From assembly GCF_001761365.1 (NCBI RefSeq), contig NZ_CP017477.1, positions 518,501 to 582,500 of the forward strand: a DNA stretch of 64,000 nucleotides. Reading direction: 5' to 3'. Made by a program: the position numbers and the translations under genes. This document shows, in pieces, positions 1 through 64,000 of the stretch (the stretch's first letter is position 1; every line of letters begins with the position of its first letter). Source of the stretch: Polaribacter vadi (GTDB lineage Bacteria; Bacteroidota; Bacteroidia; Flavobacteriales; Flavobacteriaceae). The notes below the pieces were generated by a model. That model searched no databases, was not told the DNA's origin, and saw nothing but the letters and a program-made list of their open reading frames with translations.

Positions 1-260
1 GTTTTTTAAATTCATCAAATTTTAAAGTTAAGGTTACATAACCTAAACTTGAAAACGTAATTGATTCTAAATCTTTGCTTTGAATCGTGAATTTTCCATC
101 AATATTAGAAGTGCTTCCTCTTTGTAAATTCGTAATAATAGCCACGTTTTGTATAGGTTCTAAGGAAACGTTGTCTACAACTTTTCCTGTAATAGTTTGA
201 GAAATCAAAGAAAAACATCCGAAGAAAAAAAGAAAAATAAAAGGTAATTTTTTAAGCATG
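1..260 (-). CDS. Partial N-terminus of a secreted protein with a carboxypeptidase-regulatory-like domain
   Basis: The ATG lies at 258-260 and the reading frame runs off the left edge, so only about 86 residues are visible. They begin with a hydrophobic signal peptide (MLKKLPFIFLFFFGCFSLIS) followed by QTITGKVVDNVSLEPIQNVA and later TSNIDGKF and SLGY. That is the usual start of the CarboxypepD_reg-like beta-sandwich found at the N-terminus of Bacteroidota TonB-dependent receptors and related envelope proteins. Whether the rest is a receptor, a DUF5686-type barrel or a stand-alone domain cannot be seen. It is divergent from ychF. The family call is good; the specific product is open. Confidence 0.75.
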
Positions 261-480
261 GTTGATTAATTTTTGGGAAATGTAAAACAATTTCAAAAGC
301 TGAAACTATCAAAATTTCAAGTTTAACAAAGTATTAGAGTAGCTTTATCAGAATTTTAAGAGATGTTAACTTAAATTAAGTTAATTAATTTCCTTTTAGT
401 CGATTTTTAAAAAGGTGCATCAACATTTAAAATTGATAAAAATGTCAATTTAATTCGGATTTTTTTATTTTTAAAAAAAC

Positions 481-488
481 TATATTTG
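481..488 (+). promoter_or_regulatory. Bacteroidota-type -7 promoter element for ychF
   Basis: TATATTTG matches the Bacteroidota housekeeping -7 consensus TAnnTTTG and sits 55 bp ahead of the ychF ATG in an AT-rich divergent intergenic region (261-543). That region also contains a short palindrome (about 364-382) and no further gene that I can see. No convincing -33 TTG is placed. Confidence 0.6.
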
Positions 489-543
489 CACTCGCAAAAA
501 TCAAGTAATGGTTCTTGCATTTTTTATCTAAATATCAAAGAAA

Positions 544-1635
544 ATGAAAGCTGGAATTGTAGGATTACCAAACGTAGGAAAATCAACTTTATTTAATTGT
601 TTATCGAATGCAAAAGCGCAAAGTGCTAACTTTCCTTTTTGTACTATAGAACCAAATTTAGGAGTTGTAAATGTGCCAGATACACGTTTGCAAAAGTTAG
701 AAGAATTGGTGAATCCTGAAAGAGTTTTACCTGCAACTGTAGAGATTGTAGATATTGCTGGTTTGGTAAAAGGAGCAAGTAAAGGAGAAGGTTTAGGAAA
801 TCAATTTTTGGCAAATATTAGAGAAACAGATGCAATTTTACATGTTGTGCGTTGTTTTGATAACGATAATATTATTCATGTTGATAACTCTATTGATCCT
901 GTTAGAGACAAAGAAACCATTGATATTGAACTACAATTAAAAGATTTAGAAACTGTAGAAAAGCGTTTAGAACGTGTAAAAAGAACTGCAAAAACAGGGA
1001 ATAAAGAAGCGCAAGCAGAATTGGTAGTTTTGCTAAAAATAGAGGAGACTTTGTTAAAAGGTGTTTCTGTAAGAGCCATCGATTTTAATGAAAAAGAAAT
1101 GGAATTTGTACAACCATTACAATTTATAACTGCAAAACCAGTTTTGTATGTTTGTAATGTTGATGAAAATTCTGCTGTTTCTGGAAACGCTTATGTAGAT
1201 AAAGTTAGAGAAGCTGTAAAAGATGAAAATGCTGAAGTGATTGTTTTAGCTGTAGGAACTGAGGCAGATATTACAGAATTAGACGATTATGAAGAGCGCC
1301 AAATGTTTTTGGCAGATATTGGTTTAGAAGAAGCTGGTGTTTCTAGATTAGTTCGTTCAGCATATAAATTATTAAACTTACAAACTTATTTTACAGCAGG
1401 TGTAAAAGAAGTAAGAGCTTGGACAATTCCTATTGGATCAACTGCGCCACAAGCAGCAGGTGTAATTCATACCGATTTTGAAAAAGGTTTTATTAGAGCA
1501 GAAACAATTGCTTACGAAGATTATGTTACTTATGGTTCTGAAGCTAAAGTAAAAGAAGCTGGAAAAATGAGAGTAGAAGGTAAGGAGTACATTGTAAAAG
1601 ATGGTGATGTTATGCACTTTAGATTTAATGTTTAA
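544..1635 (+). CDS. ychF: Redox-regulated ATPase YchF (Obg-like)
   Basis: At 363 residues this is the full family length. It is a P-loop NTPase of the TRAFAC/Obg class: G1 loop GLPNVGKST near residues 7-15, G3 [20 protein letters not shown] near 70-90, and the modified G4 NVDE that makes YchF prefer ATP over GTP. The C-terminal TGS-like domain ([15 protein letters not shown] to the end) is intact. YchF is a cytosolic protein associated with ribosomes and the oxidative-stress response. It has its own promoter and a strong downstream hairpin, so it is probably monocistronic. Confidence 0.97.
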
Positions 1636-1675
1636 TTATTTTTTTTAAAGTTATAAGAACTTCTAATAAATTTAT

Positions 1676-1710
1676 AAAAAAATCTCAATAAGAAATTATT
1701 GAGATTTTTT
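1676..1710. terminator. Hairpin terminator after ychF, probably bidirectional
   Basis: AATCTCAATAA and TTATTGAGATT pair around a GAAA loop, flanked by A-runs and T-runs. It lies between ychF (+) and the acyl-CoA dehydrogenase (-), which converge, so it could stop transcripts from both sides. Confidence 0.8.
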
Positions 1711-1789
1711 ATTTAATTCAAAATTCATTTATTAGAATTTATATGTATGGTTAGGTTCTTAATTTCAATTTTTATTTGATTGTTGAAAT

Positions 1790-3154
1790 TTAACTCACAA
1801 ATGCACTATATCCTGTAATTGCTCTACCAACAATTAATGAGTTAATTTCTTTGGTACCTTCATAACTATAAATAGCTTCTGCATCTGCAACAAAACGAGC
1901 TACATTATATTCTAAAAGTATTCCATTTCCTCCCATAACTTCTCTAGCTCTGCTCACTACATCTCGAGTTCTCATACTACAAAAAACTTTTGCAAGGCTT
2001 GCATGTTCATCTGTCATAATATCTGCATCTTGCATTTCACTTAGTCTAAAACACATCGTTTGCATAGCTGTAAGATTCGCAACCATTTCAACTAAATGAT
2101 TTTGTATAAGTTGAAAACGTGCAATTGGCCTGCCAAATTGTTCTCGCTTTTTTGTGTATTTCAATGCATTTTCATAAGCACCTCTTGCACAACCAACAGC
2201 TTGCCAAGCAACTGCTGCACGTGTCATTTTAAGTACTTGTGCAGTATCACTAAAATGATCACATTTTTGGAGTCTATCTTCTTCTGGTACTTTGCAATTT
2301 GTTAACGTAATTAATGCATTTTGTACAGTTCGTAACGCCATTTTATCTGCCATTTTTTCTGCTTTATAACCTGGGTTTCCTTTCCTAACTAAAAAGCCTT
2401 TTACTGCGTTCGTTTTTTCTTCTCTAGCCCAAATTATAGTAACATCACTAAAGGTGGCATTTCCTATCCATTTTTTCTGTCCATTAATAATCCACTCATT
2501 ATTTTCTTTACGACACGTGGTTTCCATTCCACCAGCAACAGCAGAACCTACATTAGGCTCTGTTAATCCAAAAGCACCTATAACTTCCATTTTTTGCATT
2601 TTAGGAAGCCATTCCTGTTTCTGTTCTTCACTTCCACAAAGATAAATGCTTCCCATGGCTAAACCAGAATGAACACCAAAAAAAGTAGAGATTGAAACAT
2701 CAATTCTTGCCAATTCCATTGCTAAAATTCCTTCCATTAAAAAACTTTCTCCTGGACAACCATATCCTTGATATGCCAATCCACAAACATTTAATGCTGC
2801 CATTTTTGGGATAATATGATGTGGAAATTCTGCTCTATTCCAAAAGTCATTGGCAATAGGTTTTATTTCCTTTTCCATAAATTGACGAACTTTTAACTGA
2901 ATTTCTCGCTGATGTGGTGTCAATTTTAAGCTCAGGTCATAAAAGTCGCCATCAATTGGAGGTAAATTATGTTGGCCTTTTCTAGCTTTCGTTTTTAGCA
3001 TTCTCATAAGACCTGCCATTTGTCGATCATCAAGTTCTCCAACAGTTTTCATAACTTCTCCTAAATCTATTTTTTCTGAAAGTTTAGCGATTGCAGCAAT
3101 GTCTACAGATTTTAATACTGAAAATGTAGATTTTATTTTTTTGAATATGGACAT
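1790..3154 (-). CDS. Acyl-CoA dehydrogenase family protein
   Basis: A 454-residue flavoprotein with the full acyl-CoA dehydrogenase fold. The N-terminal helical domain starts near residue 75 (SLKLTPHQREIQLKVRQF) and is preceded by an unusual extension of about 70 residues. The FAD-binding middle segment includes GAFGLTEPNVGSAVAGG and the C-terminal domain includes REQFGRPIARFQLIQ and EVMGGNGI. AIYSYEGTKEINSLIVGRAI contains the Glu position used as catalytic base in glutaryl-CoA-dehydrogenase-like members. It probably oxidises a short or branched acyl-CoA, or glutaryl-CoA; the substrate cannot be told from sequence alone. It stands alone between terminators. Confidence 0.9.
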   Translation of the reverse strand: MSIFKKIKSTFSVLKSVDIAAIAKLSEKIDLGEVMKTVGELDDRQMAGLMRMLKTKARKGQHNLPPIDGDFYDLSLKLTPHQREIQLKVRQFMEKEIKPIANDFWNRAEFPHHIIPKMAALNVCGLAYQGYGCPGESFLMEGILAMELARIDVSISTFFGVHSGLAMGSIYLCGSEEQKQEWLPKMQKMEVIGAFGLTEPNVGSAVAGGMETTCRKENNEWIINGQKKWIGNATFSDVTIIWAREEKTNAVKGFLVRKGNPGYKAEKMADKMALRTVQNALITLTNCKVPEEDRLQKCDHFSDTAQVLKMTRAAVAWQAVGCARGAYENALKYTKKREQFGRPIARFQLIQNHLVEMVANLTAMQTMCFRLSEMQDADIMTDEHASLAKVFCSMRTRDVVSRAREVMGGNGILLEYNVARFVADAEAIYSYEGTKEINSLIVGRAITGYSAFVS

Positions 3155-3325
3155 AGTATGATTTTTAAGTGTAAAATTTCAGATTTGTTAATTTATAAAG
3201 ATTTCTACACTACTAAGAATTATTTTAGTCGTAAAAATCATGAAATAAACTTTTATTAAAAGTAATAAAAAATAAGGTTGATTTGTAAGTTGCTTCTTTT
3301 TATTCCTTAATAAATTAAAAAATGA

Positions 3326-3333
3326 TATTTTTG
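3326..3333 (+). promoter_or_regulatory. TAnnTTTG-type promoter element ahead of a lipoprotein gene
   Basis: TATTTTTG fits TAnnTTTG and lies 39 bp before the preferred ATG at 3372. The site falls upstream of the earlier in-frame ATG (3348) too, so it does not by itself decide the start. Confidence 0.4.
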
Positions 3334-3371
3334 GCATAGCTATTGAAATGAAGAAATTAAACCTAACTATT

Positions 3372-4559
3372 ATGAAAAAACAACTACTCATTATTTCATC
3401 TTTTTTTTTATTGATTTCTTGTAGTTCAGTAAAAAAAACGCAACAAGCAATTAGCAATGGAAATTACGATACAGCCATAGATATTGCCATCGAAAATTTA
3501 AAAAAGAATAAAACTAAAAAAGGAAATCAACCCTATGTTTTAATGCTTCAAGAGGCTTTTAACAAAGCAAGATTAAGAGATTTAGACCGAATTAATTTTT
3601 TGAAAAAGGATAACAACCCTCAAAATATAGAAGCTATTTACAGTCTTTATAATGATTTGAAAAATAGGCAAGAGGTCTTGAAACCTTTATTGCCCTTGCC
3701 AATTTTAGATCAAAATAAAAATGCTGATTTTCAACTGGTAAATTATGATGATGAAATTATAGCGAATAAAAATCAATTGTCAGATTATTTATATGCGAAA
3801 GTAGAAAAGCTATTTAGAGCAGATAATAAGTTTGATTACAGAACTGCTTATGAAGATTTGGAATATTTAGAAAAAGTAAACCCAAACTTTAGAGACACTC
3901 GTAATTTAATGAACGTAGCTCGTCAAAGAGGAGTAGATTTTGTGATTGTTTCTATGAAAAACGAATCTGATAAAGTAATTCCTAAAAGATTGGAAGAAGA
4001 TTTATTAAATTTTGATACGTATGGTTTAGATGATTTATGGACAATTTATCATGGAGCCAAAAACCCAAATATTAAGTATGATTTTGGTTTAGAGTTAAAT
4101 TTAAGAAACATTCAAGTTTCTCCAGAACAAGTTAGAGAAAAGGAATTGGTTAAAGAAAAGCAAGTTGTAGATGGCTTTAAATATCTTTTAGATGATAAAG
4201 GAAATCAAGTTCTAGATAAGGATGGCAATAAAATTAAAGTTGATAAACTGGTAAATGTACGTTGTGAAATTTATCAATTTACGCAGTTCAAATCATCAAA
4301 AGTTACAGGCCAAGTAAAATTTGTAGATTTAAATTCTAAACAAACCATACAAACATATCCTATAGCAAGTGAGTTTGCTTTTCAGCATATTTATGCAAAT
4401 TACAGAGGAGATAAAAGAGCTTTAGAATCGTCTTTTTTAGATTTAATTGCTTTGCGAGTTGTTCCTTTTCCAACCAACGAACAAATGATTTATGATTCTG
4501 GTCAAGATTTAAAATTAAGATTAAAGAGCATTATTACTAGAAATAAATTTAGAAATTAA
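3372..4559 (+). CDS. Putative lipoprotein of unknown function
   Basis: I do not recognise the family by name. The start at 3372 is preferred over the in-frame ATG at 3348 because it gives a clean lipoprotein signal, MKKQLLIISSFFLLISC, with the lipobox Cys at residue 17. The mature part (about 380 residues) begins with a helical segment resembling tetratricopeptide-style repeats (TAIDIAIENLKKNKTKKG..., AYEDLEYLEKVNPNFRD). A more beta-rich second half follows (VRCEIYQFTQFKSSKVTGQV, SEFAFQHIYANYRGDKRAL). It is probably a periplasm-facing outer-membrane lipoprotein of the Bacteroidota, with no partner nearby. A strong hairpin follows. Confidence 0.75.
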   Translation: MKKQLLIISSFFLLISCSSVKKTQQAISNGNYDTAIDIAIENLKKNKTKKGNQPYVLMLQEAFNKARLRDLDRINFLKKDNNPQNIEAIYSLYNDLKNRQEVLKPLLPLPILDQNKNADFQLVNYDDEIIANKNQLSDYLYAKVEKLFRADNKFDYRTAYEDLEYLEKVNPNFRDTRNLMNVARQRGVDFVIVSMKNESDKVIPKRLEEDLLNFDTYGLDDLWTIYHGAKNPNIKYDFGLELNLRNIQVSPEQVREKELVKEKQVVDGFKYLLDDKGNQVLDKDGNKIKVDKLVNVRCEIYQFTQFKSSKVTGQVKFVDLNSKQTIQTYPIASEFAFQHIYANYRGDKRALESSFLDLIALRVVPFPTNEQMIYDSGQDLKLRLKSIITRNKFRN

Positions 4560-4587
4560 CGAAATTTTATTGTTATAATAAATAAGT

Positions 4588-4625
4588 AAAGTCGCTATAA
4601 ACAATTGTTTATAGCGACTTTTTTA
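4588..4625 (+). terminator. Rho-independent terminator after the lipoprotein gene
   Basis: A perfect 15-bp stem (AAAGTCGCTATAAAC with GTTTATAGCGACTTT) around AATT, followed by a T-run. It starts 29 nt after the stop codon. Confidence 0.88.
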
Positions 4626-4751
4626 TTAATAATATACTTTTCAGTTATTAAATTTAATAATATAAAATTAGTTTATCTTACAAAAAATTCCATTTAACGA
4701 TATAAACGTACCATTCGTATATTAAAAGAATAATTATACATGTATTAACGG

Positions 4752-4759
4752 TACTTTTG
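4752..4759 (+). promoter_or_regulatory. TAnnTTTG element ahead of a small membrane ORF
   Basis: TACTTTTG matches the Bacteroidota -7 consensus and lies 15 bp before the ATG of the 57-codon ORF at 4774, which would imply a very short leader. It is the main support for that ORF being expressed. Confidence 0.45.
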
Positions 4760-4773
4760 AGTAACTAAAATAT

Positions 4774-4947
4774 ATGATTATGACAACTCAATACTTCAAC
4801 CTAATATCTTTAAAATCATTTGCAATTGAATTTGTAGAGTATTCAGTTTTAATTTTTGCTTTTTTTATGTTTTTTATGTTGGTGGATAAATTGATGCATA
4901 AAATAAATAAGACTAAGAAATCAACTGCAAAGGTTATACCTAATTAA
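4774..4947 (+). CDS. Possible small membrane protein (57 aa)
   Basis: A 57-codon ORF in the 490-bp gap between a terminator and the DUF457 gene. Residues about 20-38 (FVEYSVLIFAFFMFFMLVD) form one hydrophobic segment, followed by a lysine-rich tail (HKINKTKKSTAK), the pattern of a single-pass small membrane protein with a positive cytoplasmic end. A promoter-like TACTTTTG sits just upstream. A second Met at codon 3 could be the true start. No family is recognised. The rest of the gap (4948-5050) shows nothing clear. Confidence 0.4.
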   Translation: MIMTTQYFNLISLKSFAIEFVEYSVLIFAFFMFFMLVDKLMHKINKTKKSTAKVIPN

Positions 4948-5050
4948 ACGCTTCGTAAAGACTCGTAATCGTTTTAAAACGTTTTATTCAAAACACACTT
5001 TACAGTTTTGAATTATAGAAGAAGACACTTTTAAACTGCGATTAGAAAAT

Positions 5051-6049
5051 CTAGTTCCCTTTTATTCTTTCCCACAATTCTGATAATAATTTTTTACCAT
5101 CTCTTTTTTCTTTAGGTTCTTCTATAAAAAAAGGTGTTCCATTTTTATCAACTTCAATTTTATATTTAAAAACAAAATTAGTGGCATTTGGTTGTACACT
5201 TAAGGCTCCAAAACGTAAATCATTAAAATATAAAGTATCATTTTTTTTGTTGATGGTATACCAGCCTTTAGAAATTGCAATCATTCTTTGCATTTTTGAA
5301 TGATGTTCCAACTCACCTAATAATTGATGATTTTTAGGATATTCAGAAAATTGAATCGGATTTTTATCAAAAAAAGACGAATACCCAATTAAAAAAGAAT
5401 CTTCAGTTTCAATATTTGCGCTCCACAAAATAGTATTTAAAGGTGTTGGTTTTGTGTTTAAGGTTTTAAAAGTGATGTTTTGTACTGCCAATTCTTTATT
5501 AAATTTTTGATATGCAAAACCTTTTAAAATTAAAGTGATTATTAAATAAGAACTACTAATAATTAACCCTAAATTATTGTAGAATCTTCTTTTTTTAGTT
5601 CCTCTTTTCTGAAGCATTGCCAAAATTAGAAAAACCAAAAAAGGAATTGTGTACAAAGGATCTATTACAAAAACGTTTTTAAAAGCCAAACGAATACCCA
5701 AAGGCCAAAAAAGCTGTGTTCCCCAAGTTGTTTGTGCGTCTAAAATTGGGTGTGTAATAAATGCCCAAAAGAATAACCAAGACCAATCTTTTAGGTTTTT
5801 ATAGGTTTCAAATCTTGTGACTAAAAAGGCCAAAATTGGCGCAAAAACTATAGAAAAAAATATGGAATGTGTAAAACCTCTATGAATTTCTAAAGCAGAA
5901 ACAGTGTCTGTAAAAAAAGAAGAAATAACATCTAAATCAGGAATGGTACCAGCAATTGCTCCATACAACATAGCTTTATTGCCTATTTTTCTTCCTAATA
6001 CAGCTTCACCAACAGCAGCTCCTAAAATTATTTGTGTTAAAGAATCCAA
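5051..6049 (-). CDS. DUF457 / YdjM-type membrane-bound metal-dependent hydrolase
   Basis: The protein has 332 residues. The N-terminus MDSLTQIILGAAVGEAVLG, then GAIAGTIPDLD, HRGFTHSIFF and THPILDAQTTWGTQLFWP, is the signature of the YdjM/DUF457 integral-membrane family, with conserved His/Asp residues thought to bind metal. Four to five hydrophobic segments lie in the first 180 residues; the C-terminal third is soluble. The start is a TTG (6047-6049), and it matches the family start exactly. The gene follows the SDR reductase on the same strand with a 12-bp gap, so the two are probably co-transcribed. The physiological substrate is unknown for the family. Confidence 0.88.
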   Translation of the reverse strand: MDSLTQIILGAAVGEAVLGRKIGNKAMLYGAIAGTIPDLDVISSFFTDTVSALEIHRGFTHSIFFSIVFAPILAFLVTRFETYKNLKDWSWLFFWAFITHPILDAQTTWGTQLFWPLGIRLAFKNVFVIDPLYTIPFLVFLILAMLQKRGTKKRRFYNNLGLIISSSYLIITLILKGFAYQKFNKELAVQNITFKTLNTKPTPLNTILWSANIETEDSFLIGYSSFFDKNPIQFSEYPKNHQLLGELEHHSKMQRMIAISKGWYTINKKNDTLYFNDLRFGALSVQPNATNFVFKYKIEVDKNGTPFFIEEPKEKRDGKKLLSELWERIKGN

Positions 6050-6061
6050 TATTTAAATTAT

Positions 6062-7177
6062 TTAATAACTTTTCTGAAATTGCTTTTCAACTGAAAAATG
6101 AATCAAGTTCATAAAGTTTTCATGAACTCCAAGATTGATTTCCAGTTGTAATTTTTCAATAAAATTTAAAATAAATTCTGATTGATATTGCAAATCTGGA
6201 ATGGAAACATATTTTTCGAAAAGGCTACCAATAGTTTTGTAATACAATTGTTCGAAAGCATTTAAATTTTCAGGCTTTTTAGAAACAAATTCATAAGAAT
6301 TAATGTTGAAATACTTCAAGTAATCATTTACATATTCCTTGTGTAGTAGTTGTTTAGGGTTTACAATATTCATTTCTTTGATTGCCGGATTTAAAAAACC
6401 ATATAAAATTGATTTTGCAACAAAATCTACAGGCACAATATTTAATCCACTTTTTGTATCAATCCAAATTCTAAATTTTTCTTTTGATTTATCAGCATAT
6501 TTATATAAAAACATGGCTAAAGAATAAAAAACATCAAATTTTGGTGTTTCAAAGAAAGGCTTTTCAATTAATCGTCCACAAATAATACTAGGTCTTAAAA
6601 TTTGATAATCGATGTTGTTTTTCTCACAAGTCTCTTTTACGTAAACTTCACTTTCGTACTTAGATTTTTCATAGGGATTTCTAAAATCACTAACCTTATA
6701 ATTTTCAATATTATCATTTACTTTTTCGTTTTGAATACCAAAAGAATAGGCAGTAGAAATATATATAAAACGAGTTACAGAATTTGGCAACTCCTTTAAA
6801 AGATGCTTGGTAATTAAATAGTTTTGTGTGTGAACTATTTCTTTAGAATCATTTGTATGCAGCAAACTTGTTGAGCCTGCACAATGAATAATGGTATCAA
6901 AATTATAGTTTTTTAAGGTGGTTTTAGTTATTTCAGATAAATTCCCTTCAATCAATGTAATTTTTTCTAAGCATTCCTTTAAAGTGAATTTGTTTAAAAA
7001 ACTTGGTCGAGAATCATCTTGAAGAATAGCTAATAATCGTTGTTTAGCAGGTTTTTCATTATCTCTAATAATTACATAAAGATGATTTACCGTTTTTTCA
7101 ACAATCGCTTTATGAATCCATTCAAATATAATATGACTTCCAACAATTCCACCACCACCAGTCAATAAACAATTCAT
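6062..7177 (-). CDS. NAD(P)-dependent SDR oxidoreductase, thioester/fatty-acyl-CoA reductase-like
   Basis: An extended short-chain dehydrogenase of about 371 residues. The nucleotide-binding loop LLTGGGGIVGSH starts at the chosen Met, and the catalytic Tyr/Lys pair is seen in NPYEKSKYESEVY. DTIIHCAGSTSLLH and YQILRPSIICGR match the Male-sterility/thioester-reductase branch, so a long-chain acyl thioester is a plausible substrate. The start is put at the Met at about 7177. The longer GTG-initiated frame to 7228 would begin inside the hairpin that ends gcvT, and its extra 17 residues are not family-like. It forms a likely pair with the downstream DUF457 gene. Confidence 0.82.
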   Translation of the reverse strand: MNCLLTGGGGIVGSHIIFEWIHKAIVEKTVNHLYVIIRDNEKPAKQRLLAILQDDSRPSFLNKFTLKECLEKITLIEGNLSEITKTTLKNYNFDTIIHCAGSTSLLHTNDSKEIVHTQNYLITKHLLKELPNSVTRFIYISTAYSFGIQNEKVNDNIENYKVSDFRNPYEKSKYESEVYVKETCEKNNIDYQILRPSIICGRLIEKPFFETPKFDVFYSLAMFLYKYADKSKEKFRIWIDTKSGLNIVPVDFVAKSILYGFLNPAIKEMNIVNPKQLLHKEYVNDYLKYFNINSYEFVSKKPENLNAFEQLYYKTIGSLFEKYVSIPDLQYQSEFILNFIEKLQLEINLGVHENFMNLIHFSVEKQFQKSY

Positions 7178-7215
7178 TTTATTTCTATTTTGAAAAATAC
7201 CAATATCATTAAATA

Positions 7216-7246
7216 AAAAAAACTTCACAAGGTTTGTGAAGTTTTA
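7216..7246 (-). terminator. Hairpin terminator downstream of gcvT
   Basis: AACTTCACAA and TTGTGAAGTT pair around a very short loop, with T-rich sequence on the minus-strand 3' side. It lies between gcvT and the SDR gene, both read leftward, so it may separate the two transcripts. It also argues against a GTG start for the SDR gene at 7228. Confidence 0.7.
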
Positions 7247-7255
7247 AGTTTCGTT

Positions 7256-8341
7256 TTATCCTTTATAAAAAGGCAACTTTACAACGGTTGCAGGAATTAC
7301 ATTTTTACGAATTTTAATATAAATTTGAGTATCCTTGGCTGTGAATAATGTACTTACATATCCTAATCCAATTCCTATTCCCAAACTAGGGCTCATAGTT
7401 CCAGAAGTTACTGTACCTATTCTATTTGAATTGTTATCAAGAATTTCATAACCTTGTCTTGGAATTGCTTTTTCATTCATTGTAAAAGCGACTAATTTTC
7501 TTGAAGGTTTCTCTGCTTTTTGTTTTGCTAAATTTTCATGATTTACAAAATCTTTAGTAAATTTAGTAATCCATCCTAAACCAGCTTCCAATGGCGATGT
7601 TGTTTCGTTGATATCATTACCATATAAACAATAGCCCATTTCTAAACGCAAAGTATCTCTTGCTGCTAAACCAATTGGTCTAATATCATAATCTGAACCC
7701 GCTTTTAAAACTTTATTCCAAATTTGTTCTACCTCGCTATTTTTACAATAAATTTCAAAACCTCCAGAACCAGTATAACCAGTTGCAGAAATTATAACAT
7801 TTTCAATGCCTGCAAAATCACCAATTTTAAATTTGTAAAAAGGAATTTCATCTAAATCTAATGTAGATAAAGGTTGCATAGCTTGCACAGCTTTTGGACC
7901 TTGAATGGCCAATAAAGAATAATCATCAGATATATCTTTTAAATCTGCATTAAACTCTTTATTGTATTTAGAAATCCAGTTCCAATCTTTTTCAATATTA
8001 CCAGCATTTACCACTAATAAATATTGATCTTCTTTTATTCTATAACAAATTAAATCATCTACAATTCCATTTTCTTCATTTGGAAAACAGCTATATTGTG
8101 CATCACCAATTTGAAGTTTAGAAGCGTCATTCGAAGTTACTTTTTGAATTAATGCCAACGCATTTTCGCCAGAAACTAAAAATTCACCCATATGACTTAC
8201 ATCAAAAACACCAACGCCATTTCTAACAGTTTCATGTTCAATATTTATACCTTTGTAAGAAACAGGCATATTAAAACCTGCAAAAGGCACCATTTTTGCT
8301 CCTAATTTTTCGTGAACTTTATGTAAGGCAATATTTTTCAT
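7256..8341 (-). CDS. gcvT: Glycine cleavage system T protein (aminomethyltransferase)
   Basis: 361 residues, normal length. The GCV_T fold is complete: [15 protein letters not shown] near residue 42, the folate-site region, [14 protein letters not shown] in the middle, [16 protein letters not shown], and the C-terminal barrel with [21 protein letters not shown]. It transfers the aminomethyl group of the lipoylated H protein to tetrahydrofolate, releasing ammonia. The H, P and L components are not in this window, which is common because gcvT is often unlinked in Bacteroidota. Confidence 0.97.
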
Positions 8342-8440
8342 CGTGTAAATTCTTTAATTTTTGGCTAAATTATTGAAAAATTCATAATAATTAAGCATTA
8401 AAATTCTGTTAATATTCATATTTCAAAAAATAAATAATAG

Positions 8441-8448
8441 TACATTTG
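8441..8448 (+). promoter_or_regulatory. TAnnTTTG promoter element for the aminopeptidase P gene
   Basis: TACATTTG, 26 bp ahead of the ATG at 8474, in the gcvT/aminopeptidase divergent gap. Confidence 0.6.
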
Positions 8449-8473
8449 AAATCATAAACAAAATCTACAACCT

Positions 8474-10096
8474 ATGAAAAGTTTAAAGTTTTTATTCATT
8501 CTGTTTATAACAATCAGTTTAAACTATCAAGCACAAACGCCAACCGATTTTTTATCGAAAGAATTTCATAAAGAAAGACGTGAATTTTTGCGCTCTAAAA
8601 TGCCTGAAAATTCGGTAACTGTTGTTTTTGCAAACCCTTTAAGAAATAGAGCAAATGATGTAGATTACGTTTTTCATCAAGATCCAAATTTTTATTATTT
8701 AACAGGTTATAGAGAACCAAATGGTGTTTTAGTTTTGTTTTCTGATAACCAAACAGATGAAGAAGGTAAATCTTACAATGAAATTTTATATGTGCAAGAA
8801 AGAGATGAAAGAGCAGAACAATGGAATGGAAAACGTTTAGGAGTTGAAGGCGCAAAACAAGAATTAGGCTTTAAAATGGCAATGAATGCCAGTGAATTTT
8901 TAAAATCTAACATCGATTTTAAAAGTTTTGACAAGGTTTATATCGAAAAATTTAACGACGATTATAGAGATTTAGGTGGCGCAGATGTTTTTAATTTGGT
9001 GAAAAATTTTAAAATGAAAGCGGGTTACGATCCTTCTTTATATTTATCGAGAGTACAAGAATATGTCTATAATAATATTGCAGAAACACCTATAGAAAGT
9101 AGCGCAAATGTGATTAATATTATTGATAGATTGGCTTCACGTGCTCCAGAAATTAATAACGATGAGTTAATTAAAGGGTACAAATCTGCAACTACAGACG
9201 AATTAAAGAAAGAATATCAACAGAAAATATCTTTGGCTTTAAAACCAAAAACAAATATCGATTTAACGTTTTTATCAGCAAATTTGACTACAATGCGTGA
9301 AGTTAAAACTGCTGCTGAAGTTAAATTAATAACCAAAGCTGTAAGAATTTCTGCTGTTGGGCAAATTGAAGTGATGAAAGCCATGAAACCTCACATGTCT
9401 GAAACTGAACTGCAAGGAATTCACGAATTTGTTTATAAAAAATATGGAGCAGAATATGAAGGATATCCAAGTATTGTTGGTGCAGGAAACAATGGTTGTA
9501 TTTTACATTATATAGAAAATAATCAAACAAAAGTTGGTAACGATTTAGTTTTGATGGATTTAGGAGCAGAGTACAGAGGCTATACAGCAGATGTAACAAG
9601 AACAATTCCTGCCAATGGAAAATTTACCAAAGAACAAAAACAAATTTATGATATTGTTTACGATGCCCAAGAAGCAGGAATTGCTTTGTATAAAATTGGT
9701 GCAGGAATGTCTGCTCCAAATTTAGCAGCAAGAAAAATTGTGAACGAAGGTTTGTATAAATTAGGAATTATAAAATCTGTGGATGAAAGACATAATTACT
9801 TTCCTCATGGAACTTCACATCACATTGGTTTAGATGTACATGATCCAGGAAATTATAGAAATTTCGAAGAAAATATGATTGTTACTATGGAACCTGGAAT
9901 TTATATTCCAGATGGCAGTCCTTGTGATAAAAAATGGTGGGGAATTGGAATAAGAATTGAAGATGATATTTTAGTAACTAAAAATGGCCCTGTAAACTTA
10001 TCTGCAGAAGCACCAAGAACAACAGAAGCTATCGAAAAAATGATGGCTAAAAAATCTGTTTTGGATGATTTTTTATTACCAGATTTAGATAAATAA
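8474..10096 (+). CDS. Secreted Xaa-Pro aminopeptidase (M24B, aminopeptidase P)
   Basis: 540 residues with an N-terminal signal peptide (LKFLFILFITISLNYQAQ), so it is exported, unlike the cytosolic PepP of E. coli. An aminopeptidase-P N-terminal domain (RREFLRSKMPENSVTVVFA) is followed by the pita-bread metallopeptidase domain. Metal ligands are visible in DLGAEYRGYTADVTRTIP (two Asp), HGTSHHIGLDVHDPG (His), EPGIYIP (Glu) and GIRIEDDILVT (Glu). It removes N-terminal residues preceding proline from peptides. Its stop codon overlaps the ATG of the next gene (TAATG), so the two are translationally coupled. Confidence 0.93.
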   Translation: MKSLKFLFILFITISLNYQAQTPTDFLSKEFHKERREFLRSKMPENSVTVVFANPLRNRANDVDYVFHQDPNFYYLTGYREPNGVLVLFSDNQTDEEGKSYNEILYVQERDERAEQWNGKRLGVEGAKQELGFKMAMNASEFLKSNIDFKSFDKVYIEKFNDDYRDLGGADVFNLVKNFKMKAGYDPSLYLSRVQEYVYNNIAETPIESSANVINIIDRLASRAPEINNDELIKGYKSATTDELKKEYQQKISLALKPKTNIDLTFLSANLTTMREVKTAAEVKLITKAVRISAVGQIEVMKAMKPHMSETELQGIHEFVYKKYGAEYEGYPSIVGAGNNGCILHYIENNQTKVGNDLVLMDLGAEYRGYTADVTRTIPANGKFTKEQKQIYDIVYDAQEAGIALYKIGAGMSAPNLAARKIVNEGLYKLGIIKSVDERHNYFPHGTSHHIGLDVHDPGNYRNFEENMIVTMEPGIYIPDGSPCDKKWWGIGIRIEDDILVTKNGPVNLSAEAPRTTEAIEKMMAKKSVLDDFLLPDLDK

Positions 10097-10755
10097 TGAG
10101 TAAAACAGCAATTATATTAGGAGCAACAGGTTTAACAGGAGGAATTTTGTTAGAGAAATTACTTGCAGATACAACGTATTCGAAAATTAAATTATTTTCT
10201 AGAAGTTCTGTAGATATTAAATCTGACAAAATTGAACAACATTTAATCAGTTTATTTCAACTAGAAAATTATAAAGAAGATTTTACTGGGGATGTAGTTT
10301 TCTGTTGCATTGGCACAACAGCTGCTAAAACAAAAGACAGTGCTAAATACAAGCAAATCGATTATGGAATTCCTGTAAAAGCTGCAAAAATTGCTAAAGA
10401 AAATACTATTAATACTTTTGTAGTTATGTCTTCTATGGGAGCAGATATTACCAGCAATACGTTCTATAACCAGACAAAAGGCGAAATGGAACGTGATGTT
10501 TTAAAGCAAAAAATTAAAAACACCTATATTTTAAGACCTTCTTTAATTGGTGGAAATCGTGAAGAGTTTAGATTAGGAGAAAGAATTGGCAAAGGAATTA
10601 TGAGTATTTTAAATCCTTTATTTGTTGGAGGTTTAAAAAAATACAAAATGATTGATCCAGAAGATATCACAACTTGTATGCAAACACTTGCAAGAAGTAA
10701 TAAAGATCAGGCTATTTTTAGTTCTGATGAAATCGTAGAAATCGCAAATTCATAA
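10096..10755 (+). CDS. NAD(P)H-binding, atypical SDR family oxidoreductase
   Basis: 219 residues with an N-terminal Rossmann motif (AIILGATGLTGGILLEKLL) and the segments FCCIGTTAAKTKDSA, VVMSSMGAD and TYILRPSLIGGNREEFR, characteristic of the TIP30/HTATIP2-like, YwnB-type NAD(P)-binding proteins. No canonical YxxxK is obvious; NQTKGEMERDV occupies that position. The substrate is unknown. It overlaps the aminopeptidase stop by one base and is followed 6 bp later by the VF530 gene, making a three-gene unit. Confidence 0.85.
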   Translation: MSKTAIILGATGLTGGILLEKLLADTTYSKIKLFSRSSVDIKSDKIEQHLISLFQLENYKEDFTGDVVFCCIGTTAAKTKDSAKYKQIDYGIPVKAAKIAKENTINTFVVMSSMGADITSNTFYNQTKGEMERDVLKQKIKNTYILRPSLIGGNREEFRLGERIGKGIMSILNPLFVGGLKKYKMIDPEDITTCMQTLARSNKDQAIFSSDEIVEIANS

Positions 10756-10761
10756 TTATAA

Positions 10762-10983
10762 ATGAGTACAGAACAACCCAACAATCCTTTGCATGGTATT
10801 AAGTTAGCAACCATGTTAGAGCAATTGTATTTAGAATATGGCTGGGAAGAATTAGGCTATTCTTTAAATATTAATGCTTTTAAAAATAATCCTACGTATA
10901 AATCTTCCTTAAAATTTTTAAGAACTACACCTTGGGCAAGAGAAAAAGTAGAAAATTTTTATCTAAAAAATATGGTTAAGTAA
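10762..10983 (+). CDS. VF530 / DUF2132 family small DNA-binding protein
   Basis: 73 residues. [26 protein letters not shown] and [18 protein letters not shown] are diagnostic of the VF530 (DUF2132) family, a compact helical fold with a double-stranded-DNA-binding proposal from structural work on the Vibrio protein. The biological role is not established. It is the last gene of a coupled trio; its stop is immediately adjacent to the stop of the convergent sirtuin gene (10983/10984), with no space for a terminator. Confidence 0.9.
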
Positions 10984-11667
10984 TTATTTAATCAGCAATT
11001 CTATTAATTTATGGGTACCTAAACTCGCAACATTTTTAATGATTGTTAAATCGTTAAAATCGTTTTCTGAGATTTGAGGTTTTGGATCTATAAAATAAAT
11101 GGGTGTTTTTGGTTTTATATAATCAACCAAACTTGCAGCAGGATATACTTGCATAGAAGTGCCAATAATTACTAAAATATCTGCTTCTTTAGTAATTTCA
11201 ATTGCTTTATCTAACATTGGCACCATTTCTCCAAACCAAACAATATGAGGTCTTAATTGGCTGTTTTTGGTGCATAAATCTCCCAAAACTAGATCTTTAT
11301 TCCAATCTAAAATTAAAGATTCATCAGCAGAGCTTCTAACTTTTAAAAGTTCTCCATGCAAATGCGTAACATTTTTACTGCCAGCTTTTTCGTGTAAATT
11401 ATCTACATTTTGAGTAATGATTTCCACATCAAAATGGTTTTCTAATTCCACTAAATTTAAATGTGCTTTATTGGGTTTTACTGTTGATAATTCTCTTCTA
11501 CGTTGATTATAAAATTCTAAAACCAATGCAGGGTTTGCACCAAAACCTTGTGGAGTTGCAACTTCCATCACATCATGACCTTCCCATAAACCATCTGCAT
11601 CTCTAAAGGTGTTAATACCACTTTCTGCAGAAATACCTGCGCCTGTTAAAACAACTAATTTTTTCAT
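10984..11667 (-). CDS. cobB: NAD-dependent protein deacylase (sirtuin, CobB/SIRT5-like)
   Basis: 227 residues from the ATG at 11667; a GTG directly before it is less likely. Sirtuin motifs are GAGISAESGINTFRD (NAD loop), TQNVDNLHEKAG, HLHGELL (catalytic His) and IIGTSMQVYPAASL. FYNQRRREL carries the Tyr-x-x-Arg pair (Y54 and R57 counting one extra residue) that SIRT5/CobB use to bind succinyl or malonyl lysine, so a desuccinylase or demalonylase activity is plausible. The zinc-ribbon region between HLHGE and LRPHIVWFGE holds only one cysteine (LGDLCTKN), so the usual four-Cys zinc site is missing. Confidence 0.93.
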   Translation of the reverse strand: MKKLVVLTGAGISAESGINTFRDADGLWEGHDVMEVATPQGFGANPALVLEFYNQRRRELSTVKPNKAHLNLVELENHFDVEIITQNVDNLHEKAGSKNVTHLHGELLKVRSSADESLILDWNKDLVLGDLCTKNSQLRPHIVWFGEMVPMLDKAIEITKEADILVIIGTSMQVYPAASLVDYIKPKTPIYFIDPKPQISENDFNDLTIIKNVASLGTHKLIELLIK

Positions 11668-11702
11668 CACTTGTAAAAATAATAATTTTTATGTTTGTAT
11701 TT

Positions 11703-12371
11703 ATGATTGATGAAAAACTTTTAGCTTATTTAGAAGAGTATCTAACCGAAAAAAGAAAAGCAACTTTTAAAAATGTTTTAGAGCATAGAACTCGACATTT
11801 TACAGTTGTTTTGGAAGATATTTATCAACCACATAATGCAAGTGCAGTTGTAAGAACGTGTGATATTTTTGGAGTTCAAGATGTGCATTCTATTGAAAAT
11901 AAGTACAGTAATACTGTTTCTAGACATGTTGCTAAAGGTTCTCAAAAATGGTTAAATCAATATAGATATAGAGAAGATGGCAATAATACTCAAATTTGTT
12001 TGGATGTTTTAAAACAAAAAGGGTATCAAATTATTGCAACTACACCTCATAATGATTCTTGTTTATTACAAGATTTTGACATCAGTAAAAAAACGGCTTT
12101 TATTTTAGGAGCAGAAGCAGAAGGTGTTTCTGATATTGTAAAAAGCCAAGCAGATGGTTTTTTAAAAATACCTATGGTTGGGTTTACAGAAAGTTTAAAT
12201 ATTTCTGTAGCTGCTGCCATTATTTTACAATCGGTTACTACAAAACTTCGTAGTTCTAAGATTGATTGGCAACTATCAAACAAAGAAAAAGAAATTTTAT
12301 ATTTTGATTGGGTTAAAAAAACAATTAAAAATGTAGATAAAATTGAAGAACGTTATTTTAACAACTTATAA
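11703..12371 (+). CDS. TrmH-family tRNA/rRNA 2'-O-methyltransferase (SPOUT class)
   Basis: About 222 residues from the ATG at 11703; an upstream ATG at 11691 adds only four residues. The SPOUT motifs are clear: motif 1 LEDIYQPHNASAVVRTCDIFGV, motif 2 FILGAEAEGVSD, and motif 3 LKIPMVGFTESLNISVAAA, which forms the knotted SAM site. The arrangement resembles TrmH, which methylates G18 of tRNA, but rRNA-directed relatives look similar. The next gene starts 2 bp downstream, so they are likely co-transcribed. Confidence 0.88.
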   Translation: MIDEKLLAYLEEYLTEKRKATFKNVLEHRTRHFTVVLEDIYQPHNASAVVRTCDIFGVQDVHSIENKYSNTVSRHVAKGSQKWLNQYRYREDGNNTQICLDVLKQKGYQIIATTPHNDSCLLQDFDISKKTAFILGAEAEGVSDIVKSQADGFLKIPMVGFTESLNISVAAAIILQSVTTKLRSSKIDWQLSNKEKEILYFDWVKKTIKNVDKIEERYFNNL

Positions 12372-12373
12372 AT

Positions 12374-12967
12374 ATGAATATTAAGGTTGATGAATATATC
12401 TCAAAAAAAGAAAAATGGAGTAAAGAGCTCAATCTTTTACGTGCTGTTTTTGCAGATTTACCTGTAGATGAAACCATAAAATGGGGATCTCCAGTGTATG
12501 TTTTTAACGGCAAAAATATAGTTGGTTTATCCGCTTTTAAAAATTACTTTGGTTTATGGTTTTTTCAAGGTGCATTATTAAAAGACAAATACAAGGTTTT
12601 TATAAATGCACAAGAAGGAAAAACCAAAGCCATGTTGCAATGGAGATTTAATTCTTTTGATGAAATAAATACAGTGCAAATTAAAGAATATGTTTTAGAG
12701 GCTATCGAAAATGTGAAATTAGGAAATGAAATTAAACCTACAAGATCTTTAAAACCCGTACTTATTCCTGAAGAATTACAACAAGAATTAAATACAAATA
12801 AAGAGTTAAAAATAAGTTTTGAAAAATTTTCTTTAAGTAAGCAAAGAGAATATGCAGCTTATATTTCTGAAGCTAAAAGAGCATCAACAAAATTAAATAG
12901 ACTCGAAAAAATAATTCCAATGATTATTAGTGGAGCAGGATTGCATGATAAATATAAGAATTGTTAA
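12374..12967 (+). CDS. YdeI/OmpD-associated, DUF1801 family protein
   Basis: 197 residues. The N-terminal half (LLRAVFADLPVDETIKWGSPVYVF...VGLSAFKNYFGLWFFQGALL) is the DUF1801 fold. The C-terminal part (LSKQREYAAYISEAKRASTKLNRLEKIIPMI) is the YdeI-type helical extension with the conserved R-E-Y...I..A k....R..K pattern. The family has no settled biochemical role. The 3' end overlaps the convergent downstream gene by 4 bp. Confidence 0.85.
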   Translation: MNIKVDEYISKKEKWSKELNLLRAVFADLPVDETIKWGSPVYVFNGKNIVGLSAFKNYFGLWFFQGALLKDKYKVFINAQEGKTKAMLQWRFNSFDEINTVQIKEYVLEAIENVKLGNEIKPTRSLKPVLIPEELQQELNTNKELKISFEKFSLSKQREYAAYISEAKRASTKLNRLEKIIPMIISGAGLHDKYKNC

Positions 12968-13332
12968 TCAATAATAATTTCTTTGATTGTAGATACAGAA
13001 TCGCATCTAGAAACATATAAACTTACGTTTTCTAATTCGTTATTTCCTGTAATATAATATTCTGCACAAGGTTTTTGTCTTGGTTTGCTTTTACCAAAAT
13101 CTACATCACCTGTATATAAAATGGTAGAAATTTTTGTACTATCAATATCAGAATTTAGCATTACCCTTTTAGCATTATCAGAAAAAACACGTTCTTTAAT
13201 TCTGATTGTTTTTAAAGTTCTTGCATCCATTCCATAATCGAACGTTGCATTTTTCTTTTGCCAGAAAAAGTAAACACCAATTGAACCTAAAGAAACTCCC
13301 ACTAAAAAATACCCTATTCTTTTAATTAACAT
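12964..13332 (-). CDS. Small membrane-anchored protein, DUF4258-like
   Basis: 122 residues: one N-terminal transmembrane segment (IGYFLVGVSLGSIGVYFFW) and a soluble domain with FDYGMDARTLKTIRIKE, TGDVDFGKSKPRQKPC and ENVSLYVSRCDS. I recall very similar short proteins in flavobacteria annotated as DUF4258; that is from memory. Two cysteines in the outer domain might form a disulfide if it is periplasmic. The function is unknown. It is convergent with the DUF1801 gene. Confidence 0.7.
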   Translation of the reverse strand: MLIKRIGYFLVGVSLGSIGVYFFWQKKNATFDYGMDARTLKTIRIKERVFSDNAKRVMLNSDIDSTKISTILYTGDVDFGKSKPRQKPCAEYYITGNNELENVSLYVSRCDSVSTIKEIIID

Positions 13333-13566
13333 GCTAAAATTGTTGACTGCAAAGTTATATAATTTGTGTAATTATTGGTCTATTTAAAAGAGTTATTTGG
13401 AACGATTTTCTCAGTTATAATTTTATGACAATAATTGTTATTTTAAAAATAGCTTTATTTTTCACATAAACTTTAATGATTACTAATATTTTCTAGTTTT
13501 GATAAATTTCATCATTATAAATCATCAACCAAAAAATATCAATAAATTTATTTTTTTATCCAAAGC

Positions 13567-13600
13567 AACCTTTTTAAAACTTTGGTAGTCTATATATTTG
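13567..13600 (+). promoter_or_regulatory. Overlapping promoters upstream of the ECF sigma gene: ECF-type and TAnnTTTG-type
   Basis: AACC at 13567-13570 and GTCTA at 13588-13592 are separated by 17 bp, the AAC...GTC layout of ECF promoters, immediately followed by TATATTTG (13593-13600), the housekeeping -7 element. The combination suggests basal transcription plus autoactivation by the sigma factor. The rest of the 296-bp gap (13333-13566) is AT-rich without an ORF. Confidence 0.5.
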
Positions 13601-13628
13601 TAAGGCATTAAAAACGGAATCAAGAGGC

Positions 13629-14189
13629 TTGAAAATTATAAAACTACATAACTCACAAAAATCGCTCATAAAAAAAGCGAGTAACAATAATAGAGAAGCG
13701 CAAGAACAATTGTTTAAGCAACATTCTCCTAAAATGTTAGGTGTTTGTAGGCAATATGTAAAAGATTTACATCATGCAGAAGATTTATTATTACAAGGCT
13801 TTTTTAAGGTTTTTAAAAACTTACATACTTTTAAACACGAAGGTAGTTTTGAAGGTTGGATTCGTAGAATTATGGTGAACACGTGCATCTCTTATCTGCG
13901 AAAAAAAAATGTAATTGATTTGTCTGACGAAGACTATGTTTTTAATGATGCAGCTACAGAAAGTTTAGAAAATACCTCTGTAGAAGATATTCAAAAACTA
14001 ATAGATCAATTACCAGAAGGTTACAAAATGGTGTTTAATTTATACGCCATAGAAGGTTATAAACACTCAGAAATTGCAGAACAATTAGGTATTTCTGAAA
14101 GTACATCAAAATCGCAATTGTTTAAAGCGCGAAAACAATTGCAACAAAATTATATTAAAATGAATACAGTAGTTCATGAAGACAAATAA
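13629..14189 (+). CDS. ECF-type RNA polymerase sigma-70 factor
   Basis: 186 residues. Region 2 is LFKQHSPKMLGVCRQYVKDLHHAEDLLLQGFFKVF and EGSFEGWIRRIMVNTCISYLRKK; region 4 is LPEGYKMVFNLYAIEGYKHSEIAEQLGISESTSKSQLFKARKQL. There is no region 3, so it is an extracytoplasmic-function sigma of the kind abundant in Bacteroidota. The start is TTG; no closer ATG is compatible with region 2. It overlaps the next gene by 14 bp, and that gene encodes a single-pass membrane protein, the usual place for an anti-sigma partner. Confidence 0.92.
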   Translation: MKIIKLHNSQKSLIKKASNNNREAQEQLFKQHSPKMLGVCRQYVKDLHHAEDLLLQGFFKVFKNLHTFKHEGSFEGWIRRIMVNTCISYLRKKNVIDLSDEDYVFNDAATESLENTSVEDIQKLIDQLPEGYKMVFNLYAIEGYKHSEIAEQLGISESTSKSQLFKARKQLQQNYIKMNTVVHEDK

Positions 14190-14988
14190 ATTAGATAATT
14201 CTATAAAAGAAAAGTTCGAAAACAGAAGTTTTGAGCCATCAGCTTCTGCTTGGGAACGCTTATCTGTTAAATTAGATGAAGCTCCTAAACAAAAGAAAAT
14301 CGGTTGGTTTTTTTATATAGGTGTAGCAGCAAGTATTTTGCTTTTGGTTTCAGTAAGTCTCTATGTTTTTAGCGGAGATTCTCAAGAAATCAATTTTAAA
14401 GACGAAGTTGTTATCGAAAAAATTGATAAAGATTTAATTGATAAAAACATTAAGAATATAAAATCTGAGTTACCTATTAAAGAAGTAATTGTACATAAAG
14501 AAACAGTAAAATTACTTCCAGAAAAACCGATAGAAAAAAACATTTCTGAGAAAGTTATTTCAAAAGAATATTATAATTCCACAAAAATAACAGCTGTAAA
14601 AGCTACTCAAAAAGAAAATGTAGTAATTGCAAAGGTTGATGATTTTTCAAATAAATCTCTTGAAAATGAGGAGTTAAAAGAAGTTAACATTTTAAAAAGA
14701 GATTCAAATAGTGCTATTAAAATAAATGCTTACGATTTATTATTTGCTGTAACACATACACCTAAAGAGGTTTCAGAGCATTATGCAAAATATAATGTAA
14801 ATAGAGAAGATGTTTTAAGAACGATAAAAAGAGAACTCAAAAAATCGAATTTTAAAATAGATCCGAATACTATTTTAGCTGAAGTAGAACGAACTATAGA
14901 TGATGATGTTTTTCAGAATAATTTCATGAACTCATTAAAAAGAAAAGTATCTGATATTGCTTCTGCAATTGCGAGTAGAAATGATTGA
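14176..14988 (+). CDS. Single-pass membrane protein, probable anti-sigma partner
   Basis: 270 residues: about 40 cytoplasmic residues (FENRSFEPSASAWERLSVKL, a pattern common at the N-terminus of flavobacterial anti-sigma-like proteins), one transmembrane helix near residues 45-65 (WFFYIGVAASILLLVSVSLY), then a Lys/Glu-rich periplasmic region and a helical C-terminus. No classic zinc anti-sigma motif (HxxxCxxC) is present. The role is inferred from its topology and the 14-bp overlap with the ECF sigma gene. It ends 62 bp before the ATG of the barrel gene. Confidence 0.7.
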   Translation: MKTNKLDNSIKEKFENRSFEPSASAWERLSVKLDEAPKQKKIGWFFYIGVAASILLLVSVSLYVFSGDSQEINFKDEVVIEKIDKDLIDKNIKNIKSELPIKEVIVHKETVKLLPEKPIEKNISEKVISKEYYNSTKITAVKATQKENVVIAKVDDFSNKSLENEELKEVNILKRDSNSAIKINAYDLLFAVTHTPKEVSEHYAKYNVNREDVLRTIKRELKKSNFKIDPNTILAEVERTIDDDVFQNNFMNSLKRKVSDIASAIASRND

Positions 14989-15049
14989 TAAAAGTCGTTT
15001 CTCAGAAAAAAAATCAAACAATTTAACAAAAAATTTAAACCCAATAAAA

Positions 15050-16165
15050 ATGAAAAGAATAGTATGTATCTTCTTATTGTTGTGCGCAACAGTTTCACAA
15101 GCTCAAGAAAAATCATTTGAAAGAGAAGTGAGTAAAATATCAAAAAGAATAGAAAGTATTGCAAAAGAGCAGAAAGATTCTTTAAAATTAAAAGTTATTG
15201 CAATTGATAAACGATTAGAAAAAGGAGAAATTACAAAAAGTACATCAGATTCTTTAAAGAAAGAATTAGCAGCTTATCATGCAAGAAGAATCGAAAAACT
15301 AGTAAGCGAACAAGAAGCTTTATTACAATTATTAGTGCAAGATAAAACAAATGGTAAAATTGCAAGTTCAGGCGAATTTGATAAAGATTATAATGAGGAA
15401 AAAACCTTTACAATTGGTAGCAAAACCTTTATATTTAAAGATAATGAGGATTATTATGATACTCAAAAAGAGAAAAAAGAAGCTCGTGAAAAAAAATGGA
15501 GTTTTCATAAAAAATGGAACAGAAGAACTACTTCGCAGTTTGTTTTTGCAATGGGTATAAACAATACTTTAACAGATAATAATTTATCTACTTTAGGAGA
15601 TGATTATCAAACTTGGCGTTCACGTTTTTACGAATTAGGTTTTACTTGGAAAACACGTTTTACAAAAGAACCTTCTCAATTGTACTTTAAATATGGTGTT
15701 TCTTTTCTTTGGAATAATTTACGATTAAAGGATAATCAAGAACATGTTAAAAATGGAGATGTGACGAATATTGAAACTAGAATTGATGAAATGTTGACAG
15801 AGAGTAGATTACGTCATGTTCAAATGAGTTTTCCAGTGCATTTAGAGTGGGATTTTTCTAGTAATAAAACATATTCTGATGGACGAAAAAGAGATGTAAC
15901 TAACAACTCAGTACGTTTAGGAATTGGAGGTTTTGCAGGTTTTAAATTAGGAACAAGACAATATTTAGAATATAAAGATTCTGAAGGAGTAGAAGTGGAA
16001 TCTGTACAATATGATAATTTTAATATGAATGTTTTCAATTATGGATTAAGCAGTTATGTAGGCTATAAAGATGTTAGTTTTTATGTAAAGTACGATTTGA
16101 ATCCACTTTTCAAAAACACAGAAACAAGAAATATTTCAATGGGAATTCGTTTAGATTTGGATTAA
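15050..16165 (+). CDS. Predicted outer-membrane beta-barrel protein with coiled-coil N-terminus
   Basis: About 371 residues from the ATG at 15050, chosen because it gives a signal peptide (MKRIVCIFLLLCATVSQAQ); frames starting upstream overlap the previous gene without a signal. Residues 20-105 are highly charged and helical (SKISKRIESIAKEQKDSLKL...), likely a coiled coil. Residues from about 155 onward show alternating amphipathic strands (SQFVFAMGINNTL, LYFKYGVSFLW, VRLGIGGFAGFKLG, VSFYVKYDLNPLF) ending in a typical barrel strand (RNISMGIRLDLD). It is third in the sigma/membrane-partner/barrel unit and may be the sigma factor's output or signal source. Confidence 0.75.
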   Translation: MKRIVCIFLLLCATVSQAQEKSFEREVSKISKRIESIAKEQKDSLKLKVIAIDKRLEKGEITKSTSDSLKKELAAYHARRIEKLVSEQEALLQLLVQDKTNGKIASSGEFDKDYNEEKTFTIGSKTFIFKDNEDYYDTQKEKKEAREKKWSFHKKWNRRTTSQFVFAMGINNTLTDNNLSTLGDDYQTWRSRFYELGFTWKTRFTKEPSQLYFKYGVSFLWNNLRLKDNQEHVKNGDVTNIETRIDEMLTESRLRHVQMSFPVHLEWDFSSNKTYSDGRKRDVTNNSVRLGIGGFAGFKLGTRQYLEYKDSEGVEVESVQYDNFNMNVFNYGLSSYVGYKDVSFYVKYDLNPLFKNTETRNISMGIRLDLD

Positions 16166-16258
16166 CAAAAAAATATTTATAATATTAAATGAATGTATGA
16201 TCGCTAAATTGACATTTTGATTCAATTTTAAAATCGAAAAAAACATATAAATTCACAC

Positions 16259-16290
16259 AAAAGTCATTGCATTTGCAATGGCTTTTGTTG
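16259..16290 (+). terminator. Terminator hairpin after the sigma-barrel unit
   Basis: AAAAGTCATTGCA pairs with TGCAATGGCTTTT (one mismatch, loop TT) with a T-rich tail. The remainder of the gap up to ald (16291-16446) has no recognisable promoter or ORF. Confidence 0.7.
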
Positions 16291-16446
16291 TTTAAGTAAA
16301 AAACTGGTATTTTAATATAGAATTCTATCTTTAATGTTGATTATAGTAAGGAATTCGCAAAAATTAAACCAAATTCGATTTTATTTTATCAATACTAAAA
16401 AAACTTTAATTTTATCCCCATCTAAACCTTAACTAAATAGTTTAAA

Positions 16447-17529
16447 ATGAAAATAGGAATTCCTAAAGAAATTAAAAATAATGAAAGTAGAGTAGGTATG
16501 ACTCCTGCTGGTGTTTTTGCTTTAACAAATAAAAATCATACAGTATATGTACAAGCAACAGCTGGTGAAGGAAGTGGTTTTTTCGATAAAGATTATATAG
16601 ATGTTGGTGCAACTATTTTACCAACAATAGAAGATGTGTATGCGAAAAGTGAAATGATTGTAAAGGTAAAAGAACCGATTGCATCTGAATATCCTCTAAT
16701 TACAGAAAACCAGATTGTATTTACGTATTTTCATTTTGCTTCTAGTGAGCCTTTAACAAAAGCTATGATTGCTAGCAAAGCAATTTGTATCGCTTATGAA
16801 ACTGTAGAAGATTTTGATGGCTCTTTACCATTATTAACACCAATGTCTGAAGTTGCAGGAAGAATGTCTGTACAACAAGGAGCAAAATACTTAGAAAAAC
16901 CCGTAAAAGGTAGAGGAATTTTATTAGGAGGTGTTCCAGGAGTTACTCCAGGAAAAGTCTTGATTTTAGGAGCTGGAGTTGTAGGTGTACAAGCTGCAAA
17001 AATGGCAGCTGGTTTAGGTGCTCACGTTACAATTTTAGATATTAACATGAAACGTTTACGTTATGTTAATGATGTTTTACCAAGTCACGTTATTACAGGT
17101 TTTTCAAGCGAATATGTAATTAGACAACATATAAAAACACACGATTTAATAATTGGTGGAGTTTTGGTAAAAGGAGGAAAGGCGCCAAAATTAATTACAA
17201 AAGATATGTTAAAAGAAATGCGTCCAGGAACTGTGGTTGTTGATGTTGCTGTAGATCAAGGAGGTTGTTTTGAAACCACAAGAGCTACAACTCACGAAGA
17301 TCCTACTTATATTATTGATGATGTTGTACATTATTGTGTTGCAAATATGCCTGGTGCTGTTCCTTTTACATCAACAATGGCGTTAACCAATGTTACACTT
17401 ACCTATATTTTAAAAATAGCAAATTTAGGTTGGGAAAAAGCTTGTAAAAATGATGAATCTTTAGCTAAAGGATTAAACATTGTAAAAGGTGAAATTGTTT
17501 ACAAAGAGTTAGAAGGTATTTTTAACTAA
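16447..17529 (+). CDS. ald: Alanine dehydrogenase
   Basis: 360 residues, slightly under the usual 370. The N-terminal signature MKIGIPKEIKNNESRVGMTP, substrate-site Lys in MIVKVKEP, His in TYFHFAS, and the NAD fold VLILGAGVVGVQAAKMAAGLGAHVTILD are all present, followed by DVAVDQGGCFETTRATTHEDP and NMPGAVPFTST. It interconverts L-alanine with pyruvate and ammonia using NAD in the cytosol. It is a monocistronic gene with its own strong terminator. Confidence 0.97.
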   Translation: MKIGIPKEIKNNESRVGMTPAGVFALTNKNHTVYVQATAGEGSGFFDKDYIDVGATILPTIEDVYAKSEMIVKVKEPIASEYPLITENQIVFTYFHFASSEPLTKAMIASKAICIAYETVEDFDGSLPLLTPMSEVAGRMSVQQGAKYLEKPVKGRGILLGGVPGVTPGKVLILGAGVVGVQAAKMAAGLGAHVTILDINMKRLRYVNDVLPSHVITGFSSEYVIRQHIKTHDLIIGGVLVKGGKAPKLITKDMLKEMRPGTVVVDVAVDQGGCFETTRATTHEDPTYIIDDVVHYCVANMPGAVPFTSTMALTNVTLTYILKIANLGWEKACKNDESLAKGLNIVKGEIVYKELEGIFN

Positions 17530-17540
17530 AAACGTATATA

Positions 17541-17594
17541 AAACCACTAATTCACGATTGATATATTTTTAAGTTTTGAATTAGTGGTTTTTTA
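17541..17594 (+). terminator. Terminator downstream of ald
   Basis: AAACCACTAATTCA and TGAATTAGTGGTTT form a long stem around an AT-rich loop of about 24 nt, ending in a T-run. It lies between convergent genes and may work for both. Confidence 0.7.
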
Positions 17595-17622
17595 ATTAGA
17601 TGAAATTAAAATCCCGTAAAAA

Positions 17623-18513
17623 TTACTTTTCTTTTTTTTCTTCCCACTTTTTTCTAAGATCTGTTGATAAAATACTAGTTCCATCATGTTTCCAACCTGG
17701 AGGTTTTATCAAATATTTAAATTTATTTTTGAGGGATGTTTTTGAGCTGTAAAAATCTTTTAGCATATTTTTCCATTCTAAAAAAGCAATTTTTATAGGA
17801 TTATAAGTATTGATGTTTGTAACCAATCCATACACAGGTTTTTCAACTTCAGGTTCAAACGTTTTAAAAAGTCTGTCCCAAATAATAAAAATACCTGCAT
17901 GATTTCTATCTAAATATTGTGGATTTGTTGCATGATGAACTCTATGATGACTTGGAGTATTAAAAACAGCTTCAAACCATTTTGGCATTTTGTTAATTAA
18001 TTCTGTGTGAATCCAATATTGATAAATTAGGCTAATACTCATTTGCACCAAAACCATTATAGGATGAAAACCCATTAAAATTAAAGGAAACCAAAAGATA
18101 AATGTATAAAAACTTCCAGACCAAGTTTGTCTTAAAGCAGTGCTTAAATTATATTTCTGTGAAGAATGATGCACAACATGACTTGCCCAGAACAACCTAC
18201 TTTCATGACTAATTCTATGAAACCAATAATAACAAAAGTCTTCAGCAAATAATAATATAAGCCAAGCCCACCAAACAAAAGGAATCGTAAAAAATCTAAA
18301 TTTATATAAAAAAAGAAATACAGCTAAAATCATTATTTTAGTAAATATGCTAATAAATACATTTCCCAAGCCCATTATAATGGAAGTACCAGCATCTTTA
18401 AATTCATAATCTTCCAATTTTACCTTTACAGTTAAAATAATTTCAAGAATTACAGTGGCTACAAAAAACGGAATTGCATAATGAATTAAGTCTGGTATTT
18501 CAGGTATTTGCAT
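17623..18513 (-). CDS. Sterol desaturase / fatty acid hydroxylase family membrane enzyme
   Basis: 296 residues with several transmembrane helices and the di-iron His clusters of the family in order: HRISH, HVVHHSS, and HRVHHATN with a further His downstream (RNHAGIFIIWDRLFKTFEPE). These enzymes are non-haem di-iron oxygenases acting on membrane lipids. In Bacteroidota, plausible substrates are acyl chains or carotenoid-like lipids, but nothing here identifies one. It stands alone, convergent with ald and divergent from rpsF. Confidence 0.9.
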   Translation of the reverse strand: MQIPEIPDLIHYAIPFFVATVILEIILTVKVKLEDYEFKDAGTSIIMGLGNVFISIFTKIMILAVFLFLYKFRFFTIPFVWWAWLILLFAEDFCYYWFHRISHESRLFWASHVVHHSSQKYNLSTALRQTWSGSFYTFIFWFPLILMGFHPIMVLVQMSISLIYQYWIHTELINKMPKWFEAVFNTPSHHRVHHATNPQYLDRNHAGIFIIWDRLFKTFEPEVEKPVYGLVTNINTYNPIKIAFLEWKNMLKDFYSSKTSLKNKFKYLIKPPGWKHDGTSILSTDLRKKWEEKKEK

Positions 18514-18597
18514 ATCAGTATTTTAAATTATGTTCATAGAGATTATAGTGTAAACTTTTTAATCATAAAAAAGATGCAGTAAATATAAAAAAGTTAC

Positions 18598-18605
18598 TAT
18601 ATTTG
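18598..18605 (+). promoter_or_regulatory. TAnnTTTG promoter of the rpsF-rpsR-rplI operon
   Basis: TATATTTG followed by GCACCC lies 32 bp ahead of the rpsF ATG, the usual strong ribosomal-protein promoter layout in this phylum. Confidence 0.7.
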
Positions 18606-18637
18606 CACCCTTAAAAATAAACAATAAATTATTAATT

Positions 18638-18979
18638 ATGAATCATTACGAAACTGTTTTCATTTTGAATCCCGTTTTATCTGACACACAGATAAAGGAG
18701 ACAGTACAAAAGTTCGAGGATTATTTAGTTTCCAAAGGAGCTGAAATAATCTCAAAAGAAGATTGGGGCTTAAAGAAATTAGCCTACCCAATCCAAAAGA
18801 AAAAAAGTGGTTTTTATCACTTAATAGACTATAAAGTTGCTGGTGAGGAAATCGCTGCATTTGAGTTAGAATTTAGAAGAGATGATAGCGTTATGCGTTA
18901 CCTTTCTGTTAGATTAGACAAACATGCTGCAGCTTGGGCTGAGAAAAGAAGAGAACGTGTTAAATCTACTAAAAAATAA
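18638..18979 (+). CDS. rpsF: 30S ribosomal protein S6
   Basis: 113 residues with the S6 ferredoxin-like fold: NHYETVFILNPVLSD at the start, GWGLKK-type region (EDWGLKKLAYPIQKKKSGFYHLIDY) and RRDDSVMRYLSVRLDKH. It binds S18 and 16S rRNA in the small-subunit platform. First gene of the conserved rpsF-rpsR-rplI operon; 3-bp gap to rpsR. Confidence 0.98.
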   Translation: MNHYETVFILNPVLSDTQIKETVQKFEDYLVSKGAEIISKEDWGLKKLAYPIQKKKSGFYHLIDYKVAGEEIAAFELEFRRDDSVMRYLSVRLDKHAAAWAEKRRERVKSTKK

Positions 18980-18982
18980 GAA

Positions 18983-19279
18983 ATGGCATCAATAGAACAA
19001 CAAGCAAAAGGTGGTAAATCTGCTGACGTTAGATATTTAACGCCATTAGATATAGACACTAAAAAAGAAGCTAAATACTGTAGATTTAAGAAAAAAGGCA
19101 TCAAATATATCGATTATAAAGATGCAGATTTCTTAATGTATTTAGTAAACGAACAAGGTAAAATTTTACCAAGACGTTTAACAGGAACTTCATTAAAATA
19201 TCAACGTAAAGTTGCGCAAGCAATTAAAAGATCGCGTCATTTAGCGTTAATGCCTTACGTTGGAGATTTACTAAAATAA
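18983..19279 (+). CDS. rpsR: 30S ribosomal protein S18
   Basis: 98 residues. [21 protein letters not shown] and [31 protein letters not shown] are the conserved S18 core. The N-terminus ([21 protein letters not shown]) is longer than in E. coli, as usual for Bacteroidota. It pairs with S6. Operon position between rpsF and rplI. Confidence 0.98.
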
Positions 19280-19294
19280 TAAATACGTACAGAC

Positions 19295-19741
19295 ATGGAA
19301 TTGATATTAAGACAAGACGTAGAAAATTTAGGATTTAAAGATGATGTTGTAGACGTTAAGAACGGATATGGTAGAAACTTTTTAATCCCATCAGGAAAAG
19401 CATCTTTAGCTACTTCATCTGCAAAGAAAGTTTTAGCAGAGAATTTAAAACAAAGAGCTTATAAAGAAGCTAAATTAATTGAAGATGCAAATGCAATTGC
19501 TGAAACAATTAAAGGATATGAATTACAAATTGCATCTAAAACTGGTTCAGGAGACAAATTATTTGGTTCTGTAAACAATATAGATTTAGCTGCAGCACTT
19601 GCAAAAGCAGGTACAGAAATCGACAAAAAGTTTATTAAAGTTGTTGGTGGTTCTGTAAAAAGATTAGGTAAATACGAAGCATCTGTAAGATTACACAGAG
19701 CTGTAGTTGCTGATATTACTTTTGATGTTGTTGCTGAATAA
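19295..19741 (+). CDS. rplI: 50S ribosomal protein L9
   Basis: 148 residues. N-terminal rRNA-binding domain MELILRQDVENLGFKDDVVDVKNGYGRNFLIPSGKA, the long connecting helix, and the C-terminal domain (SGDKLFGSVNNIDLAAAL) are complete. Last gene of the operon, followed by a strong terminator. Confidence 0.98.
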   Translation: MELILRQDVENLGFKDDVVDVKNGYGRNFLIPSGKASLATSSAKKVLAENLKQRAYKEAKLIEDANAIAETIKGYELQIASKTGSGDKLFGSVNNIDLAAALAKAGTEIDKKFIKVVGGSVKRLGKYEASVRLHRAVVADITFDVVAE

Positions 19742-19769
19742 TTTTAGAAACACATTTAAATAATTTTTT

Positions 19770-19800
19770 AAAAGCTCGTTAGAAATAACGAGCTTTTCTA
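19770..19800 (+). terminator. Terminator of the rpsF-rpsR-rplI operon
   Basis: A perfect 12-bp stem (AAAAGCTCGTTA / TAACGAGCTTTT) with a GAAA tetraloop and T-rich tail. Confidence 0.9.
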
Positions 19801-19826
19801 TTTTTTATTCCAACTTCCAACTTCCT

Positions 19827-20294
19827 ATGAAATACAGACAACTTACCAAAGAACAATTCGAAAGTTTGCATCAAGAATTTGCCCTTTTCTTGGCTTCACA
19901 AAGTATTGATGTAAAAGAATGGAAAACAATTAAAGAAGAACAACCAAATGTTGCAGAAGAGGAACTAAATGTATTTTCTGATGTTGTTTGGGATGATGTT
20001 TTAACCAAAACAAACTATATAGAACACTTTTCAGAAAAATCTGCAAACTTATTTAAATGCGATGAAAATGAAATTCATAGAATTGCCATTAAAATTTCTT
20101 GGGATATTAATTTATTAGAACAAAAAGGTTTCGAATGGTTAATGCAAAACCCAATGGATAATTCTGTAGAAATTTTTAAAGGATCTAAACCTTATCATTT
20201 AGAAAGAAATCAAGAGATTTTTGATTTAATTGAAAAAGGAAGTTCTATTTCAAAAGGAGAAATTTTCGAATATTTTAGCCAGTTAATTGGTTAA
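19827..20294 (+). CDS. Conserved flavobacterial protein, DUF6495-like
   Basis: 155 residues, cytosolic, no signal or membrane segment. MKYRQLTKEQFESLHQEFALFLASQSID, EELNVFSDVVWDDVL and FDLIEKGSSISKGEIFEYF match, from memory, the DUF6495 family that commonly follows rplI in Flavobacteriaceae. Function unknown. It begins 27 bp after the operon terminator, so read-through may express it. Confidence 0.8.
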   Translation: MKYRQLTKEQFESLHQEFALFLASQSIDVKEWKTIKEEQPNVAEEELNVFSDVVWDDVLTKTNYIEHFSEKSANLFKCDENEIHRIAIKISWDINLLEQKGFEWLMQNPMDNSVEIFKGSKPYHLERNQEIFDLIEKGSSISKGEIFEYFSQLIG

Positions 20295-20427
20295 TCTTTT
20301 TTTATTTATAAAACTGTTTATCGATAGTTTTTAGCATTTTAACTTTACTTTAAATCATTTAAACAGCGTTTTTCTATTAAAAAATAACTTTAGACTTAAT
20401 TTGTATTGTATTAATTAGTTTTATTTG

Positions 20428-20841
20428 ATGGAAAAAAGTTTAAAGGTTTTATTGGTAGAAGATAATTTAATTGAAATAATGAAAATGAATAGAACCATTT
20501 CATTATTAAAATTAAAACATACCATATATGAATCAAAAAATGGAGAAGAAGCTTTAAAATTTCTTGAAAATAAAGAAAATATTCCTGATATAATTTTGCT
20601 AGATTTAAATATGCCAAAGATTAGTGGCCTAGAACTTCTTAAAATCATAAAAGCAAATGAAGATTTAAAACATATTCCTACTATTATTTTAACAACATCT
20701 AACAATCAGAAAGATTTATTGGAATGTTATAAAACAGGAATGTCTGGTTATGTTTTAAAGCCTTTAAAATATGAAGATTACGTTAAAAAAATAGAAACAG
20801 TTTTAGCCTATTGGAGTATAAATGAGTTGATAAAAATTTAA
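20428..20841 (+). CDS. Single-domain response regulator (CheY/Rcp1-like)
   Basis: 137 residues and only a receiver domain: acidic pocket VEDN, phosphoacceptor D59 in LLDLNMP, Thr/Ser in ILTTSNN, and Lys in LKPLKYEDY. With no output domain it should act by protein contact or as a phosphate shuttle. The start is the ATG at 20428; a TTG just before is less likely. It leads a group of signalling genes (FIST protein, histidine kinase, Hpt, STAS) and is separated from the FIST gene by 130 bp, so it may be a separate transcript. Confidence 0.92.
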   Translation: MEKSLKVLLVEDNLIEIMKMNRTISLLKLKHTIYESKNGEEALKFLENKENIPDIILLDLNMPKISGLELLKIIKANEDLKHIPTIILTTSNNQKDLLECYKTGMSGYVLKPLKYEDYVKKIETVLAYWSINELIKI

Positions 20842-20971
20842 TTTAAATATTAAATTACTTACGTACAGTTATTTATTTTTAAATTAATCTCTTAGATTTA
20901 TTAATACCTTTTATTCATTAACCAAAACATTAAAAATCAATTTAAATACCTTCCTCTTAATATTATAAATA

Positions 20972-22111
20972 ATGAAAACTGTTCAGTTAAAAAAAGTAAA
21001 AAATAAAAAATTAGAATATTTATCTGAACAAATTTTATTAAAAAAACCTTTAGTTTTGATTTTTGGTAATAGATATATGTTAGAAGATGCAATTATTTAT
21101 CATGAAATCAGAGAAGAGTTTAAAGAGGGTCATCTTGTTTTTGGATCAACTTCTGGTGATATTACTTCAGATTCTGTAGACGATGAATCGATAACAATTA
21201 CAGCAATTGAATTTGAAAAAAGTAATTTCGTAATAAAAACAACAGGCGTTTTAAACCCTGAAAATTTAATTAATAGCCAGAAAATCGGTAAAGAATTAAT
21301 TGAACAACTACCGCAAAAAGATTTAAAATATGTTTTAATTGTTTCAGATGGTAGTTTTATAAATGGAAGTCAGCTTGCTATTGGCATGAATGCTGCAACA
21401 GAAAATAATGTATTAATTACAGGAGCTTTATGTGGAGATGGATCTAGATTTGAAAAAACGCTTACATCTTATAATGAGCAACCTAAAGAAGGCGAAATTG
21501 TAGCAATTGGTTTTTATGGTGAAACTTTAGAGGTTTCTTTTGCAACAAATGGTGGTTGGACTCCTTTTGGACCAGAAAGAATTGTGACAAAATCTAACGA
21601 TAATATACTGTATGAACTTGATGGAAAGCCTGCATTAGATTTATATAAAAAATATTTAGGTGATAAATCTAAAGAATTACCTGGAGCTGCATTACTATAT
21701 CCTTTAAATGTAAAATCTACTGATACCAAAAAATCTATTGTTAGAACAATTCTAAATATTAATGAGGATGAAAATTCAATGATTTTAGCAGGTGATATTT
21801 TAGAAGGTGCTAAAGTTCAGTTAATGATGACAAATGTAGATAATATTGTAAATGCTGCAGAAATAGGTGCTAAACAAGCTTTAGAAAGTAGAATTAAAAA
21901 ACCAGAATTGGCAATTTTGATAAGTTGTATTGGTCGAAAATTGGTTTTAGATCAAAGAGTTGAAGAAGAAGTAGAGGAAGTTATAGAGGCAATTGGAAAC
22001 GAAACTAAAATTTGCGGGTTTTATTCTTATGGAGAAATTGCACCTTTTGAAGACGAAATGAGCTGTCAACTGCATAATCAAACCATAGCAATTACCTTAA
22101 TGAGCGAATAA
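20972..22111 (+). CDS. FIST domain signal-transduction protein
   Basis: 379 residues. The N-terminal FIST_N region (LIFGNRYMLEDAIIYHEIREEFKEGHLVFGSTSGDI, LIVSDGSFINGSQLAIGMNAATENNVLITGALCGDG) and C-terminal FIST_C region (ILAGDILEGAKVQLMMTN, LAILISCIGRKLVLDQR, GFYSYGEIAPFEDEMSCQLHNQTIAITLM) are both complete. FIST is a sensory domain proposed to bind small ligands such as amino acids; that is a family prediction. No membrane segment is present. Its stop overlaps the ATG of the histidine kinase (TAATG), so the two are coupled and the FIST protein is probably the kinase's input. Confidence 0.93.
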   Translation: MKTVQLKKVKNKKLEYLSEQILLKKPLVLIFGNRYMLEDAIIYHEIREEFKEGHLVFGSTSGDITSDSVDDESITITAIEFEKSNFVIKTTGVLNPENLINSQKIGKELIEQLPQKDLKYVLIVSDGSFINGSQLAIGMNAATENNVLITGALCGDGSRFEKTLTSYNEQPKEGEIVAIGFYGETLEVSFATNGGWTPFGPERIVTKSNDNILYELDGKPALDLYKKYLGDKSKELPGAALLYPLNVKSTDTKKSIVRTILNINEDENSMILAGDILEGAKVQLMMTNVDNIVNAAEIGAKQALESRIKKPELAILISCIGRKLVLDQRVEEEVEEVIEAIGNETKICGFYSYGEIAPFEDEMSCQLHNQTIAITLMSE

Positions 22112-23157
22112 TGAATTCTCTGTTAAAAAGACAAATAAGAAAATATTTACCTGAAAATTTACATGCTAACAAAGATTTAGATGTTTTTTTAGAAGCTGTA
22201 AGTAAATCTTACGATTCTTCTGAAGAGCAATTTACTATGTTACAAAGAGCTGTAACTATTAGTTCTGAAGAGCTTTTTGAAACAAACCAACAATTAAGAG
22301 AAGAAACACAATCTCAAAAAAATATAATTTCGAAACTTAATAATGTCATAAATACTTTAAAGTTTTATGAATTAGAGGAAGTTAATAATTTAGAGAGTAA
22401 AGATTCATTAAAATTAGTAGATTTTATTGATAATCAAACTAAAGAAATTATTGAAATTAATAAAGAAAAAGACAAATTAGTAACTAGTTTAGTGAAACAA
22501 AATCAAGAGTTGAATGAATATGCACATATGATTTCTCACGATTTACAATCACCTTTGCAAAGTATAGATGCTTTAACAACATGGATTAGAGAAGATTATT
22601 TTGAAGATTTTGATAATGGAGGTAAAGAAATTTTAAACTTAATTCGAACTAATGTGGAGAAAATGGATACCCTTATCCAAGGTATTTTAGAATATTCTAC
22701 AATAGGTAAAGCCGAAAAAAAACGATATGAAGTCAATTTAAATTCTTTATTAAAAATTTTAATTCCTACAATCGATAATCCTCAAAGTATAAAAATTTTA
22801 ATTCCAGAAAACTTACCAACTATTTATGGAGATAAACATAGATTAGATCTTTTATTTTATAATTTGATTCATAATGCTGTAAAATTTAATAATAAAGAAA
22901 AAAATGGTTTTGTAGAGATAAATTATTATGATCAAAAAGATTTTTGGAAGTTTACAGTTAAAGACAATGGAAAAGGAATTGAGAACGAATATTTCGATAA
23001 AATTTTTGCTGCTTTTCAAAAATTAGAAAACGATAATAAATCTACAGGCATTGGTTTATCTATCGTAAAAAAAATTATAGAGGCTTACAATGGTGATATT
23101 TATATAGAGTCAACTCCAAATGTAGAAACAATTTTTACTTTTACAATAAAAAAATAA
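22111..23157 (+). CDS. Soluble sensor histidine kinase
   Basis: 348 residues with no transmembrane helix. Residues about 30-140 are predicted coiled coil (SSEELFETNQQLREETQSQKN...). The HisKA H-box is MISHDLQSPLQ with H143. HATPase motifs follow: N-box NLIHNAVKFN, G1 DNGKGIENEYFDKIF, G2 STGIGLSIVKKIIEAYNG. It should be cytosolic and fed by the coupled FIST protein. 2 bp separate it from the Hpt gene. Confidence 0.94.
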   Translation: MNSLLKRQIRKYLPENLHANKDLDVFLEAVSKSYDSSEEQFTMLQRAVTISSEELFETNQQLREETQSQKNIISKLNNVINTLKFYELEEVNNLESKDSLKLVDFIDNQTKEIIEINKEKDKLVTSLVKQNQELNEYAHMISHDLQSPLQSIDALTTWIREDYFEDFDNGGKEILNLIRTNVEKMDTLIQGILEYSTIGKAEKKRYEVNLNSLLKILIPTIDNPQSIKILIPENLPTIYGDKHRLDLLFYNLIHNAVKFNNKEKNGFVEINYYDQKDFWKFTVKDNGKGIENEYFDKIFAAFQKLENDNKSTGIGLSIVKKIIEAYNGDIYIESTPNVETIFTFTIKK

Positions 23158-23159
23158 TA

Positions 23160-23483
23160 ATGGAAAAACCCAATTTAACATATATAAATAAGTTAGCCAG
23201 AGAAGATGTTTCCGTAAAAAACACTTTAATTAATGTAATAAAAGATGAGTTTCCAATAGAGGTAAAAGAGTACTATAATAGCATCGAAAAAAATAATTTT
23301 AAAGAAATTGAAGCTAATGTTCATAGAATTAAGCATAAATTTAGTATTTTAGGACTCGAAGAAAATTACGAAAACGCTAATAAATTTGAACATAACCTTC
23401 GTGAAAGTAAGATTGAAGTTATAGAGAAAGAAAAATTCGAACAAATTTTAGACGTAATTTCTGAATATTTAAAAACAATATAA
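23160..23483 (+). CDS. Histidine phosphotransfer (Hpt) domain protein
   Basis: 107 residues, a four-helix Hpt fold. The phosphorylatable His is probably H55 in IEANVHRIKHKFSILGLE; a second His (H59) is close by. Placed directly after the histidine kinase, it is the expected intermediate of a phosphorelay to the stand-alone receiver at 20428. The genes before it overlap or abut, so co-expression is likely. Confidence 0.87.
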   Translation: MEKPNLTYINKLAREDVSVKNTLINVIKDEFPIEVKEYYNSIEKNNFKEIEANVHRIKHKFSILGLEENYENANKFEHNLRESKIEVIEKEKFEQILDVISEYLKTI

Positions 23484-23626
23484 TTGTATTTTATTTATAA
23501 AAACTTACCAATTATAATTTAGTTTTATATTGGTTTATTTTTTTTGATTATAAGTGTTTTATTTTGATAGTAATGAATTTTAGTTTTTGAAAATTAATTT
23601 ATATTAACCTAATAAATATATGTATT

Positions 23627-23905
23627 ATGCCTCTAAAAATTTCAAAAAACAAAAGTGTTTATCATTTAAAGGGAAAAGTAAATGCGCCAGATGTAGAAAC
23701 TTTTTTAACTTATTTTACTGAAAAAATTGATAAAAAAAAGAAAATAACTTTAAACATAGAAGAAGCTGAAGAAATTGACAAGAATGGTTTAAATGCTATT
23801 CAGCAATTAATGATTTTAGCAACCTCAAAAGAAAAAAACTTTTCAATAGTTGGTGGTGGCTGTAAAGAAATTTACGATCATATTTTTATAAATCAGCTTA
23901 ATTAG
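23627..23905 (+). CDS. STAS-like domain protein
   Basis: 92 residues, alpha/beta: SVYHLKGKVNAPDVETFLTYF, KKITLNIEEAEEIDKNGLNAIQQL, NFSIVGGGCKEIYDHIFI. This is the anti-anti-sigma/STAS layout. At the place where SpoIIAA-like proteins carry the phosphorylated Ser (D-S-S-G-L) this protein has D-K-N-G-L, so classical serine-kinase control is unlikely. It may be the output of the upstream relay by binding a partner. Its 3' end overlaps the convergent topoisomerase gene by 8 bp. Confidence 0.72.
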   Translation: MPLKISKNKSVYHLKGKVNAPDVETFLTYFTEKIDKKKKITLNIEEAEEIDKNGLNAIQQLMILATSKEKNFSIVGGGCKEIYDHIFINQLN

Positions 23906-26243
23906 ATATAATTTCCAAAACTAAATCTTTTGTCAATGGTTTTCCATTGGCAATTTTTTTTATGTTCTCAAAAGTAAAAATAAAGTCGCAACCATTTTTA
24001 TAATTAGAACAACCATAAGCCGTTTTTCCTTTTAAAACAGTTCCTGTCTTACATTTAGGACAAGAAATTTTTGATGCTGAACTTGTTTCCGTATTTTGTT
24101 GAGGCTTTTCTAATTCTTTTTTAGGTTCTAATTTCAAATTAAAATCATCATCAAAACGAATTAAACCTTCTACTTTTTTATCATTTATTACAAAACCTTT
24201 TAAGTTGGTAGTGCAATTTTTATCAATCAATCTTTTTAGTTGATTTTCAGAAACTTTCTTTCCATAAATTTCAAAAGGAATTTTAAAATTGCAATTATTT
24301 TTATATTCAGAGCAACCAAAGGCAGAAGACCCTTTTAAAAGTTGCCCTTTTTTACATTTAGGACACGTTTTACCAGCAACATTTTTATTTTTTGTTGAAG
24401 CTTTTTTTGATGATGTTTTAGTATTTGAAGTAGCAGATTGCTTCATGCTTTTGTCATTCGCAATCACAGATGAAATTCGTTTAGAAGATTTGTTAGAACG
24501 AACTTCATACACCAATTCATCCACCATCTTTTTCATATTGTTGATGAAAGTTGCTGCACTAAATTCTCCACGTTCAATTTCTTTTAAACGTTTTTCCCAT
24601 CTTCCAGTAAGTTCAGCAGATTTTAGCAATTCATTATCAATAATATTAATTAAATCGATACCTGTTTGCGTTGGTAAAACTAACTTTTTCTTACGTTCAA
24701 TATATTTTCTTCGGAATAAAGTTTCGATAATACTTGCTCTTGTAGAAGGTCTCCCAATTCCGTTTTCCTTCATTAATTCGCGTAAATTTTCGTCATCAAC
24801 TTGTTTACCAGCAGTTTCCATGGCTCTTAATAAACTTGCTTCTGTAAAATTTCTTGGTGGCTTTGTTTCCTTTTCTAAAAAAGAAGGTTCATGAGGCCCT
24901 TTTTCACCTTTTACAAAATTGGGTAAAATTGCTTCACTATTCTTTTTATCAATCTTTTCTGCAGATTTAAAAACAACGCGCCAACCTTGTGTTAATATTT
25001 CTTTTCCTGTTGTTTTAAAAGGAATTTTTGCAGCTTTTCCTAAAATAGTTGAATTCGAAATATCTGATTCTGGATAAAAAACAGCTATAAAACGTTTGGT
25101 AATAATATCATAAACTTGCTGTTGATTGTATTGCAAGTTACTCTGAATTCCTGTTGGAATTATAGCATGGTGATCTGTAACTTTTTTATCATCAAAAACA
25201 CGTTTGGTTTTCTTTATTTTCTTTCCTAAAAGAGGTTGTGTAAGTTCGCTGTAATTTGTTAATTTCGATAAAATTCCATGAACTTTTGGATACATATCAT
25301 TGGGTAAAAAAGTTGTATCAACTCTTGGATATGTAACTACCTTCATTTCATATAACTTCTGAACAATTTTCAAAGTTTCATCCGCAGAAAAACCGAATTT
25401 ATTATTGCCATAAACCTGTAAACCTGTTAAATCGAATAATTTAGGAGCGTAATCTTTCCCCTTTTTTTTGGTAACAGAAACAATTTCAAAGTCAGATTCT
25501 TTAACTTTATCAGCTAAAAGTTGCCCATCTTCTTTTTTTAGAAAACGTCCATCTTCGTAATTAAAAAGTGTGTCTCTATACGTAGTTTGAAGTTCCCAAT
25601 AAGGTTCTGGTTTAAAGTTTTGAATTTCCAAATAACGATTTACCAACATTGCTAGAGTAGGAGTTTGCACTCTACCAACAGATAAAACCTGCTTGTAACC
25701 ACCAAATTTTACAGTGTACAATCTGGTTGCATTTAAACCCAAAAGCCAATCTCCAATAGCTCTAGAGAAACCTGCATAGTATAAATTATCATATTTTGTG
25801 GAAGATTCTAAATTATTAAAACCTTCTTTAATTGCTTCTTCTGTTAATGAAGAAATCCACAAACGTTGCACCTCACCTTTATAACCACATTGGTTAATTA
25901 CCCATCTTTGAATGAGTTCTCCTTCTGTTCCTGCATCCCCACAATTTATAACTACAGTTGCTTTATCAAACAAAGATTTTACAATATTGAACTGTTTTCT
26001 AATACCTGCATCTCCAGTAACTTTTGTATCAAAACGTTCTGGTAACATTGGCAAATTGTTCAAATCCCAACTTTTCCAGTGAGGTTTGTAGTCTTTAGGT
26101 TCTAAAAGCGTGCACAAATGCCCAAAAGTATAAGTTACAGCATAACCATTCCCTTCGTAGAAACCATCACGTTTTGTGTTGGCTCCTAGAATGTTAGCGA
26201 TTTCTCTTGCTACACTTGGCTTTTCTGCAATACAGACTTTCAT
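23898..26243 (-). CDS. topB: DNA topoisomerase III (type IA)
   Basis: 781 residues. The Toprim domain starts at MKVCIAEKPSVAREIANILG with the acidic site in NCGDAGTEGELIQ. The active-site Tyr is in KVVTYPRVDTTFLP. The TOP1Ac helical arch follows, with the segment ENGIGRPSTRASIIETLFRRKYI. The C-terminus carries two zinc-ribbon repeats (CPKCKKGQLLKGSSAFGC and CPKCKTGTVLKGKTAYGC) separated by a Toprim-linked domain. It relaxes and decatenates single-stranded regions. Monocistronic; plasmid-borne and conjugative-element versions of this family exist, but no such element surrounds it here. Confidence 0.95.
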   Translation of the reverse strand: MKVCIAEKPSVAREIANILGANTKRDGFYEGNGYAVTYTFGHLCTLLEPKDYKPHWKSWDLNNLPMLPERFDTKVTGDAGIRKQFNIVKSLFDKATVVINCGDAGTEGELIQRWVINQCGYKGEVQRLWISSLTEEAIKEGFNNLESSTKYDNLYYAGFSRAIGDWLLGLNATRLYTVKFGGYKQVLSVGRVQTPTLAMLVNRYLEIQNFKPEPYWELQTTYRDTLFNYEDGRFLKKEDGQLLADKVKESDFEIVSVTKKKGKDYAPKLFDLTGLQVYGNNKFGFSADETLKIVQKLYEMKVVTYPRVDTTFLPNDMYPKVHGILSKLTNYSELTQPLLGKKIKKTKRVFDDKKVTDHHAIIPTGIQSNLQYNQQQVYDIITKRFIAVFYPESDISNSTILGKAAKIPFKTTGKEILTQGWRVVFKSAEKIDKKNSEAILPNFVKGEKGPHEPSFLEKETKPPRNFTEASLLRAMETAGKQVDDENLRELMKENGIGRPSTRASIIETLFRRKYIERKKKLVLPTQTGIDLINIIDNELLKSAELTGRWEKRLKEIERGEFSAATFINNMKKMVDELVYEVRSNKSSKRISSVIANDKSMKQSATSNTKTSSKKASTKNKNVAGKTCPKCKKGQLLKGSSAFGCSEYKNNCNFKIPFEIYGKKVSENQLKRLIDKNCTTNLKGFVINDKKVEGLIRFDDDFNLKLEPKKELEKPQQNTETSSASKISCPKCKTGTVLKGKTAYGCSNYKNGCDFIFTFENIKKIANGKPLTKDLVLEIISN

Positions 26244-26435
26244 TGGTTATTTTTGTGAACTCGAAAATAGGCAAATAAATGTGAAATTTAATTAGCTTAT
26301 TATATGGAATAAAAGATTAGTTATTAACATATTATTAAATTTAGTGTTTCATTTAAAATATTTTTTGTTTTTATAGTATAGAGAAGAGTATTTCTAGAAG
26401 AACTAGATTTATTAAAAGTCTTTATAGTATTAAAT

Positions 26436-27014
26436 ATGGTAAATTTAGAAATTAATGAATTATTAAAATGTTTAAATAATTCCAAATCATTATTAAGTGA
26501 TGCTGATTATTTGTTTAAAGATAATCGTTTTGCTAGAGCTTATTCAATCTATAGATTATCTATAGAAGAAAATCAAATATCAAATATGTTAATTTATTTA
26601 ATTATTGAGAAACCTATAAATAAAGATTTTAGTATAGAAGATGAATCATTTTTTAAAAATATTTTCACTGACCACTTATTAAAAATTAAATTTTCTTTGA
26701 TAGAAGATTGTGTTTTTTTTGATTTTTTTGAAAAATATAGTATTAAACAGCACAAAATAAAAAAACAAATTTTAAGTCAAATATCAAACCCTAGACAATT
26801 AGATATTTTTAAACAATATGGACTTTATGCACATTTGATTAATAACAAAATTAGACTACCATCCGATTTTATTTCCAAAAATAAATGTTATAAGATTCAA
26901 CAAGAATCTAAATTAAGCTTATCAAAATCAAGGACTTTTGTCGAAATGTTTTTAACTAGTCCAGAAGTTTTTATTAGAAAAATAACAAATATGGATTTTT
27001 CAATTTACAGATAA
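26436..27014 (+). CDS. AbiV-like abortive infection protein (HEPN-type)
   Basis: 192 residues. The N-terminal third, CLNNSKSLLSDADYLFKDN then FARAYSIYRLSIEENQ, has the N-S-K-x-LL-x-DA...A-R-A-x-x-x-x-x-x-S-x-EE pattern of the AbiV/HEPN family, followed by DHLLKIKFSL at the position of the family's H-x-x-K segment. AbiV proteins block phage translation in Lactococcus through binding a phage protein; HEPN relatives can be ribonucleases. Here it is a lone gene between topB and a cluster of converging genes, very AT-rich even by local standards. The family call is from pattern recognition. Confidence 0.68.
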   Translation: MVNLEINELLKCLNNSKSLLSDADYLFKDNRFARAYSIYRLSIEENQISNMLIYLIIEKPINKDFSIEDESFFKNIFTDHLLKIKFSLIEDCVFFDFFEKYSIKQHKIKKQILSQISNPRQLDIFKQYGLYAHLINNKIRLPSDFISKNKCYKIQQESKLSLSKSRTFVEMFLTSPEVFIRKITNMDFSIYR

Positions 27015-27116
27015 TGTGAAGTTCTTAAATAGTTTTTATTAAACCTTATTCTAATTATTAGATTTTTATATACTATGAATAATTATAATGATTTCTATTT
27101 ATTTTTTTTGTTGAAG

Positions 27117-27150
27117 ATCCTTCAGTTATTTAAAACCTGAAGGATTTTAT
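27117..27150. terminator. Terminator hairpin between the AbiV-like gene and the antitoxin-like ORF
   Basis: ATCCTTCAG and CTGAAGGAT pair around an 11-nt loop, with T-rich sequence on the plus-strand side. It can serve the AbiV-like gene and, on the other strand, the tex-to-small-ORF transcript. Confidence 0.7.
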
Positions 27151-27297
27151 TTATTTTAATTTTAAAAGTTCTTTTTTAACATCTTCCCAAGAAACTTTTT
27201 TCTTTTTATTTGACTCATTAATTCCTTGTTGTATTTCATTTTTTTGATAATCAGTTAAGTCATCCCAAGAATCTGTTTTTTCTACTTTATTGCTCAT
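27151..27297 (-). CDS. Small antitoxin-like protein (48 aa), no toxin partner seen
   Basis: 48 residues, ATG at 27295-27297, TAA at 27151-27153. The core SWDDLTDYQKNEIQQGINES then KKVSWEDVKKEL resembles the C-terminal part of addiction-module antitoxins (W-x-D-L...Q...I..G...., then the V-x-W/H-E-E-V-x-x-x-x segment) found with RelE/ParE-type toxins in Bacteroidota, but the DNA-binding N-terminus is missing. It starts 25 bp after the tex stop on the same strand and may be expressed by read-through. No toxin gene lies next to it. It could be a remnant or a small independent protein. Confidence 0.5.
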   Translation of the reverse strand: MSNKVEKTDSWDDLTDYQKNEIQQGINESNKKKKVSWEDVKKELLKLK

Positions 27298-27321
27298 TTT
27301 ATAAATATAAGAATTATTATT

Positions 27322-29445
27322 TTACTTCACCAAAGCCAATTGAATTCTCTTCCTAACAACATCAACCTCTAAAACTTTTACAATAATTTGTTGTTGCAAA
27401 TTAACGATTGCATTTACATCTTTTACAAACGTATCAGACAAATTAGAAATGTGAATTAAGCCACTTTCTTTAATACCAATATCTACAAAACAACCAAAAT
27501 TTGTAATATTATTTACTATTCCTGGTAAAAGTTGACCTGTTTTTAAATCAGCAATAGTTTTAATATTTGCATCAAAAGAAAATACTTTTGCTTTTTCTCT
27601 TGGATCTAAACCTGGTTTTTCTAATTCCTTCACAATGTCTTGTAACGTTGGCAAACCTATGGTTTCAGAAACATAATGTTGCAAATTTATTTTTTGAAGG
27701 ATGTCTTTATTTCCAATCAAATCAGCAATATTTATTTTTAAATCTTTGGCTATTTTATCAACCAAAACATAACTTTCAGGATGCACAGCAGAATTATCTA
27801 AAGGATTTTTTCCGTTCTTAATTCTCAAAAAACCAGCAGCTTGTTCAAAAGCTTTTCCTCCTAATCTTGGCACTTTTTTAATTTCTTTTCTCGAAGTAAA
27901 AGAGCCTTTTTCATTTCTATAGTTTACGATGTTTTCTGCCAATTTTGGTCCAATTCCTGACACATAACTTAACAAAGATTCACTAGCAGTATTAATGTTT
28001 ACGCCAACAGTATTTACACAACTTTCCACAGTTGTATCTAAAGACTTTTTTAATTTTGTTTGATCAACATCATGTTGATATTGGCCAACTCCAATCGATT
28101 TTGCATCAATCTTAACCAACTCAGCCAAAGGATCTTGCAATCTACGTCCAATAGAAACAGAACCACGAACAGTAACATCGTAATTTGGGAATTCGTCTCT
28201 TGCAATTTTAGAAGCTGAATAAATAGAGGCTCCAGCCTCACTCACCACAAAAACATCAACTTTATCTTTAAAGAAAATTTTTTTCACCAATTCTTCTGTT
28301 TCTCTTGAGGCTGTTCCATTTCCGATTGCAATCGCATCAATTTTATAAGCATCAACCAAAGAACCTATTTTTTTTATTGCTTCATTTGTTTGATTTTGAG
28401 GTTGATGAGGATATATGTTTTCATTATGTAGTAAATCTCCTTGTTCATTTAAACAAACCAATTTACAGCCAGATTTAAAACCAGGATCGATTGCCAAAAC
28501 ACGTTTTTCACCCAAAGGTGAACCTAATAATAATTGTTTTAAGTTTTTGGTGAAGACATTTATAGCATCTTCATCTGCCTTTTCTTTAGCAATTGAGAGA
28601 GCTTCATTTGATAAAGAAGGAAACAACAAACGTTTATACGCATCTTGAATTGCGAATTCAATTTGTGCTGAACAATTATTTTGAGATTTAATAATTCTAT
28701 TTTCAATTCTTTGCAAGATTCTTTCTGAATCAATTTCAATTTTTACGCGGATAAAACCTTCATTTTCTGCTCTTAAAATTGCTAATAATCTGTGTGAAGG
28801 AATATTTTTTAAAGCTTCATTCCAATCAAAATAATCTTTGAATTTTTGCGCTTTTTCTTCATCAATTTTACTCTTTATTATTTTTGATGAAATGGTTGCA
28901 AAACGTTCTAATTCTCTTCTAATATTATTTCTGATATCTGTTCTTTCGTTAATCCATTCTGCAATAATAAAACGAGCGCCTTCCATAGCATCATCAATAG
29001 TGGCAACTTCTTTTGATGTATATTTTGAGGCAGTTTGTTCTAAATTATTCACATTCTGACTCATTATCATTTTTGCCAAAGGTTCTAAACCTTGTAAACG
29101 AGCAGTTTCTGCTTTGGTTTTTCTCTTTTTCTTAAAAGGTAAATACAAATCTTCTAAAGATATGAAGTCTTGTGAATTATGTATTTTTTGTGATAATTCT
29201 GTAGTTAAAACATTTTGTTCTTCTAATGTTTTTAAAATTGATATTTTACGTTTTTCTAAGGCTTCAAAAAGCTCTTTAAATTTTACAATTTCGCCAATTT
29301 GAACTTCATCTAAATTGCCAGTAATTTCCTTTCTGTATCTGCTGATAAAGGGAATTGTAGCATCTTCATTTAAAAGAGAAATCGTATTTTCTACAGATTT
29401 TGATGAAAGTTGTGTTTGTTGAATTATATATGGAAGAATTTGCAT
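27322..29445 (-). CDS. tex: Tex-family transcription accessory / RNA-binding protein
   Basis: 707 residues. The domain order is that of Tex: N-terminal helical region (TIPFISRYRKEITGNLDEVQI), YqgF/RuvC-like domain (VLAIDPGFKSGCKLVCLNE), helix-hairpin-helix (LLSYVSGIGPKLAENIVNYRN and KKVPRLGGKAFEQAAGFLRI), and a C-terminal S1 domain (LLPGIVNNITNFGCFVDIGIKESGLIHIS). It is a conserved cytosolic nucleic-acid-binding protein affecting transcription and stress responses. Confidence 0.97.
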   Translation of the reverse strand: MQILPYIIQQTQLSSKSVENTISLLNEDATIPFISRYRKEITGNLDEVQIGEIVKFKELFEALEKRKISILKTLEEQNVLTTELSQKIHNSQDFISLEDLYLPFKKKRKTKAETARLQGLEPLAKMIMSQNVNNLEQTASKYTSKEVATIDDAMEGARFIIAEWINERTDIRNNIRRELERFATISSKIIKSKIDEEKAQKFKDYFDWNEALKNIPSHRLLAILRAENEGFIRVKIEIDSERILQRIENRIIKSQNNCSAQIEFAIQDAYKRLLFPSLSNEALSIAKEKADEDAINVFTKNLKQLLLGSPLGEKRVLAIDPGFKSGCKLVCLNEQGDLLHNENIYPHQPQNQTNEAIKKIGSLVDAYKIDAIAIGNGTASRETEELVKKIFFKDKVDVFVVSEAGASIYSASKIARDEFPNYDVTVRGSVSIGRRLQDPLAELVKIDAKSIGVGQYQHDVDQTKLKKSLDTTVESCVNTVGVNINTASESLLSYVSGIGPKLAENIVNYRNEKGSFTSRKEIKKVPRLGGKAFEQAAGFLRIKNGKNPLDNSAVHPESYVLVDKIAKDLKINIADLIGNKDILQKINLQHYVSETIGLPTLQDIVKELEKPGLDPREKAKVFSFDANIKTIADLKTGQLLPGIVNNITNFGCFVDIGIKESGLIHISNLSDTFVKDVNAIVNLQQQIIVKVLEVDVVRKRIQLALVK

Positions 29446-29470
29446 TTTTATATTTGAATTTTATCAGAAA

Positions 29471-29505
29471 AAAGAAACCTCATAAAATAATTTATGAGGT
29501 TGTAA
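29471..29505 (-). terminator. Terminator downstream of the GNAT gene
   Basis: AACCTCATAAA and TTTATGAGGTT pair around ATAA; on the minus strand the stem is followed by TTTCTTTTTTC. It separates the GNAT/FAH pair from tex. Confidence 0.82.
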
Positions 29506-29526
29506 ATATAGTTTTATTTTGTCTTT

Positions 29527-30045
29527 TTAAGATGATATTACTTTCTCAAAAGCCAATCTTTTTGCATTGTAATTGGTGTAAATTATTCCACAATATTGGT
29601 AGCCCAATTTTTTAATTAAAGATTGCATACCCATATTTTCTTCATGTGTATCAATCTTTAAACTTTTGATGTTTTTTTCTTCTAATTGCAAGTGAAATTC
29701 GTGAAATAAAAATGTAGCTAAACCAAATTTTCTGAATTCTTTTTTGATTGCCATTCTGTGAATTACGCCATAAATTTCGTCTTCAGAAATGATCCATTTT
29801 CCATCAAAAACTTCTTTATACGTTGGTTCTTTTCTTAAGGTAAACATAGAGGTTGCCATAATTTTATTTTTATCATTTACAACCACATAACTTTCGCCTT
29901 TATTAATATCATTTTCAATTTGCTCAGCATTTGGATAGCCATTTTGCCATTGATCGATGTTTTGAGAAGCCAAATAAGCTTTTGCGTCATCAATAATGGT
30001 CATGATATTGGGAATATCATCAAACGTAGAAAGTCTTATTTTCAT
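29527..30045 (-). CDS. GNAT family N-acetyltransferase
   Basis: 172 residues. The start MKIRLSTFDDIPNIMTIIDDAK is typical of GNAT proteins, and the acetyl-CoA-binding P-loop region is VIHRMAIKKEFRKFGLATFLFHEF, followed by SLKIDTHEENMGMQSLIKKLGYQYCGI. The substrate is unknown. It is 9 bp downstream of the FAH-family gene and probably co-transcribed with it. Confidence 0.9.
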   Translation of the reverse strand: MKIRLSTFDDIPNIMTIIDDAKAYLASQNIDQWQNGYPNAEQIENDINKGESYVVVNDKNKIMATSMFTLRKEPTYKEVFDGKWIISEDEIYGVIHRMAIKKEFRKFGLATFLFHEFHLQLEEKNIKSLKIDTHEENMGMQSLIKKLGYQYCGIIYTNYNAKRLAFEKVISS

Positions 30046-30054
30046 CAGAAAAAA

Positions 30055-30669
30055 TTATATCATTTTAAAATCTAACAACAATTCGTCATTTATAGAACAC
30101 TGTAAATGGTCTCCTTTAAAAATTTCTCCTTTTCCTAAAGCAGGAGTTCCTGTAAAAATTAAATCTCCAGGTTGCAAAGTCATATATTTAGAAATAAACA
30201 CAATAATATCAGCAAAATCATTTATCATATAAGCTGTATTACTTCTTTGTTTTTCTTCGCCATTAATTTTTAAATCGAAATTAATATCGTCTAAATTTGG
30301 GTATTCAGCAATCGATTTAAAGCTAGAAATTGGTGCAGCACCATCAAAACCTTTGGCAAAATCCCAAGGATGTTTTGTTTCTCTGGCATCATTTAAAAGG
30401 TCTGTTGCTGTATAATCGATTCCAACAGCAATTTCAGAAATGTAAGAATTAGCAGTTTCTTTGGTAATGTTTTTTCCTTCTTTCCCTATTTTGATAACCA
30501 ATTCAATTTCGTAAATTAATTCGTTGGTAATATCACTTGGATACACAACATCACAATTTACAGCCAAACTGCTTTCTGGTTTAGAAAAAATAAACTTTTT
30601 AGCTTTCTTTTTCTCTTCAAGATCCTTTAAATCTGATACGTAATTACTACCAATTCCTAATATTTTCAT
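30055..30669 (-). CDS. Fumarylacetoacetate hydrolase (FAH) family protein
   Basis: 204 residues, the compact one-domain form. The metal-binding Glu residues lie in IYEIELVIKIGK, and further conserved features are AVGIDYTATDLLNDARETKHPWDFAKGFDGAAPISSF and GDLIFTGTPALGKG. Such enzymes hydrolyse or decarboxylate acylpyruvate-like diketo acids. It is promoter-proximal in a two-gene unit with the GNAT gene. Confidence 0.9.
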   Translation of the reverse strand: MKILGIGSNYVSDLKDLEEKKKAKKFIFSKPESSLAVNCDVVYPSDITNELIYEIELVIKIGKEGKNITKETANSYISEIAVGIDYTATDLLNDARETKHPWDFAKGFDGAAPISSFKSIAEYPNLDDINFDLKINGEEKQRSNTAYMINDFADIIVFISKYMTLQPGDLIFTGTPALGKGEIFKGDHLQCSINDELLLDFKMI

Positions 30670-30694
30670 TGTATTTATTTTTTAAAATTTTAAA

Positions 30695-30741
30695 TAAAAA
30701 GCCATAAATTATCAATTTCAAAGTTGATGAATTTATGGCTA
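30695..30741 (-). terminator. Terminator downstream of lysA
   Basis: AGCCATAAATTATCAA and TTGATGAATTTATGGCT form a long stem (one bulge); minus-strand 3' side is T-rich. It lies between lysA and the FAH-family gene. Confidence 0.82.
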
Positions 30742-30764
30742 AAATAATTTATTTTAAGAATTTT

Positions 30765-32003
30765 CTAAGCTGTAACAGCTTCTTTTTTCTTTTTTGATGA
30801 AATTTCCACAACTTCTTGATTGTGTAAAATATCTTTGATGGTCTGTCTTTTTCTGATTAAATAATCTTTGCCATCAACAATCATTACTTCTGCAGGTAAA
30901 TATCTTGAATTGTAATTTGATGCCATTGAAAAGCAATACGCTCCTGCATTATGGAAACACAAAACATCTTCTTCCGAAATTTCCGAAATTCTTCTGTTAG
31001 AGGCAAACGTATCTGTTTCACAAATATAACCAACAACTGAGTAATAGCGATCTCTTCCTGCTGGGTTAGAAATGTTTGTAATATGATGATGAGAGTTGTA
31101 CATCATTGGTCTTACTAAGTGATTAAAACCAGAATCTACATGTGCAAAAACTGTAGAAGTAGTTTGTTTTACAACATTTACTTTTGCTAAAAATACACCA
31201 GCTTCAGAAACTAAAAACTTTCCTGGTTCAAACATTAATGTAATGTCTTTACCATATTCAACACAAAATTCGTTGAATCTTTCTGATAATTGCACACCTA
31301 ATTGCTCAATATCCGTAGAAATATCTCCTTCTTTATAAGGTACTTTAAAACCACTTCCAAAATCTATAAAATCTATATTTTCGAATTGTTTAGCAACATC
31401 AAATAAAATTTCTGTAGCACGTAAAAAAGTATCAATATCTAAAATATCAGAACCTGTGTGCATGTGAATTCCATTGATATTCATTTTTGTGTTTTCTACA
31501 ACACGTTTAATATGAGGAACTTGGTGAATAGAGATTCCAAATTTAGAATCGATATGACCCACAGAAATCTTAGAATTTCCACCAGCCATAATATGTGGAT
31601 TTATTCTTACACAAACAGGAATTTCTGGATGTTTTTGACCAAAAGATTCTAGAATAGAAAGATTATCAATATTAATTTGAACCCCTAATTTAGCAACTTC
31701 TTCAATTTCTGTTAAAGAAACGCCATTTGGTGTGTAAATTATTTTCTTCGGATCAATTCCTGTTGTTAAACCCAACTGAACTTCTTGATAAGAAACCGTA
31801 TCTAAACCAGCACCTAAATTTTTAAAGAATTTTAAAATATTGATGTTCGAAAGTGCTTTTACAGCATAATTCAATTTTAAGTTTTTAACACTGCTAAAAG
31901 CGCTTGTTAATCTGTTGTATTGAGATTCAATTTTATCTGTATCATATACATATAAAGGACTTCCGTATTTATTTGCTAATTCTAAAAGTTGTGTATTTTC
32001 CAC
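30765..32003 (-). CDS. lysA: Diaminopimelate decarboxylase
   Basis: 412 residues. A PLP alanine-racemase-like barrel: the PLP-binding Lys is in KLNYAVKALSNINIL, with GLDTVSYQEVQLGL, GIHMHTGSDI, DFGSGFKVPY, and the C-terminal domain with GYICETDTFASNRRI and FHNAGAYCFSMASNYNSR, which includes the conserved Cys-Glu-x-x-D and the substrate Tyr. It catalyses the last step of lysine synthesis. The start codon is GTG (32001-32003), matching the family N-terminus. A promoter-like element lies just upstream. Confidence 0.95.
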   Translation of the reverse strand: MENTQLLELANKYGSPLYVYDTDKIESQYNRLTSAFSSVKNLKLNYAVKALSNINILKFFKNLGAGLDTVSYQEVQLGLTTGIDPKKIIYTPNGVSLTEIEEVAKLGVQINIDNLSILESFGQKHPEIPVCVRINPHIMAGGNSKISVGHIDSKFGISIHQVPHIKRVVENTKMNINGIHMHTGSDILDIDTFLRATEILFDVAKQFENIDFIDFGSGFKVPYKEGDISTDIEQLGVQLSERFNEFCVEYGKDITLMFEPGKFLVSEAGVFLAKVNVVKQTTSTVFAHVDSGFNHLVRPMMYNSHHHITNISNPAGRDRYYSVVGYICETDTFASNRRISEISEEDVLCFHNAGAYCFSMASNYNSRYLPAEVMIVDGKDYLIRKRQTIKDILHNQEVVEISSKKKKEAVTA

Positions 32004-32028
32004 GTTGTTTTGATTTTATTACTGGCTT

Positions 32029-32036
32029 CAAAAGTA
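32029..32036 (-). promoter_or_regulatory. TAnnTTTG promoter element for lysA
   Basis: Read on the minus strand the sequence is TACTTTTG, 26 bp before the lysA GTG. The rest of the 259-bp lysA/parE gap holds an AT-rich hairpin (about 32100-32123) but no recognised promoter for parE. Confidence 0.5.
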
Positions 32037-32262
32037 ACTATTTTGTTTAATAAACTATGTTTTGTTTAAAAATATAACATATTGTTTTTTTTTGTGATTT
32101 TTCATCATTTTTTAATGATGAAATATTGAACTTGATTGAGTATCATTTACTAAAAAAAGTCGTTGAAATACTGTTGATAACTAATTAAAGTTACTGTTTT
32201 ATTTTTCTACTGATAATACTATATTGTCGAGTACTTTAAACCTAATCACAGTAAGGATTTTT

Positions 32263-34128
32263 ATGAGTGAAGAAACAAAATATACAGAAGATAATATTAG
32301 ATCATTAGACTGGAAAGAGCATATTAGAATGCGACCAGGAATGTATATTGGTAAATTGGGAGATGGCTCTTCTGCAGACGATGGAATTTACATTTTAGTA
32401 AAAGAAGTGTTGGATAATTCCATTGATGAATATGTAATGGGCGCAGGAAAAACCATCGAAATTTCCATTCACGGAAGTAAAGTTACAGTACGTGATTATG
32501 GACGTGGAATTCCTTTAGGGAAAGTAGTTGATGTGGTTTCCAAGATGAATACTGGTGGTAAATACGATTCTAAAGCCTTTAAAAAATCTGTGGGTTTAAA
32601 TGGAGTTGGTACAAAAGCAGTAAATGCACTTTCTTCTTATTTTAGAGTAGAATCTTCACGTGAAGGAAAATCTGCTTCTGCTGAATTTAGCCAAGGTAAT
32701 TTAGAAAATCAAGAATTTTTAGAAGAAACATCAAGAAGAAAAGGAACCAAAGTTTCTTTTATTCCTGATGAAGAAATTTTTAAAAAATACAAATACAGAA
32801 ACGAGTATGTAGCAAAAATGCTAAAATACTATGTGTATTTAAATCCAGGTTTAACCATTATTTTTAATGGAGAAAAGTTTTTTTCAGAAAATGGATTGAA
32901 AGATTTATTAGAAGATAATAACAACCAAGAAGATTTATTATACCCAATAATTCATTTAAAAGGCGATGATATTGAGGTTGCAATTACACACAGTAAAACG
33001 CAATATTCAGAGGAATATCACTCTTTTGTAAATGGACAATATACAACACAAGGAGGAACGCATCAAGCTGCTTTTAGAGAAGCTATTGTAAAAACGATTC
33101 GTGATTTTTACGGAAAAAATTTTGAAGCTTCAGATGTTCGTAAATCCATAATTTCTGCAATTGCTATTAAAGTGATGGAACCTGTTTTTGAAAGTCAGAC
33201 AAAAACTAAGTTGGGTTCTACAGAAATGGGTGATGATTTGCCAACAGTAAGAACATACATTAACGATTTTGTAAAAACAAAGCTGGATAATTTTCTGCAT
33301 AGAAATACTGAAATTGCAGATAAACTTCAAAAGAAAATTGTTCAAGCAGAAAAAGAGCGAAAAGAATTATCAGGAATCAGGAAATTAGCAAGAGATAGAG
33401 CAAAAAAAGCAAGTTTACACAACAAGAAATTACGTGATTGTAGAGTTCATTTAGGAGATATTAAAAAAGATAATTATTTAGAATCAACGTTATTTATAAC
33501 AGAGGGAGATTCTGCATCTGGTTCTATTACAAAATCACGAAACGTAAATACACAAGCCGTTTTTAGTTTAAAAGGAAAACCTTTAAATTCTTATGGCTTG
33601 AGTAAAAAGATTGTGTACGAAAATGAAGAATTCAATTTATTGCAAGCCGCTTTAAATATTGAAGATGGGTTAGAAGATTTACGTTATAATAATATTGTAA
33701 TTGCCACAGATGCCGATGTTGATGGAATGCACATTCGTTTGTTATTGATTACATTTTTCTTGCAATTTTTCCCAGAATTAATAAAAGAAGGACATTTATT
33801 TATTTTAGAAACACCTTTGTTTAGAGTAAGAAACAAAAAACAAACTTTTTATTGTTATTCTGATGAAGAAAAACGAGAAGCCATAGAGAAATTAAGAGGA
33901 AAACCAGAAATAACTCGATTTAAAGGTTTGGGTGAAATTTCGCCAAATGAATTTGTGCATTTTATAGGTGATGATATTCGTTTAGATCCTGTAATGCTTG
34001 ATAAAGAAATGTCGATTGAACAAATGTTGCAGTTTTATATGGGCAAAAATACACCTGATAGACAGAAGTTTATTATTGATAATTTAAAAGTTGAGTTGGA
34101 TACTATTGAGGAGGAAAGCCTATCCTAA
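32263..34128 (+). CDS. parE: DNA topoisomerase IV subunit B
   Basis: About 621 residues from the ATG at 32263, which starts [30 protein letters not shown]; an earlier in-frame ATG-free extension to 32224 adds non-family sequence. The GHKL ATPase has [13 protein letters not shown] and GRGIPLG, the transducer domain the Lys of [10 protein letters not shown], and the Toprim domain [10 protein letters not shown] and [11 protein letters not shown] with PLFRVR. With ParC it decatenates replicated chromosomes. ParC lies on the same strand, but about 970 bp of repeats and a broken gene separate them. Confidence 0.95.
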
Positions 34129-34130
34129 AT

Positions 34131-34156
34131 CCTTTCCCAAGGAAAGGACTTTTAGC
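34131..34156 (+). terminator. Hairpin after parE
   Basis: TCCTTTCC and GGAAAGGA around CAA, followed by CTTTT. It is short but sits 3 nt after the parE stop and could act as a terminator. Confidence 0.5.
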
Positions 34157-34167
34157 AAGGTTATGGA

Positions 34168-34404
34168 ATTGGAGGTGCCAAATTGACTCCTCCAAATCTC
34201 ATAAAGACCTCACAGGTTTTTAAAACCTGTGAGGTCTGAAATACGAAAATCTTGAGGTCGCAATTTGCGTCATCAAAATTCAAATTAAAGTTTAAGATGC
34301 CAAATTGGCTCCTTAAAATTAAAATGTAAAAATAAAATTGGAGGTCACAATTTGCGACCTCCAATTTAAAAAACAACTTGAGGTTACAAATTGTGACCTT
34401 TAAG
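34168..34404 (+). repeat. Array of imperfect palindromes related to the coding palindrome of the adjacent ORF6N gene
   Basis: Six hairpin-forming units start at about 34168, 34205, 34251, 34292, 34335 and 34377, i.e. every 37-46 bp. Five of them (all but the one at 34205) are variants of a GAGGTCnCAA..TTGnGACCTC core. When read in a suitable frame they encode short peptides of one type: LRSQFASSK (34251, +), WRSQIVTSN (34335, -), NLRLQIVTFK (34377, +), LRSQFGILN (34292, -), and WRSQFGTSN (34168, -). The intact gene downstream encodes NLRSQFATSSW in its own palindrome (34619-34649). The array is non-coding as it stands, because the frames are not continuous with the gene. Confidence 0.8.
34205..34237. 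repeat. 33-nt near-perfect palindrome
   Basis: Two 16-nt arms (AGACCTCACAGGTTTT and its complement) around a single T. It is unrelated in sequence to the five neighbouring ORF6N-like palindromes but sits in register with them. Palindromes of this type are, as I recall, dispersed in many flavobacterial genomes. It could form a very stable hairpin in RNA. Confidence 0.75.
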
Positions 34405-34414
34405 ATTACAAAAA

Positions 34415-34940
34415 ATGAAAGAAGAAGAAAAAAGTATAATTCCAGATGAAATAATATCTAATAAAATCTATTTGATTCGCAATCAAAAGGTAATGATAGA
34501 TAGAGATTTAGCGGATTTATATCAAGTAGAAACAAAAAGATTAAAAGAGTCTGTAAAAAGAAATTCAGAAAGATTCCCTGAAGATTTTATGTTTGAATTG
34601 ACAAAAGAAGAGTTTGAAAACTTGAGGTCGCAATTTGCGACCTCAAGTTGGGGAGGTACAAGATATTTACCTTCTGTATTTACAGAACAAGGAGTTGCAA
34701 TGTTATCGAGCGTTTTGAATAGCGATAGAGCTATTGCTGTAAATATTAAAAATTATTAGAATATTTACGAAAATGCGAGATTTATTAAGTGATAATTTAA
34801 GTTTACGATTAGAAATTTAAGACATTAAAAAGAAAGTAAACAATCATGATAAAAACATTGAATTGGTATTTTCTTACTTGGATGAATTAATTGAGAAAAA
34901 AGAGAGTGGAACAGAAAGAAATAAAATAGGTTATAAATAA
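34415..34940 (+). pseudogene. Broken ORF6N domain gene (one frameshift and one nonsense change)
   Basis: The first 114 codons read as an ORF6N protein: SNKIYLIRNQKVMIDRDLADLY, RFPEDFMFELTKEEFENLRSQ, RYLPSVFTEQGVAMLSSVLNSDRAIAVNI. At about 34750 an extra base shifts the frame. The other frame then continues the family (IRIFTKMRDLLSDNLSLRLEI), meets a TAA where Glu is expected, and goes on as DIKKKVNNHDKNIELVFSYLDELIEKK to a final TAA at 34938-34940. Two lesions in an otherwise full-length gene suggest recent decay. ORF6N proteins are phage-type DNA-binding or antirepressor-like proteins. Residues 69-76 are encoded inside a 14-bp-arm palindrome. Confidence 0.85.
34619..34649. repeat. Palindrome inside the ORF6N coding sequence
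   Basis: Perfect 14-nt arms (AACTTGAGGTCGCA and TGCGACCTCAAGTT) around ATT, encoding NLRSQFATSS. The 19-nt left part is identical to 34251-34269 in the upstream array. Confidence 0.9.
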
Positions 34941-34963
34941 AAAATTTATCAAATAATTTAGTT

Positions 34964-35058
34964 AGCAAACAAGTTTGCGTTAGGGATTGAAGCGACATCC
35001 TTTTTGCTTTTCCGCAAAAAGATATAGCGTAAAGCCCGACCTTTTTAGGGAACGCCCA
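34964..35058 (+). ncRNA. Candidate structured RNA element A, in the leader of parC
   Basis: The segment begins CAAACAAGTTTG, then GCGTTAGGGATTGAAGCG, a hairpin (TTTTTGC / GCAAAAA), GATATAGCG, AAAGCCCGACC and AACGCCC. GCGTT (34977-34981) can pair with AACGC (35051-35055) and GGG with CCC (35035-35037), closing a structure around the internal hairpins. A diverged copy with compensating stems lies on the minus strand at 50829-50931. It ends 40 bp before the parC ATG. I recall similar sequence scattered in flavobacterial genomes; the Rfam flavo-1 family is a possible identity, not verified. Confidence 0.55.
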
Positions 35059-35098
35059 AAGAATAAACAAGTACACAATTAAACGATTATACGTTTTT

Positions 35099-37846
35099 AT
35101 GAGTGAAGAAATAAACGAGAACGAACACGAAGAGGAATTAACGAATCAAGAAAATCAATCTGAAGATACTGATAACCAGACAGAATCTGTAGAAACCATT
35201 ACCAAAGTTACAGGAATGTACAAGGAGTGGTTTTTGGATTATGCTAGTTACGTAATTTTAGAAAGAGCAGTGCCTTCTTTAGAAGACGGATTGAAACCTG
35301 TGCAACGTAGAATTATGCATTCTATGAAAGATTTGGATGATGGACGTTACAACAAAGTAGCGAATATTGTTGGGCATACAATGCAGTATCATCCTCATGG
35401 AGATGCTTCTATTGCAGATGCTATGGTTCAAATTGGCCAGAAAGAATTGCTAATTGATATGCAAGGAAACTGGGGAAATATTTTGACTGGAGATAGAGCT
35501 GCAGCCTCAAGATATATTGAAGCACGTTTGTCTAAATTTGCCTTGGATGTTGTTTTTAATCCGAAAACTACGGATTGGAAAATGTCTTATGATGGTCGTA
35601 GAAAAGAGCCAATTGATTTACCTGTAAAATTCCCATTATTACTGGCACAAGGAGCAGAAGGAATTGCAGTAGGGTTATCAACCAAAATATTACCTCACAA
35701 TTTTATTGAATTAATTGATGCTTCCATAAAATATTTAAAAGGGAGAAGTTTTAAAATTGTTCCAGATTTTTTAACAGGAGGAATTGCAGATTTTACAGGA
35801 TATAAAGACGGAAAAAGAGGAGGAAGAGTTCGAGTTCGTGCAAAAATTTCGCAATTAGATAAAAAGACGTTGGTTATTAATGAAATTCCTTTTGGAACCA
35901 CCACAACTTCTTTAATTGACAGTATTATAAAAGCCAATGAAAAAGGGAAAATAAAAATTAAAAAAATTGAAGATAATACTGCTGCTGAAGTAGAAATAGT
36001 GGTGCATTTACCACCAAACGTTTCACCAGATAAAAGTATTGATGCTTTGTATGCGTTTACAAATTGCGAAAGCTCAATTTCGCCTTTAGCGTGTACAATT
36101 GAAAATAACAAACCTGTTTTTGTTGGCGTTTCAGAAATGTTGAAACACTCCACAGATTTAACTGTTAATTTACTGAAAAAGGAATTAGAAATTCAGTTAA
36201 ATGAATTAGAAGAACAATGGCATTTTTCATCTTTAGAAAGAATTTTTATAGAAAATAGAATTTATAGGGATATTGAAGAAGAAGAAACTTGGGAAGGTGT
36301 TATTAAAGCAATCGATTTAGGATTGCAACCTTATATTAAACATCTTAAAAGACCAGTTACAGAAGAAGATATTACACGTTTAACAGAAATTCGTATTAAG
36401 AAAATATCGAAATTTGATATTGACAAAGCCAAACAATTTTTAGAAAGTTTAGAAGATAAAATTGCAGTGGTTAAAAATCATTTAGCCAATTTAATTGAAT
36501 TCGCAATTGATTACTTTAAACGTTTAAAAGAAACCTATGGAGCAGGAAAAGAACGTAAAACAGAAATTAGAATTTTTGATGATATTGTAGCTAGTAAAGT
36601 TGCTATGAATAACGCAAAATTATATGTAAATAGGGCAGAAGGTTTTATTGGTACATCATTGAAAAGAGATGAATTTGTTACAGATTGTTCTGATATTGAT
36701 GACATTATTATCTTTAGAAAAGATGGTGGAATGATGGTTACTAAAGCGGATGCAAAAACTTTTGTTGGTAAAGATATTATTCACGTTGCTGTATTTAAAA
36801 AGAAAGATAAACGTACTGTTTACAACTATATTTATAGAGATGGAGCAAGAGGCGCAAGTTATATGAAACGTTTTAACGTAACATCTATGACTCGTGATAA
36901 AGAGTACGATTTAACCAATGGAAGTAAAAACTCTATTGTGCATTATTTTTCTGCAAATCCAAATGGAGAAGCAGAAGTAGTTACTATTAATTTAAGAGCA
37001 GTTGGTAGTGTTAAGAAATTGAAATGGGATATTGATTTTGCAGATTTGGCTGTAAAAGGTAGAGCTGTTAGAGGAAATAGAATCACAAAGTATAGTATTA
37101 AATCTGTCGATTTTAAAAGCGAAGGAGTTTCAACATTAAAACCACGTAAAATTTGGTTTGATGATGCTGTGCAACGTTTAAATGTTGATGAAAGAGGCGA
37201 ATTGTTAGGCGAATTTAGAGCAGAAGATAAATTATTAATTATTACTCAAAGTGGAAAAGCAAAAGCCGTAAAACCAAACTTGGCAATGCATTTTGAAGAT
37301 GATATGATTGTCTTAGAAAAATGGAAACCAAATAAACCTATTTCTGCCATTTATTTTGATGGAGAAAAAGAACGTTATTATGTAAAACGCTTTTTGATTG
37401 AAACCACAGAAAAGGAGGAAGAGTTTATATCTGATCACCCAAAAAGTCAATTAGAAATTGTAGCTACAGATTATAGACCTGTTGCAGAAGTTCAGTTTTC
37501 TAAAAGAAGTTTAGAAAATGAAGAAGTTAATTTTGAGGAATTTATAGCTGTAAAAGGAATAAAAGCTTTAGGAAATCAATTAACAACCGATAAAATTAAA
37601 CAAGTTAATTTGTTAGAATCTTTACCTTTTGAAGAACCTGAAGAAGAAACTCCAGAAGAAATTGAAGTTGTGGATGAAGAAGTGATTGAAGATAAATTAC
37701 CCATTGATGTTCCTGAATTTAAAAAACCTGTTTCAGAAGAATTATCTGCAGAAGAAAAAGCAAAAATTGCTTTGCAAAAATCGATAGCCAGAAAGAAAGC
37801 AGAACAAAAGAGAATTGATGATGAAAATCAGACGAAGTTGTTTTAA
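35099..37846 (+). CDS. parC: DNA topoisomerase IV subunit A
   Basis: 915 residues. After an acidic N-terminal tail (about 35 residues) the breakage-reunion domain begins (MYKEWFLDYASYVILERAVPSLEDGLKPVQRRIMHSM). The catalytic Tyr is in GDRAAASRYIEARLSKFA. The C-terminal beta-propeller has degenerate repeats (DIIIFRKDGGMMVTKADAKTFVGKDI), and the end is a low-complexity Glu/Lys tail, longer than in E. coli. It lacks the strict GyrA box, supporting topoisomerase IV. It partners ParE, encoded about 1 kb upstream. Confidence 0.94.
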   Translation: MSEEINENEHEEELTNQENQSEDTDNQTESVETITKVTGMYKEWFLDYASYVILERAVPSLEDGLKPVQRRIMHSMKDLDDGRYNKVANIVGHTMQYHPHGDASIADAMVQIGQKELLIDMQGNWGNILTGDRAAASRYIEARLSKFALDVVFNPKTTDWKMSYDGRRKEPIDLPVKFPLLLAQGAEGIAVGLSTKILPHNFIELIDASIKYLKGRSFKIVPDFLTGGIADFTGYKDGKRGGRVRVRAKISQLDKKTLVINEIPFGTTTTSLIDSIIKANEKGKIKIKKIEDNTAAEVEIVVHLPPNVSPDKSIDALYAFTNCESSISPLACTIENNKPVFVGVSEMLKHSTDLTVNLLKKELEIQLNELEEQWHFSSLERIFIENRIYRDIEEEETWEGVIKAIDLGLQPYIKHLKRPVTEEDITRLTEIRIKKISKFDIDKAKQFLESLEDKIAVVKNHLANLIEFAIDYFKRLKETYGAGKERKTEIRIFDDIVASKVAMNNAKLYVNRAEGFIGTSLKRDEFVTDCSDIDDIIIFRKDGGMMVTKADAKTFVGKDIIHVAVFKKKDKRTVYNYIYRDGARGASYMKRFNVTSMTRDKEYDLTNGSKNSIVHYFSANPNGEAEVVTINLRAVGSVKKLKWDIDFADLAVKGRAVRGNRITKYSIKSVDFKSEGVSTLKPRKIWFDDAVQRLNVDERGELLGEFRAEDKLLIITQSGKAKAVKPNLAMHFEDDMIVLEKWKPNKPISAIYFDGEKERYYVKRFLIETTEKEEEFISDHPKSQLEIVATDYRPVAEVQFSKRSLENEEVNFEEFIAVKGIKALGNQLTTDKIKQVNLLESLPFEEPEEETPEEIEVVDEEVIEDKLPIDVPEFKKPVSEELSAEEKAKIALQKSIARKKAEQKRIDDENQTKLF

Positions 37847-37886
37847 TTTGAGTTTAAATATTAATTAGAGTAAAATTATTTTATTG

Positions 37887-38357
37887 ATGAAAAATATAAA
37901 TTTTTCTAAAATTGGTTTTAATAATTCACAAGATGTTTTAAAAAAAATTAAAAGAGATAGAGATATTCTTAAAAAAGCATTAATAAAACAACAAAAGTCT
38001 GAATTAAATGACTCAATAATGAATTTATACACTTCAGGATATCAAATAAAAGATTGGCTTAAAGTTGAAGGTTATGATGGAGTAGAGGAATATATAAATT
38101 TTAATATTGAATTAAAAGTTTGTGCTGATTTATGTAATGGAGCAAAACATAAAATACTAAGAACATTTAGATCTAAAGAAGATCCAGTTAAAAATATATA
38201 TTCTTCCGAAATTACAATTGATAATAGTTCTTATACTTCTGATTCAATGATGAGAATTGATAGTGATACTTTTTATATTGAATTTGAATCTGGTAAAAAA
38301 TATGAAATCCTATATTTTGCAAACAGAATAGTAGAGCTTTGGACTAAATTTATTTAA
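37887..38357 (+). CDS. Protein of unknown function (156 aa)
   Basis: Soluble, with a helical first half (SQDVLKKIKRDRDILKKALIKQQ, YTSGYQIKDWLKVEGYDGVEEYINFN) and NIELKVCADLCNGAKHKILRTFRS, followed by a beta-rich second half (SSEITIDNSSYTSDSMMRID). The LCNGxKH segment recurs, as I recall, in unrelated hypothetical proteins, but I cannot name a family. ATG at 37887 is preferred over an adjacent TTG. It lies 40 bp after parC and 21 bp before the DUF2834 gene, so it may ride on the parC transcript. Confidence 0.7.
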   Translation: MKNINFSKIGFNNSQDVLKKIKRDRDILKKALIKQQKSELNDSIMNLYTSGYQIKDWLKVEGYDGVEEYINFNIELKVCADLCNGAKHKILRTFRSKEDPVKNIYSSEITIDNSSYTSDSMMRIDSDTFYIEFESGKKYEILYFANRIVELWTKFI

Positions 38358-38378
38358 ATAAATAATATATAAAAATCT

Positions 38379-38723
38379 TTGAAACTCAAACATCTCTATT
38401 TACTATTATCAATTTTAGGAATCTGCTACACTTGGTATTATAATATCCAATATTTCAACACAGTTGAAAATGTAAGTTTTGTTGGTTTCCTTAATGATGC
38501 TCAACAAAATTTTGCTGGTAAATCTTTTGGAGCAGATTTAACTGTGGTTGTTTTTACGTTTTTTGCTTTTATGATTCCTGAATCTTTACGTTTAAAAATT
38601 AAATATTGGTGGGTTTTAATTCCGTTTACATTTTTAATTGCAATCGCCTTTACCTTTCCTCTTTTCTTATATTTGAGAGCAAATGCTTTAGAAAAAAGAA
38701 TGAATGAGGCTCAAAATAAATAA
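38379..38723 (+). CDS. DUF2834 family membrane protein
   Basis: 114 residues with three transmembrane helices (HLYLLLSILGICYTWYYNIQ, DLTVVVFTFFAFMIPES, WWVLIPFTFLIAIAFTFPLFLYL). The spacing and the pattern YYN-x-x-Y....F matches DUF2834, a small inner-membrane family of unknown function. The start is TTG. It is followed 2 bp later by a 54-codon ORF. Confidence 0.82.
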   Translation: MKLKHLYLLLSILGICYTWYYNIQYFNTVENVSFVGFLNDAQQNFAGKSFGADLTVVVFTFFAFMIPESLRLKIKYWWVLIPFTFLIAIAFTFPLFLYLRANALEKRMNEAQNK

Positions 38724-38725
38724 AG

Positions 38726-38890
38726 ATGACATCAAGAAAAGATAGCGAAAATATTGAAAAAAAAACCACGTTTAAAAAAGATAAATTAACTGCTTCTTTA
38801 CCTTCTTTAGAGCATCAAAAAAAATCGGATAAGAATAAAAGTGAAACTGATATATTGAAAAAGCAACAAGAACAAGAGCAACAGCAATAA
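38726..38890 (+). CDS. Small hydrophilic protein (54 aa)
   Basis: ATG at 38726, TAA at 38888-38890, 2 bp after the DUF2834 stop. Very rich in Lys, Glu and Gln (KKTTFKKDKLTASLPSLEHQ, ending KKQQEQEQQQQ-like), probably disordered. No family is recognised. It is supported only by its tight spacing with the upstream gene and by filling the gap exactly up to the convergent gene's stop (38891). Confidence 0.5.
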   Translation: MTSRKDSENIEKKTTFKKDKLTASLPSLEHQKKSDKNKSETDILKKQQEQEQQQ

Positions 38891-40021
38891 TTATTTCATT
38901 TTTTCAAAAAACGTAAATTCGTAATTAAGTAATAATTCAGGATTTGTAATTTTAATCAAATCTTTTAAAACCAAATCAGGTCTAGTTCCTGCTAATTCGT
39001 AATAAATTGCGCCACCTGTTTTTCCTTTTTTAAGGATTGGTGTATAGATTTTATCGTTTTGAAAAGCATTAAATTTCTTATAGATGTCATTACTATTTAA
39101 AAGTTGTTCTTTTGATGAGAAATAACCAGGAGTAATCCAATAATCGGCATTTTGACCCTTGTCAAAAACACTTTCAAAACTCAAAGACAAACTTCCTTTC
39201 CCTTCTGTATTTTTCCATAGATAGTCTAAATTTGCATCTATTAAAAATTGAGCAACAAAACTTTCTCCAGCAGGTAAATTCCAAATATCCTTACTCATAA
39301 TTGCACCCGATAAAATTGTTGGTTTTTTTGTGGATTTTAAAGCGATTTGTTTCGCTTCTATATAATTGGCTTCTATCATTTTAAAAATACTATCAGCTTG
39401 TTTTTCTTTATCAAACAAAACTCCAAAAAATTTAATCCATTCAGCTCTTCCTAAAGGAGTTTCTTCCAACCAATCTCCATTGTAAATTACATTTATGCCT
39501 GATTTTTGAATGGTTGTTAAAGATTTATCAGCAGAAGAAACACTATAACCAACCACTAATTCTGGTTGTAAATCCAATAATATTTCTGTGTTTAGCGAAC
39601 TTTCTTTTCCTATTTCTTGTATTTTTCCTTCATCAATTAAAACTCTAGTTTTTGCTGATGAAACATATTTAGAATATGGAAAACCAACAATAGCAGTTTC
39701 TTCATTCAACAACTCAACCATTGGAATATGGGTTGTAGAAGTCACCACAATTTTTTGAATAGGAGTAAAGAGGTTGTTTTCAATTTGCTCTTTTTGGTCA
39801 GTTTTATTTTGAATGATATACTCAAAAATTTCATCGGAATTTTGATACGCAGATTTTATAATCAACTTTTTAACTCCATTTTCATCAACAATATCAAAAC
39901 CTTTTGCATATTTAATATTACTTTCAGGTTGATTTTTTTCATCAACTTTAATAACTTCTTTTTTACAAGAAATTAAAATTGATAAAATCGATAAAAAGAA
40001 TAAAATTTTTGAGTTTTTCAT
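38891..40021 (-). CDS. Periplasmic binding lipoprotein for corrinoid or iron-chelate uptake (BtuF/FepB-like)
   Basis: 376 residues. Lipoprotein signal [19 protein letters not shown]; the fold is that of the class III periplasmic binding family (PeriBP_2): VTSTTHIPMVELLNEETAIVGFP, LDLQPELVVGYS, SGINVIYNGDW, GRAEWIKFFGVLFDKEKQAD. It delivers a chelate such as vitamin B12 to an ABC transporter; the permease and ATPase are not in this window. B12 is suggested by the cobalamin riboswitch and BtuB gene 1.5 kb away. The ATG overlaps the guaC stop (TAATG), so it is translationally coupled to guaC. Confidence 0.85.
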   Translation of the reverse strand: MKNSKILFFLSILSILISCKKEVIKVDEKNQPESNIKYAKGFDIVDENGVKKLIIKSAYQNSDEIFEYIIQNKTDQKEQIENNLFTPIQKIVVTSTTHIPMVELLNEETAIVGFPYSKYVSSAKTRVLIDEGKIQEIGKESSLNTEILLDLQPELVVGYSVSSADKSLTTIQKSGINVIYNGDWLEETPLGRAEWIKFFGVLFDKEKQADSIFKMIEANYIEAKQIALKSTKKPTILSGAIMSKDIWNLPAGESFVAQFLIDANLDYLWKNTEGKGSLSLSFESVFDKGQNADYWITPGYFSSKEQLLNSNDIYKKFNAFQNDKIYTPILKKGKTGGAIYYELAGTRPDLVLKDLIKITNPELLLNYEFTFFEKMK

Positions 40022-41058
40022 TAGTTATAAACTTGATTTTCTTGTTCTTGAACTCTAATAAAAGTGGTTCTTTTTGTCAATTCTTTTAATCTGCTTGCGC
40101 CAACATACGTACAAGTAGATCTAATTCCACCTAAAATATCGATGATTGTATGTTCAACATCACCTTTAAAAGGCACTTCTACAGTTTTACCTTCAGAAGC
40201 TCTGTAATTTGCAACACCTCCTGCATGTTTATTCATGGCAGTTTCAGAACTCATTCCATAAAAAGCTTTGAATTTCTCTCCGTTTTTTTCGATTAATTCT
40301 CCACCACTTTCTGTGTGTCCAGCAAACATACCTCCTAACATTACAAAATCTGCACTTCCTCCAAAAGCTTTCGATAAATCTCCAGGAATTTTACAACCAC
40401 CATCAGAAATTATTTGTCCACCCATTCCATGAGCAGCATCTGCACATTCTATAATGGCAGATAATTGTGGGTAACCAACACCCGTTTTTACACGAGTTGT
40501 ACAAACAGAACCAGGTCCAATGCCAACTTTTATAATGTCTGCTCCAGCCAATAAAAGTTCTTCCACCATTTCTCCTGTAACTACATTACCAGCAATGATT
40601 ACTTTCTTTGGATGATTTTTACGCATTTTCTTTACAAAATTTACAAAATGTTCAGAATAGCCATTAGCAACATCCACACAAATAAAATTTATTTGCGGAA
40701 ATTCTGATAAAATTTGCGCAACTTTCTGCGAATCTTCTTTTCCAGTTCCTGTACTTACTGCAATATTTTTTAAAATTTCTTCGGATGAATTTGTAGCGAA
40801 ATCTCGCCATTCTTCAATAGAATAATGTTTATGAATTGCTGTAAATAATTTATGTTTTGCTAATGCTTTTGCCATTTCAAAAGTGCCAACAGTATCCATA
40901 TTTGCTGCCATTATTGGTATTCCAGACCAAACAACATCACTATGTAAAAATTTAAATTCTCTTTCTAAACTTACTTGCGAACGCGATTTTAAAGTAGATC
41001 GTTTTGGACGAATCATTACATCTTTAAAACCTAATTTTAGTTCATTTTCTATCCTCAT
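40021..41058 (-). CDS. guaC: GMP reductase
   Basis: 345 residues, the eukaryote/E. coli-type length without CBS domains. [21 protein letters not shown], the mobile-loop Cys in [36 protein letters not shown] and [17 protein letters not shown] are typical. It converts GMP to IMP with NADPH, recycling guanine nucleotides. Its stop overlaps the start of the downstream binding lipoprotein, an unusual pairing. It is divergent from the riboswitch-controlled btuB unit. Confidence 0.93.
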
Positions 41059-41115
41059 AATTGTATCAAAATTTCAGAGTTTAAAGGTATAAAATTTAGA
41101 AGTAATTTTATTAGA

Positions 41116-41142
41116 TTGTTTATAAGATTGCATATATATTTG
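41116..41142 (+). promoter_or_regulatory. Promoter of the riboswitch-btuB unit
   Basis: TTG at 41116-41118 and TATATTTG at 41135-41142, separated by 16 bp, match the Bacteroidota -33/-7 pattern just upstream of the cobalamin riboswitch. Confidence 0.65.
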
Positions 41143-41154
41143 CATCGATTTTTG

Positions 41155-41360
41155 GTTTTGATGTTATTTTTTTAACATTGAATTAAAAGGGAATCTGGTA
41201 AAAAGCCAGAACTGTTCCCACAACTGTAAGTTTATGCTGGATTTTTTTTTTCAGCACCTCAATTGAGGATGTTATTTATTCTTATACCACTGACAATTTA
41301 TTGTTGGGAAGGTGAAATAACATAAAATAAGTCAGGAGACCTGCCCTAAATCACAAGTTA
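41155..41360 (+). promoter_or_regulatory. Cobalamin (B12) riboswitch
   Basis: The conserved core is readable: AGGGAATCTGGT...AAAGCCAGAACTGTTCCC, ACAACTGTAAG, a variable arm, ACCACTGACA, TTGGGAAGGTG, and the B12-box GTCAGGAGACCTGCC (41331-41345). It binds adenosyl- or methylcobalamin and lowers expression of the downstream receptor. Between the box and the ATG there are two further hairpins (about 41362-41381 and 41431-41452) that could form the expression platform; no U-run terminator is present, so translational control is more likely. Confidence 0.93.
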
Positions 41361-41506
41361 TAACTTTTGGGATAAAAGTTTATGTACTTATTGTTTCTAT
41401 TCGTACACGAAATTTACCTGAATAATTTAGGTTCCATAAAAATTATGGAATAAACATTACTGTTTTTTGCATAAGCAAAAGGCAAACTTTAAATTATATC
41501 ATTAAA

Positions 41507-43411
41507 ATGAAAAAACAGTTTTTAATTGTTAGTGTTTTGGCGTGCAATTTTTTTAGCACAAATGTATTTTCTCAACAAGAAAAAGAGAAAATAGAATCTT
41601 TAAATGAAGTTGTAGTAACCGCTACAAAATTTGAAACCAATAAAAAGAATGTTGGTAAAATTGTGTACAAAATTACACAAGAAACTATCGAAAATAATCA
41701 AGGAAAAACAGTTGTAGACTTATTGAATGACGTTCCTGGTGTAGAAATTAATGGTAATTTTAGTACAAAAGGTCAAAATTTAGGTTATTATATTAGAGGT
41801 GGACGAAATAGACAAGTAGCTATTTTAATTGATGGTGTAAATGTAAATGACCCATCTTCTTTTAATGGCGATTTCGATTTACGTCAAATAGATATTAATC
41901 AAATAGAAAGTATTGAGGTTTTAAAGGGAGCATCATCTACATTGTATGGTTCAGGAGCTGCAACAGGTGTTATCAACATCATCTTAAAGAAATCTTCGAA
42001 AGATAGTTTTGCAGGAACTTTTACAACTTCTATTGGTACAAATTCATCGAGTGAAAATAATAATTTTTCTGGAGAAGAATTTTCTACGAACTTTAATTTT
42101 AACGGAACTTTAGGTAAAGTTGATTATTTATTAGGATTAAATGCTAATGGTTCTAGTGGTTTGTCTGCTGCAGAAAGCACAACAAATTCTGCTTTTGAAG
42201 AAGATAATTTTTCAAGACAAAATGTGCTATTAAAAGTTAATTATGCTGTAAATGATAAATTAAAAATAGGTTTATTATCTAGTTATGATGAATTTTCTAC
42301 AGATTTTGATGGTTTTGATTATGATCCAGTAACCTTTGCAAGTATTCCTGCTGATAAAGATAATAACTCAACAAGCGTTCAAAAAAGAGTAGGAGTAAAT
42401 GCAGATTATTCTTACAAAAATGGCGAATTAAAAATAAGAACTTTCTTGACTGAAATTGATAGAAATGAAACGCCTTCTAATGATTTTTTCTATGGAGAAG
42501 TGTATGGTTTTGATGTTTATAATAATTATAAATTCAATGATCAATTTTCTTTTTTAGTTGGTTTTACATCACAATTTCAAGATATGATTCAAAGAACTTC
42601 TTATAGTACTATTGAAGAAGGTTCAGGAAAACAGCATTTTTATGATCCTTATGTGTCTGTAAATTATTTTTCGGAAGCTGGCTTTAATATAAGTGCAGGA
42701 ACTCGTTTAAATATACATAGTGAATATGGAAACAATTTTGTTTTTGATGTAAACCCTTCTTACAATTTTAAAATTGCAGAAAATGATATTAAGGTTTTTG
42801 CGTCTTACAGTACTGCTTTTATAGCACCAACTTTGTCAGAAATTTTCACAAAATTGCCAACTTTAGACGAATTATTACCAGAAGAAGATGTTACTATAGA
42901 AGGTGGTTTTGATGTAGCTTTAGGTAATAAAATCAGCCTAAGTGTAACCTATTTTTATAGAGAAGAAACTAATAAAATAGGGTATGATCCAGCAACTTAT
43001 CAGACCATTAATGATTTAGGAACTTTTTCTGCCAAAGGTTTAGAAACTGAAATTTCTTACAAAGCGTCTCAGAAATTAAATTTATTAGCAAATTACACCT
43101 ATATAGATAGAGATGAGAATTTGTTATTAAAAATTCCTCAAAACAAATTTTTTATCAAGGCAGATTATAATTTGTTTCCACAAACATTTACTTCTTTAAG
43201 TTACAGGTTTGTTGATGAAACAAAAGATTTTGGTAATGTAGATTTGGCTTCTTACAGTTTAGTAGATTTTTTCATAAACCATAGTTTATTAGAAAATAAA
43301 GTTACTTTTTACGGAAGTGTAACCAATATTTTTAATGAAGATTTTCAAGAAATTGCAGGTTTTACAACTCGTGGAAGAAACTACAATTTAGGTTTAAAAA
43401 TAAATTTATAA
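41507..43411 (+). CDS. btuB: TonB-dependent vitamin B12 receptor (BtuB-like)
   Basis: 634 residues. Signal peptide MKKQFLIVSVLACNFFSTNVFSQ, TonB-box-like EVVVTATKFE, plug domain (VVDLLNDVPGVEINGNF, GYYIRGGRNRQVAILIDGVNVND, IEVLKGASSTLYGSGAATGVINI) and a 22-strand-type barrel ending in FTTRGRNYNLGLKINL with terminal aromatic/hydrophobic strand. The upstream cobalamin riboswitch identifies the ligand. It imports corrinoids across the outer membrane with energy from TonB/ExbBD, which are not in this window. Confidence 0.93.
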   Translation: MKKQFLIVSVLACNFFSTNVFSQQEKEKIESLNEVVVTATKFETNKKNVGKIVYKITQETIENNQGKTVVDLLNDVPGVEINGNFSTKGQNLGYYIRGGRNRQVAILIDGVNVNDPSSFNGDFDLRQIDINQIESIEVLKGASSTLYGSGAATGVINIILKKSSKDSFAGTFTTSIGTNSSSENNNFSGEEFSTNFNFNGTLGKVDYLLGLNANGSSGLSAAESTTNSAFEEDNFSRQNVLLKVNYAVNDKLKIGLLSSYDEFSTDFDGFDYDPVTFASIPADKDNNSTSVQKRVGVNADYSYKNGELKIRTFLTEIDRNETPSNDFFYGEVYGFDVYNNYKFNDQFSFLVGFTSQFQDMIQRTSYSTIEEGSGKQHFYDPYVSVNYFSEAGFNISAGTRLNIHSEYGNNFVFDVNPSYNFKIAENDIKVFASYSTAFIAPTLSEIFTKLPTLDELLPEEDVTIEGGFDVALGNKISLSVTYFYREETNKIGYDPATYQTINDLGTFSAKGLETEISYKASQKLNLLANYTYIDRDENLLLKIPQNKFFIKADYNLFPQTFTSLSYRFVDETKDFGNVDLASYSLVDFFINHSLLENKVTFYGSVTNIFNEDFQEIAGFTTRGRNYNLGLKINL

Positions 43412-43469
43412 TTTTATCGAATTCATAAAAGATTCCCCCGTTTTTATGAGTTTATATATTCATAAATAA

Positions 43470-43502
43470 GAAAAGCCCTCTGTAAAAAGAGAGCTTTTTG
43501 AT
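43470..43502. terminator. Terminator between btuB and the convergent DUF7935-like gene
   Basis: AAAAGC-CTCT and AGAG-GCTTTT pair with one mismatch around GTAAAA, followed by a T-run. Confidence 0.75.
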
Positions 43503-43503
43503 T

Positions 43504-44016
43504 TTATAATAGTTTTTTTACTTCATTTTTAATAAAAGCAATTGCAGTTTCTGTTGGTGGCAAGGTTTTAGAATAATCAATTAAAACACTTTCACGCAAT
43601 TCATTTGCAGAGCTTGAGTTTTCTGCAACTTGTTTTAATTTATTGATAACTGCACTTTTTGCTGCGTAAATAGCTGTCCAACTATCGTCAGAAATATAGA
43701 TTTGTTGAACCAAATTATGCTCAAATTCTTGCTCTATATTCGCAATTAAAAGCTGTAGATATTCGTTTGTGTCTGTTGATAAAGGCTGAATACGAAGCAG
43801 CATTTTCACAGGGTTTATACGCTCACAAAATAATAAAAGACGCTCATAAGCTTGCAATTTTATGGGTAAAGAATCTTTTCTTTTTGCAGCTAATATTTCT
43901 AATTTTCTTTCCGAATTTTGACTTTTTATAAATCCATTAAACATATAATAAGCTACAAAACCAGTAACTGCTGCAGGTAAAATATAGGCGATACTTTCAA
44001 AGATTTTGTCTTCCAT
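43504..44016 (-). CDS. Membrane-anchored protein, possibly DUF7935
   Basis: 170 residues: an N-terminal transmembrane helix (IAYILPAAVTGFVAYYMF), then a soluble helical domain (RKLEILAAKRKDSLPIKLQAYERLLLFCERINPVKMLLR, IEQEFEHNLVQQIYISDDSW). I recall closely similar conserved flavobacterial proteins; the family number DUF7935 is from memory. It is the last gene of a three-gene leftward unit with DUF3307 and SatD. Confidence 0.7.
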   Translation of the reverse strand: MEDKIFESIAYILPAAVTGFVAYYMFNGFIKSQNSERKLEILAAKRKDSLPIKLQAYERLLLFCERINPVKMLLRIQPLSTDTNEYLQLLIANIEQEFEHNLVQQIYISDDSWTAIYAAKSAVINKLKQVAENSSSANELRESVLIDYSKTLPPTETAIAFIKNEVKKLL

Positions 44017-44017
44017 T

Positions 44018-44740
44018 TTATGATAGTATTTTTAAGGTTTGCAAATATAAAACTCCTAAAAGTATCGCAAACCCAAAACTCAATAAAGTTCCTATTAAAA
44101 TATATTCGGTTAATTTTCTGTCTTTAGATGATGTTAAATCGCCAAATCTAAAAACCGATTTTGCTGCCAACAAAAAACCAATAGCTTCCCAATGGTTTGT
44201 AACTACAAAAGTGAATACAAATAGCCTTTCTAAGATCCCAATATATCTTCCTGCTTTTGCCAAAGAATCGTCGTTTTCTTTTTTCTTTTCAGGATTCCAT
44301 TGTGTAATAATTAATTTAATGATAATTGCAGCAACAAAAATTACGAGCAATAAAAATATCAACAATAATAAATTTTCTTCGTTGATGATGTTTAAAGTTG
44401 ATAACGAAAAATCAGTATAAAAAGAAGTGGCAACAATCAACATAAAAATATGTAAAATTTGATCTATAAAAAACCAAACTCGTTTTGTTTTCTTCTTTTG
44501 AAAGTATAGTTTTAGCAAGTCAATTGCATAATGAGAAATAACAATTAGTAAAAATCCTGCCCAATATTTTTGCAAATCAACTTGTAATATCAACAATAAT
44601 AAAACAGTATGAACAGCAATATGGACGTATAATTTTGTAGATTTTACTTTCTTTCCTTCTTTGTCTTTTACCCATTTTTCTGACTGAAAAACAAAATCTC
44701 CTAAAATATGTGCCAATAAAAACTTTAAAAATATCAACAT
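44018..44740 (-). CDS. DUF3307 family integral membrane protein
   Basis: 240 residues with about six transmembrane helices. FLLAHILGDFVFQSEKWVKDKEG and HIAVHTVLLLL, followed by VISHYAIDLLKLYFQKKKTKRVWFFIDQILHI, are the His/Asp-containing family signature. Function unknown, but the gene is regularly next to satD, as here. It is 2 bp from satD and 1 bp from the next gene, so the three are a tight operon. Confidence 0.88.
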   Translation of the reverse strand: MLIFLKFLLAHILGDFVFQSEKWVKDKEGKKVKSTKLYVHIAVHTVLLLLILQVDLQKYWAGFLLIVISHYAIDLLKLYFQKKKTKRVWFFIDQILHIFMLIVATSFYTDFSLSTLNIINEENLLLLIFLLLVIFVAAIIIKLIITQWNPEKKKENDDSLAKAGRYIGILERLFVFTFVVTNHWEAIGFLLAAKSVFRFGDLTSSKDRKLTEYILIGTLLSFGFAILLGVLYLQTLKILS

Positions 44741-44742
44741 AT

Positions 44743-45357
44743 TTAGTGGTTTATTTTTTGGTTGATTAATTGTCTGTAGAGATTTTCTAACTGCATAATT
44801 TCATCTAAACCTGCTCTTTTCCTACGTTCACTTGCGCTACTTTCTGAAATTTTTAATCCTTTTGCAATTAGTTTTTGTGTCGTATTTGGATTCTCTAAAT
44901 ATTTTAAGACAAAATCTGCAGAATTTACAGTCCAGTTATCCATAGTTAATAATGCAAGTGCTAAAGAAGTATTAAATATGGCATCAAAATCTTTATCTGA
45001 AGATGTAATTGCTAAATTTTGTTTTTTTAATAGCGTGTCAAAAGCCAATCCACTATAAATAAAGGCCTCTCCATTTCCTTCAGTAATATTTTTGTAGTTA
45101 TCGTTTTTATCTCCAATTCCGATAGCAATTCTTACATCTAAATTTTTTATTTTCTTTAGAGTTGCTTTCAATTTTATTGCAAATAATAGCGCATTTTCAA
45201 TATTTTCAATTTCAATTTGAAAACTATCACCTCTATAAATTTCCCATATTTTGGGTGATGCTCCAATAGTTTGAAAAGCATTTTTTATTAAAGGAAGCCA
45301 TTCATTAGAATCAACTTCTCTCGAATTTATAATATCTCCTGTTAAAATACTGGTCAT
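44743..45357 (-). CDS. SatD family protein with C-terminal helix-turn-helix
   Basis: 204 residues. The start MTSILTGDIINSREVDSNEWL, YRGDSFQIEIENIENALLFAIKLKATL and AIGIGDKNDNYKNITEGNGEAFIYSG fit the SatD family, whose fold resembles nucleotide cyclases without clear catalytic residues. Residues about 155-195 (NTTQKLIAKGLKISESSASERRKRAGLDEIM) look like an HTH, so it may bind DNA. Directly upstream lie three perfect copies of a 20-bp sequence, the natural candidate for its operator. Confidence 0.83.
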   Translation of the reverse strand: MTSILTGDIINSREVDSNEWLPLIKNAFQTIGASPKIWEIYRGDSFQIEIENIENALLFAIKLKATLKKIKNLDVRIAIGIGDKNDNYKNITEGNGEAFIYSGLAFDTLLKKQNLAITSSDKDFDAIFNTSLALALLTMDNWTVNSADFVLKYLENPNTTQKLIAKGLKISESSASERRKRAGLDEIMQLENLYRQLINQKINH

Positions 45358-45388
45358 TAAAAATGTTTTTTACAAATATATCATTAAT

Positions 45389-45464
45389 ATTCGGGTTTTA
45401 AGACGAATAATTAATAATTCGGGTTTTAAGACGAATATTCTATTATTCGGGTTTTAAGACGAAT
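45389..45464. promoter_or_regulatory. Three tandem 20-bp repeats, probable operator of the satD operon
   Basis: ATTCGGGTTTTAAGACGAAT occurs exactly at 45389-45408, 45417-45436 and 45445-45464, a strict 28-bp period. Each unit has ATTCG...CGAAT dyad ends. The array lies 32 bp ahead of the satD start and 101 bp ahead of the uvrD-type start, so a bound protein could control either. Confidence 0.75.
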
Positions 45465-45564
45465 TTTTATCATAATAAGTTGTGTATAAAAACACGAAAT
45501 CTTCCTTTTCAAAAACGAATAGTTTGGTTAAATTCACACTTTCAAATTCATACAAAATTTACGC

Positions 45565-47889
45565 TTGAATACATACTTAAATACTTTAAACGAAGCACAG
45601 AAGCAGGCTGTTATTCAAAAAGACGGCCCAATGATTATTATTGCAGGTGCAGGTTCTGGTAAAACACGAGTTTTAACCTACAGAATTGCACATTTAATGC
45701 AATCTGGAGTAGATGCTTTTAATATTTTATCGCTCACATTTACCAACAAAGCTGCCAAAGAAATGAAAGCTAGAATTGCTGGAGTTGTTGGGCAAAGTGA
45801 AGCTAAAAATCTTTGGATGGGAACTTTTCACTCTGTTTTTGCACGTATTTTACGTTCGGAGGCAGATAAATTAGGTTTCCCAACAAACTTTACTATTTAC
45901 GATACGCAAGACTCTGTTCGTTTAATTTCTGCCATCATAAAAGAGAAGAATTTAAACAAAGAACAATACAAACCAAAACAGATTTTAGGGAGAATATCAT
46001 CCTTTAAAAACAGTTTAATAACAGTAAGAGCTTATTTTAATAATTCGGATTTACAAGAAGCAGATTTACATGCAAGCAGACCAGAAGTTGGTAATATTTA
46101 TAAAGAATATGTAGATAGATGTTTTAAATCTGGTGCTATGGATTTTGATGATTTATTGTTAAGAACCAACGAATTATTGGCGCGTTTTCCAGATGTTTTG
46201 GCTAAATATCAAGACAGATTTAGATATATTATGGTGGATGAGTACCAAGATACAAACCACTCACAATATATAATTGTAAGAGCATTGGCAGATAAATTTG
46301 GAAATATTTGTGTAGTTGGAGATGATTCTCAAAGTATTTATAGTTTTAGGGGAGCAAATATTCAGAATATCTTAAATTTTCAAAAAGATTATCCTGATGT
46401 AAAAACCTTTAAATTAGAGCAAAATTACAGATCTACAAAAAACATTGTAAATGCAGCAAACTCTGTAATTGCAAGAAATAAAACAAAATTAGATAAAGAA
46501 GTTTGGACGAGTAATGATGCTGGAGATTCTATAAACGTAATGCGAACCATTTCTGATGGTGAAGAAGGACGTTTTGTAGCACAATCTATTTGGGAAAATA
46601 TGATGAACAATCAATTAACGCCCGATAGTTTTTGTATTTTGTATAGAACAAATTCACAATCTAGAGCCATAGAAGATGCTTTAAGAAAAAAGAATATCGA
46701 CTATAAAATATATGGGGGAATTTCTTTTTATCAGCGTAAAGAAATTAAAGACATTTTGTCTTATTTGCGTATTTTAATCAACCCAAGTGATGAAGAAGCA
46801 TTAAAGAGAATCATTAATTACCCAGCAAGAGGAATTGGTGCTACAACTATTGATAAGCTTACGATTGCTGCAAATCATTATAAAAAATCCATTTTCGATA
46901 TTTTAAAATATATTGATAAAATTGACCTAAAATTAAATTCTGGCACAAAAAATAAGTTGCAGAATTTTATGAATATGATTTTGCGATTACAAATTGAAGC
47001 AAAAACAAAAAATGCTTTTGAAATTGCAGAAGTAGTTGTAAAACAAACGCAATTAATAAAAGATTTAGAAAAAGATGGCACTCCAGAAGCTGTTAGTAAA
47101 GTAGAAAATGTTCAAGAACTTTTAAACGGAATTAAAGATTTTATTACTGATAAAATTGAACAGGGAGAAGATACTTCTTTAACATCGTTTTTGGAGGATG
47201 TTGCTTTGGCTACAGATTTTGATTCAGAAAAAAATGATGACAAACCTACAGTTTCTTTAATGACAATTCATCAATCTAAAGGATTGGAATATTTGTATGT
47301 GTATGTTGTTGGTTTAGAGGAAAATTTATTTCCATCTGCCATGAGCATGAATACTAGAAGTGAGTTAGAGGAAGAACGAAGATTGTTTTATGTGGCGTTA
47401 ACCAGAGCAGAAAAAGTTGCGTATTTAACTTATGCACAAACTCGTTATAGATGGGGAAAATTAATTGATGCAGAGCCAAGTCGATTTTTAGAAGAAATTG
47501 ATGATCAATATTTGCATTATATTACTCCAAAAGTTCCAGAATCTTCTGTAAATAGATTTATTGATAAAAGTATTTTTGATGATGCACCAAAAGGAATTCG
47601 TTTTCAAAAACCAATTCAACGTAAAAAAGCAGAACGAGATTTAATAAAAAAGAAAGAAATTATTGTTCCTAAAAACTTAAAAAAAGTATCGCAAGCAACA
47701 ACACCTAAAGCCAATTTGTTTGATGGTACTATTGCAGTTGGTAATATTGTTGAACACAATAGGTTTGGTAGTGGAGAAGTAATTGCTTTAGAAGGAAATG
47801 GCCCCAATAAAAAAGCAGAGATAAAGTTTGGAACTGTTGGTAAAAAGAAATTATTACTACAATTCGCCAAATTAAAAGTGATTGGTTAA
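45565..47889 (+). CDS. UvrD/PcrA/Rep-type superfamily 1 DNA helicase
   Basis: 774 residues from a TTG start (MNTYLNTLNEAQKQAV). Motifs: Walker A AGAGSGKTR, Ia SLTFTNKAAKEMK, II VDEYQDTN, III VGDDSQSIYSFRGA, IV EQNYRST, V MTIHQSKGLEY, VI EEERRLFYVALTRA. The C-terminal tail (HNRFGSGEVIALEGNGPNKKAEIKF) is a Tudor-like domain of PcrA/UvrD that contacts RNA polymerase or UvrB. It acts in repair and replication-fork maintenance. Its last codons are duplicated downstream of the RAYT gene. Confidence 0.95.
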   Translation: MNTYLNTLNEAQKQAVIQKDGPMIIIAGAGSGKTRVLTYRIAHLMQSGVDAFNILSLTFTNKAAKEMKARIAGVVGQSEAKNLWMGTFHSVFARILRSEADKLGFPTNFTIYDTQDSVRLISAIIKEKNLNKEQYKPKQILGRISSFKNSLITVRAYFNNSDLQEADLHASRPEVGNIYKEYVDRCFKSGAMDFDDLLLRTNELLARFPDVLAKYQDRFRYIMVDEYQDTNHSQYIIVRALADKFGNICVVGDDSQSIYSFRGANIQNILNFQKDYPDVKTFKLEQNYRSTKNIVNAANSVIARNKTKLDKEVWTSNDAGDSINVMRTISDGEEGRFVAQSIWENMMNNQLTPDSFCILYRTNSQSRAIEDALRKKNIDYKIYGGISFYQRKEIKDILSYLRILINPSDEEALKRIINYPARGIGATTIDKLTIAANHYKKSIFDILKYIDKIDLKLNSGTKNKLQNFMNMILRLQIEAKTKNAFEIAEVVVKQTQLIKDLEKDGTPEAVSKVENVQELLNGIKDFITDKIEQGEDTSLTSFLEDVALATDFDSEKNDDKPTVSLMTIHQSKGLEYLYVYVVGLEENLFPSAMSMNTRSELEEERRLFYVALTRAEKVAYLTYAQTRYRWGKLIDAEPSRFLEEIDDQYLHYITPKVPESSVNRFIDKSIFDDAPKGIRFQKPIQRKKAERDLIKKKEIIVPKNLKKVSQATTPKANLFDGTIAVGNIVEHNRFGSGEVIALEGNGPNKKAEIKFGTVGKKKLLLQFAKLKVIG

Positions 47890-47929
47890 AATGCCTAGGA
47901 TAAAATTATATAATAGGTTTTTAAATATG

Positions 47930-48152
47930 TCACTCCTAAAGGAGTTTTACGAAATTATGTAATTTAGTTTCTATTAATCTACAGCTCCTATGGAGCTTAA
48001 AACATTAAAAAATTAAAATTAAACTAAAACTGCAGAGCAGTGATAAATTAATAGAAAATAATTTAAATCTAAAAACCAAGCTCCATAGGAGCGAAATAAT
48101 AATAATAATAATAATAAAATTCAAAAACATTATTTAGCTCTGTAAGAGCGAC
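47930..48152. repeat. Cluster of five REP-like hairpins
   Basis: Hairpins at 47932-47945 (ACTCC/GGAGT), 47983-47997 (AGCTCC/GGAGCT), 48029-48041 (ACTGC/GCAGT), 48080-48092 (GCTCC/GGAGC) and 48137-48149 (GCTCT/AGAGC). On the minus strand the first and second match the fifth and fourth respectively in flanks (GTGACATAT vs GCGACATAT; AAGCTCCATAGGAGC in both), so the cluster is arranged as an inverted nest around the middle unit. An (AAT)7 run follows the fourth (about 48096-48117). Confidence 0.75.
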
Positions 48153-48216
48153 ATATAATACAAGCAAAGATATTCAGAAATCAATTATAAAATAATTCAA
48201 AAATTATCCATAAAAA

Positions 48217-48675
48217 ATGGCAAATACATATACACAATTATATTTCCACATTGTATTTGCTGTAAAAGGAAGAGATAATCTAATTACATCAAAATTTAAA
48301 ATTGAACTATATAAATACATCACAGGAATAATCAGCAATAAAAATCAAAAATTGATGATTATTAATGGAATTCCCAATCATATTCATCTTTTAATCGGTA
48401 CAAAACCAAATTGTAATTTATCAGATTTAGTGAGAGATATCAAAGCAAATTCATCTAAATGGATAAATGAAAATAAATTTGTGTTAGGTAAATTCGAATG
48501 GCAAACAGGGTTTGGTGCTTTTACAGTTAGTCATTCAGGAATTGATAAAGTGATAAAATATATAAAAGATCAAGAGAAACATCATAAAATAAAATCCTTT
48601 AAAGACGAATATATCGATTTTTTAAAAGGTTATAAAATTGATTTTGAAGATAAATATATTTTTTCAGAAGATTAA
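48217..48675 (+). CDS. REP-associated IS200/IS605-like Y1 transposase (RAYT)
   Basis: 152 residues. HUH motif in GIPNHIHLLIG, catalytic Tyr in VIKYIKDQEKHH, and the family start NTYTQLYFHIVFAVKGRDNLI. CNLSDLVRDIKANSSKWINE and KFEWQTGFGAFTVSHSGIDKV are typical. It is a single-strand-specific nuclease/transposase that processes hairpin repeats. The five hairpins directly upstream are its likely substrates. No TnpB or imperfect IS ends are seen, supporting a domesticated RAYT rather than a full IS. Confidence 0.9.
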   Translation: MANTYTQLYFHIVFAVKGRDNLITSKFKIELYKYITGIISNKNQKLMIINGIPNHIHLLIGTKPNCNLSDLVRDIKANSSKWINENKFVLGKFEWQTGFGAFTVSHSGIDKVIKYIKDQEKHHKIKSFKDEYIDFLKGYKIDFEDKYIFSED

Positions 48676-48860
48676 TTTTATAAATTGAGTAACTTTTTTA
48701 AAATTAAAAGTGATTGGTTAAAAAATCAATTATAAAACAAAAATAAATTGTTATTTTGCAACGTTAAATAACTACAGAGTATAAATTGTTAATTCGAGTA
48801 TTTTCTTTTTACTAAAATTATATAGAAAATGTATCGAAAACACACTTCAAAAATAAATAA

Positions 48861-49511
48861 ATGACATTCGATTTAGAATATAATTCAGCAAGAACATTAA
48901 TGATAATTCCAGAATATGGCAGACATGTTCAAAAATTGGTAGATCATTGCCTAGCATTAGAAACCAAAGAAGAACGTAATGAAATGGCATTAGCAATTGT
49001 TGATGTTATGGGAAATTTACAGCCACATTTAAGAGATGTTCCAGATTTTAAACACAAACTTTGGGATCAACTTTATATAATGTCCGATTTTAAATTGGAT
49101 GCAGATTCACCTTATCCAATTCCTTCAAGAGAAGAATTGCAAGAAAAGCCAGAACGTTTACCTTATCCAAAATATGCCTCAAAGTATCGTTATTATGGTA
49201 ACAATATTCAAACAATGATCGACGTTGCTTTGAGCTGGGAAGAAGGAGATAAAAGAGAAGCGTTGGTTTTTACAATTGCAAACCACATGAAAAAGTGTTA
49301 TTTAAATTGGAATAAAGACACTGTAGATGATGCTGTAATTTTTAAACATTTATATGATTTATCTAATGGAGAATTCGATTTAAGAGATTCTGATGAGGAT
49401 TTGTCAGAAAGTAAAAACTTATTAAAAAAGAGAAATTCTCAAGGTCAGAACACCTCAAAAAGTACTTACAAGAAACCACACAATAATAATAAAGGTAGAA
49501 AAAGATATTAG
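48861..49511 (+). CDS. DUF4290 domain-containing protein
   Basis: 216 residues. LEYNSARTLMIIPEYGRHVQKLVDHCLALETKEERN, ALAIVDVMGNLQPHLRDVPDFKHKLWDQL and YRYYGNNIQTMIDVALSWEEGDKREALVFTIANHMKKCYLNWN define the Bacteroidota-specific DUF4290 family. The C-terminus is a basic, Asn-rich tail. Function unknown. It sits 3 bp before murA, a linkage conserved in Flavobacteriaceae as I recall. Confidence 0.92.
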   Translation: MTFDLEYNSARTLMIIPEYGRHVQKLVDHCLALETKEERNEMALAIVDVMGNLQPHLRDVPDFKHKLWDQLYIMSDFKLDADSPYPIPSREELQEKPERLPYPKYASKYRYYGNNIQTMIDVALSWEEGDKREALVFTIANHMKKCYLNWNKDTVDDAVIFKHLYDLSNGEFDLRDSDEDLSESKNLLKKRNSQGQNTSKSTYKKPHNNNKGRKRY

Positions 49512-49514
49512 TCA

Positions 49515-50822
49515 ATGGCATCATTTAAAATTGAAGGAGGACACAAACTAAAAGGAACAATTACACCTCAAGGAGCAAAAAATGAAGTTTTACAAATACT
49601 TTGTGCAGTTTTATTAACTCCAGAAAAAGTAACGATAAACAATGTTCCAGATATTATTGATGTTAATAAACTGATATTTATTTTAGGAGAATTAGGGGTT
49701 AAAGTAGAGAAATTAAGTAGCAATGCATATTCATTTCAAGCAGATGAATTGAATCTTGAATATTTAGAATCAGATGATTTTAAAAGAGATGGAAGCTCTT
49801 TAAGAGGTTCTATTATGATTGTTGGTCCATTATTGGCACGTTTTGGAAAAGGATATATTCCTAAACCTGGAGGTGATAAAATCGGAAGAAGACGTTTAGA
49901 TACGCATTTTGAAGGTTTTATAAGATTAGGTGCAAAATTTAGATACAATAAAGAAGACAAATTTTACGGAGTAGAAGCAGAAGAATTATTTGGTACAGAT
50001 ATGTTACTAGATGAAGCTTCTGTAACAGGAACTGCCAATATTTTAATGGCGTCTGTTTTAGCAACAGGAACTACAAAAATTTACAACGCAGCTTGCGAAC
50101 CTTACATTCAGCAATTATGTAAAATGTTGAATTCAATGGGTGCAGATATTACAGGAGTTGGCTCAAATTTATTAACCATAAATGGCGTAGATTCTTTAGG
50201 AGGTTGTGAGCACAGAGTTTTACCAGACATGATTGAAATTGGTTCTTGGATTGGTGTTGCAGTAATGACACGTTCAGAATTAACTATCAAAGATGTTAGT
50301 TGGGAAAACTTAGGGCAAATACCAAATGTATTTAGAAAACTTGGAATTCAATTCGAAAAAAGAGGCGATGATATTTACATTCCAGAACAAGAATCGTACG
50401 AAATTCAGAATTATATAGATGGTTCAGTTTTAACAGTAGCAGATGCTCCTTGGCCTGGTTTTACACCAGATTTATTGAGTATTGTTTTAGTAATTGCAAC
50501 CCAAGCAAAAGGAACTGTTTTAATTCATCAAAAAATGTTCGAAAGCCGTTTGTTTTTTGTGGATAAATTAATAGATATGGGCGCAAAAGTTATTTTGTGC
50601 GATCCTCACAGAGCCACAGTTATTGGTATGAATTTTGAAAGTTCTTTAAAAGCAACAAAAATGACTTCTCCAGATATTAGAGCAGGAATTTCTTTGTTAA
50701 TAGCAGCACTTTCTGCAACAGGAACAAGCATCATCAACAATATTGAGCAAATAGATAGAGGCTATGAAAACATAGAAGCACGTTTAAAATCTATTGGAGC
50801 AAAAATTGAAAGAATAGAGTAA
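49515..50822 (+). CDS. murA: UDP-N-acetylglucosamine 1-carboxyvinyltransferase
   Basis: 435 residues, EPSP-synthase-like fold. MASFKIEGGHKLKGTITPQGAKNEVLQILCA contains the Lys-Asn pair (KN) that binds substrate. At the fosfomycin-target position the sequence is PKPGGDKIGRRRLDTH, so Asp121 (codon GAT at 49875) replaces the usual Cys115. Such enzymes work but are not alkylated by fosfomycin. It performs the first committed step of peptidoglycan synthesis. It is cotranscribed with the DUF4290 gene. Confidence 0.96.
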   Translation: MASFKIEGGHKLKGTITPQGAKNEVLQILCAVLLTPEKVTINNVPDIIDVNKLIFILGELGVKVEKLSSNAYSFQADELNLEYLESDDFKRDGSSLRGSIMIVGPLLARFGKGYIPKPGGDKIGRRRLDTHFEGFIRLGAKFRYNKEDKFYGVEAEELFGTDMLLDEASVTGTANILMASVLATGTTKIYNAACEPYIQQLCKMLNSMGADITGVGSNLLTINGVDSLGGCEHRVLPDMIEIGSWIGVAVMTRSELTIKDVSWENLGQIPNVFRKLGIQFEKRGDDIYIPEQESYEIQNYIDGSVLTVADAPWPGFTPDLLSIVLVIATQAKGTVLIHQKMFESRLFFVDKLIDMGAKVILCDPHRATVIGMNFESSLKATKMTSPDIRAGISLLIAALSATGTSIINNIEQIDRGYENIEARLKSIGAKIERIE

Positions 50823-50828
50823 TGTTTT

Positions 50829-50931
50829 GAAGCTATTTCCTGCTTTCAACACTCGCTTTTTTTGTTCAGAAAAAGAACAAAAAAGAGCTCAAACAAATGT
50901 TTCAATCAGGGCTAAACTTGTTTGCCAACAA
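50829..50931 (-). ncRNA. Candidate structured RNA element B, copy of element A
   Basis: On the minus strand: CAAACAAGTTTAGCCCTGATTGAA, a hairpin (TTTTTTGTTC / GAACAAAAAA), AGCGAGTGTTGAAAGC, AGGAAATAGCT. AGC pairs with GCT and CCTG with CAGG, closing the element as GCGTT/AACGC and GGG/CCC do in the parC-leader copy. The shared parts are the opening CAAACAAGTTT, GATTGAA and the T-run/A-run hairpin. It lies antisense in the murA 3' region, 7 bp after the stop. Confidence 0.5.
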
Positions 50932-50945
50932 TAATAAATAATTAG

Positions 50946-50976
50946 AAAATAGTGTCATCTTGACACTATTTTTTTG
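50946..50976 (+). terminator. Terminator after murA
   Basis: A perfect 12-bp stem AAAATAGTGTCA / TGACACTATTTT around TCT with a T-run. The hairpin is framed by an inverted pair (GCCAACAA at 50924 and TTGTTGGC at 50974). Confidence 0.88.
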
Positions 50977-51027
50977 TTGGCAACATTTTTGTCAATATAG
51001 TAGAGACAATTTAATTATTACAAAGAA

Positions 51028-51576
51028 ATGAGTAAGAAAGAAGATATAAAAGACGAAGAAATAAACAACGAGCAAGAAACTGCACAAGTTGAAGAAAATC
51101 AAGAGGTTGAAGTAGAAGTAGTGAAAGAAGAACCTACTACAGAAGAATTACTAGCAACAGAAAAAGATAAGTTTTTACGTCTGTTTGCAGAGTTCGAAAA
51201 CTATAAAAAGAGAACAACCAGAGAAAGAATTGAATTATATAAGACAGCAGGACAAGAATTAATGACATCTTTACTGCCAGTTGTAGATGATTTTGAACGT
51301 GCTTTGACACATATTGCAGAAGATATAGAAGCAGAAGAATTAAGAAAAGGAGTTTTATTGATTTACAATAAATTCTACAATACTCTAGAGCAAAAAGGCT
51401 TATCAAAAATAGAAACCAATGCTGGTGATGTTTTTGATGCTGAAATTCATGAAGCAATTACACAAATTCCTGCACCATCAGAAGATTTAAAAGGAAAAAT
51501 AATCGATTGTGTAGAGAAAGGATATAAAATGGGTACTAAAATTATTCGTTATCCAAAAGTAGTAATAGGACAGTAA
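51028..51576 (+). CDS. grpE: Nucleotide exchange factor GrpE
   Basis: 182 residues: an acidic disordered start (KDEEINNEQETAQVEENQEVEVEV), the long dimerisation helix (ATEKDKFLRLFAEFENYKKRTTRERIEL), and the C-terminal beta domain (EALTQ-type region VFDAEIHEAITQIPAPS, VEKGYKMGTKIIRYPKVVIGQ). It releases ADP from DnaK. Followed by dnaJ; dnaK is elsewhere. A repeat-rich 99-bp spacer separates the two. Confidence 0.96.
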   Translation: MSKKEDIKDEEINNEQETAQVEENQEVEVEVVKEEPTTEELLATEKDKFLRLFAEFENYKKRTTRERIELYKTAGQELMTSLLPVVDDFERALTHIAEDIEAEELRKGVLLIYNKFYNTLEQKGLSKIETNAGDVFDAEIHEAITQIPAPSEDLKGKIIDCVEKGYKMGTKIIRYPKVVIGQ

Positions 51577-51675
51577 AAAAAAAGTAGGCAGTCTTTAGTC
51601 TTCAGTAAGCAGTTCAAAACTATCTGCAAACTGAAGACTGCATACTGAAGACTGAAATACTGCAAACTAATAAAA
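51577..51675. repeat. grpE-dnaJ spacer with repeated CTGAAGACTG-like units
   Basis: The spacer carries AGTCTTCAGTA, ACTGAAGACTGC, ACTGAAGACTGA and several ACTGCAAACT-like variants in both orientations, so it can fold into alternative hairpins. Similar simple spacers occur in flavobacterial genomes as I recall. No promoter is apparent; the genes are probably one transcript. Confidence 0.6.
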
Positions 51676-52803
51676 ATGGCAAAACAAGATTTTTACGAAA
51701 TATTAGGCATTTCTAAATCTGCAACACAAGCAGAAATTAAGAAAGGTTATAGAAAAATGGCAATCAAATATCATCCAGATAAAAACCCAGATGATAAAAC
51801 TGCTGAAGAGAAATTCAAATTAGCTGCAGAAGCTTACGAAGTTTTGAGTGACGAAAATAAAAAAGCAAGATATGATCAATATGGTCATCAAGCTTTTGAC
51901 GGTCCTCAAGGTGGAGGTGGTTTTGGTGGTGGTGGAATGAATATGGATGACATATTTAGCCAGTTTGGAGACATTTTCGGTGGTGGAGGTGGAGGCTTTG
52001 GTGGTTTTGGTGGTGGAGGCCAAAGACAAGCCAGAGTTAAAGGTAGTAATATGCGAATTCGTGTAAAACTTACTTTAGAAGAAATTGCCAAAGGTGTAGA
52101 AAAGAAAGTAAAAGTTCGTAGAAAAGTACAAGCAGATGGTGTGCGTTATAAAACGTGTACAACTTGTAATGGTTCTGGACAACAAATGCGAGTTACCAAT
52201 ACTATTTTAGGTAGAATGCAAACAGCTACTACTTGTAGTACTTGTTCTGGAGCTGGAGAAATTATCAGTTCTAAACCAAATGAAGCAGATGCACAAGGCT
52301 TAATTATTAAAGAAGAAACTGTATCAATTAATATTCCTGCTGGTGTAACAGAAGGTGTACAGTTAAAAGTTGGGGGAAAAGGAAATGATGCTCCAGGTAA
52401 AAACTCTATTTCTGGAGATTTACTAGTGCTAATTGAAGAAGTTCCTCACGAAACTTTAAAAAGAGAAGGTACAAATATTCATTATGATTTATACATCAAT
52501 TTCTCTGAAGCTGTTTTAGGAACTAGCAAAGAGGTTGAAACTGTAACTGGTAAAGTGAAAATTAAAATTGATCCAGGTACACAATCAGGTAAAATTCTTC
52601 GATTAAAAGGAAAAGGTTTACCTAGTATAGAACGTTATGGAACAGGAGATTTCTTAATTCATACCAATGTTTGGACACCTCAGGAATTAGACAAAGAACA
52701 AAGACAGTTTTTTGAAAAAATGAGCGATAATTCAAATTTTACACCAAGTCCAAATAATACGGATAAATCATTTTTTGAAAAAGTTAAGGATATGTTTTCT
52801 TAA
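51676..52803 (+). CDS. dnaJ: Chaperone DnaJ
   Basis: 375 residues. J domain with YHPDKNPDD (HPD motif), a Gly/Phe-rich linker (about residues 74-118), a reduced cysteine-rich region, then the two C-terminal substrate domains and FFEKVKDMFS. Classical DnaJ has four CxxCxGxG motifs; here only two occur (CTTCNGSG and CSTCSGAG), so just one zinc site can form. The rest is intact, and it should still stimulate DnaK. This reduced form is, as I recall, normal for Flavobacteriaceae. Confidence 0.96.
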   Translation: MAKQDFYEILGISKSATQAEIKKGYRKMAIKYHPDKNPDDKTAEEKFKLAAEAYEVLSDENKKARYDQYGHQAFDGPQGGGGFGGGGMNMDDIFSQFGDIFGGGGGGFGGFGGGGQRQARVKGSNMRIRVKLTLEEIAKGVEKKVKVRRKVQADGVRYKTCTTCNGSGQQMRVTNTILGRMQTATTCSTCSGAGEIISSKPNEADAQGLIIKEETVSINIPAGVTEGVQLKVGGKGNDAPGKNSISGDLLVLIEEVPHETLKREGTNIHYDLYINFSEAVLGTSKEVETVTGKVKIKIDPGTQSGKILRLKGKGLPSIERYGTGDFLIHTNVWTPQELDKEQRQFFEKMSDNSNFTPSPNNTDKSFFEKVKDMFS

Positions 52804-52821
52804 TAAAATATTAAATTCTTA

Positions 52822-52854
52822 AAAAAGTAGATTTATTTTATCAAATTTACTTTT
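52822..52854 (+). terminator. Terminator of grpE-dnaJ
   Basis: AAAAGTAGATTT and AAATTTACTTTT pair (one G-U) around ATTTTATC, then T-rich sequence. Confidence 0.65.
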
Positions 52855-52871
52855 AATATTATTTAAAACTT

Positions 52872-52961
52872 TATATTTGCAGTGTGATTAGTTTACTAGT
52901 CACACTTTTTCTTTTTCATAGCAATTTTTCCCACTCAAATTTTATTTGAGTGGGTTTTTTA
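52872..52961 (+). ncRNA. Candidate short transcript between dnaJ and rnpB
   Basis: TATATTTG (52872-52879) is a canonical promoter element. Immediately after it comes a hairpin (AGTGTGA...TCACACT, 52881-52906) with a T-rich run, and then a perfect 10-bp stem CCCACTCAAA / TTTGAGTGGG (52931-52955) followed by TTTTTT. Any transcript from this promoter would be about 75 nt unless it reads through into rnpB. It may be a small RNA, or a leader of RNase P RNA. No ORF. Confidence 0.4.
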
Positions 52962-52990
52962 TAAAAGAGAATAATAAAATTTTAAAATAA

Positions 52991-53302
52991 AGAGCAGATT
53001 TATCTTATCGCTTTAAATTAATTTTAAAGAGGAAAGTCCGGACACCAAAGAGTAATCATAGTGGATAACATCCATCCAGCGTAAGCTGAGGACAAGTGCA
53101 ACAGAAAGCAAGTACAGTTAGGCTGTAGTGAAACCAGGTAAACTCTATGAGGTGCAATGTCATGTAAATTAGAGCTTGAGAGCTACTCGCTCGATTCTAA
53201 AGGGTAGGCAGATAGATTCTAAAAGTAATTTTAGAACTAGATAAATGATAAGAGCCTTACTTATGTAAGGAACAGAATTCGGCTTACAAGTCTGCTTTTT
53301 TA
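52991..53302 (+). ncRNA. rnpB: RNase P RNA, bacterial type A
   Basis: The conserved pieces occur in order: GAGGAAAGTCCGGACAC (from 53028), AGAGTAA, GCAACAGAAAG, GTGAAACC...GGTAAACTC, ATAAATGATAAGAGCC, and ACAGAATTCGGCTTA at the end. AGCAGA at 52993 pairs with TCTGCT at 53291 to close P1, and a T-run follows. It is the ribozyme that matures tRNA 5' ends. The remaining gap to 53442 shows nothing else. Confidence 0.94.
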
Positions 53303-53442
53303 TTTTAATTATTAAATTCTTAAAAATAGAGATAAAAACTCTTTTTTTATTGAAGTATCTTCAACATTTTTAAAAATAGCTTTTATTTATCTATTAATTA
53401 TAGCAATCTATTATTTATCTTTTAAAAGTGATATTAAAGCTG

Positions 53443-53450
53443 TAAATTTG
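53443..53450 (+). promoter_or_regulatory. TAnnTTTG promoter element for aconitase
   Basis: TAAATTTG lies 31 bp ahead of the aconitase ATG. Confidence 0.6.
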
Positions 53451-53481
53451 TTTTACAAAAATTTTAAAATCACAACTGAAT

Positions 53482-55749
53482 ATGGCATTTGATATTGATA
53501 TGATCAAACAGGTTTACGCAAATATGACAGAACGCGTAGATGCTGCACGAAAAATTACTGGACAACCACTTACATTATCTGAAAAGATTTTATACTCTCA
53601 TTTATGGGAAGGAAAACCTACTAAAGAATTAGTTAGAGGAAAAGATTATGTAGATTTTGCTCCAGATAGAATTGCTTGTCAAGATGCAACTGCACAAATG
53701 GCATTATTGCAATTTATGCAAGCTGGTAAAGCTAAAGTTGCTGTACCTACAACAGTTCATTGTGATCATTTAATACAAGCTAAAGAAGGAGCTGCAACAG
53801 ATTTAAAACATGCAAATTCTACAAGTAGTGAAGTTTTTAATTTCTTAGAATCAGTTTCTAATAAATACGGAATCGGTTTTTGGAAGCCAGGAGCAGGTAT
53901 TATTCACCAAGTAGTTTTAGAAAATTATGCATTTCCAGGAGGAATGATGATTGGTACAGATTCTCATACAGTTAATGCTGGAGGATTAGGAATGGTAGCA
54001 ATTGGTGTTGGTGGTGCAGATGCTGTAGATGTTATGGCTGGAATGGCTTGGGAATTAAAATTTCCAAAATTAATAGGAATTAAATTAACTGGAAAATTAT
54101 CTGGTTGGACAGCTCCAAAAGATGTTATTTTAAAAGTTGCTGAAATTTTAACTGTAAAAGGTGGAACAGGAGCAATTGTAGAATATTTTGGTCCAGGTGC
54201 AACTTCTATGTCTTGTACTGGTAAAGGTACAATTTGTAACATGGGTGCAGAAATTGGTGCAACAACATCAACTTTTGGGTATGATGAATCTATGGAACGT
54301 TATTTACGTGCTACAGATAGAGCAGATGTTGCTGATGCTGCAAATGAAGTTAAAGAATATTTAACTGCAGATGCTGAAGTATATGAAAATCCAGAAAAAT
54401 ATTTTGATCAAGTAATTGAAATCAATTTATCGGAATTAGGTCCTTTATTAAATGGTCCTTTTACGCCAGATTTATCTACAACTGTTGGATCTGATATGAC
54501 CAAAAAAGCAAATGATAATGATTGGCCACTAACTGTTGAATGGGGATTAATTGGTTCTTGTACAAATTCATCTTATGAAGATTTATCAAGAGCATCATCA
54601 ATAGCACAACAAGCAATTGACAAAGGATTAAAAATGAAATCTGAATTAGGAATTAATCCTGGTTCTGAACAAGTAAGATATACTGCAGATAGAGATGGGA
54701 TTCTAGGGATTTTTGAAAAACTGGATGCTAAAATATTTACAAACGCATGTGGACCTTGTATTGGTCAGTGGGCAAGATATTCTGATCCAAAAAATGCGCC
54801 TAAAAATAGTATTGTACATTCTTTTAACAGAAACTTTGCTAAAAGAGCAGATGGGAATCCTAATACACACGCTTTTGTTGCATCACCAGAAATAACAGCA
54901 GCAATTGCAATTGCAGGTCGTTTAGATTTTAATCCTTTAACAGATTCATTAATCAACGAAAATGGAGAAGAAGTTATGTTTGATGAACCAACTGGTTGGG
55001 AATTACCTCCAAAAGGTTTTGAAGTAAAAGATAATGGATATTTAGCACCAGAAGAAGATGGTAGTCATGTTAAGATTGCTGTAAATGAAGATTCTGAAAG
55101 ATTACAATTATTAGAGCCTTTTACACCTTTAGGAGATACAATTACAGGAGCAAAATTATTAATTAAAGCTTTTGGAAAATGTACAACTGACCATATTTCT
55201 ATGGCTGGACCTTGGTTACGTTTTAGAGGTCATTTAGATAATATTGCAAATAACACATTAATTGGTGCTGTAAATGCATTTAACAAAAAAACAAACTTTG
55301 TTAAAAACCAATTAACTGGTGAGTATAATGCAGTTCCTGCAGTACAAAGAGAATACAAAAAAGCAGGTATTAAAACAATTGTTGTTGGTGATCATAATTA
55401 TGGAGAGGGTTCTTCTAGAGAACATGCTGCAATGCAACCAAGACATTTAGGTGTTGCTGCTGTGATTGTAAAATCTTTCGCTAGAATTCACGAAACAAAC
55501 TTGAAAAAACAAGGAATGTTAGGTTTAACATTTGCAAATGAAGCTGATTACGATTTAATTCAAGAAAATGATACGTTCAACTTTTTAGATTTAAATGAAT
55601 TTGCGCCAGATAAGCAATTAACAATCGAAGCTGTTCATGAAGATGGAAGCAAAGATATTATAAAAGTGAATCATACTTATAATGATGCTCAAATTAAATG
55701 GTATCAAAAAGGTTCTGCTTTGAACTTAATTAAGTTGCAAAACGCTTAA
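53482..55749 (+). CDS. acn: Aconitate hydratase, mitochondrial type
   Basis: 755 residues, the length and domain order of the mitochondrial ACO2 branch rather than AcnA or AcnB. The [4Fe-4S] ligands are C360 (LIGSCTNSS) and C423/C426 ([10 protein letters not shown]). [12 protein letters not shown], the Ser/Arg site [14 protein letters not shown] and the swivel domain are all present. It isomerises citrate to isocitrate in the TCA cycle. It has its own promoter and terminator. Confidence 0.97.
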
Positions 55750-55771
55750 ACATACATAAAAATTAGTATTT

Positions 55772-55804
55772 AAAAACTCCTGAAGAAATTCAGGAGTTTT
55801 TTTA
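55772..55804 (+). terminator. Terminator after aconitase
   Basis: AAACTCCTGAA / TTCAGGAGTTT around GAAA with a T-run. Confidence 0.9.
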
Positions 55805-55904
55805 TGGATAAAAATCATCAAAATTTATTATACATCCTTAAATTTAAATTGATTAAAATTTTTATACAGAATTGATATTATTTTACAACACTTAAAAACA
55901 AAAT

Positions 55905-57077
55905 TTATGAAACTGATTTTTTCTTCAAAGCAAGCAACCCAAAAATTGGCCCTATTGCTAAAATAATAAAGATAAAACTAGAGGTTGATGATACTTGTAA
56001 CGTGGTTAACAGTTGAATACTGATAATTGTTATTGCAAAACCAATACAGTTCACAATAGTTAAAGCAGTTCCTTTATTTTCTGAAGGAGCATTTTTTGCT
56101 ACTAATGTTGAAAATAGTGGAGAATCTGCAATTACAACCAATCCCCAGAAAATAAGAAAAATTATAAATAGTGTTTTATTTGGTTGATAAAATATCAATG
56201 GAGAAAGTAAACAACACAAACAGGACAATAATAAAAAATGAAAAGCTGTTTTTTTGACACCTAATTTTTCTGAAATATAGCCAGATAAAATACAAGAAAT
56301 ACTTCCAAATCCAATAATAGCAAAAGATAACAAAGGAATATTGAAAACTATATTATGATGTAATTTTTGATACATCAAAAATAAAACAGGAACAAATGTC
56401 CAAAAGGTATACAATTCCCACATATGACCAAAATAGCCAAAAGACGCTTTTCTGAATTCTATATTTTTAAAAACGTTGAAGCAACTTAATACATTAAAAC
56501 CTTTACTTTTTGTGCTAAATGGCCCGTCTTTAATGAATATCAACAATAATAAACCACCAAAGATGGATAATAAAGAGGTTGCAATTAAAACATGTTTCCA
56601 AGAAGAATTTGTAAAAAGATCTTTTAATAAATGAGGCAAAGCTGTTCCTAATACTAGAGCTCCAACTAAATAACCTAAAGATTTTCCTAACCCTTTATCA
56701 TAATAATCTGTGGCAATTTTCATTCCAACAGGATAAATTCCAGCCAAGAAAAAGCCTGTTAAAAAACGTAAACTCATCAAACTAACTAAAGTTTGATTGT
56801 CTAAAACACACATCAAATTAAAAGCTGCTCCTAAAATGGCACTTATAAAAAATACTTTTGAAGGCGAAAAACGATCAGCAATTGTAAATAAAGCAAAAAT
56901 AAAAGTTCCAGAAATAAAACCAAACTGAACAGCAGATGTTAAATACCCTATAGAAGCATCGTTTAAATTAAAATTTTCTATAAGATTTGGCATTACTCCA
57001 TTGCCTGCAAACCACAGAGAAGTGCAGCAAAATTGCGATATAACAATGATGGGAAGTATAAATTTAGAGCTTTTCAT
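55905..57077 (-). CDS. Major facilitator superfamily transporter
   Basis: 390 residues, 12 predicted helices. IGYLTSAVQFGFISGTFIF, FSPSKVFFISAILGAAFNLM and RFLTGFFLAGIYPVGMKIATDYYDKGLGKSLGYLVGALVLGTALPHL fit the MFS_1 fold with the loop 2-3 pattern D-R-F-S. The transported substrate cannot be inferred. It is a single gene, divergent from the HMG-CoA lyase gene. Confidence 0.88.
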   Translation of the reverse strand: MKSSKFILPIIVISQFCCTSLWFAGNGVMPNLIENFNLNDASIGYLTSAVQFGFISGTFIFALFTIADRFSPSKVFFISAILGAAFNLMCVLDNQTLVSLMSLRFLTGFFLAGIYPVGMKIATDYYDKGLGKSLGYLVGALVLGTALPHLLKDLFTNSSWKHVLIATSLLSIFGGLLLLIFIKDGPFSTKSKGFNVLSCFNVFKNIEFRKASFGYFGHMWELYTFWTFVPVLFLMYQKLHHNIVFNIPLLSFAIIGFGSISCILSGYISEKLGVKKTAFHFLLLSCLCCLLSPLIFYQPNKTLFIIFLIFWGLVVIADSPLFSTLVAKNAPSENKGTALTIVNCIGFAITIISIQLLTTLQVSSTSSFIFIILAIGPIFGLLALKKKSVS

Positions 57078-57162
57078 TTCAGCAAACGAAATTAATCAAA
57101 ATGAGTGGAATAATCAGATTAAATAATTTTACAACAAGTTTACTTTCTTTATATTTGAGTTG

Positions 57163-58020
57163 ATGAAAAAAGTTAAAATTATAGAATGTCCAAGAGACGC
57201 AATGCAAGGAATAAAATCTCATTTTATATCCACAGAAAAAAAGGCATTGTATATCAACTCGCTTTTAAAAGTTGGTTTTGATACTATTGATTTTGGTAGC
57301 TTCGTTTCCCCCAAAGCAATTCCGCAAATGCGAGATACAGCAGACGTTTTAGCAAAGTTGGATTTATCGAAAACAGACAGCAAACTTTTAGCAATCATCG
57401 CAAATGTTAGAGGTGCAAATGATGCATCTCAATTTGAAGAAATTGATTATTTAGGATATCCATTTTCGATTTCAGAAAACTTTCAAATGCGAAATACGCA
57501 CAAAACTATTGATGAATCTATTATAGCTTTAGATGCTATTTTAAACATTTCACAAAAAACGAATAAGGAAGTGGTTGCTTATTTATCGATGGGTTTTGGA
57601 AATCCTTATGGAGATCCTTGGAATGTGGAAATAGTAGGCGAGTGGACAGAAAAATTATCAAAAATGGGTGTTAAAATTTTATCGCTCTCAGATACTATTG
57701 GTAGCTCAACTCCAGAAGTTATTGACTATCTATTTTCGAACTTAATTCCACAATATCCAGAAATTGAGTTTGGTGCACATTTACACACAACTCCAGATAA
57801 ATGGTTTGAAAAAGTGAATGCTGCTTACAAAGCTGGTTGCAACAGATTTGATGGTGCCATAAAAGGGTATGGAGGTTGCCCAATGGCTAAAGACGAATTG
57901 ACAGGAAATATGCCAACTGAAAAATTACTGAGTTATTTTACAGCTGAAAAAGCTGATACAAACATAAAACCGATGAGTTTTGAAAGTGCTTATAATAAAG
58001 CTTTAGAGGTTTTTATATAA
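57163..58020 (+). CDS. mvaB: Hydroxymethylglutaryl-CoA lyase
   Basis: 285 residues from the ATG at 57163; a TTG just before is unlikely. An HMGL-like TIM barrel: VKIIECPRDAMQGIKSHF, FGSFVSPKAIPQM, LSDTIGSSTPEVI, EFGAHLHTTPDKW (metal His), and GGCPMAKDELTGNMPTE with the catalytic Cys in the flexible loop. It splits HMG-CoA into acetyl-CoA and acetoacetate, the last step of leucine breakdown. It is alone; the other leucine-degradation genes are not in the window. Confidence 0.93.
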   Translation: MKKVKIIECPRDAMQGIKSHFISTEKKALYINSLLKVGFDTIDFGSFVSPKAIPQMRDTADVLAKLDLSKTDSKLLAIIANVRGANDASQFEEIDYLGYPFSISENFQMRNTHKTIDESIIALDAILNISQKTNKEVVAYLSMGFGNPYGDPWNVEIVGEWTEKLSKMGVKILSLSDTIGSSTPEVIDYLFSNLIPQYPEIEFGAHLHTTPDKWFEKVNAAYKAGCNRFDGAIKGYGGCPMAKDELTGNMPTEKLLSYFTAEKADTNIKPMSFESAYNKALEVFI

Positions 58021-58140
58021 ATTTTCATTTTACTTATAATGATATTTTAATATTTATATAGTTGAAAATCAGATAAATGGAATATTTTTTAAAAGTAATA
58101 TTGATTCTATTGAATAACTATATTTATTATTTCATAAAGT

Positions 58141-58170
58141 ATAAACCCATCATTTTTTGATGGGTTTATT
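58141..58170 (+). terminator. Terminator after HMG-CoA lyase
   Basis: ATAAACCCATCA / TGATGGGTTTAT around a T-loop, followed by TTGTTTTT. The remaining gap to 58377 is AT-rich with no ORF or clear promoter. Confidence 0.85.
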
Positions 58171-58377
58171 GTTTTTGTACTTAAATTGATATCACACATT
58201 AAAGTCTGTGGTTTTGTATAATTTGATTTGCCTTGATTATTATAAATAAATTATCTTTACTTATAAAGAGTAATAAAAAATTCACATATTCTGTTTTATT
58301 TATGGGATATGAGTACTTATAGTTACTATAAGACAAGTTGTACACAATACGCCAAACCAACTAAAATCTGAAATACA

Positions 58378-59151
58378 TTGAAATTACAAATACCAAAAGA
58401 ACAAGCAATTGCAAGACTTGAAAAACGAATATTGGAAATCAATTCTTATGAATTTGAGCCGGAAGTATGGAAAGGAGCAACAGAAGAAGATTTACAATAT
58501 ATTTTTGGAGCTCTAGATTTAAAATGGTTGAAAATTAGACAAATTAAGTTTACAACAGTAGTTCCTTCTGCAAAACAAGATGTTTTGGAAAATGGGAAAA
58601 AGCAAGCTGATGGTTTTTTAAAAGTGTTTATTGAGCAAATTGAAGAGTACTCTAAAATTGCAAATGAAAAAGCTGACAAAAGAGAACGGATTTATGAGCA
58701 AAAATACTTCGAATTAGAAACAGAAATGAAAATTATATTAGGGAATTATAAAGAATCTATTGGAATTTTGGAGAATTATTCTGCTGAATTAGAGCAACAG
58801 GATATAGAAATTACTAATCTTAAAAAAAACACTGTTCAACTTTCAGATATTACTCTTGCCAAACTTTTCAGAATGTTAGGCAATTTACCATTAGCACAAT
58901 TGATTACTCTAATTGGAATTGTTATTAGTATTTTAGTTTCTGCAGCATGGTTTGGAGTACAATTAGAGAAAAGCACTTCCAAAGATGCAGAATTTGAAAA
59001 CAAAACTTCAATTGAAAAATTGAGAAGTGAAAAGTTATTATTACAAGATAGCATAAGAGGAATTGAAAAAGATAGACGTCAATTAAAATCAGAGGTTTAT
59101 AGACTAACAGAAATTGATAGTTTATCAAAAATTGTCAATAAAAAAAAATAG
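58378..59151 (+). CDS. Coiled-coil membrane protein of unknown function
   Basis: 257 residues from a TTG start. Residues 1-75 are a soluble N-terminal domain (EQAIARLEKRILEINSYEFEPEVW, FGALDLKWLKIRQIKF). Residues about 75-160 are strongly charged coiled coil. One transmembrane helix follows near 172-195 (LAQLITLIGIVISILVSAAWFGV), then a second coiled coil to the C-terminus. The family is unknown to me. It is separated from both neighbours by gaps; 42 bp before the metallophosphoesterase gene. Confidence 0.65.
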   Translation: MKLQIPKEQAIARLEKRILEINSYEFEPEVWKGATEEDLQYIFGALDLKWLKIRQIKFTTVVPSAKQDVLENGKKQADGFLKVFIEQIEEYSKIANEKADKRERIYEQKYFELETEMKIILGNYKESIGILENYSAELEQQDIEITNLKKNTVQLSDITLAKLFRMLGNLPLAQLITLIGIVISILVSAAWFGVQLEKSTSKDAEFENKTSIEKLRSEKLLLQDSIRGIEKDRRQLKSEVYRLTEIDSLSKIVNKKK

Positions 59152-59193
59152 TACTGTCTAGAGCATCTATATATAACAAATAAAAACTCACAA

Positions 59194-60702
59194 TTGAAAT
59201 CAATAAAACTAATTACCTACTTTTTAGCAATCGTAGTTTTATCTTCTTGTCAAAAAGACGATCAAAAAATAAACTTTACTTTTTTACAACTGAATGATGT
59301 GTATGAAATTGCGCCAATTCAAGGAGGACAGTTTGGAGGAATGGCTAGAGTTGCAACTGTACACAAAGAATTATTGCAAGAAAATAAAAATACGATGCTT
59401 TTTATGGCTGGTGATTTTTTAAATCCGTCTTTATTAGGAACTTTAAAAGTTGATGGAGAACGAATTCGAGGAGCACAAATGGTCAATGTTATGAATGCTA
59501 TGAATTTCGATTTGGCAGCATTTGGGAATCATGAATTTGATATTTCTCAACAAGATTTGCAAAAACGTTTGAATGAAAGTACTTTTCCTTGGGTTTCTGC
59601 CAACGTAAAATTAAAAACAGCAGAAGCTGCAATTCCATTTTACAAAGAAATCAATGGAAAAAAAGAAAATGTGCACGAAACTTTTGTAAAAGAATTTACA
59701 GATGAAGATGGTACAAAAATTAAAGTCGGTTTTATAAGTGTCTGCATTCCATCAAACCCAAAAGAATATGTGGAATATGGAAATATGTTTGTAAAAGCAA
59801 GAGCATCTTATGCAGCATTAAAAGATTCTGTAGATATTGTTTTTGGATTGACACATGTTAAAATTGCAAATGATAAAAGAATTGCAAAGTTAATTCCTGA
59901 AATCCCATTAATTATGGGAGGTCATGAACATACTAATATGAGAATTGAAACCGAAAATGGCGTCATTACAAAAGCCGATGCGAATGCAAAAACGGTGTAT
60001 ATTCATAGAGTTTCTTTTGATAAAAAAACGAAAAAGGCAACAATCGTATCAGAATTAAAAGAAATAAATGCATCCATTAAAACAGATGAAAAAGTTGGGG
60101 CAGTTGTCAATAAATGGCAAAATATTTTAAATACTCAGATTAAAGAAGTTATTCAAAATCCTGAAGAAATTATTTATGCAACCGAAATTCCTTTAGATGG
60201 ACGAGATTTTTCTGTGAGAGGAGAACAATCTAATTTAGGGTCAACAATTACAAAAGCAATGTATTTTGCGTATAACGAAAAAGTTGATGGAGTCATTGTA
60301 AATGGTGGTTCTATAAGGATTGATGATCAATTAGTTGGTAATATTACACCTGTAGATATTTTTAGAGTTTTACCTTTTGGTGGTGCCATTGTAAAGGTTA
60401 AAATAAAAGGAAGATTATTAAAGCGTGTTTTAGATTATGGAGAATTAGCTGCTGGAACTGGAGCATACCTTCAAAGACATCATATTGAGAAAGTAGGAGA
60501 GAAGTGGTTGATTCAAAACAAAGAATTAAACACGACTAAAATATATACAATTGCTTTTTCTGATTATTTATTAAAAGGATTTGATATTCCTTTTTTATCA
60601 GAAGAAAATAAAGAAGTTTTAGGAGTTTATCACCCTAAAGAAAATGAATTAGCTTTTGATATTAGAAAAGCTGTTGTAGAATACTTGAAAACACAAAAGT
60701 AA
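59194..60702 (+). CDS. 5'-nucleotidase / UshA-like metallophosphoesterase lipoprotein
   Basis: 502 residues, TTG start. Lipobox in FLAIVVLSSC, then the calcineurin-type domain: FTFLQLNDVYEIAP (the first metal site has N-D rather than D-x-H), LFMAGDFLNPS, FGNHEFD (GNHE), GLTHVKIAND, MGGHEHTNMR. The C-terminal 5_nucleotid_C domain has GEQSNLGSTITKAMYFA, VIVNGGSIRIDDQLVG and DIFRVLPFGGAIV. It probably releases phosphate from nucleotides in the periplasm. It converges on the DEAD-box gene. Confidence 0.9.
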   Translation: MKSIKLITYFLAIVVLSSCQKDDQKINFTFLQLNDVYEIAPIQGGQFGGMARVATVHKELLQENKNTMLFMAGDFLNPSLLGTLKVDGERIRGAQMVNVMNAMNFDLAAFGNHEFDISQQDLQKRLNESTFPWVSANVKLKTAEAAIPFYKEINGKKENVHETFVKEFTDEDGTKIKVGFISVCIPSNPKEYVEYGNMFVKARASYAALKDSVDIVFGLTHVKIANDKRIAKLIPEIPLIMGGHEHTNMRIETENGVITKADANAKTVYIHRVSFDKKTKKATIVSELKEINASIKTDEKVGAVVNKWQNILNTQIKEVIQNPEEIIYATEIPLDGRDFSVRGEQSNLGSTITKAMYFAYNEKVDGVIVNGGSIRIDDQLVGNITPVDIFRVLPFGGAIVKVKIKGRLLKRVLDYGELAAGTGAYLQRHHIEKVGEKWLIQNKELNTTKIYTIAFSDYLLKGFDIPFLSEENKEVLGVYHPKENELAFDIRKAVVEYLKTQK

Positions 60703-60742
60703 TTTTTTAGTAGTAACTTTTGTAATCTAAAATTGATATATA

Positions 60743-60785
60743 AAAAAAGCTCAAAATTGAAAATTCAATTTTGAGCTTTTTAAGA
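60743..60785. terminator. Bidirectional terminator between the nucleotidase and DEAD-box genes
   Basis: A 17-bp perfect stem (AAAAGCTCAAAATTGAA and its complement) around AA with A-runs and T-runs at either side. Confidence 0.9.
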
Positions 60786-60824
60786 TTATTTAGATTGCAA
60801 ATTTTGCAACAATTCTATATTTAT

Positions 60825-62645
60825 TTAAGAATCTCTACGTTTTCTTCCAAATCCACCAGATTTTCTGTCTCCAGAACTTCTTGGTCTTTCAGATGAAGAA
60901 CGTCTGTTTGATTTGTCAGCATTTCTTCCTCCACCATCACTTTTTCTTGCAGAACCTCCTTCAGAACTTCTTCTTCTTCCAAAACCACCCTCTTTTTTAC
61001 CAAATGATTTTTTTCCTCCTCTTCTTCCTCCTCCAGAACGTTCTTTTTTAGTAACTTCTACATTTACTGAACGCCCTTCAAAATCTGGCTGATTTGCAGC
61101 AAAAGCATCTAAAGTTTTATCTTCAAAATTCTTATCAATTTCAAAGAAAGAAAAAGTATCTAAAATATCGATAGCACCAATTTCTATTTTATCACCAATA
61201 TTTTGATCGTTAATTAAACCAATCAATTTACCAGGATTTAATTCGTCTTTTCTACCAATGTTAATAAAGAAACGAGTCATATTATCTGCAGTAGATCTAG
61301 TTCTTGAAGTTTCTCTACCTAAATCATTTAAATCTTTAGAGTTTTCATAGTATGCAAGCATTGTATTGAATTCTAAAGACACGAATTTTTTAATTAATTC
61401 TTCTCTGTCTAAATCTATTAATTTCTCGTAAATACTTGGTAAAAACTCCTCCATTTCAGATTCGTTAACGGCTGTATTTTTAACTTTATCAATTAAATTA
61501 ATTAATTGGTTTTCAACAATTTCTTTTCCAGTTGGCACTTTACCTTCTGTAAATTTTTGTTTTATAATACGTTCTATAACACGTAATTTACCTTTTTCTT
61601 TTCCGTTAACTAACGCAATTGAAATCCCTAAATTTCCAGCTCTACCAGTTCTACCACTTCTGTGTGTGTAGTTTTCTATCTGATCTGGTAATTTATGGTT
61701 GATAACGTGTGTTAATTCAGTAACATCCAAACCACGAGCAGCAACATCTGTAGCTACTAAAATCTGAATTGTTTTTTTACGGAATTTACCCATTACAGAA
61801 TCTCTTTGTCCTTGAGATAAATCTCCATGCAAAGCATCTGCACTATAACCATCTTTAATTAAATTGTCTGCAACTTCTTGTGTTTCTCTTCGAGTTCTAC
61901 AAAAAATAATTGCATAAATATCAGGATTTAAATCCGCGATTCTTTTTAAAGCTGGGTAACGTGTTCTTTCTGTAACCGAATAATATTCGTGACTTACATT
62001 CTCTGAACCTGAATTTTTTTCACCAGAAGTTACTTCAACTGGTTTGTGCATGTAATTTCTTGCAATTGCTTCTACTTCTTTAGGAAAAGTTGCAGAAAAC
62101 AATAAAGTTTGCTTGGTATCTGGAGTTGCCTCTAAAACCTTATCTAATTCTTCTTTAAAGCCCATGTTTAACATTTCATCAGCTTCGTCTAAGACTAACC
62201 ATTGAACGTTTCCTAACTTTAAAGCTCTTCTATTAATTAAATCTACAGTTCTACCTGGAGTTCCAACTACTATTTGAGATCCTCTTTTTAAAGATTTAAT
62301 TTGTTGTTCCATACTAGAACCACCATAAACAGTAGTTACTTGTATCTTTTTTTGATATTTACAAAAATCTTCTATGTTTTTACCAATTTGAACTGCAAGT
62401 TCTCTTGTTGGTGATAAAATAATAGCTTGTACATTGCTACTATCTCCATCTATAAGTTGTAAAATTGGTAAACTAAAAGCAGCTGTTTTTCCTGTTCCTG
62501 TTTGTGCAAAAGCTTTTAAATCGCTTTTAGAAGAAATTATTTGTGGAATTGCTTTTTCTTGAATAACAGTTGGGCTTTCGTACCCTAAATCTGTTAATGC
62601 TTTAATAATAGGTTCGTTTAAACCTAACTCTGAAAATGTTGACAT
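60825..62645 (-). CDS. DEAD-box RNA helicase (DeaD/CsdA-like) with DbpA-type C-terminal domain
   Basis: About 606 residues from the ATG at 62645; an upstream in-frame ATG at 62726 would add 27 residues with no family resemblance. Motifs: Q motif FSELGLNEPIIKALTDLGYESPTVIQ, I QTGTGKT, Ia PTRELAVQIG, Ib GTPGRT, II VLDEADEML, III FSATFP, VI HRSGRTGRAG. A DbpA-like RNA-binding domain follows (TRFFINIGRKDELNPGKLIGLIND), then an Arg/Gly/Ser-rich tail (from about residue 545). Such helicases act in ribosome assembly and cold adaptation. Confidence 0.94.
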   Translation of the reverse strand: MSTFSELGLNEPIIKALTDLGYESPTVIQEKAIPQIISSKSDLKAFAQTGTGKTAAFSLPILQLIDGDSSNVQAIILSPTRELAVQIGKNIEDFCKYQKKIQVTTVYGGSSMEQQIKSLKRGSQIVVGTPGRTVDLINRRALKLGNVQWLVLDEADEMLNMGFKEELDKVLEATPDTKQTLLFSATFPKEVEAIARNYMHKPVEVTSGEKNSGSENVSHEYYSVTERTRYPALKRIADLNPDIYAIIFCRTRRETQEVADNLIKDGYSADALHGDLSQGQRDSVMGKFRKKTIQILVATDVAARGLDVTELTHVINHKLPDQIENYTHRSGRTGRAGNLGISIALVNGKEKGKLRVIERIIKQKFTEGKVPTGKEIVENQLINLIDKVKNTAVNESEMEEFLPSIYEKLIDLDREELIKKFVSLEFNTMLAYYENSKDLNDLGRETSRTRSTADNMTRFFINIGRKDELNPGKLIGLINDQNIGDKIEIGAIDILDTFSFFEIDKNFEDKTLDAFAANQPDFEGRSVNVEVTKKERSGGGRRGGKKSFGKKEGGFGRRRSSEGGSARKSDGGGRNADKSNRRSSSERPRSSGDRKSGGFGRKRRDS

Positions 62646-62790
62646 TACTGTGTTTTTATTGGATTCACAGAACGCCTCACCTGTAAACCCGTTTATAATT
62701 CGGACTGGTTTTAATAGAGTTAACACTCGTTTTTAAAACCGTGCAAAGGTACATTAAATATTGGAGATAAACAGCAATTAAAGAGTTTAA

Positions 62791-64000
62791 TTAGTTTTTG
62801 TTCAAATCATTAAGAAAAGGAGTTAAGTTTGTAGAAGAAATTGAAGCATAACCATTTACAACTTTTCCCTTTTTATTCACTAATATAGAACGTGGCATTT
62901 TACATGTTAAGAAATCATGTGCAGCACTGTTATTTGCTAAATAAAATTGGTTTTTAATATCTAATTTTTGAATTCTTTTATTTTTATCGCCATCAATTTT
63001 AATTTCAATAAATTTAATGTTTGGGTATGTGGTAGATAAATATTGAAATCTTGAAACAATATAAGATTCAGAAACAAATTCTGGACTCCAAAAAAACAAA
63101 AAGGTATTTTGATCTTTGATAACATCACTTATAGAATGTTCAGAATTTGCGTAATCTGTAATACTAAATTGTGGTAATTCCTCGTTAATTACAATCGATT
63201 GAGAATCATCAATTAAATTAGTTATTAGTTTTTTATCTTTTTCATTCGTTGATAATTTAAAAAACGTATTAAAAGCCTCTAAATTAATCGAACAACTAGA
63301 TTTGTTATAAAAATGACCAATAACAGTTTGTCTTAAAAAAGCATTTTTAGAGCTTTCTGTACTAACTTTCTCGTTAATTGTGTTTAATAAATCTAAGGTG
63401 AATTCTGATGAATATTCACTTTCTAAAGGATTATGTCCTAAAGTAAAAGTTTCATTATATAAGTAATTTCTAATATATCTTGAGTATGGAGGATAATACA
63501 TTAAAGAATCGTTATCCTTTTTTATTTTTTTTCTGTAATCGTAAAAGGAAGCATCAACTTTAGGTAATTTATTTTCCTCGGTAATTTTTGCATGTATAAT
63601 CGGGTATTTTTCAATTCTAGAATATATAGGATATGTTAAAGCTATTTTTAGAATTTCATTAAAACCAAAAGTTTCAAAAGAATGTGTTTTAATATACTCA
63701 TTATATGTAACTAATTTAGTCTTTATTAAAGAGTCTACTTTTAATTTAAAATTTGCAGGCTCTAGTTGGTTGTATTCATAGAATAAATTTCTTTCTTTTT
63801 CTGTTTCTAAAAAACAGTCTACCAATATGTTATTTCTTTCTGCTCCTTTACCTGCAAAAACTAAAGATTCATCAAAATCCCAAGTGTTTAATCGTAACAT
63901 TAAACTGTCTCCAGGTTCTAAATAAATATGCTGATTTTCATTACCATGAGAAAAATAATACAAACCTTCGTTTGCTTTGTTAATTTTACCAATAAATTTA
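62791..64000 (-). CDS. Partial thioredoxin-fold (TlpA-like) protein lacking CxxC
   Basis: The frame runs off the right edge, so the N-terminus is missing; at least 403 residues are visible. In-frame sequence continues past the TTG at 63963 as KFIGKINKANEGLYYFSHG. A long helical middle region (about 200 residues) is followed by a C-terminal thioredoxin-like domain: LPQFSITDYANSEHSISDVIKDQNTFLFFWSPEF, YPNIKFIEIKIDGDK, and PRSILVNKKGKVVNG. At the redox site the sequence is FWSPEFVSES, with no cysteine pair, so it is probably not a thiol oxidoreductase. The fold resembles large TlpA-like lipoproteins of Bacteroidota. Confidence 0.8.
   Translation of the reverse strand, partial: KFIGKINKANEGLYYFSHGNENQHIYLEPGDSLMLRLNTWDFDESLVFAGKGAERNNILVDCFLETEKERNLFYEYNQLEPANFKLKVDSLIKTKLVTYNEYIKTHSFETFGFNEILKIALTYPIYSRIEKYPIIHAKITEENKLPKVDASFYDYRKKIKKDNDSLMYYPPYSRYIRNYLYNETFTLGHNPLESEYSSEFTLDLLNTINEKVSTESSKNAFLRQTVIGHFYNKSSCSINLEAFNTFFKLSTNEKDKKLITNLIDDSQSIVINEELPQFSITDYANSEHSISDVIKDQNTFLFFWSPEFVSESYIVSRFQYLSTTYPNIKFIEIKIDGDKNKRIQKLDIKNQFYLANNSAAHDFLTCKMPRSILVNKKGKVVNGYASISSTNLTPFLNDLNKN

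Follow-up and report, generated by a model that had tools for sequence, protein, structure and literature searches.

Palindromes inside ORF6N genes as probable DNA sites of the encoded proteins, with bases that follow the recognition helix

In a Polaribacter genome, the stretch between parE (end at 34128) and parC (start at 35099) contains an ORF6N gene, which has a perfect palindrome inside, and five quasi-palindromes in front of it. All positions refer to the window, i.e., the whole stretch of 64 kb that was analysed. The original prediction had described five imperfect palindromes upstream of the ORF6N gene, and these are indeed present at 34168–34404; translation of the units does give the peptides quoted for them (LRSQFASSK etc.), and the unit at 34250 shares 19 identical nt with the ORF6N gene, as had been stated. 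A spacing of 37–46 bp did not hold throughout, the centers lying 82, 40, 47, and 39 nt apart, and the gene was not found 200–450 bp downstream, as it starts 10 nt after the last unit.

Typed by the dinucleotide beside the CAA core of the half-sites, units 1 (34168–34196) and 3 (34290–34318) are of GC type, each having one arm in the coding form, reversed (AGTC and AGCC, respectively). Unit 2 (34250–34278) is CG/CG with an imperfect outer arm and is the only unit in the array that is fully of the gene's own type. Unit 4 (34337–34365) is of mixed CA/CG type, and unit 5 (34376–34404), of TA/CA type, has its center 25 nt upstream of the ATG. The 82-nt gap harbors another perfect palindrome at 34205–34237, AGACCTCACAGGTTTT-T-AAAACCTGTGAGGTCT, which is unrelated in sequence and stands in register with the array; no second copy of its 15-nt half was found anywhere in the window. 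Between the ORF6N gene and parC, a Flavo-1 RNA (RF01705) was detected at 34974–35045 with 57.1 bits, compared to a gathering score of 42.

The ORF6N gene itself (34415–34759, plus strand) encodes 114 aa with an N-terminal DNA-binding domain, matching the Pfam family ORF6N (PF10543) over residues 16–100 with 132 bits (cut-off 27.8). Codons for the predicted recognition helix (domain residues 25–34) occupy 34532–34561 on the plus strand, with R27 at 34538–34540 and E30 at 34547–34549. The putative self-site within the gene is the perfect palindrome ACTTGAGGTCGCAATTTGCGACCTCAAGT at 34620–34648, the arms of which reach 15 nt in the window sequence (34619–34649). It is centered at domain nt 174 and is CG in both arms, the type that would be expected for a helix with R27 and E30. 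Since most same-genus copies encode 155–191 aa, the window gene is probably a broken copy.

A search with the pattern GAGGTNNCAAWTTGNNACCTC, allowing up to three mismatches, resulted in five matches in the window compared to 0.04 expected from shuffles, namely the in-gene site and all array units except the one at 34290, which has four mismatches. In the window's own genome of 3.8 Mb, the same search revealed the five sites at this locus and two three-mismatch sites elsewhere, the control with the reversed pattern giving 13. A dispersed repeat or REP-like family of palindromes, which should have many copies throughout the genome, was rejected on the basis of these two sites off the locus.

Among 146 same-genus genomes, the pattern (at most one mismatch) was found in 34 and ORF6N in 36, these being nearly the same genomes; in G046, G076, and G104 the pattern was present without an ORF6N match, in G076 at the parE–parC locus. 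Sorting by hand assigned 47 of the 51 pattern sites in these genomes to ORF6N genes or their remnants and four to other places (reversed pattern: six sites). Twenty-six of the 39 same-genus ORF6N genes, including that of the window, adjoin parE, and for the other 13, parE was not within the stretch examined. An ORF6N gene is missing from 18 of 28 parE–parC intergenic stretches, and none of these 18 carries a unit. In several Polaribacter species (e.g., L042, L059, L035, L075, and L012) the ORF6N copy at this locus is truncated or fragmentary, which suggests repeated decay of the gene. With respect to type, the 26 genes adjoining parE comprise 12 of CA, eight of CG, and six of GC type, so that three types occur at one locus, and at least one arm of each fits the helix. 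Exact GC is restricted to the right arm in all but one of the six GC-type genes.

The palindrome within the gene turned out to be a property of the family. In 80 ORF6N loci from species of many phyla, the best palindrome in the scanned region had 10–14 of 14 pairs without exception, and 79 shared one center, the remaining one being 6 nt off. When 267 distinct ORF6N genes were taken together, 39 of them viral and the others from many phyla, the best odd center was located at domain nt 174 in 220 genes and at nt 172 in 18, leaving 29 with a center elsewhere. Of 168 genes compared with their own synonymous-codon shuffles, 149 had 11–13 of 13 pairs, a score of at least 11 being reached by 1.5% of the shuffles. 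The smallest P value possible with 200 shuffles was obtained for 106 of these 168 genes, and in 15 of the 168 the best palindrome did not exceed the shuffles at P 0.05. Genes centered at nt 172 carry similar DNA read in another frame, encoding VVANCDHL instead of LRSQFATS, and the palindrome still fits the helix. Among the 39 viral genes, both arms were of the expected type in 33, one arm in four, and neither in two.

Several genomes harbor ORF6N pairs with equal scores or, where compared, identical domains at a distance of 7–14 kb (L065 and L077, L070 and L071, and on contigs of G162 and G164). At locus L347, the ORF6N gene is located between genes for a type I restriction methyltransferase and specificity subunit, with a Fic gene near, and a Parabacteroides plasmid record (L346) displays three tandem ORF6N genes before leuS.

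Comparison of helix and palindrome in the 267-gene set, using palindromes with at least 10 pairs, revealed that the dinucleotide beside the CAA core tracks residue 30 of the domain. Glutamine goes with CA in 208 of 220 half-sites, glutamate with CG in 157 of 162, lysine with TC in all 28, and arginine with GC in 72 of 98, i.e., in 73% only. These pairings resemble the classical preferences of amino acids for bases in the major groove of DNA, namely of Gln for A, of Arg and Lys for G, and of Glu for C. Covariation with the right-arm dinucleotide, which itself holds 2.03 bits, was calculated for 235 of the 267 genes (best palindrome at one of the three usual centers, at least 10 pairs); kinship, which makes the sequences dependent on each other, was weighted by identity alone. 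Column 30 accounted for 1.47 bits and column 27 for 1.18, followed by columns 31 and 26 with 0.30 and 0.27; all others of the 50 columns were at or below 0.13, with a median of 0. Such a singling out of columns 30 and 27 would not be expected from plain linkage or shared ancestry. Further out, bases 7 and 8 from the center paired best with residue 26 (0.39 and 0.47 bits). A tree test on 240 tips and 80 columns placed 68 of 76 changes of residue 30 on a branch with a dinucleotide change, compared to 12 expected, and is given little weight because misplaced tips inflate both change counts together. In genomes with more than one ORF6N gene, 11 of 51 pairs shared the dinucleotide compared to an expected fraction of 0.29; based on a hand-made genome table from which genes with fewer than nine pairs were dropped, this is suggestive at most of mixed types within one genome.

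In an AlphaFold2 model of the protein from locus L041 (mean pLDDT 81.8), columns 27 and 30 are placed on a helix (41–50) that follows a short turn, and the stretch encoded by the palindrome takes up the end of another, later helix together with a loop of lower confidence. A fold search gave Ski/Dachshund domains as best hits (E 0.047) and MarR and MerR as weaker ones, with no hit below 0.001, and a sequence search of the Protein Data Bank recovered no relative of the ORF6N family. Based on the helices of the model and on general knowledge of such proteins, ORF6N may be read as a helix-turn-helix DNA-binding protein, which would dimerise probably via its long C-terminal helix. Residues 27 and 30 would then read the two bases beside the CAA core in each half-site and residue 26 would read further out.

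The code also indicates at which level the segment is constrained. Codon 57, in the left arm, specifies serine in nearly all genes with Gln30 and in most with Glu30, and its TCA:TCG ratio was 88:1 in the former and 1:60 in the latter (P 8e-40); nine further Glu30 genes have the threonine codon ACG at this place. Serine codons elsewhere in the same domains showed no such difference (58:20 and 59:25, P 0.60). In genes with Arg30, codon 57 encodes Ser, Cys, Tyr, Phe, His, or Arg, and its third base is C in 37 of 43. Because synonymous codons follow the helix and the palindrome is kept in another frame, the view that the in-gene segment is constrained as DNA and not as peptide is strongly supported. 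The variability of the LRSQ segment among ORF6N relatives, noted in the original prediction, is supported. LRSQ-x-TS is common among the aligned genes, as a conserved protein motif would be that is palindromic by chance, with residues 30 and 60 touching within the protein. We give this reading almost no credence, as it is contradicted by the covariation of synonymous codons with the helix, and an unrelated peptide, VVANCDHL, is encoded where the palindrome is read in the other frame and still fits the helix. That the palindrome might act as an RNA hairpin in the mRNA, since palindromes fold as RNA too, is very unlikely: broken pairs comprise 86 A.C and 45 G.U, which is evidence against a hairpin, and the bases track a predicted DNA-reading helix in the manner of the known major-groove preferences. 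Two Rfam matches overlapping the array scored far under the gathering scores.

Taking these results together, we consider it likely that the protein encoded by the gene recognizes the in-gene palindrome as its DNA site, with the recognition helix setting the code, and that this palindrome most likely serves as an autoregulatory operator, with the upstream units as further or former sites. Sequence statistics support a site at the level of DNA that fits the helix encoded by the same gene, keeps a fixed position, is spread throughout the family, and occurs in several types at one locus; from these we infer that the protein binds the site physically, forms dimers, and regulates its own gene, as well as how the array came about. 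As an operator, the in-gene site would act by occlusion or as a transcription roadblock and would travel with the gene. No regulon of ORF6N proteins beyond their own gene was visible.

Autoregulation is inferred because an upstream site replaces a lost in-gene site, as an operator would. Five genes (L069, L162, L169, L183, and L212) have either lost their in-gene site or carry one of a type that does not fit, and all five have an upstream palindrome with both arms of their own type, centered 79–113 nt before the domain. Where both in-gene arms are of the own type, 17 of 222 genes have such an upstream site, and where one arm is, one of 31. This comparison covered 264 of the 267 genes; six of the 11 genes scored as having no own-type in-gene arm had an upstream own-type site, and the group was narrowed by hand to the five named above. 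Among the 11, the usual place does hold an own-type arm in L126, L128, and L336, where another palindrome out-scored it, and one own arm in L293; L258 combines Arg with a perfect CC-type palindrome, and no clear site is seen in the viral locus L283. A wider automated test with a core filter gave an upstream own-type site in four of 13 genes compared to 18 of 251 (P 0.016). All nine negatives among the 13 were viral. Eight of them carry a palindrome in which at least one arm is of the own type and the core is a variant that the filter excludes, and the ninth is L283; since any center in the region was allowed, L212 was scored here as having an own in-gene arm.

A search for units similar to those of the window array upstream of 168 ORF6N genes gave 93 matches at 63 genes, with downstream matches at 17 and a count of 16 for shuffled regions, in which only base composition was preserved. 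About 19 of the 93 appeared by eye to be chance-like or a neighboring ORF6N gene's own site, leaving about 50 genes. One of five dinucleotides found in genes was carried by 151 of 192 upstream half-sites. Over all genes, the own type was neither avoided nor preferred among upstream half-sites (0.214 compared to 0.243 by chance, P 0.19), and in Polaribacter alone there was weak avoidance (0.129 and 0.230, P 0.02). The nearest unit at the Polaribacter locus has similar outer arms in several species and differs in its inner bases. As suspected, array and gene share one element. Read on the opposite strand, the 21-nt core of the window unit at 34172–34192 is identical to the core found inside the gene of L063, which is from another Polaribacter species. 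Of 15 GC-type units flanking genes, one of which (L148 at +782) is the in-gene site of a neighboring ORF6N gene, 11 display AG in an arm (10 in one arm, L184 in both). The AG form is the serine coding form, found within genes on 23 of 45 left arms and on no right arm. This coding-form asymmetry of many GC units suggests copying between gene and array. Array units would be accessory sites or relics of earlier ones, having been copied out of genes and then either abandoned or retuned when specificity switched. Many resemble in-gene copies, and they often mismatch the present protein, presumably because the locus has changed its specificity.

Such copying would also bear on the proposal in the original prediction that the array stores silent segments, which are recombined into the gene to diversify it. 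A unit core identical to the gene core of another species, and the AG coding form in 11 of 15 flanking GC units, are what a cassette system of this kind would be expected to show. However, the units are palindromes of about 30 nt and are too short to include the recognition helix, which is encoded about 80 nt upstream of the in-gene site and has to change together with it; furthermore, 105 of the 168 genes have no upstream unit with the filter used, and the constraint falls on DNA, not on peptide. A silent coding reservoir therefore appears quite improbable. The other explanation that had been offered, an element inserted in frame as in Rickettsia, would account for palindromic DNA in frame within a coding sequence, and yet we regard it as hardly tenable, given that the best palindrome lies at two fixed places (nt 174 or 172) in 238 of 267 genes, is not dispersed in its own genome, and tracks the helix of the gene that carries it.

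Among the readings that accept a self-site, one would have the protein bind its own gene in order to replicate or move the element that carries it, the in-gene site being a site of replication, recombination, or mobility. There are precedents, e.g., the lambda O protein, which binds an origin inside its own gene; moreover, some ORF6N genes are located on plasmids or beside integrases, and some genomes contain the equal-score copy pairs 7–14 kb apart. We regard this as unlikely. There is one palindrome and no iterons, 26 of 39 same-genus genes are found at one chromosomal locus, one gene lies inside a type I restriction operon, and genes that have lost their in-gene site carry one just upstream of the ATG. 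In addition, Pfam revealed ORF6N alone in the 114-aa protein of the window. An operator read by the gene's own product remains the explanation that we prefer.

RhuM, Bro-N, and KilA-N genes had been planned as negative controls and came out positive, after which TetR and HTH_3 were used. At least 11 of 13 pairs within the open frame were found in 22 of 29 RhuM, 21 of 29 Bro-N, and 19 of 24 KilA-N genes (62 of 82 together), compared to 9.6%, 4.8%, and 4.0% of their synonymous shuffles, respectively, and an ORF6N sample gave 52 of 60 compared to 5.6%. TetR genes reached this score in four of 29 cases (3.5% of shuffles), HTH_3 genes in none of 30 (1.4%), and ORFs of the window in seven of 42 (7.3%); as TetR and window ORFs are above their own shuffles, the synonymous-shuffle null is a little low. 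For these families and controls, the longest open frame covering the match stood for the gene; several loci (e.g., L354, L371, L391, L411, L413, L423, L429, L430, and L432) in which this frame, by eye, is not that of the family were kept in the counts. Among loci L351–L434, near-perfect in-gene palindromes of RhuM, Bro-N, and KilA-N genes were seen that encode motifs which recur, e.g., SVVRNFRTTA, DHFVDVNKMV, and FKPLEFEGFK. In RhuM, the inner bases could be compared with a variable place of the helix, resulting in E with CGG in nine of nine sites, Y with CGA in four of four, L or M with AAG in six of seven, and K with TTCC in two of three. With 24 of 30 loci passing the filters, a helix located via a typed motif, at least two Y sites nearly identical, and R encountered once without a usable site, this apparent match is only a lead.

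ORF6N is one of the Pfam domains in the list of the Bro-N network (PMC10111431). The passages of that paper bearing on the network list the domains and do not mention in-gene sites, and in-gene palindromes of Bro-N and KilA-N were found here. Among the matches listed in a literature search that covered subscription papers little, on palindromes of ORF6N, KilA-N, or RhuM, on KilA-N autoregulation, and on intragenic operators, nothing resembling such an in-gene self-site appeared, and an earlier report may exist. There is perhaps an even chance that a common rule applies to the network, by which ORF6N, RhuM, KilA-N, and Bro-N genes would each carry the site of their own product, the motifs LRSQ-x-TS, SVVRNFRTTA, and FKPLEFEGF would be operators, and the network would fall into specificity groups in which helix and in-gene site switch as a pair, comparable to the immunity groups of phages.

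The analysis yields a putative recognition code that can be read from sequence, for a family of DNA-binding proteins that is widespread and for which the Protein Data Bank gave no relative in a sequence search. If the proposed reading is true, a conserved protein motif would be explained as a DNA site, and regulator and operator would be combined within a few hundred bases, allowing a switch of specificity and movement of the gene without loss of control. Sequence alone would then suffice to predict where many uncharacterised regulators of phages and bacteria bind.

Sites inside a coding sequence are known from other systems. The recognition sites of the lambda O protein are located inside gene O, and its specificity covaries with them among lambdoid phages; ORF6N would share with it the sites in the protein's own coding sequence and differs in that O recognizes iterons at a replication origin, whereas ORF6N genes on chromosomes, in viruses, and on plasmids carry a single palindrome. 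Intragenic operators, e.g., lac O2 and the internal operator of gal, also place a regulator's site within a coding sequence. In these cases, however, the regulator of the gene is encoded elsewhere, while the putative ORF6N site is part of the gene for the regulator itself and fits that protein's helix throughout the family. In the immunity groups of lambdoid repressors, helix and operator change together to give separate specificities, as do helix and putative operator in ORF6N, but their operators are located outside the gene.
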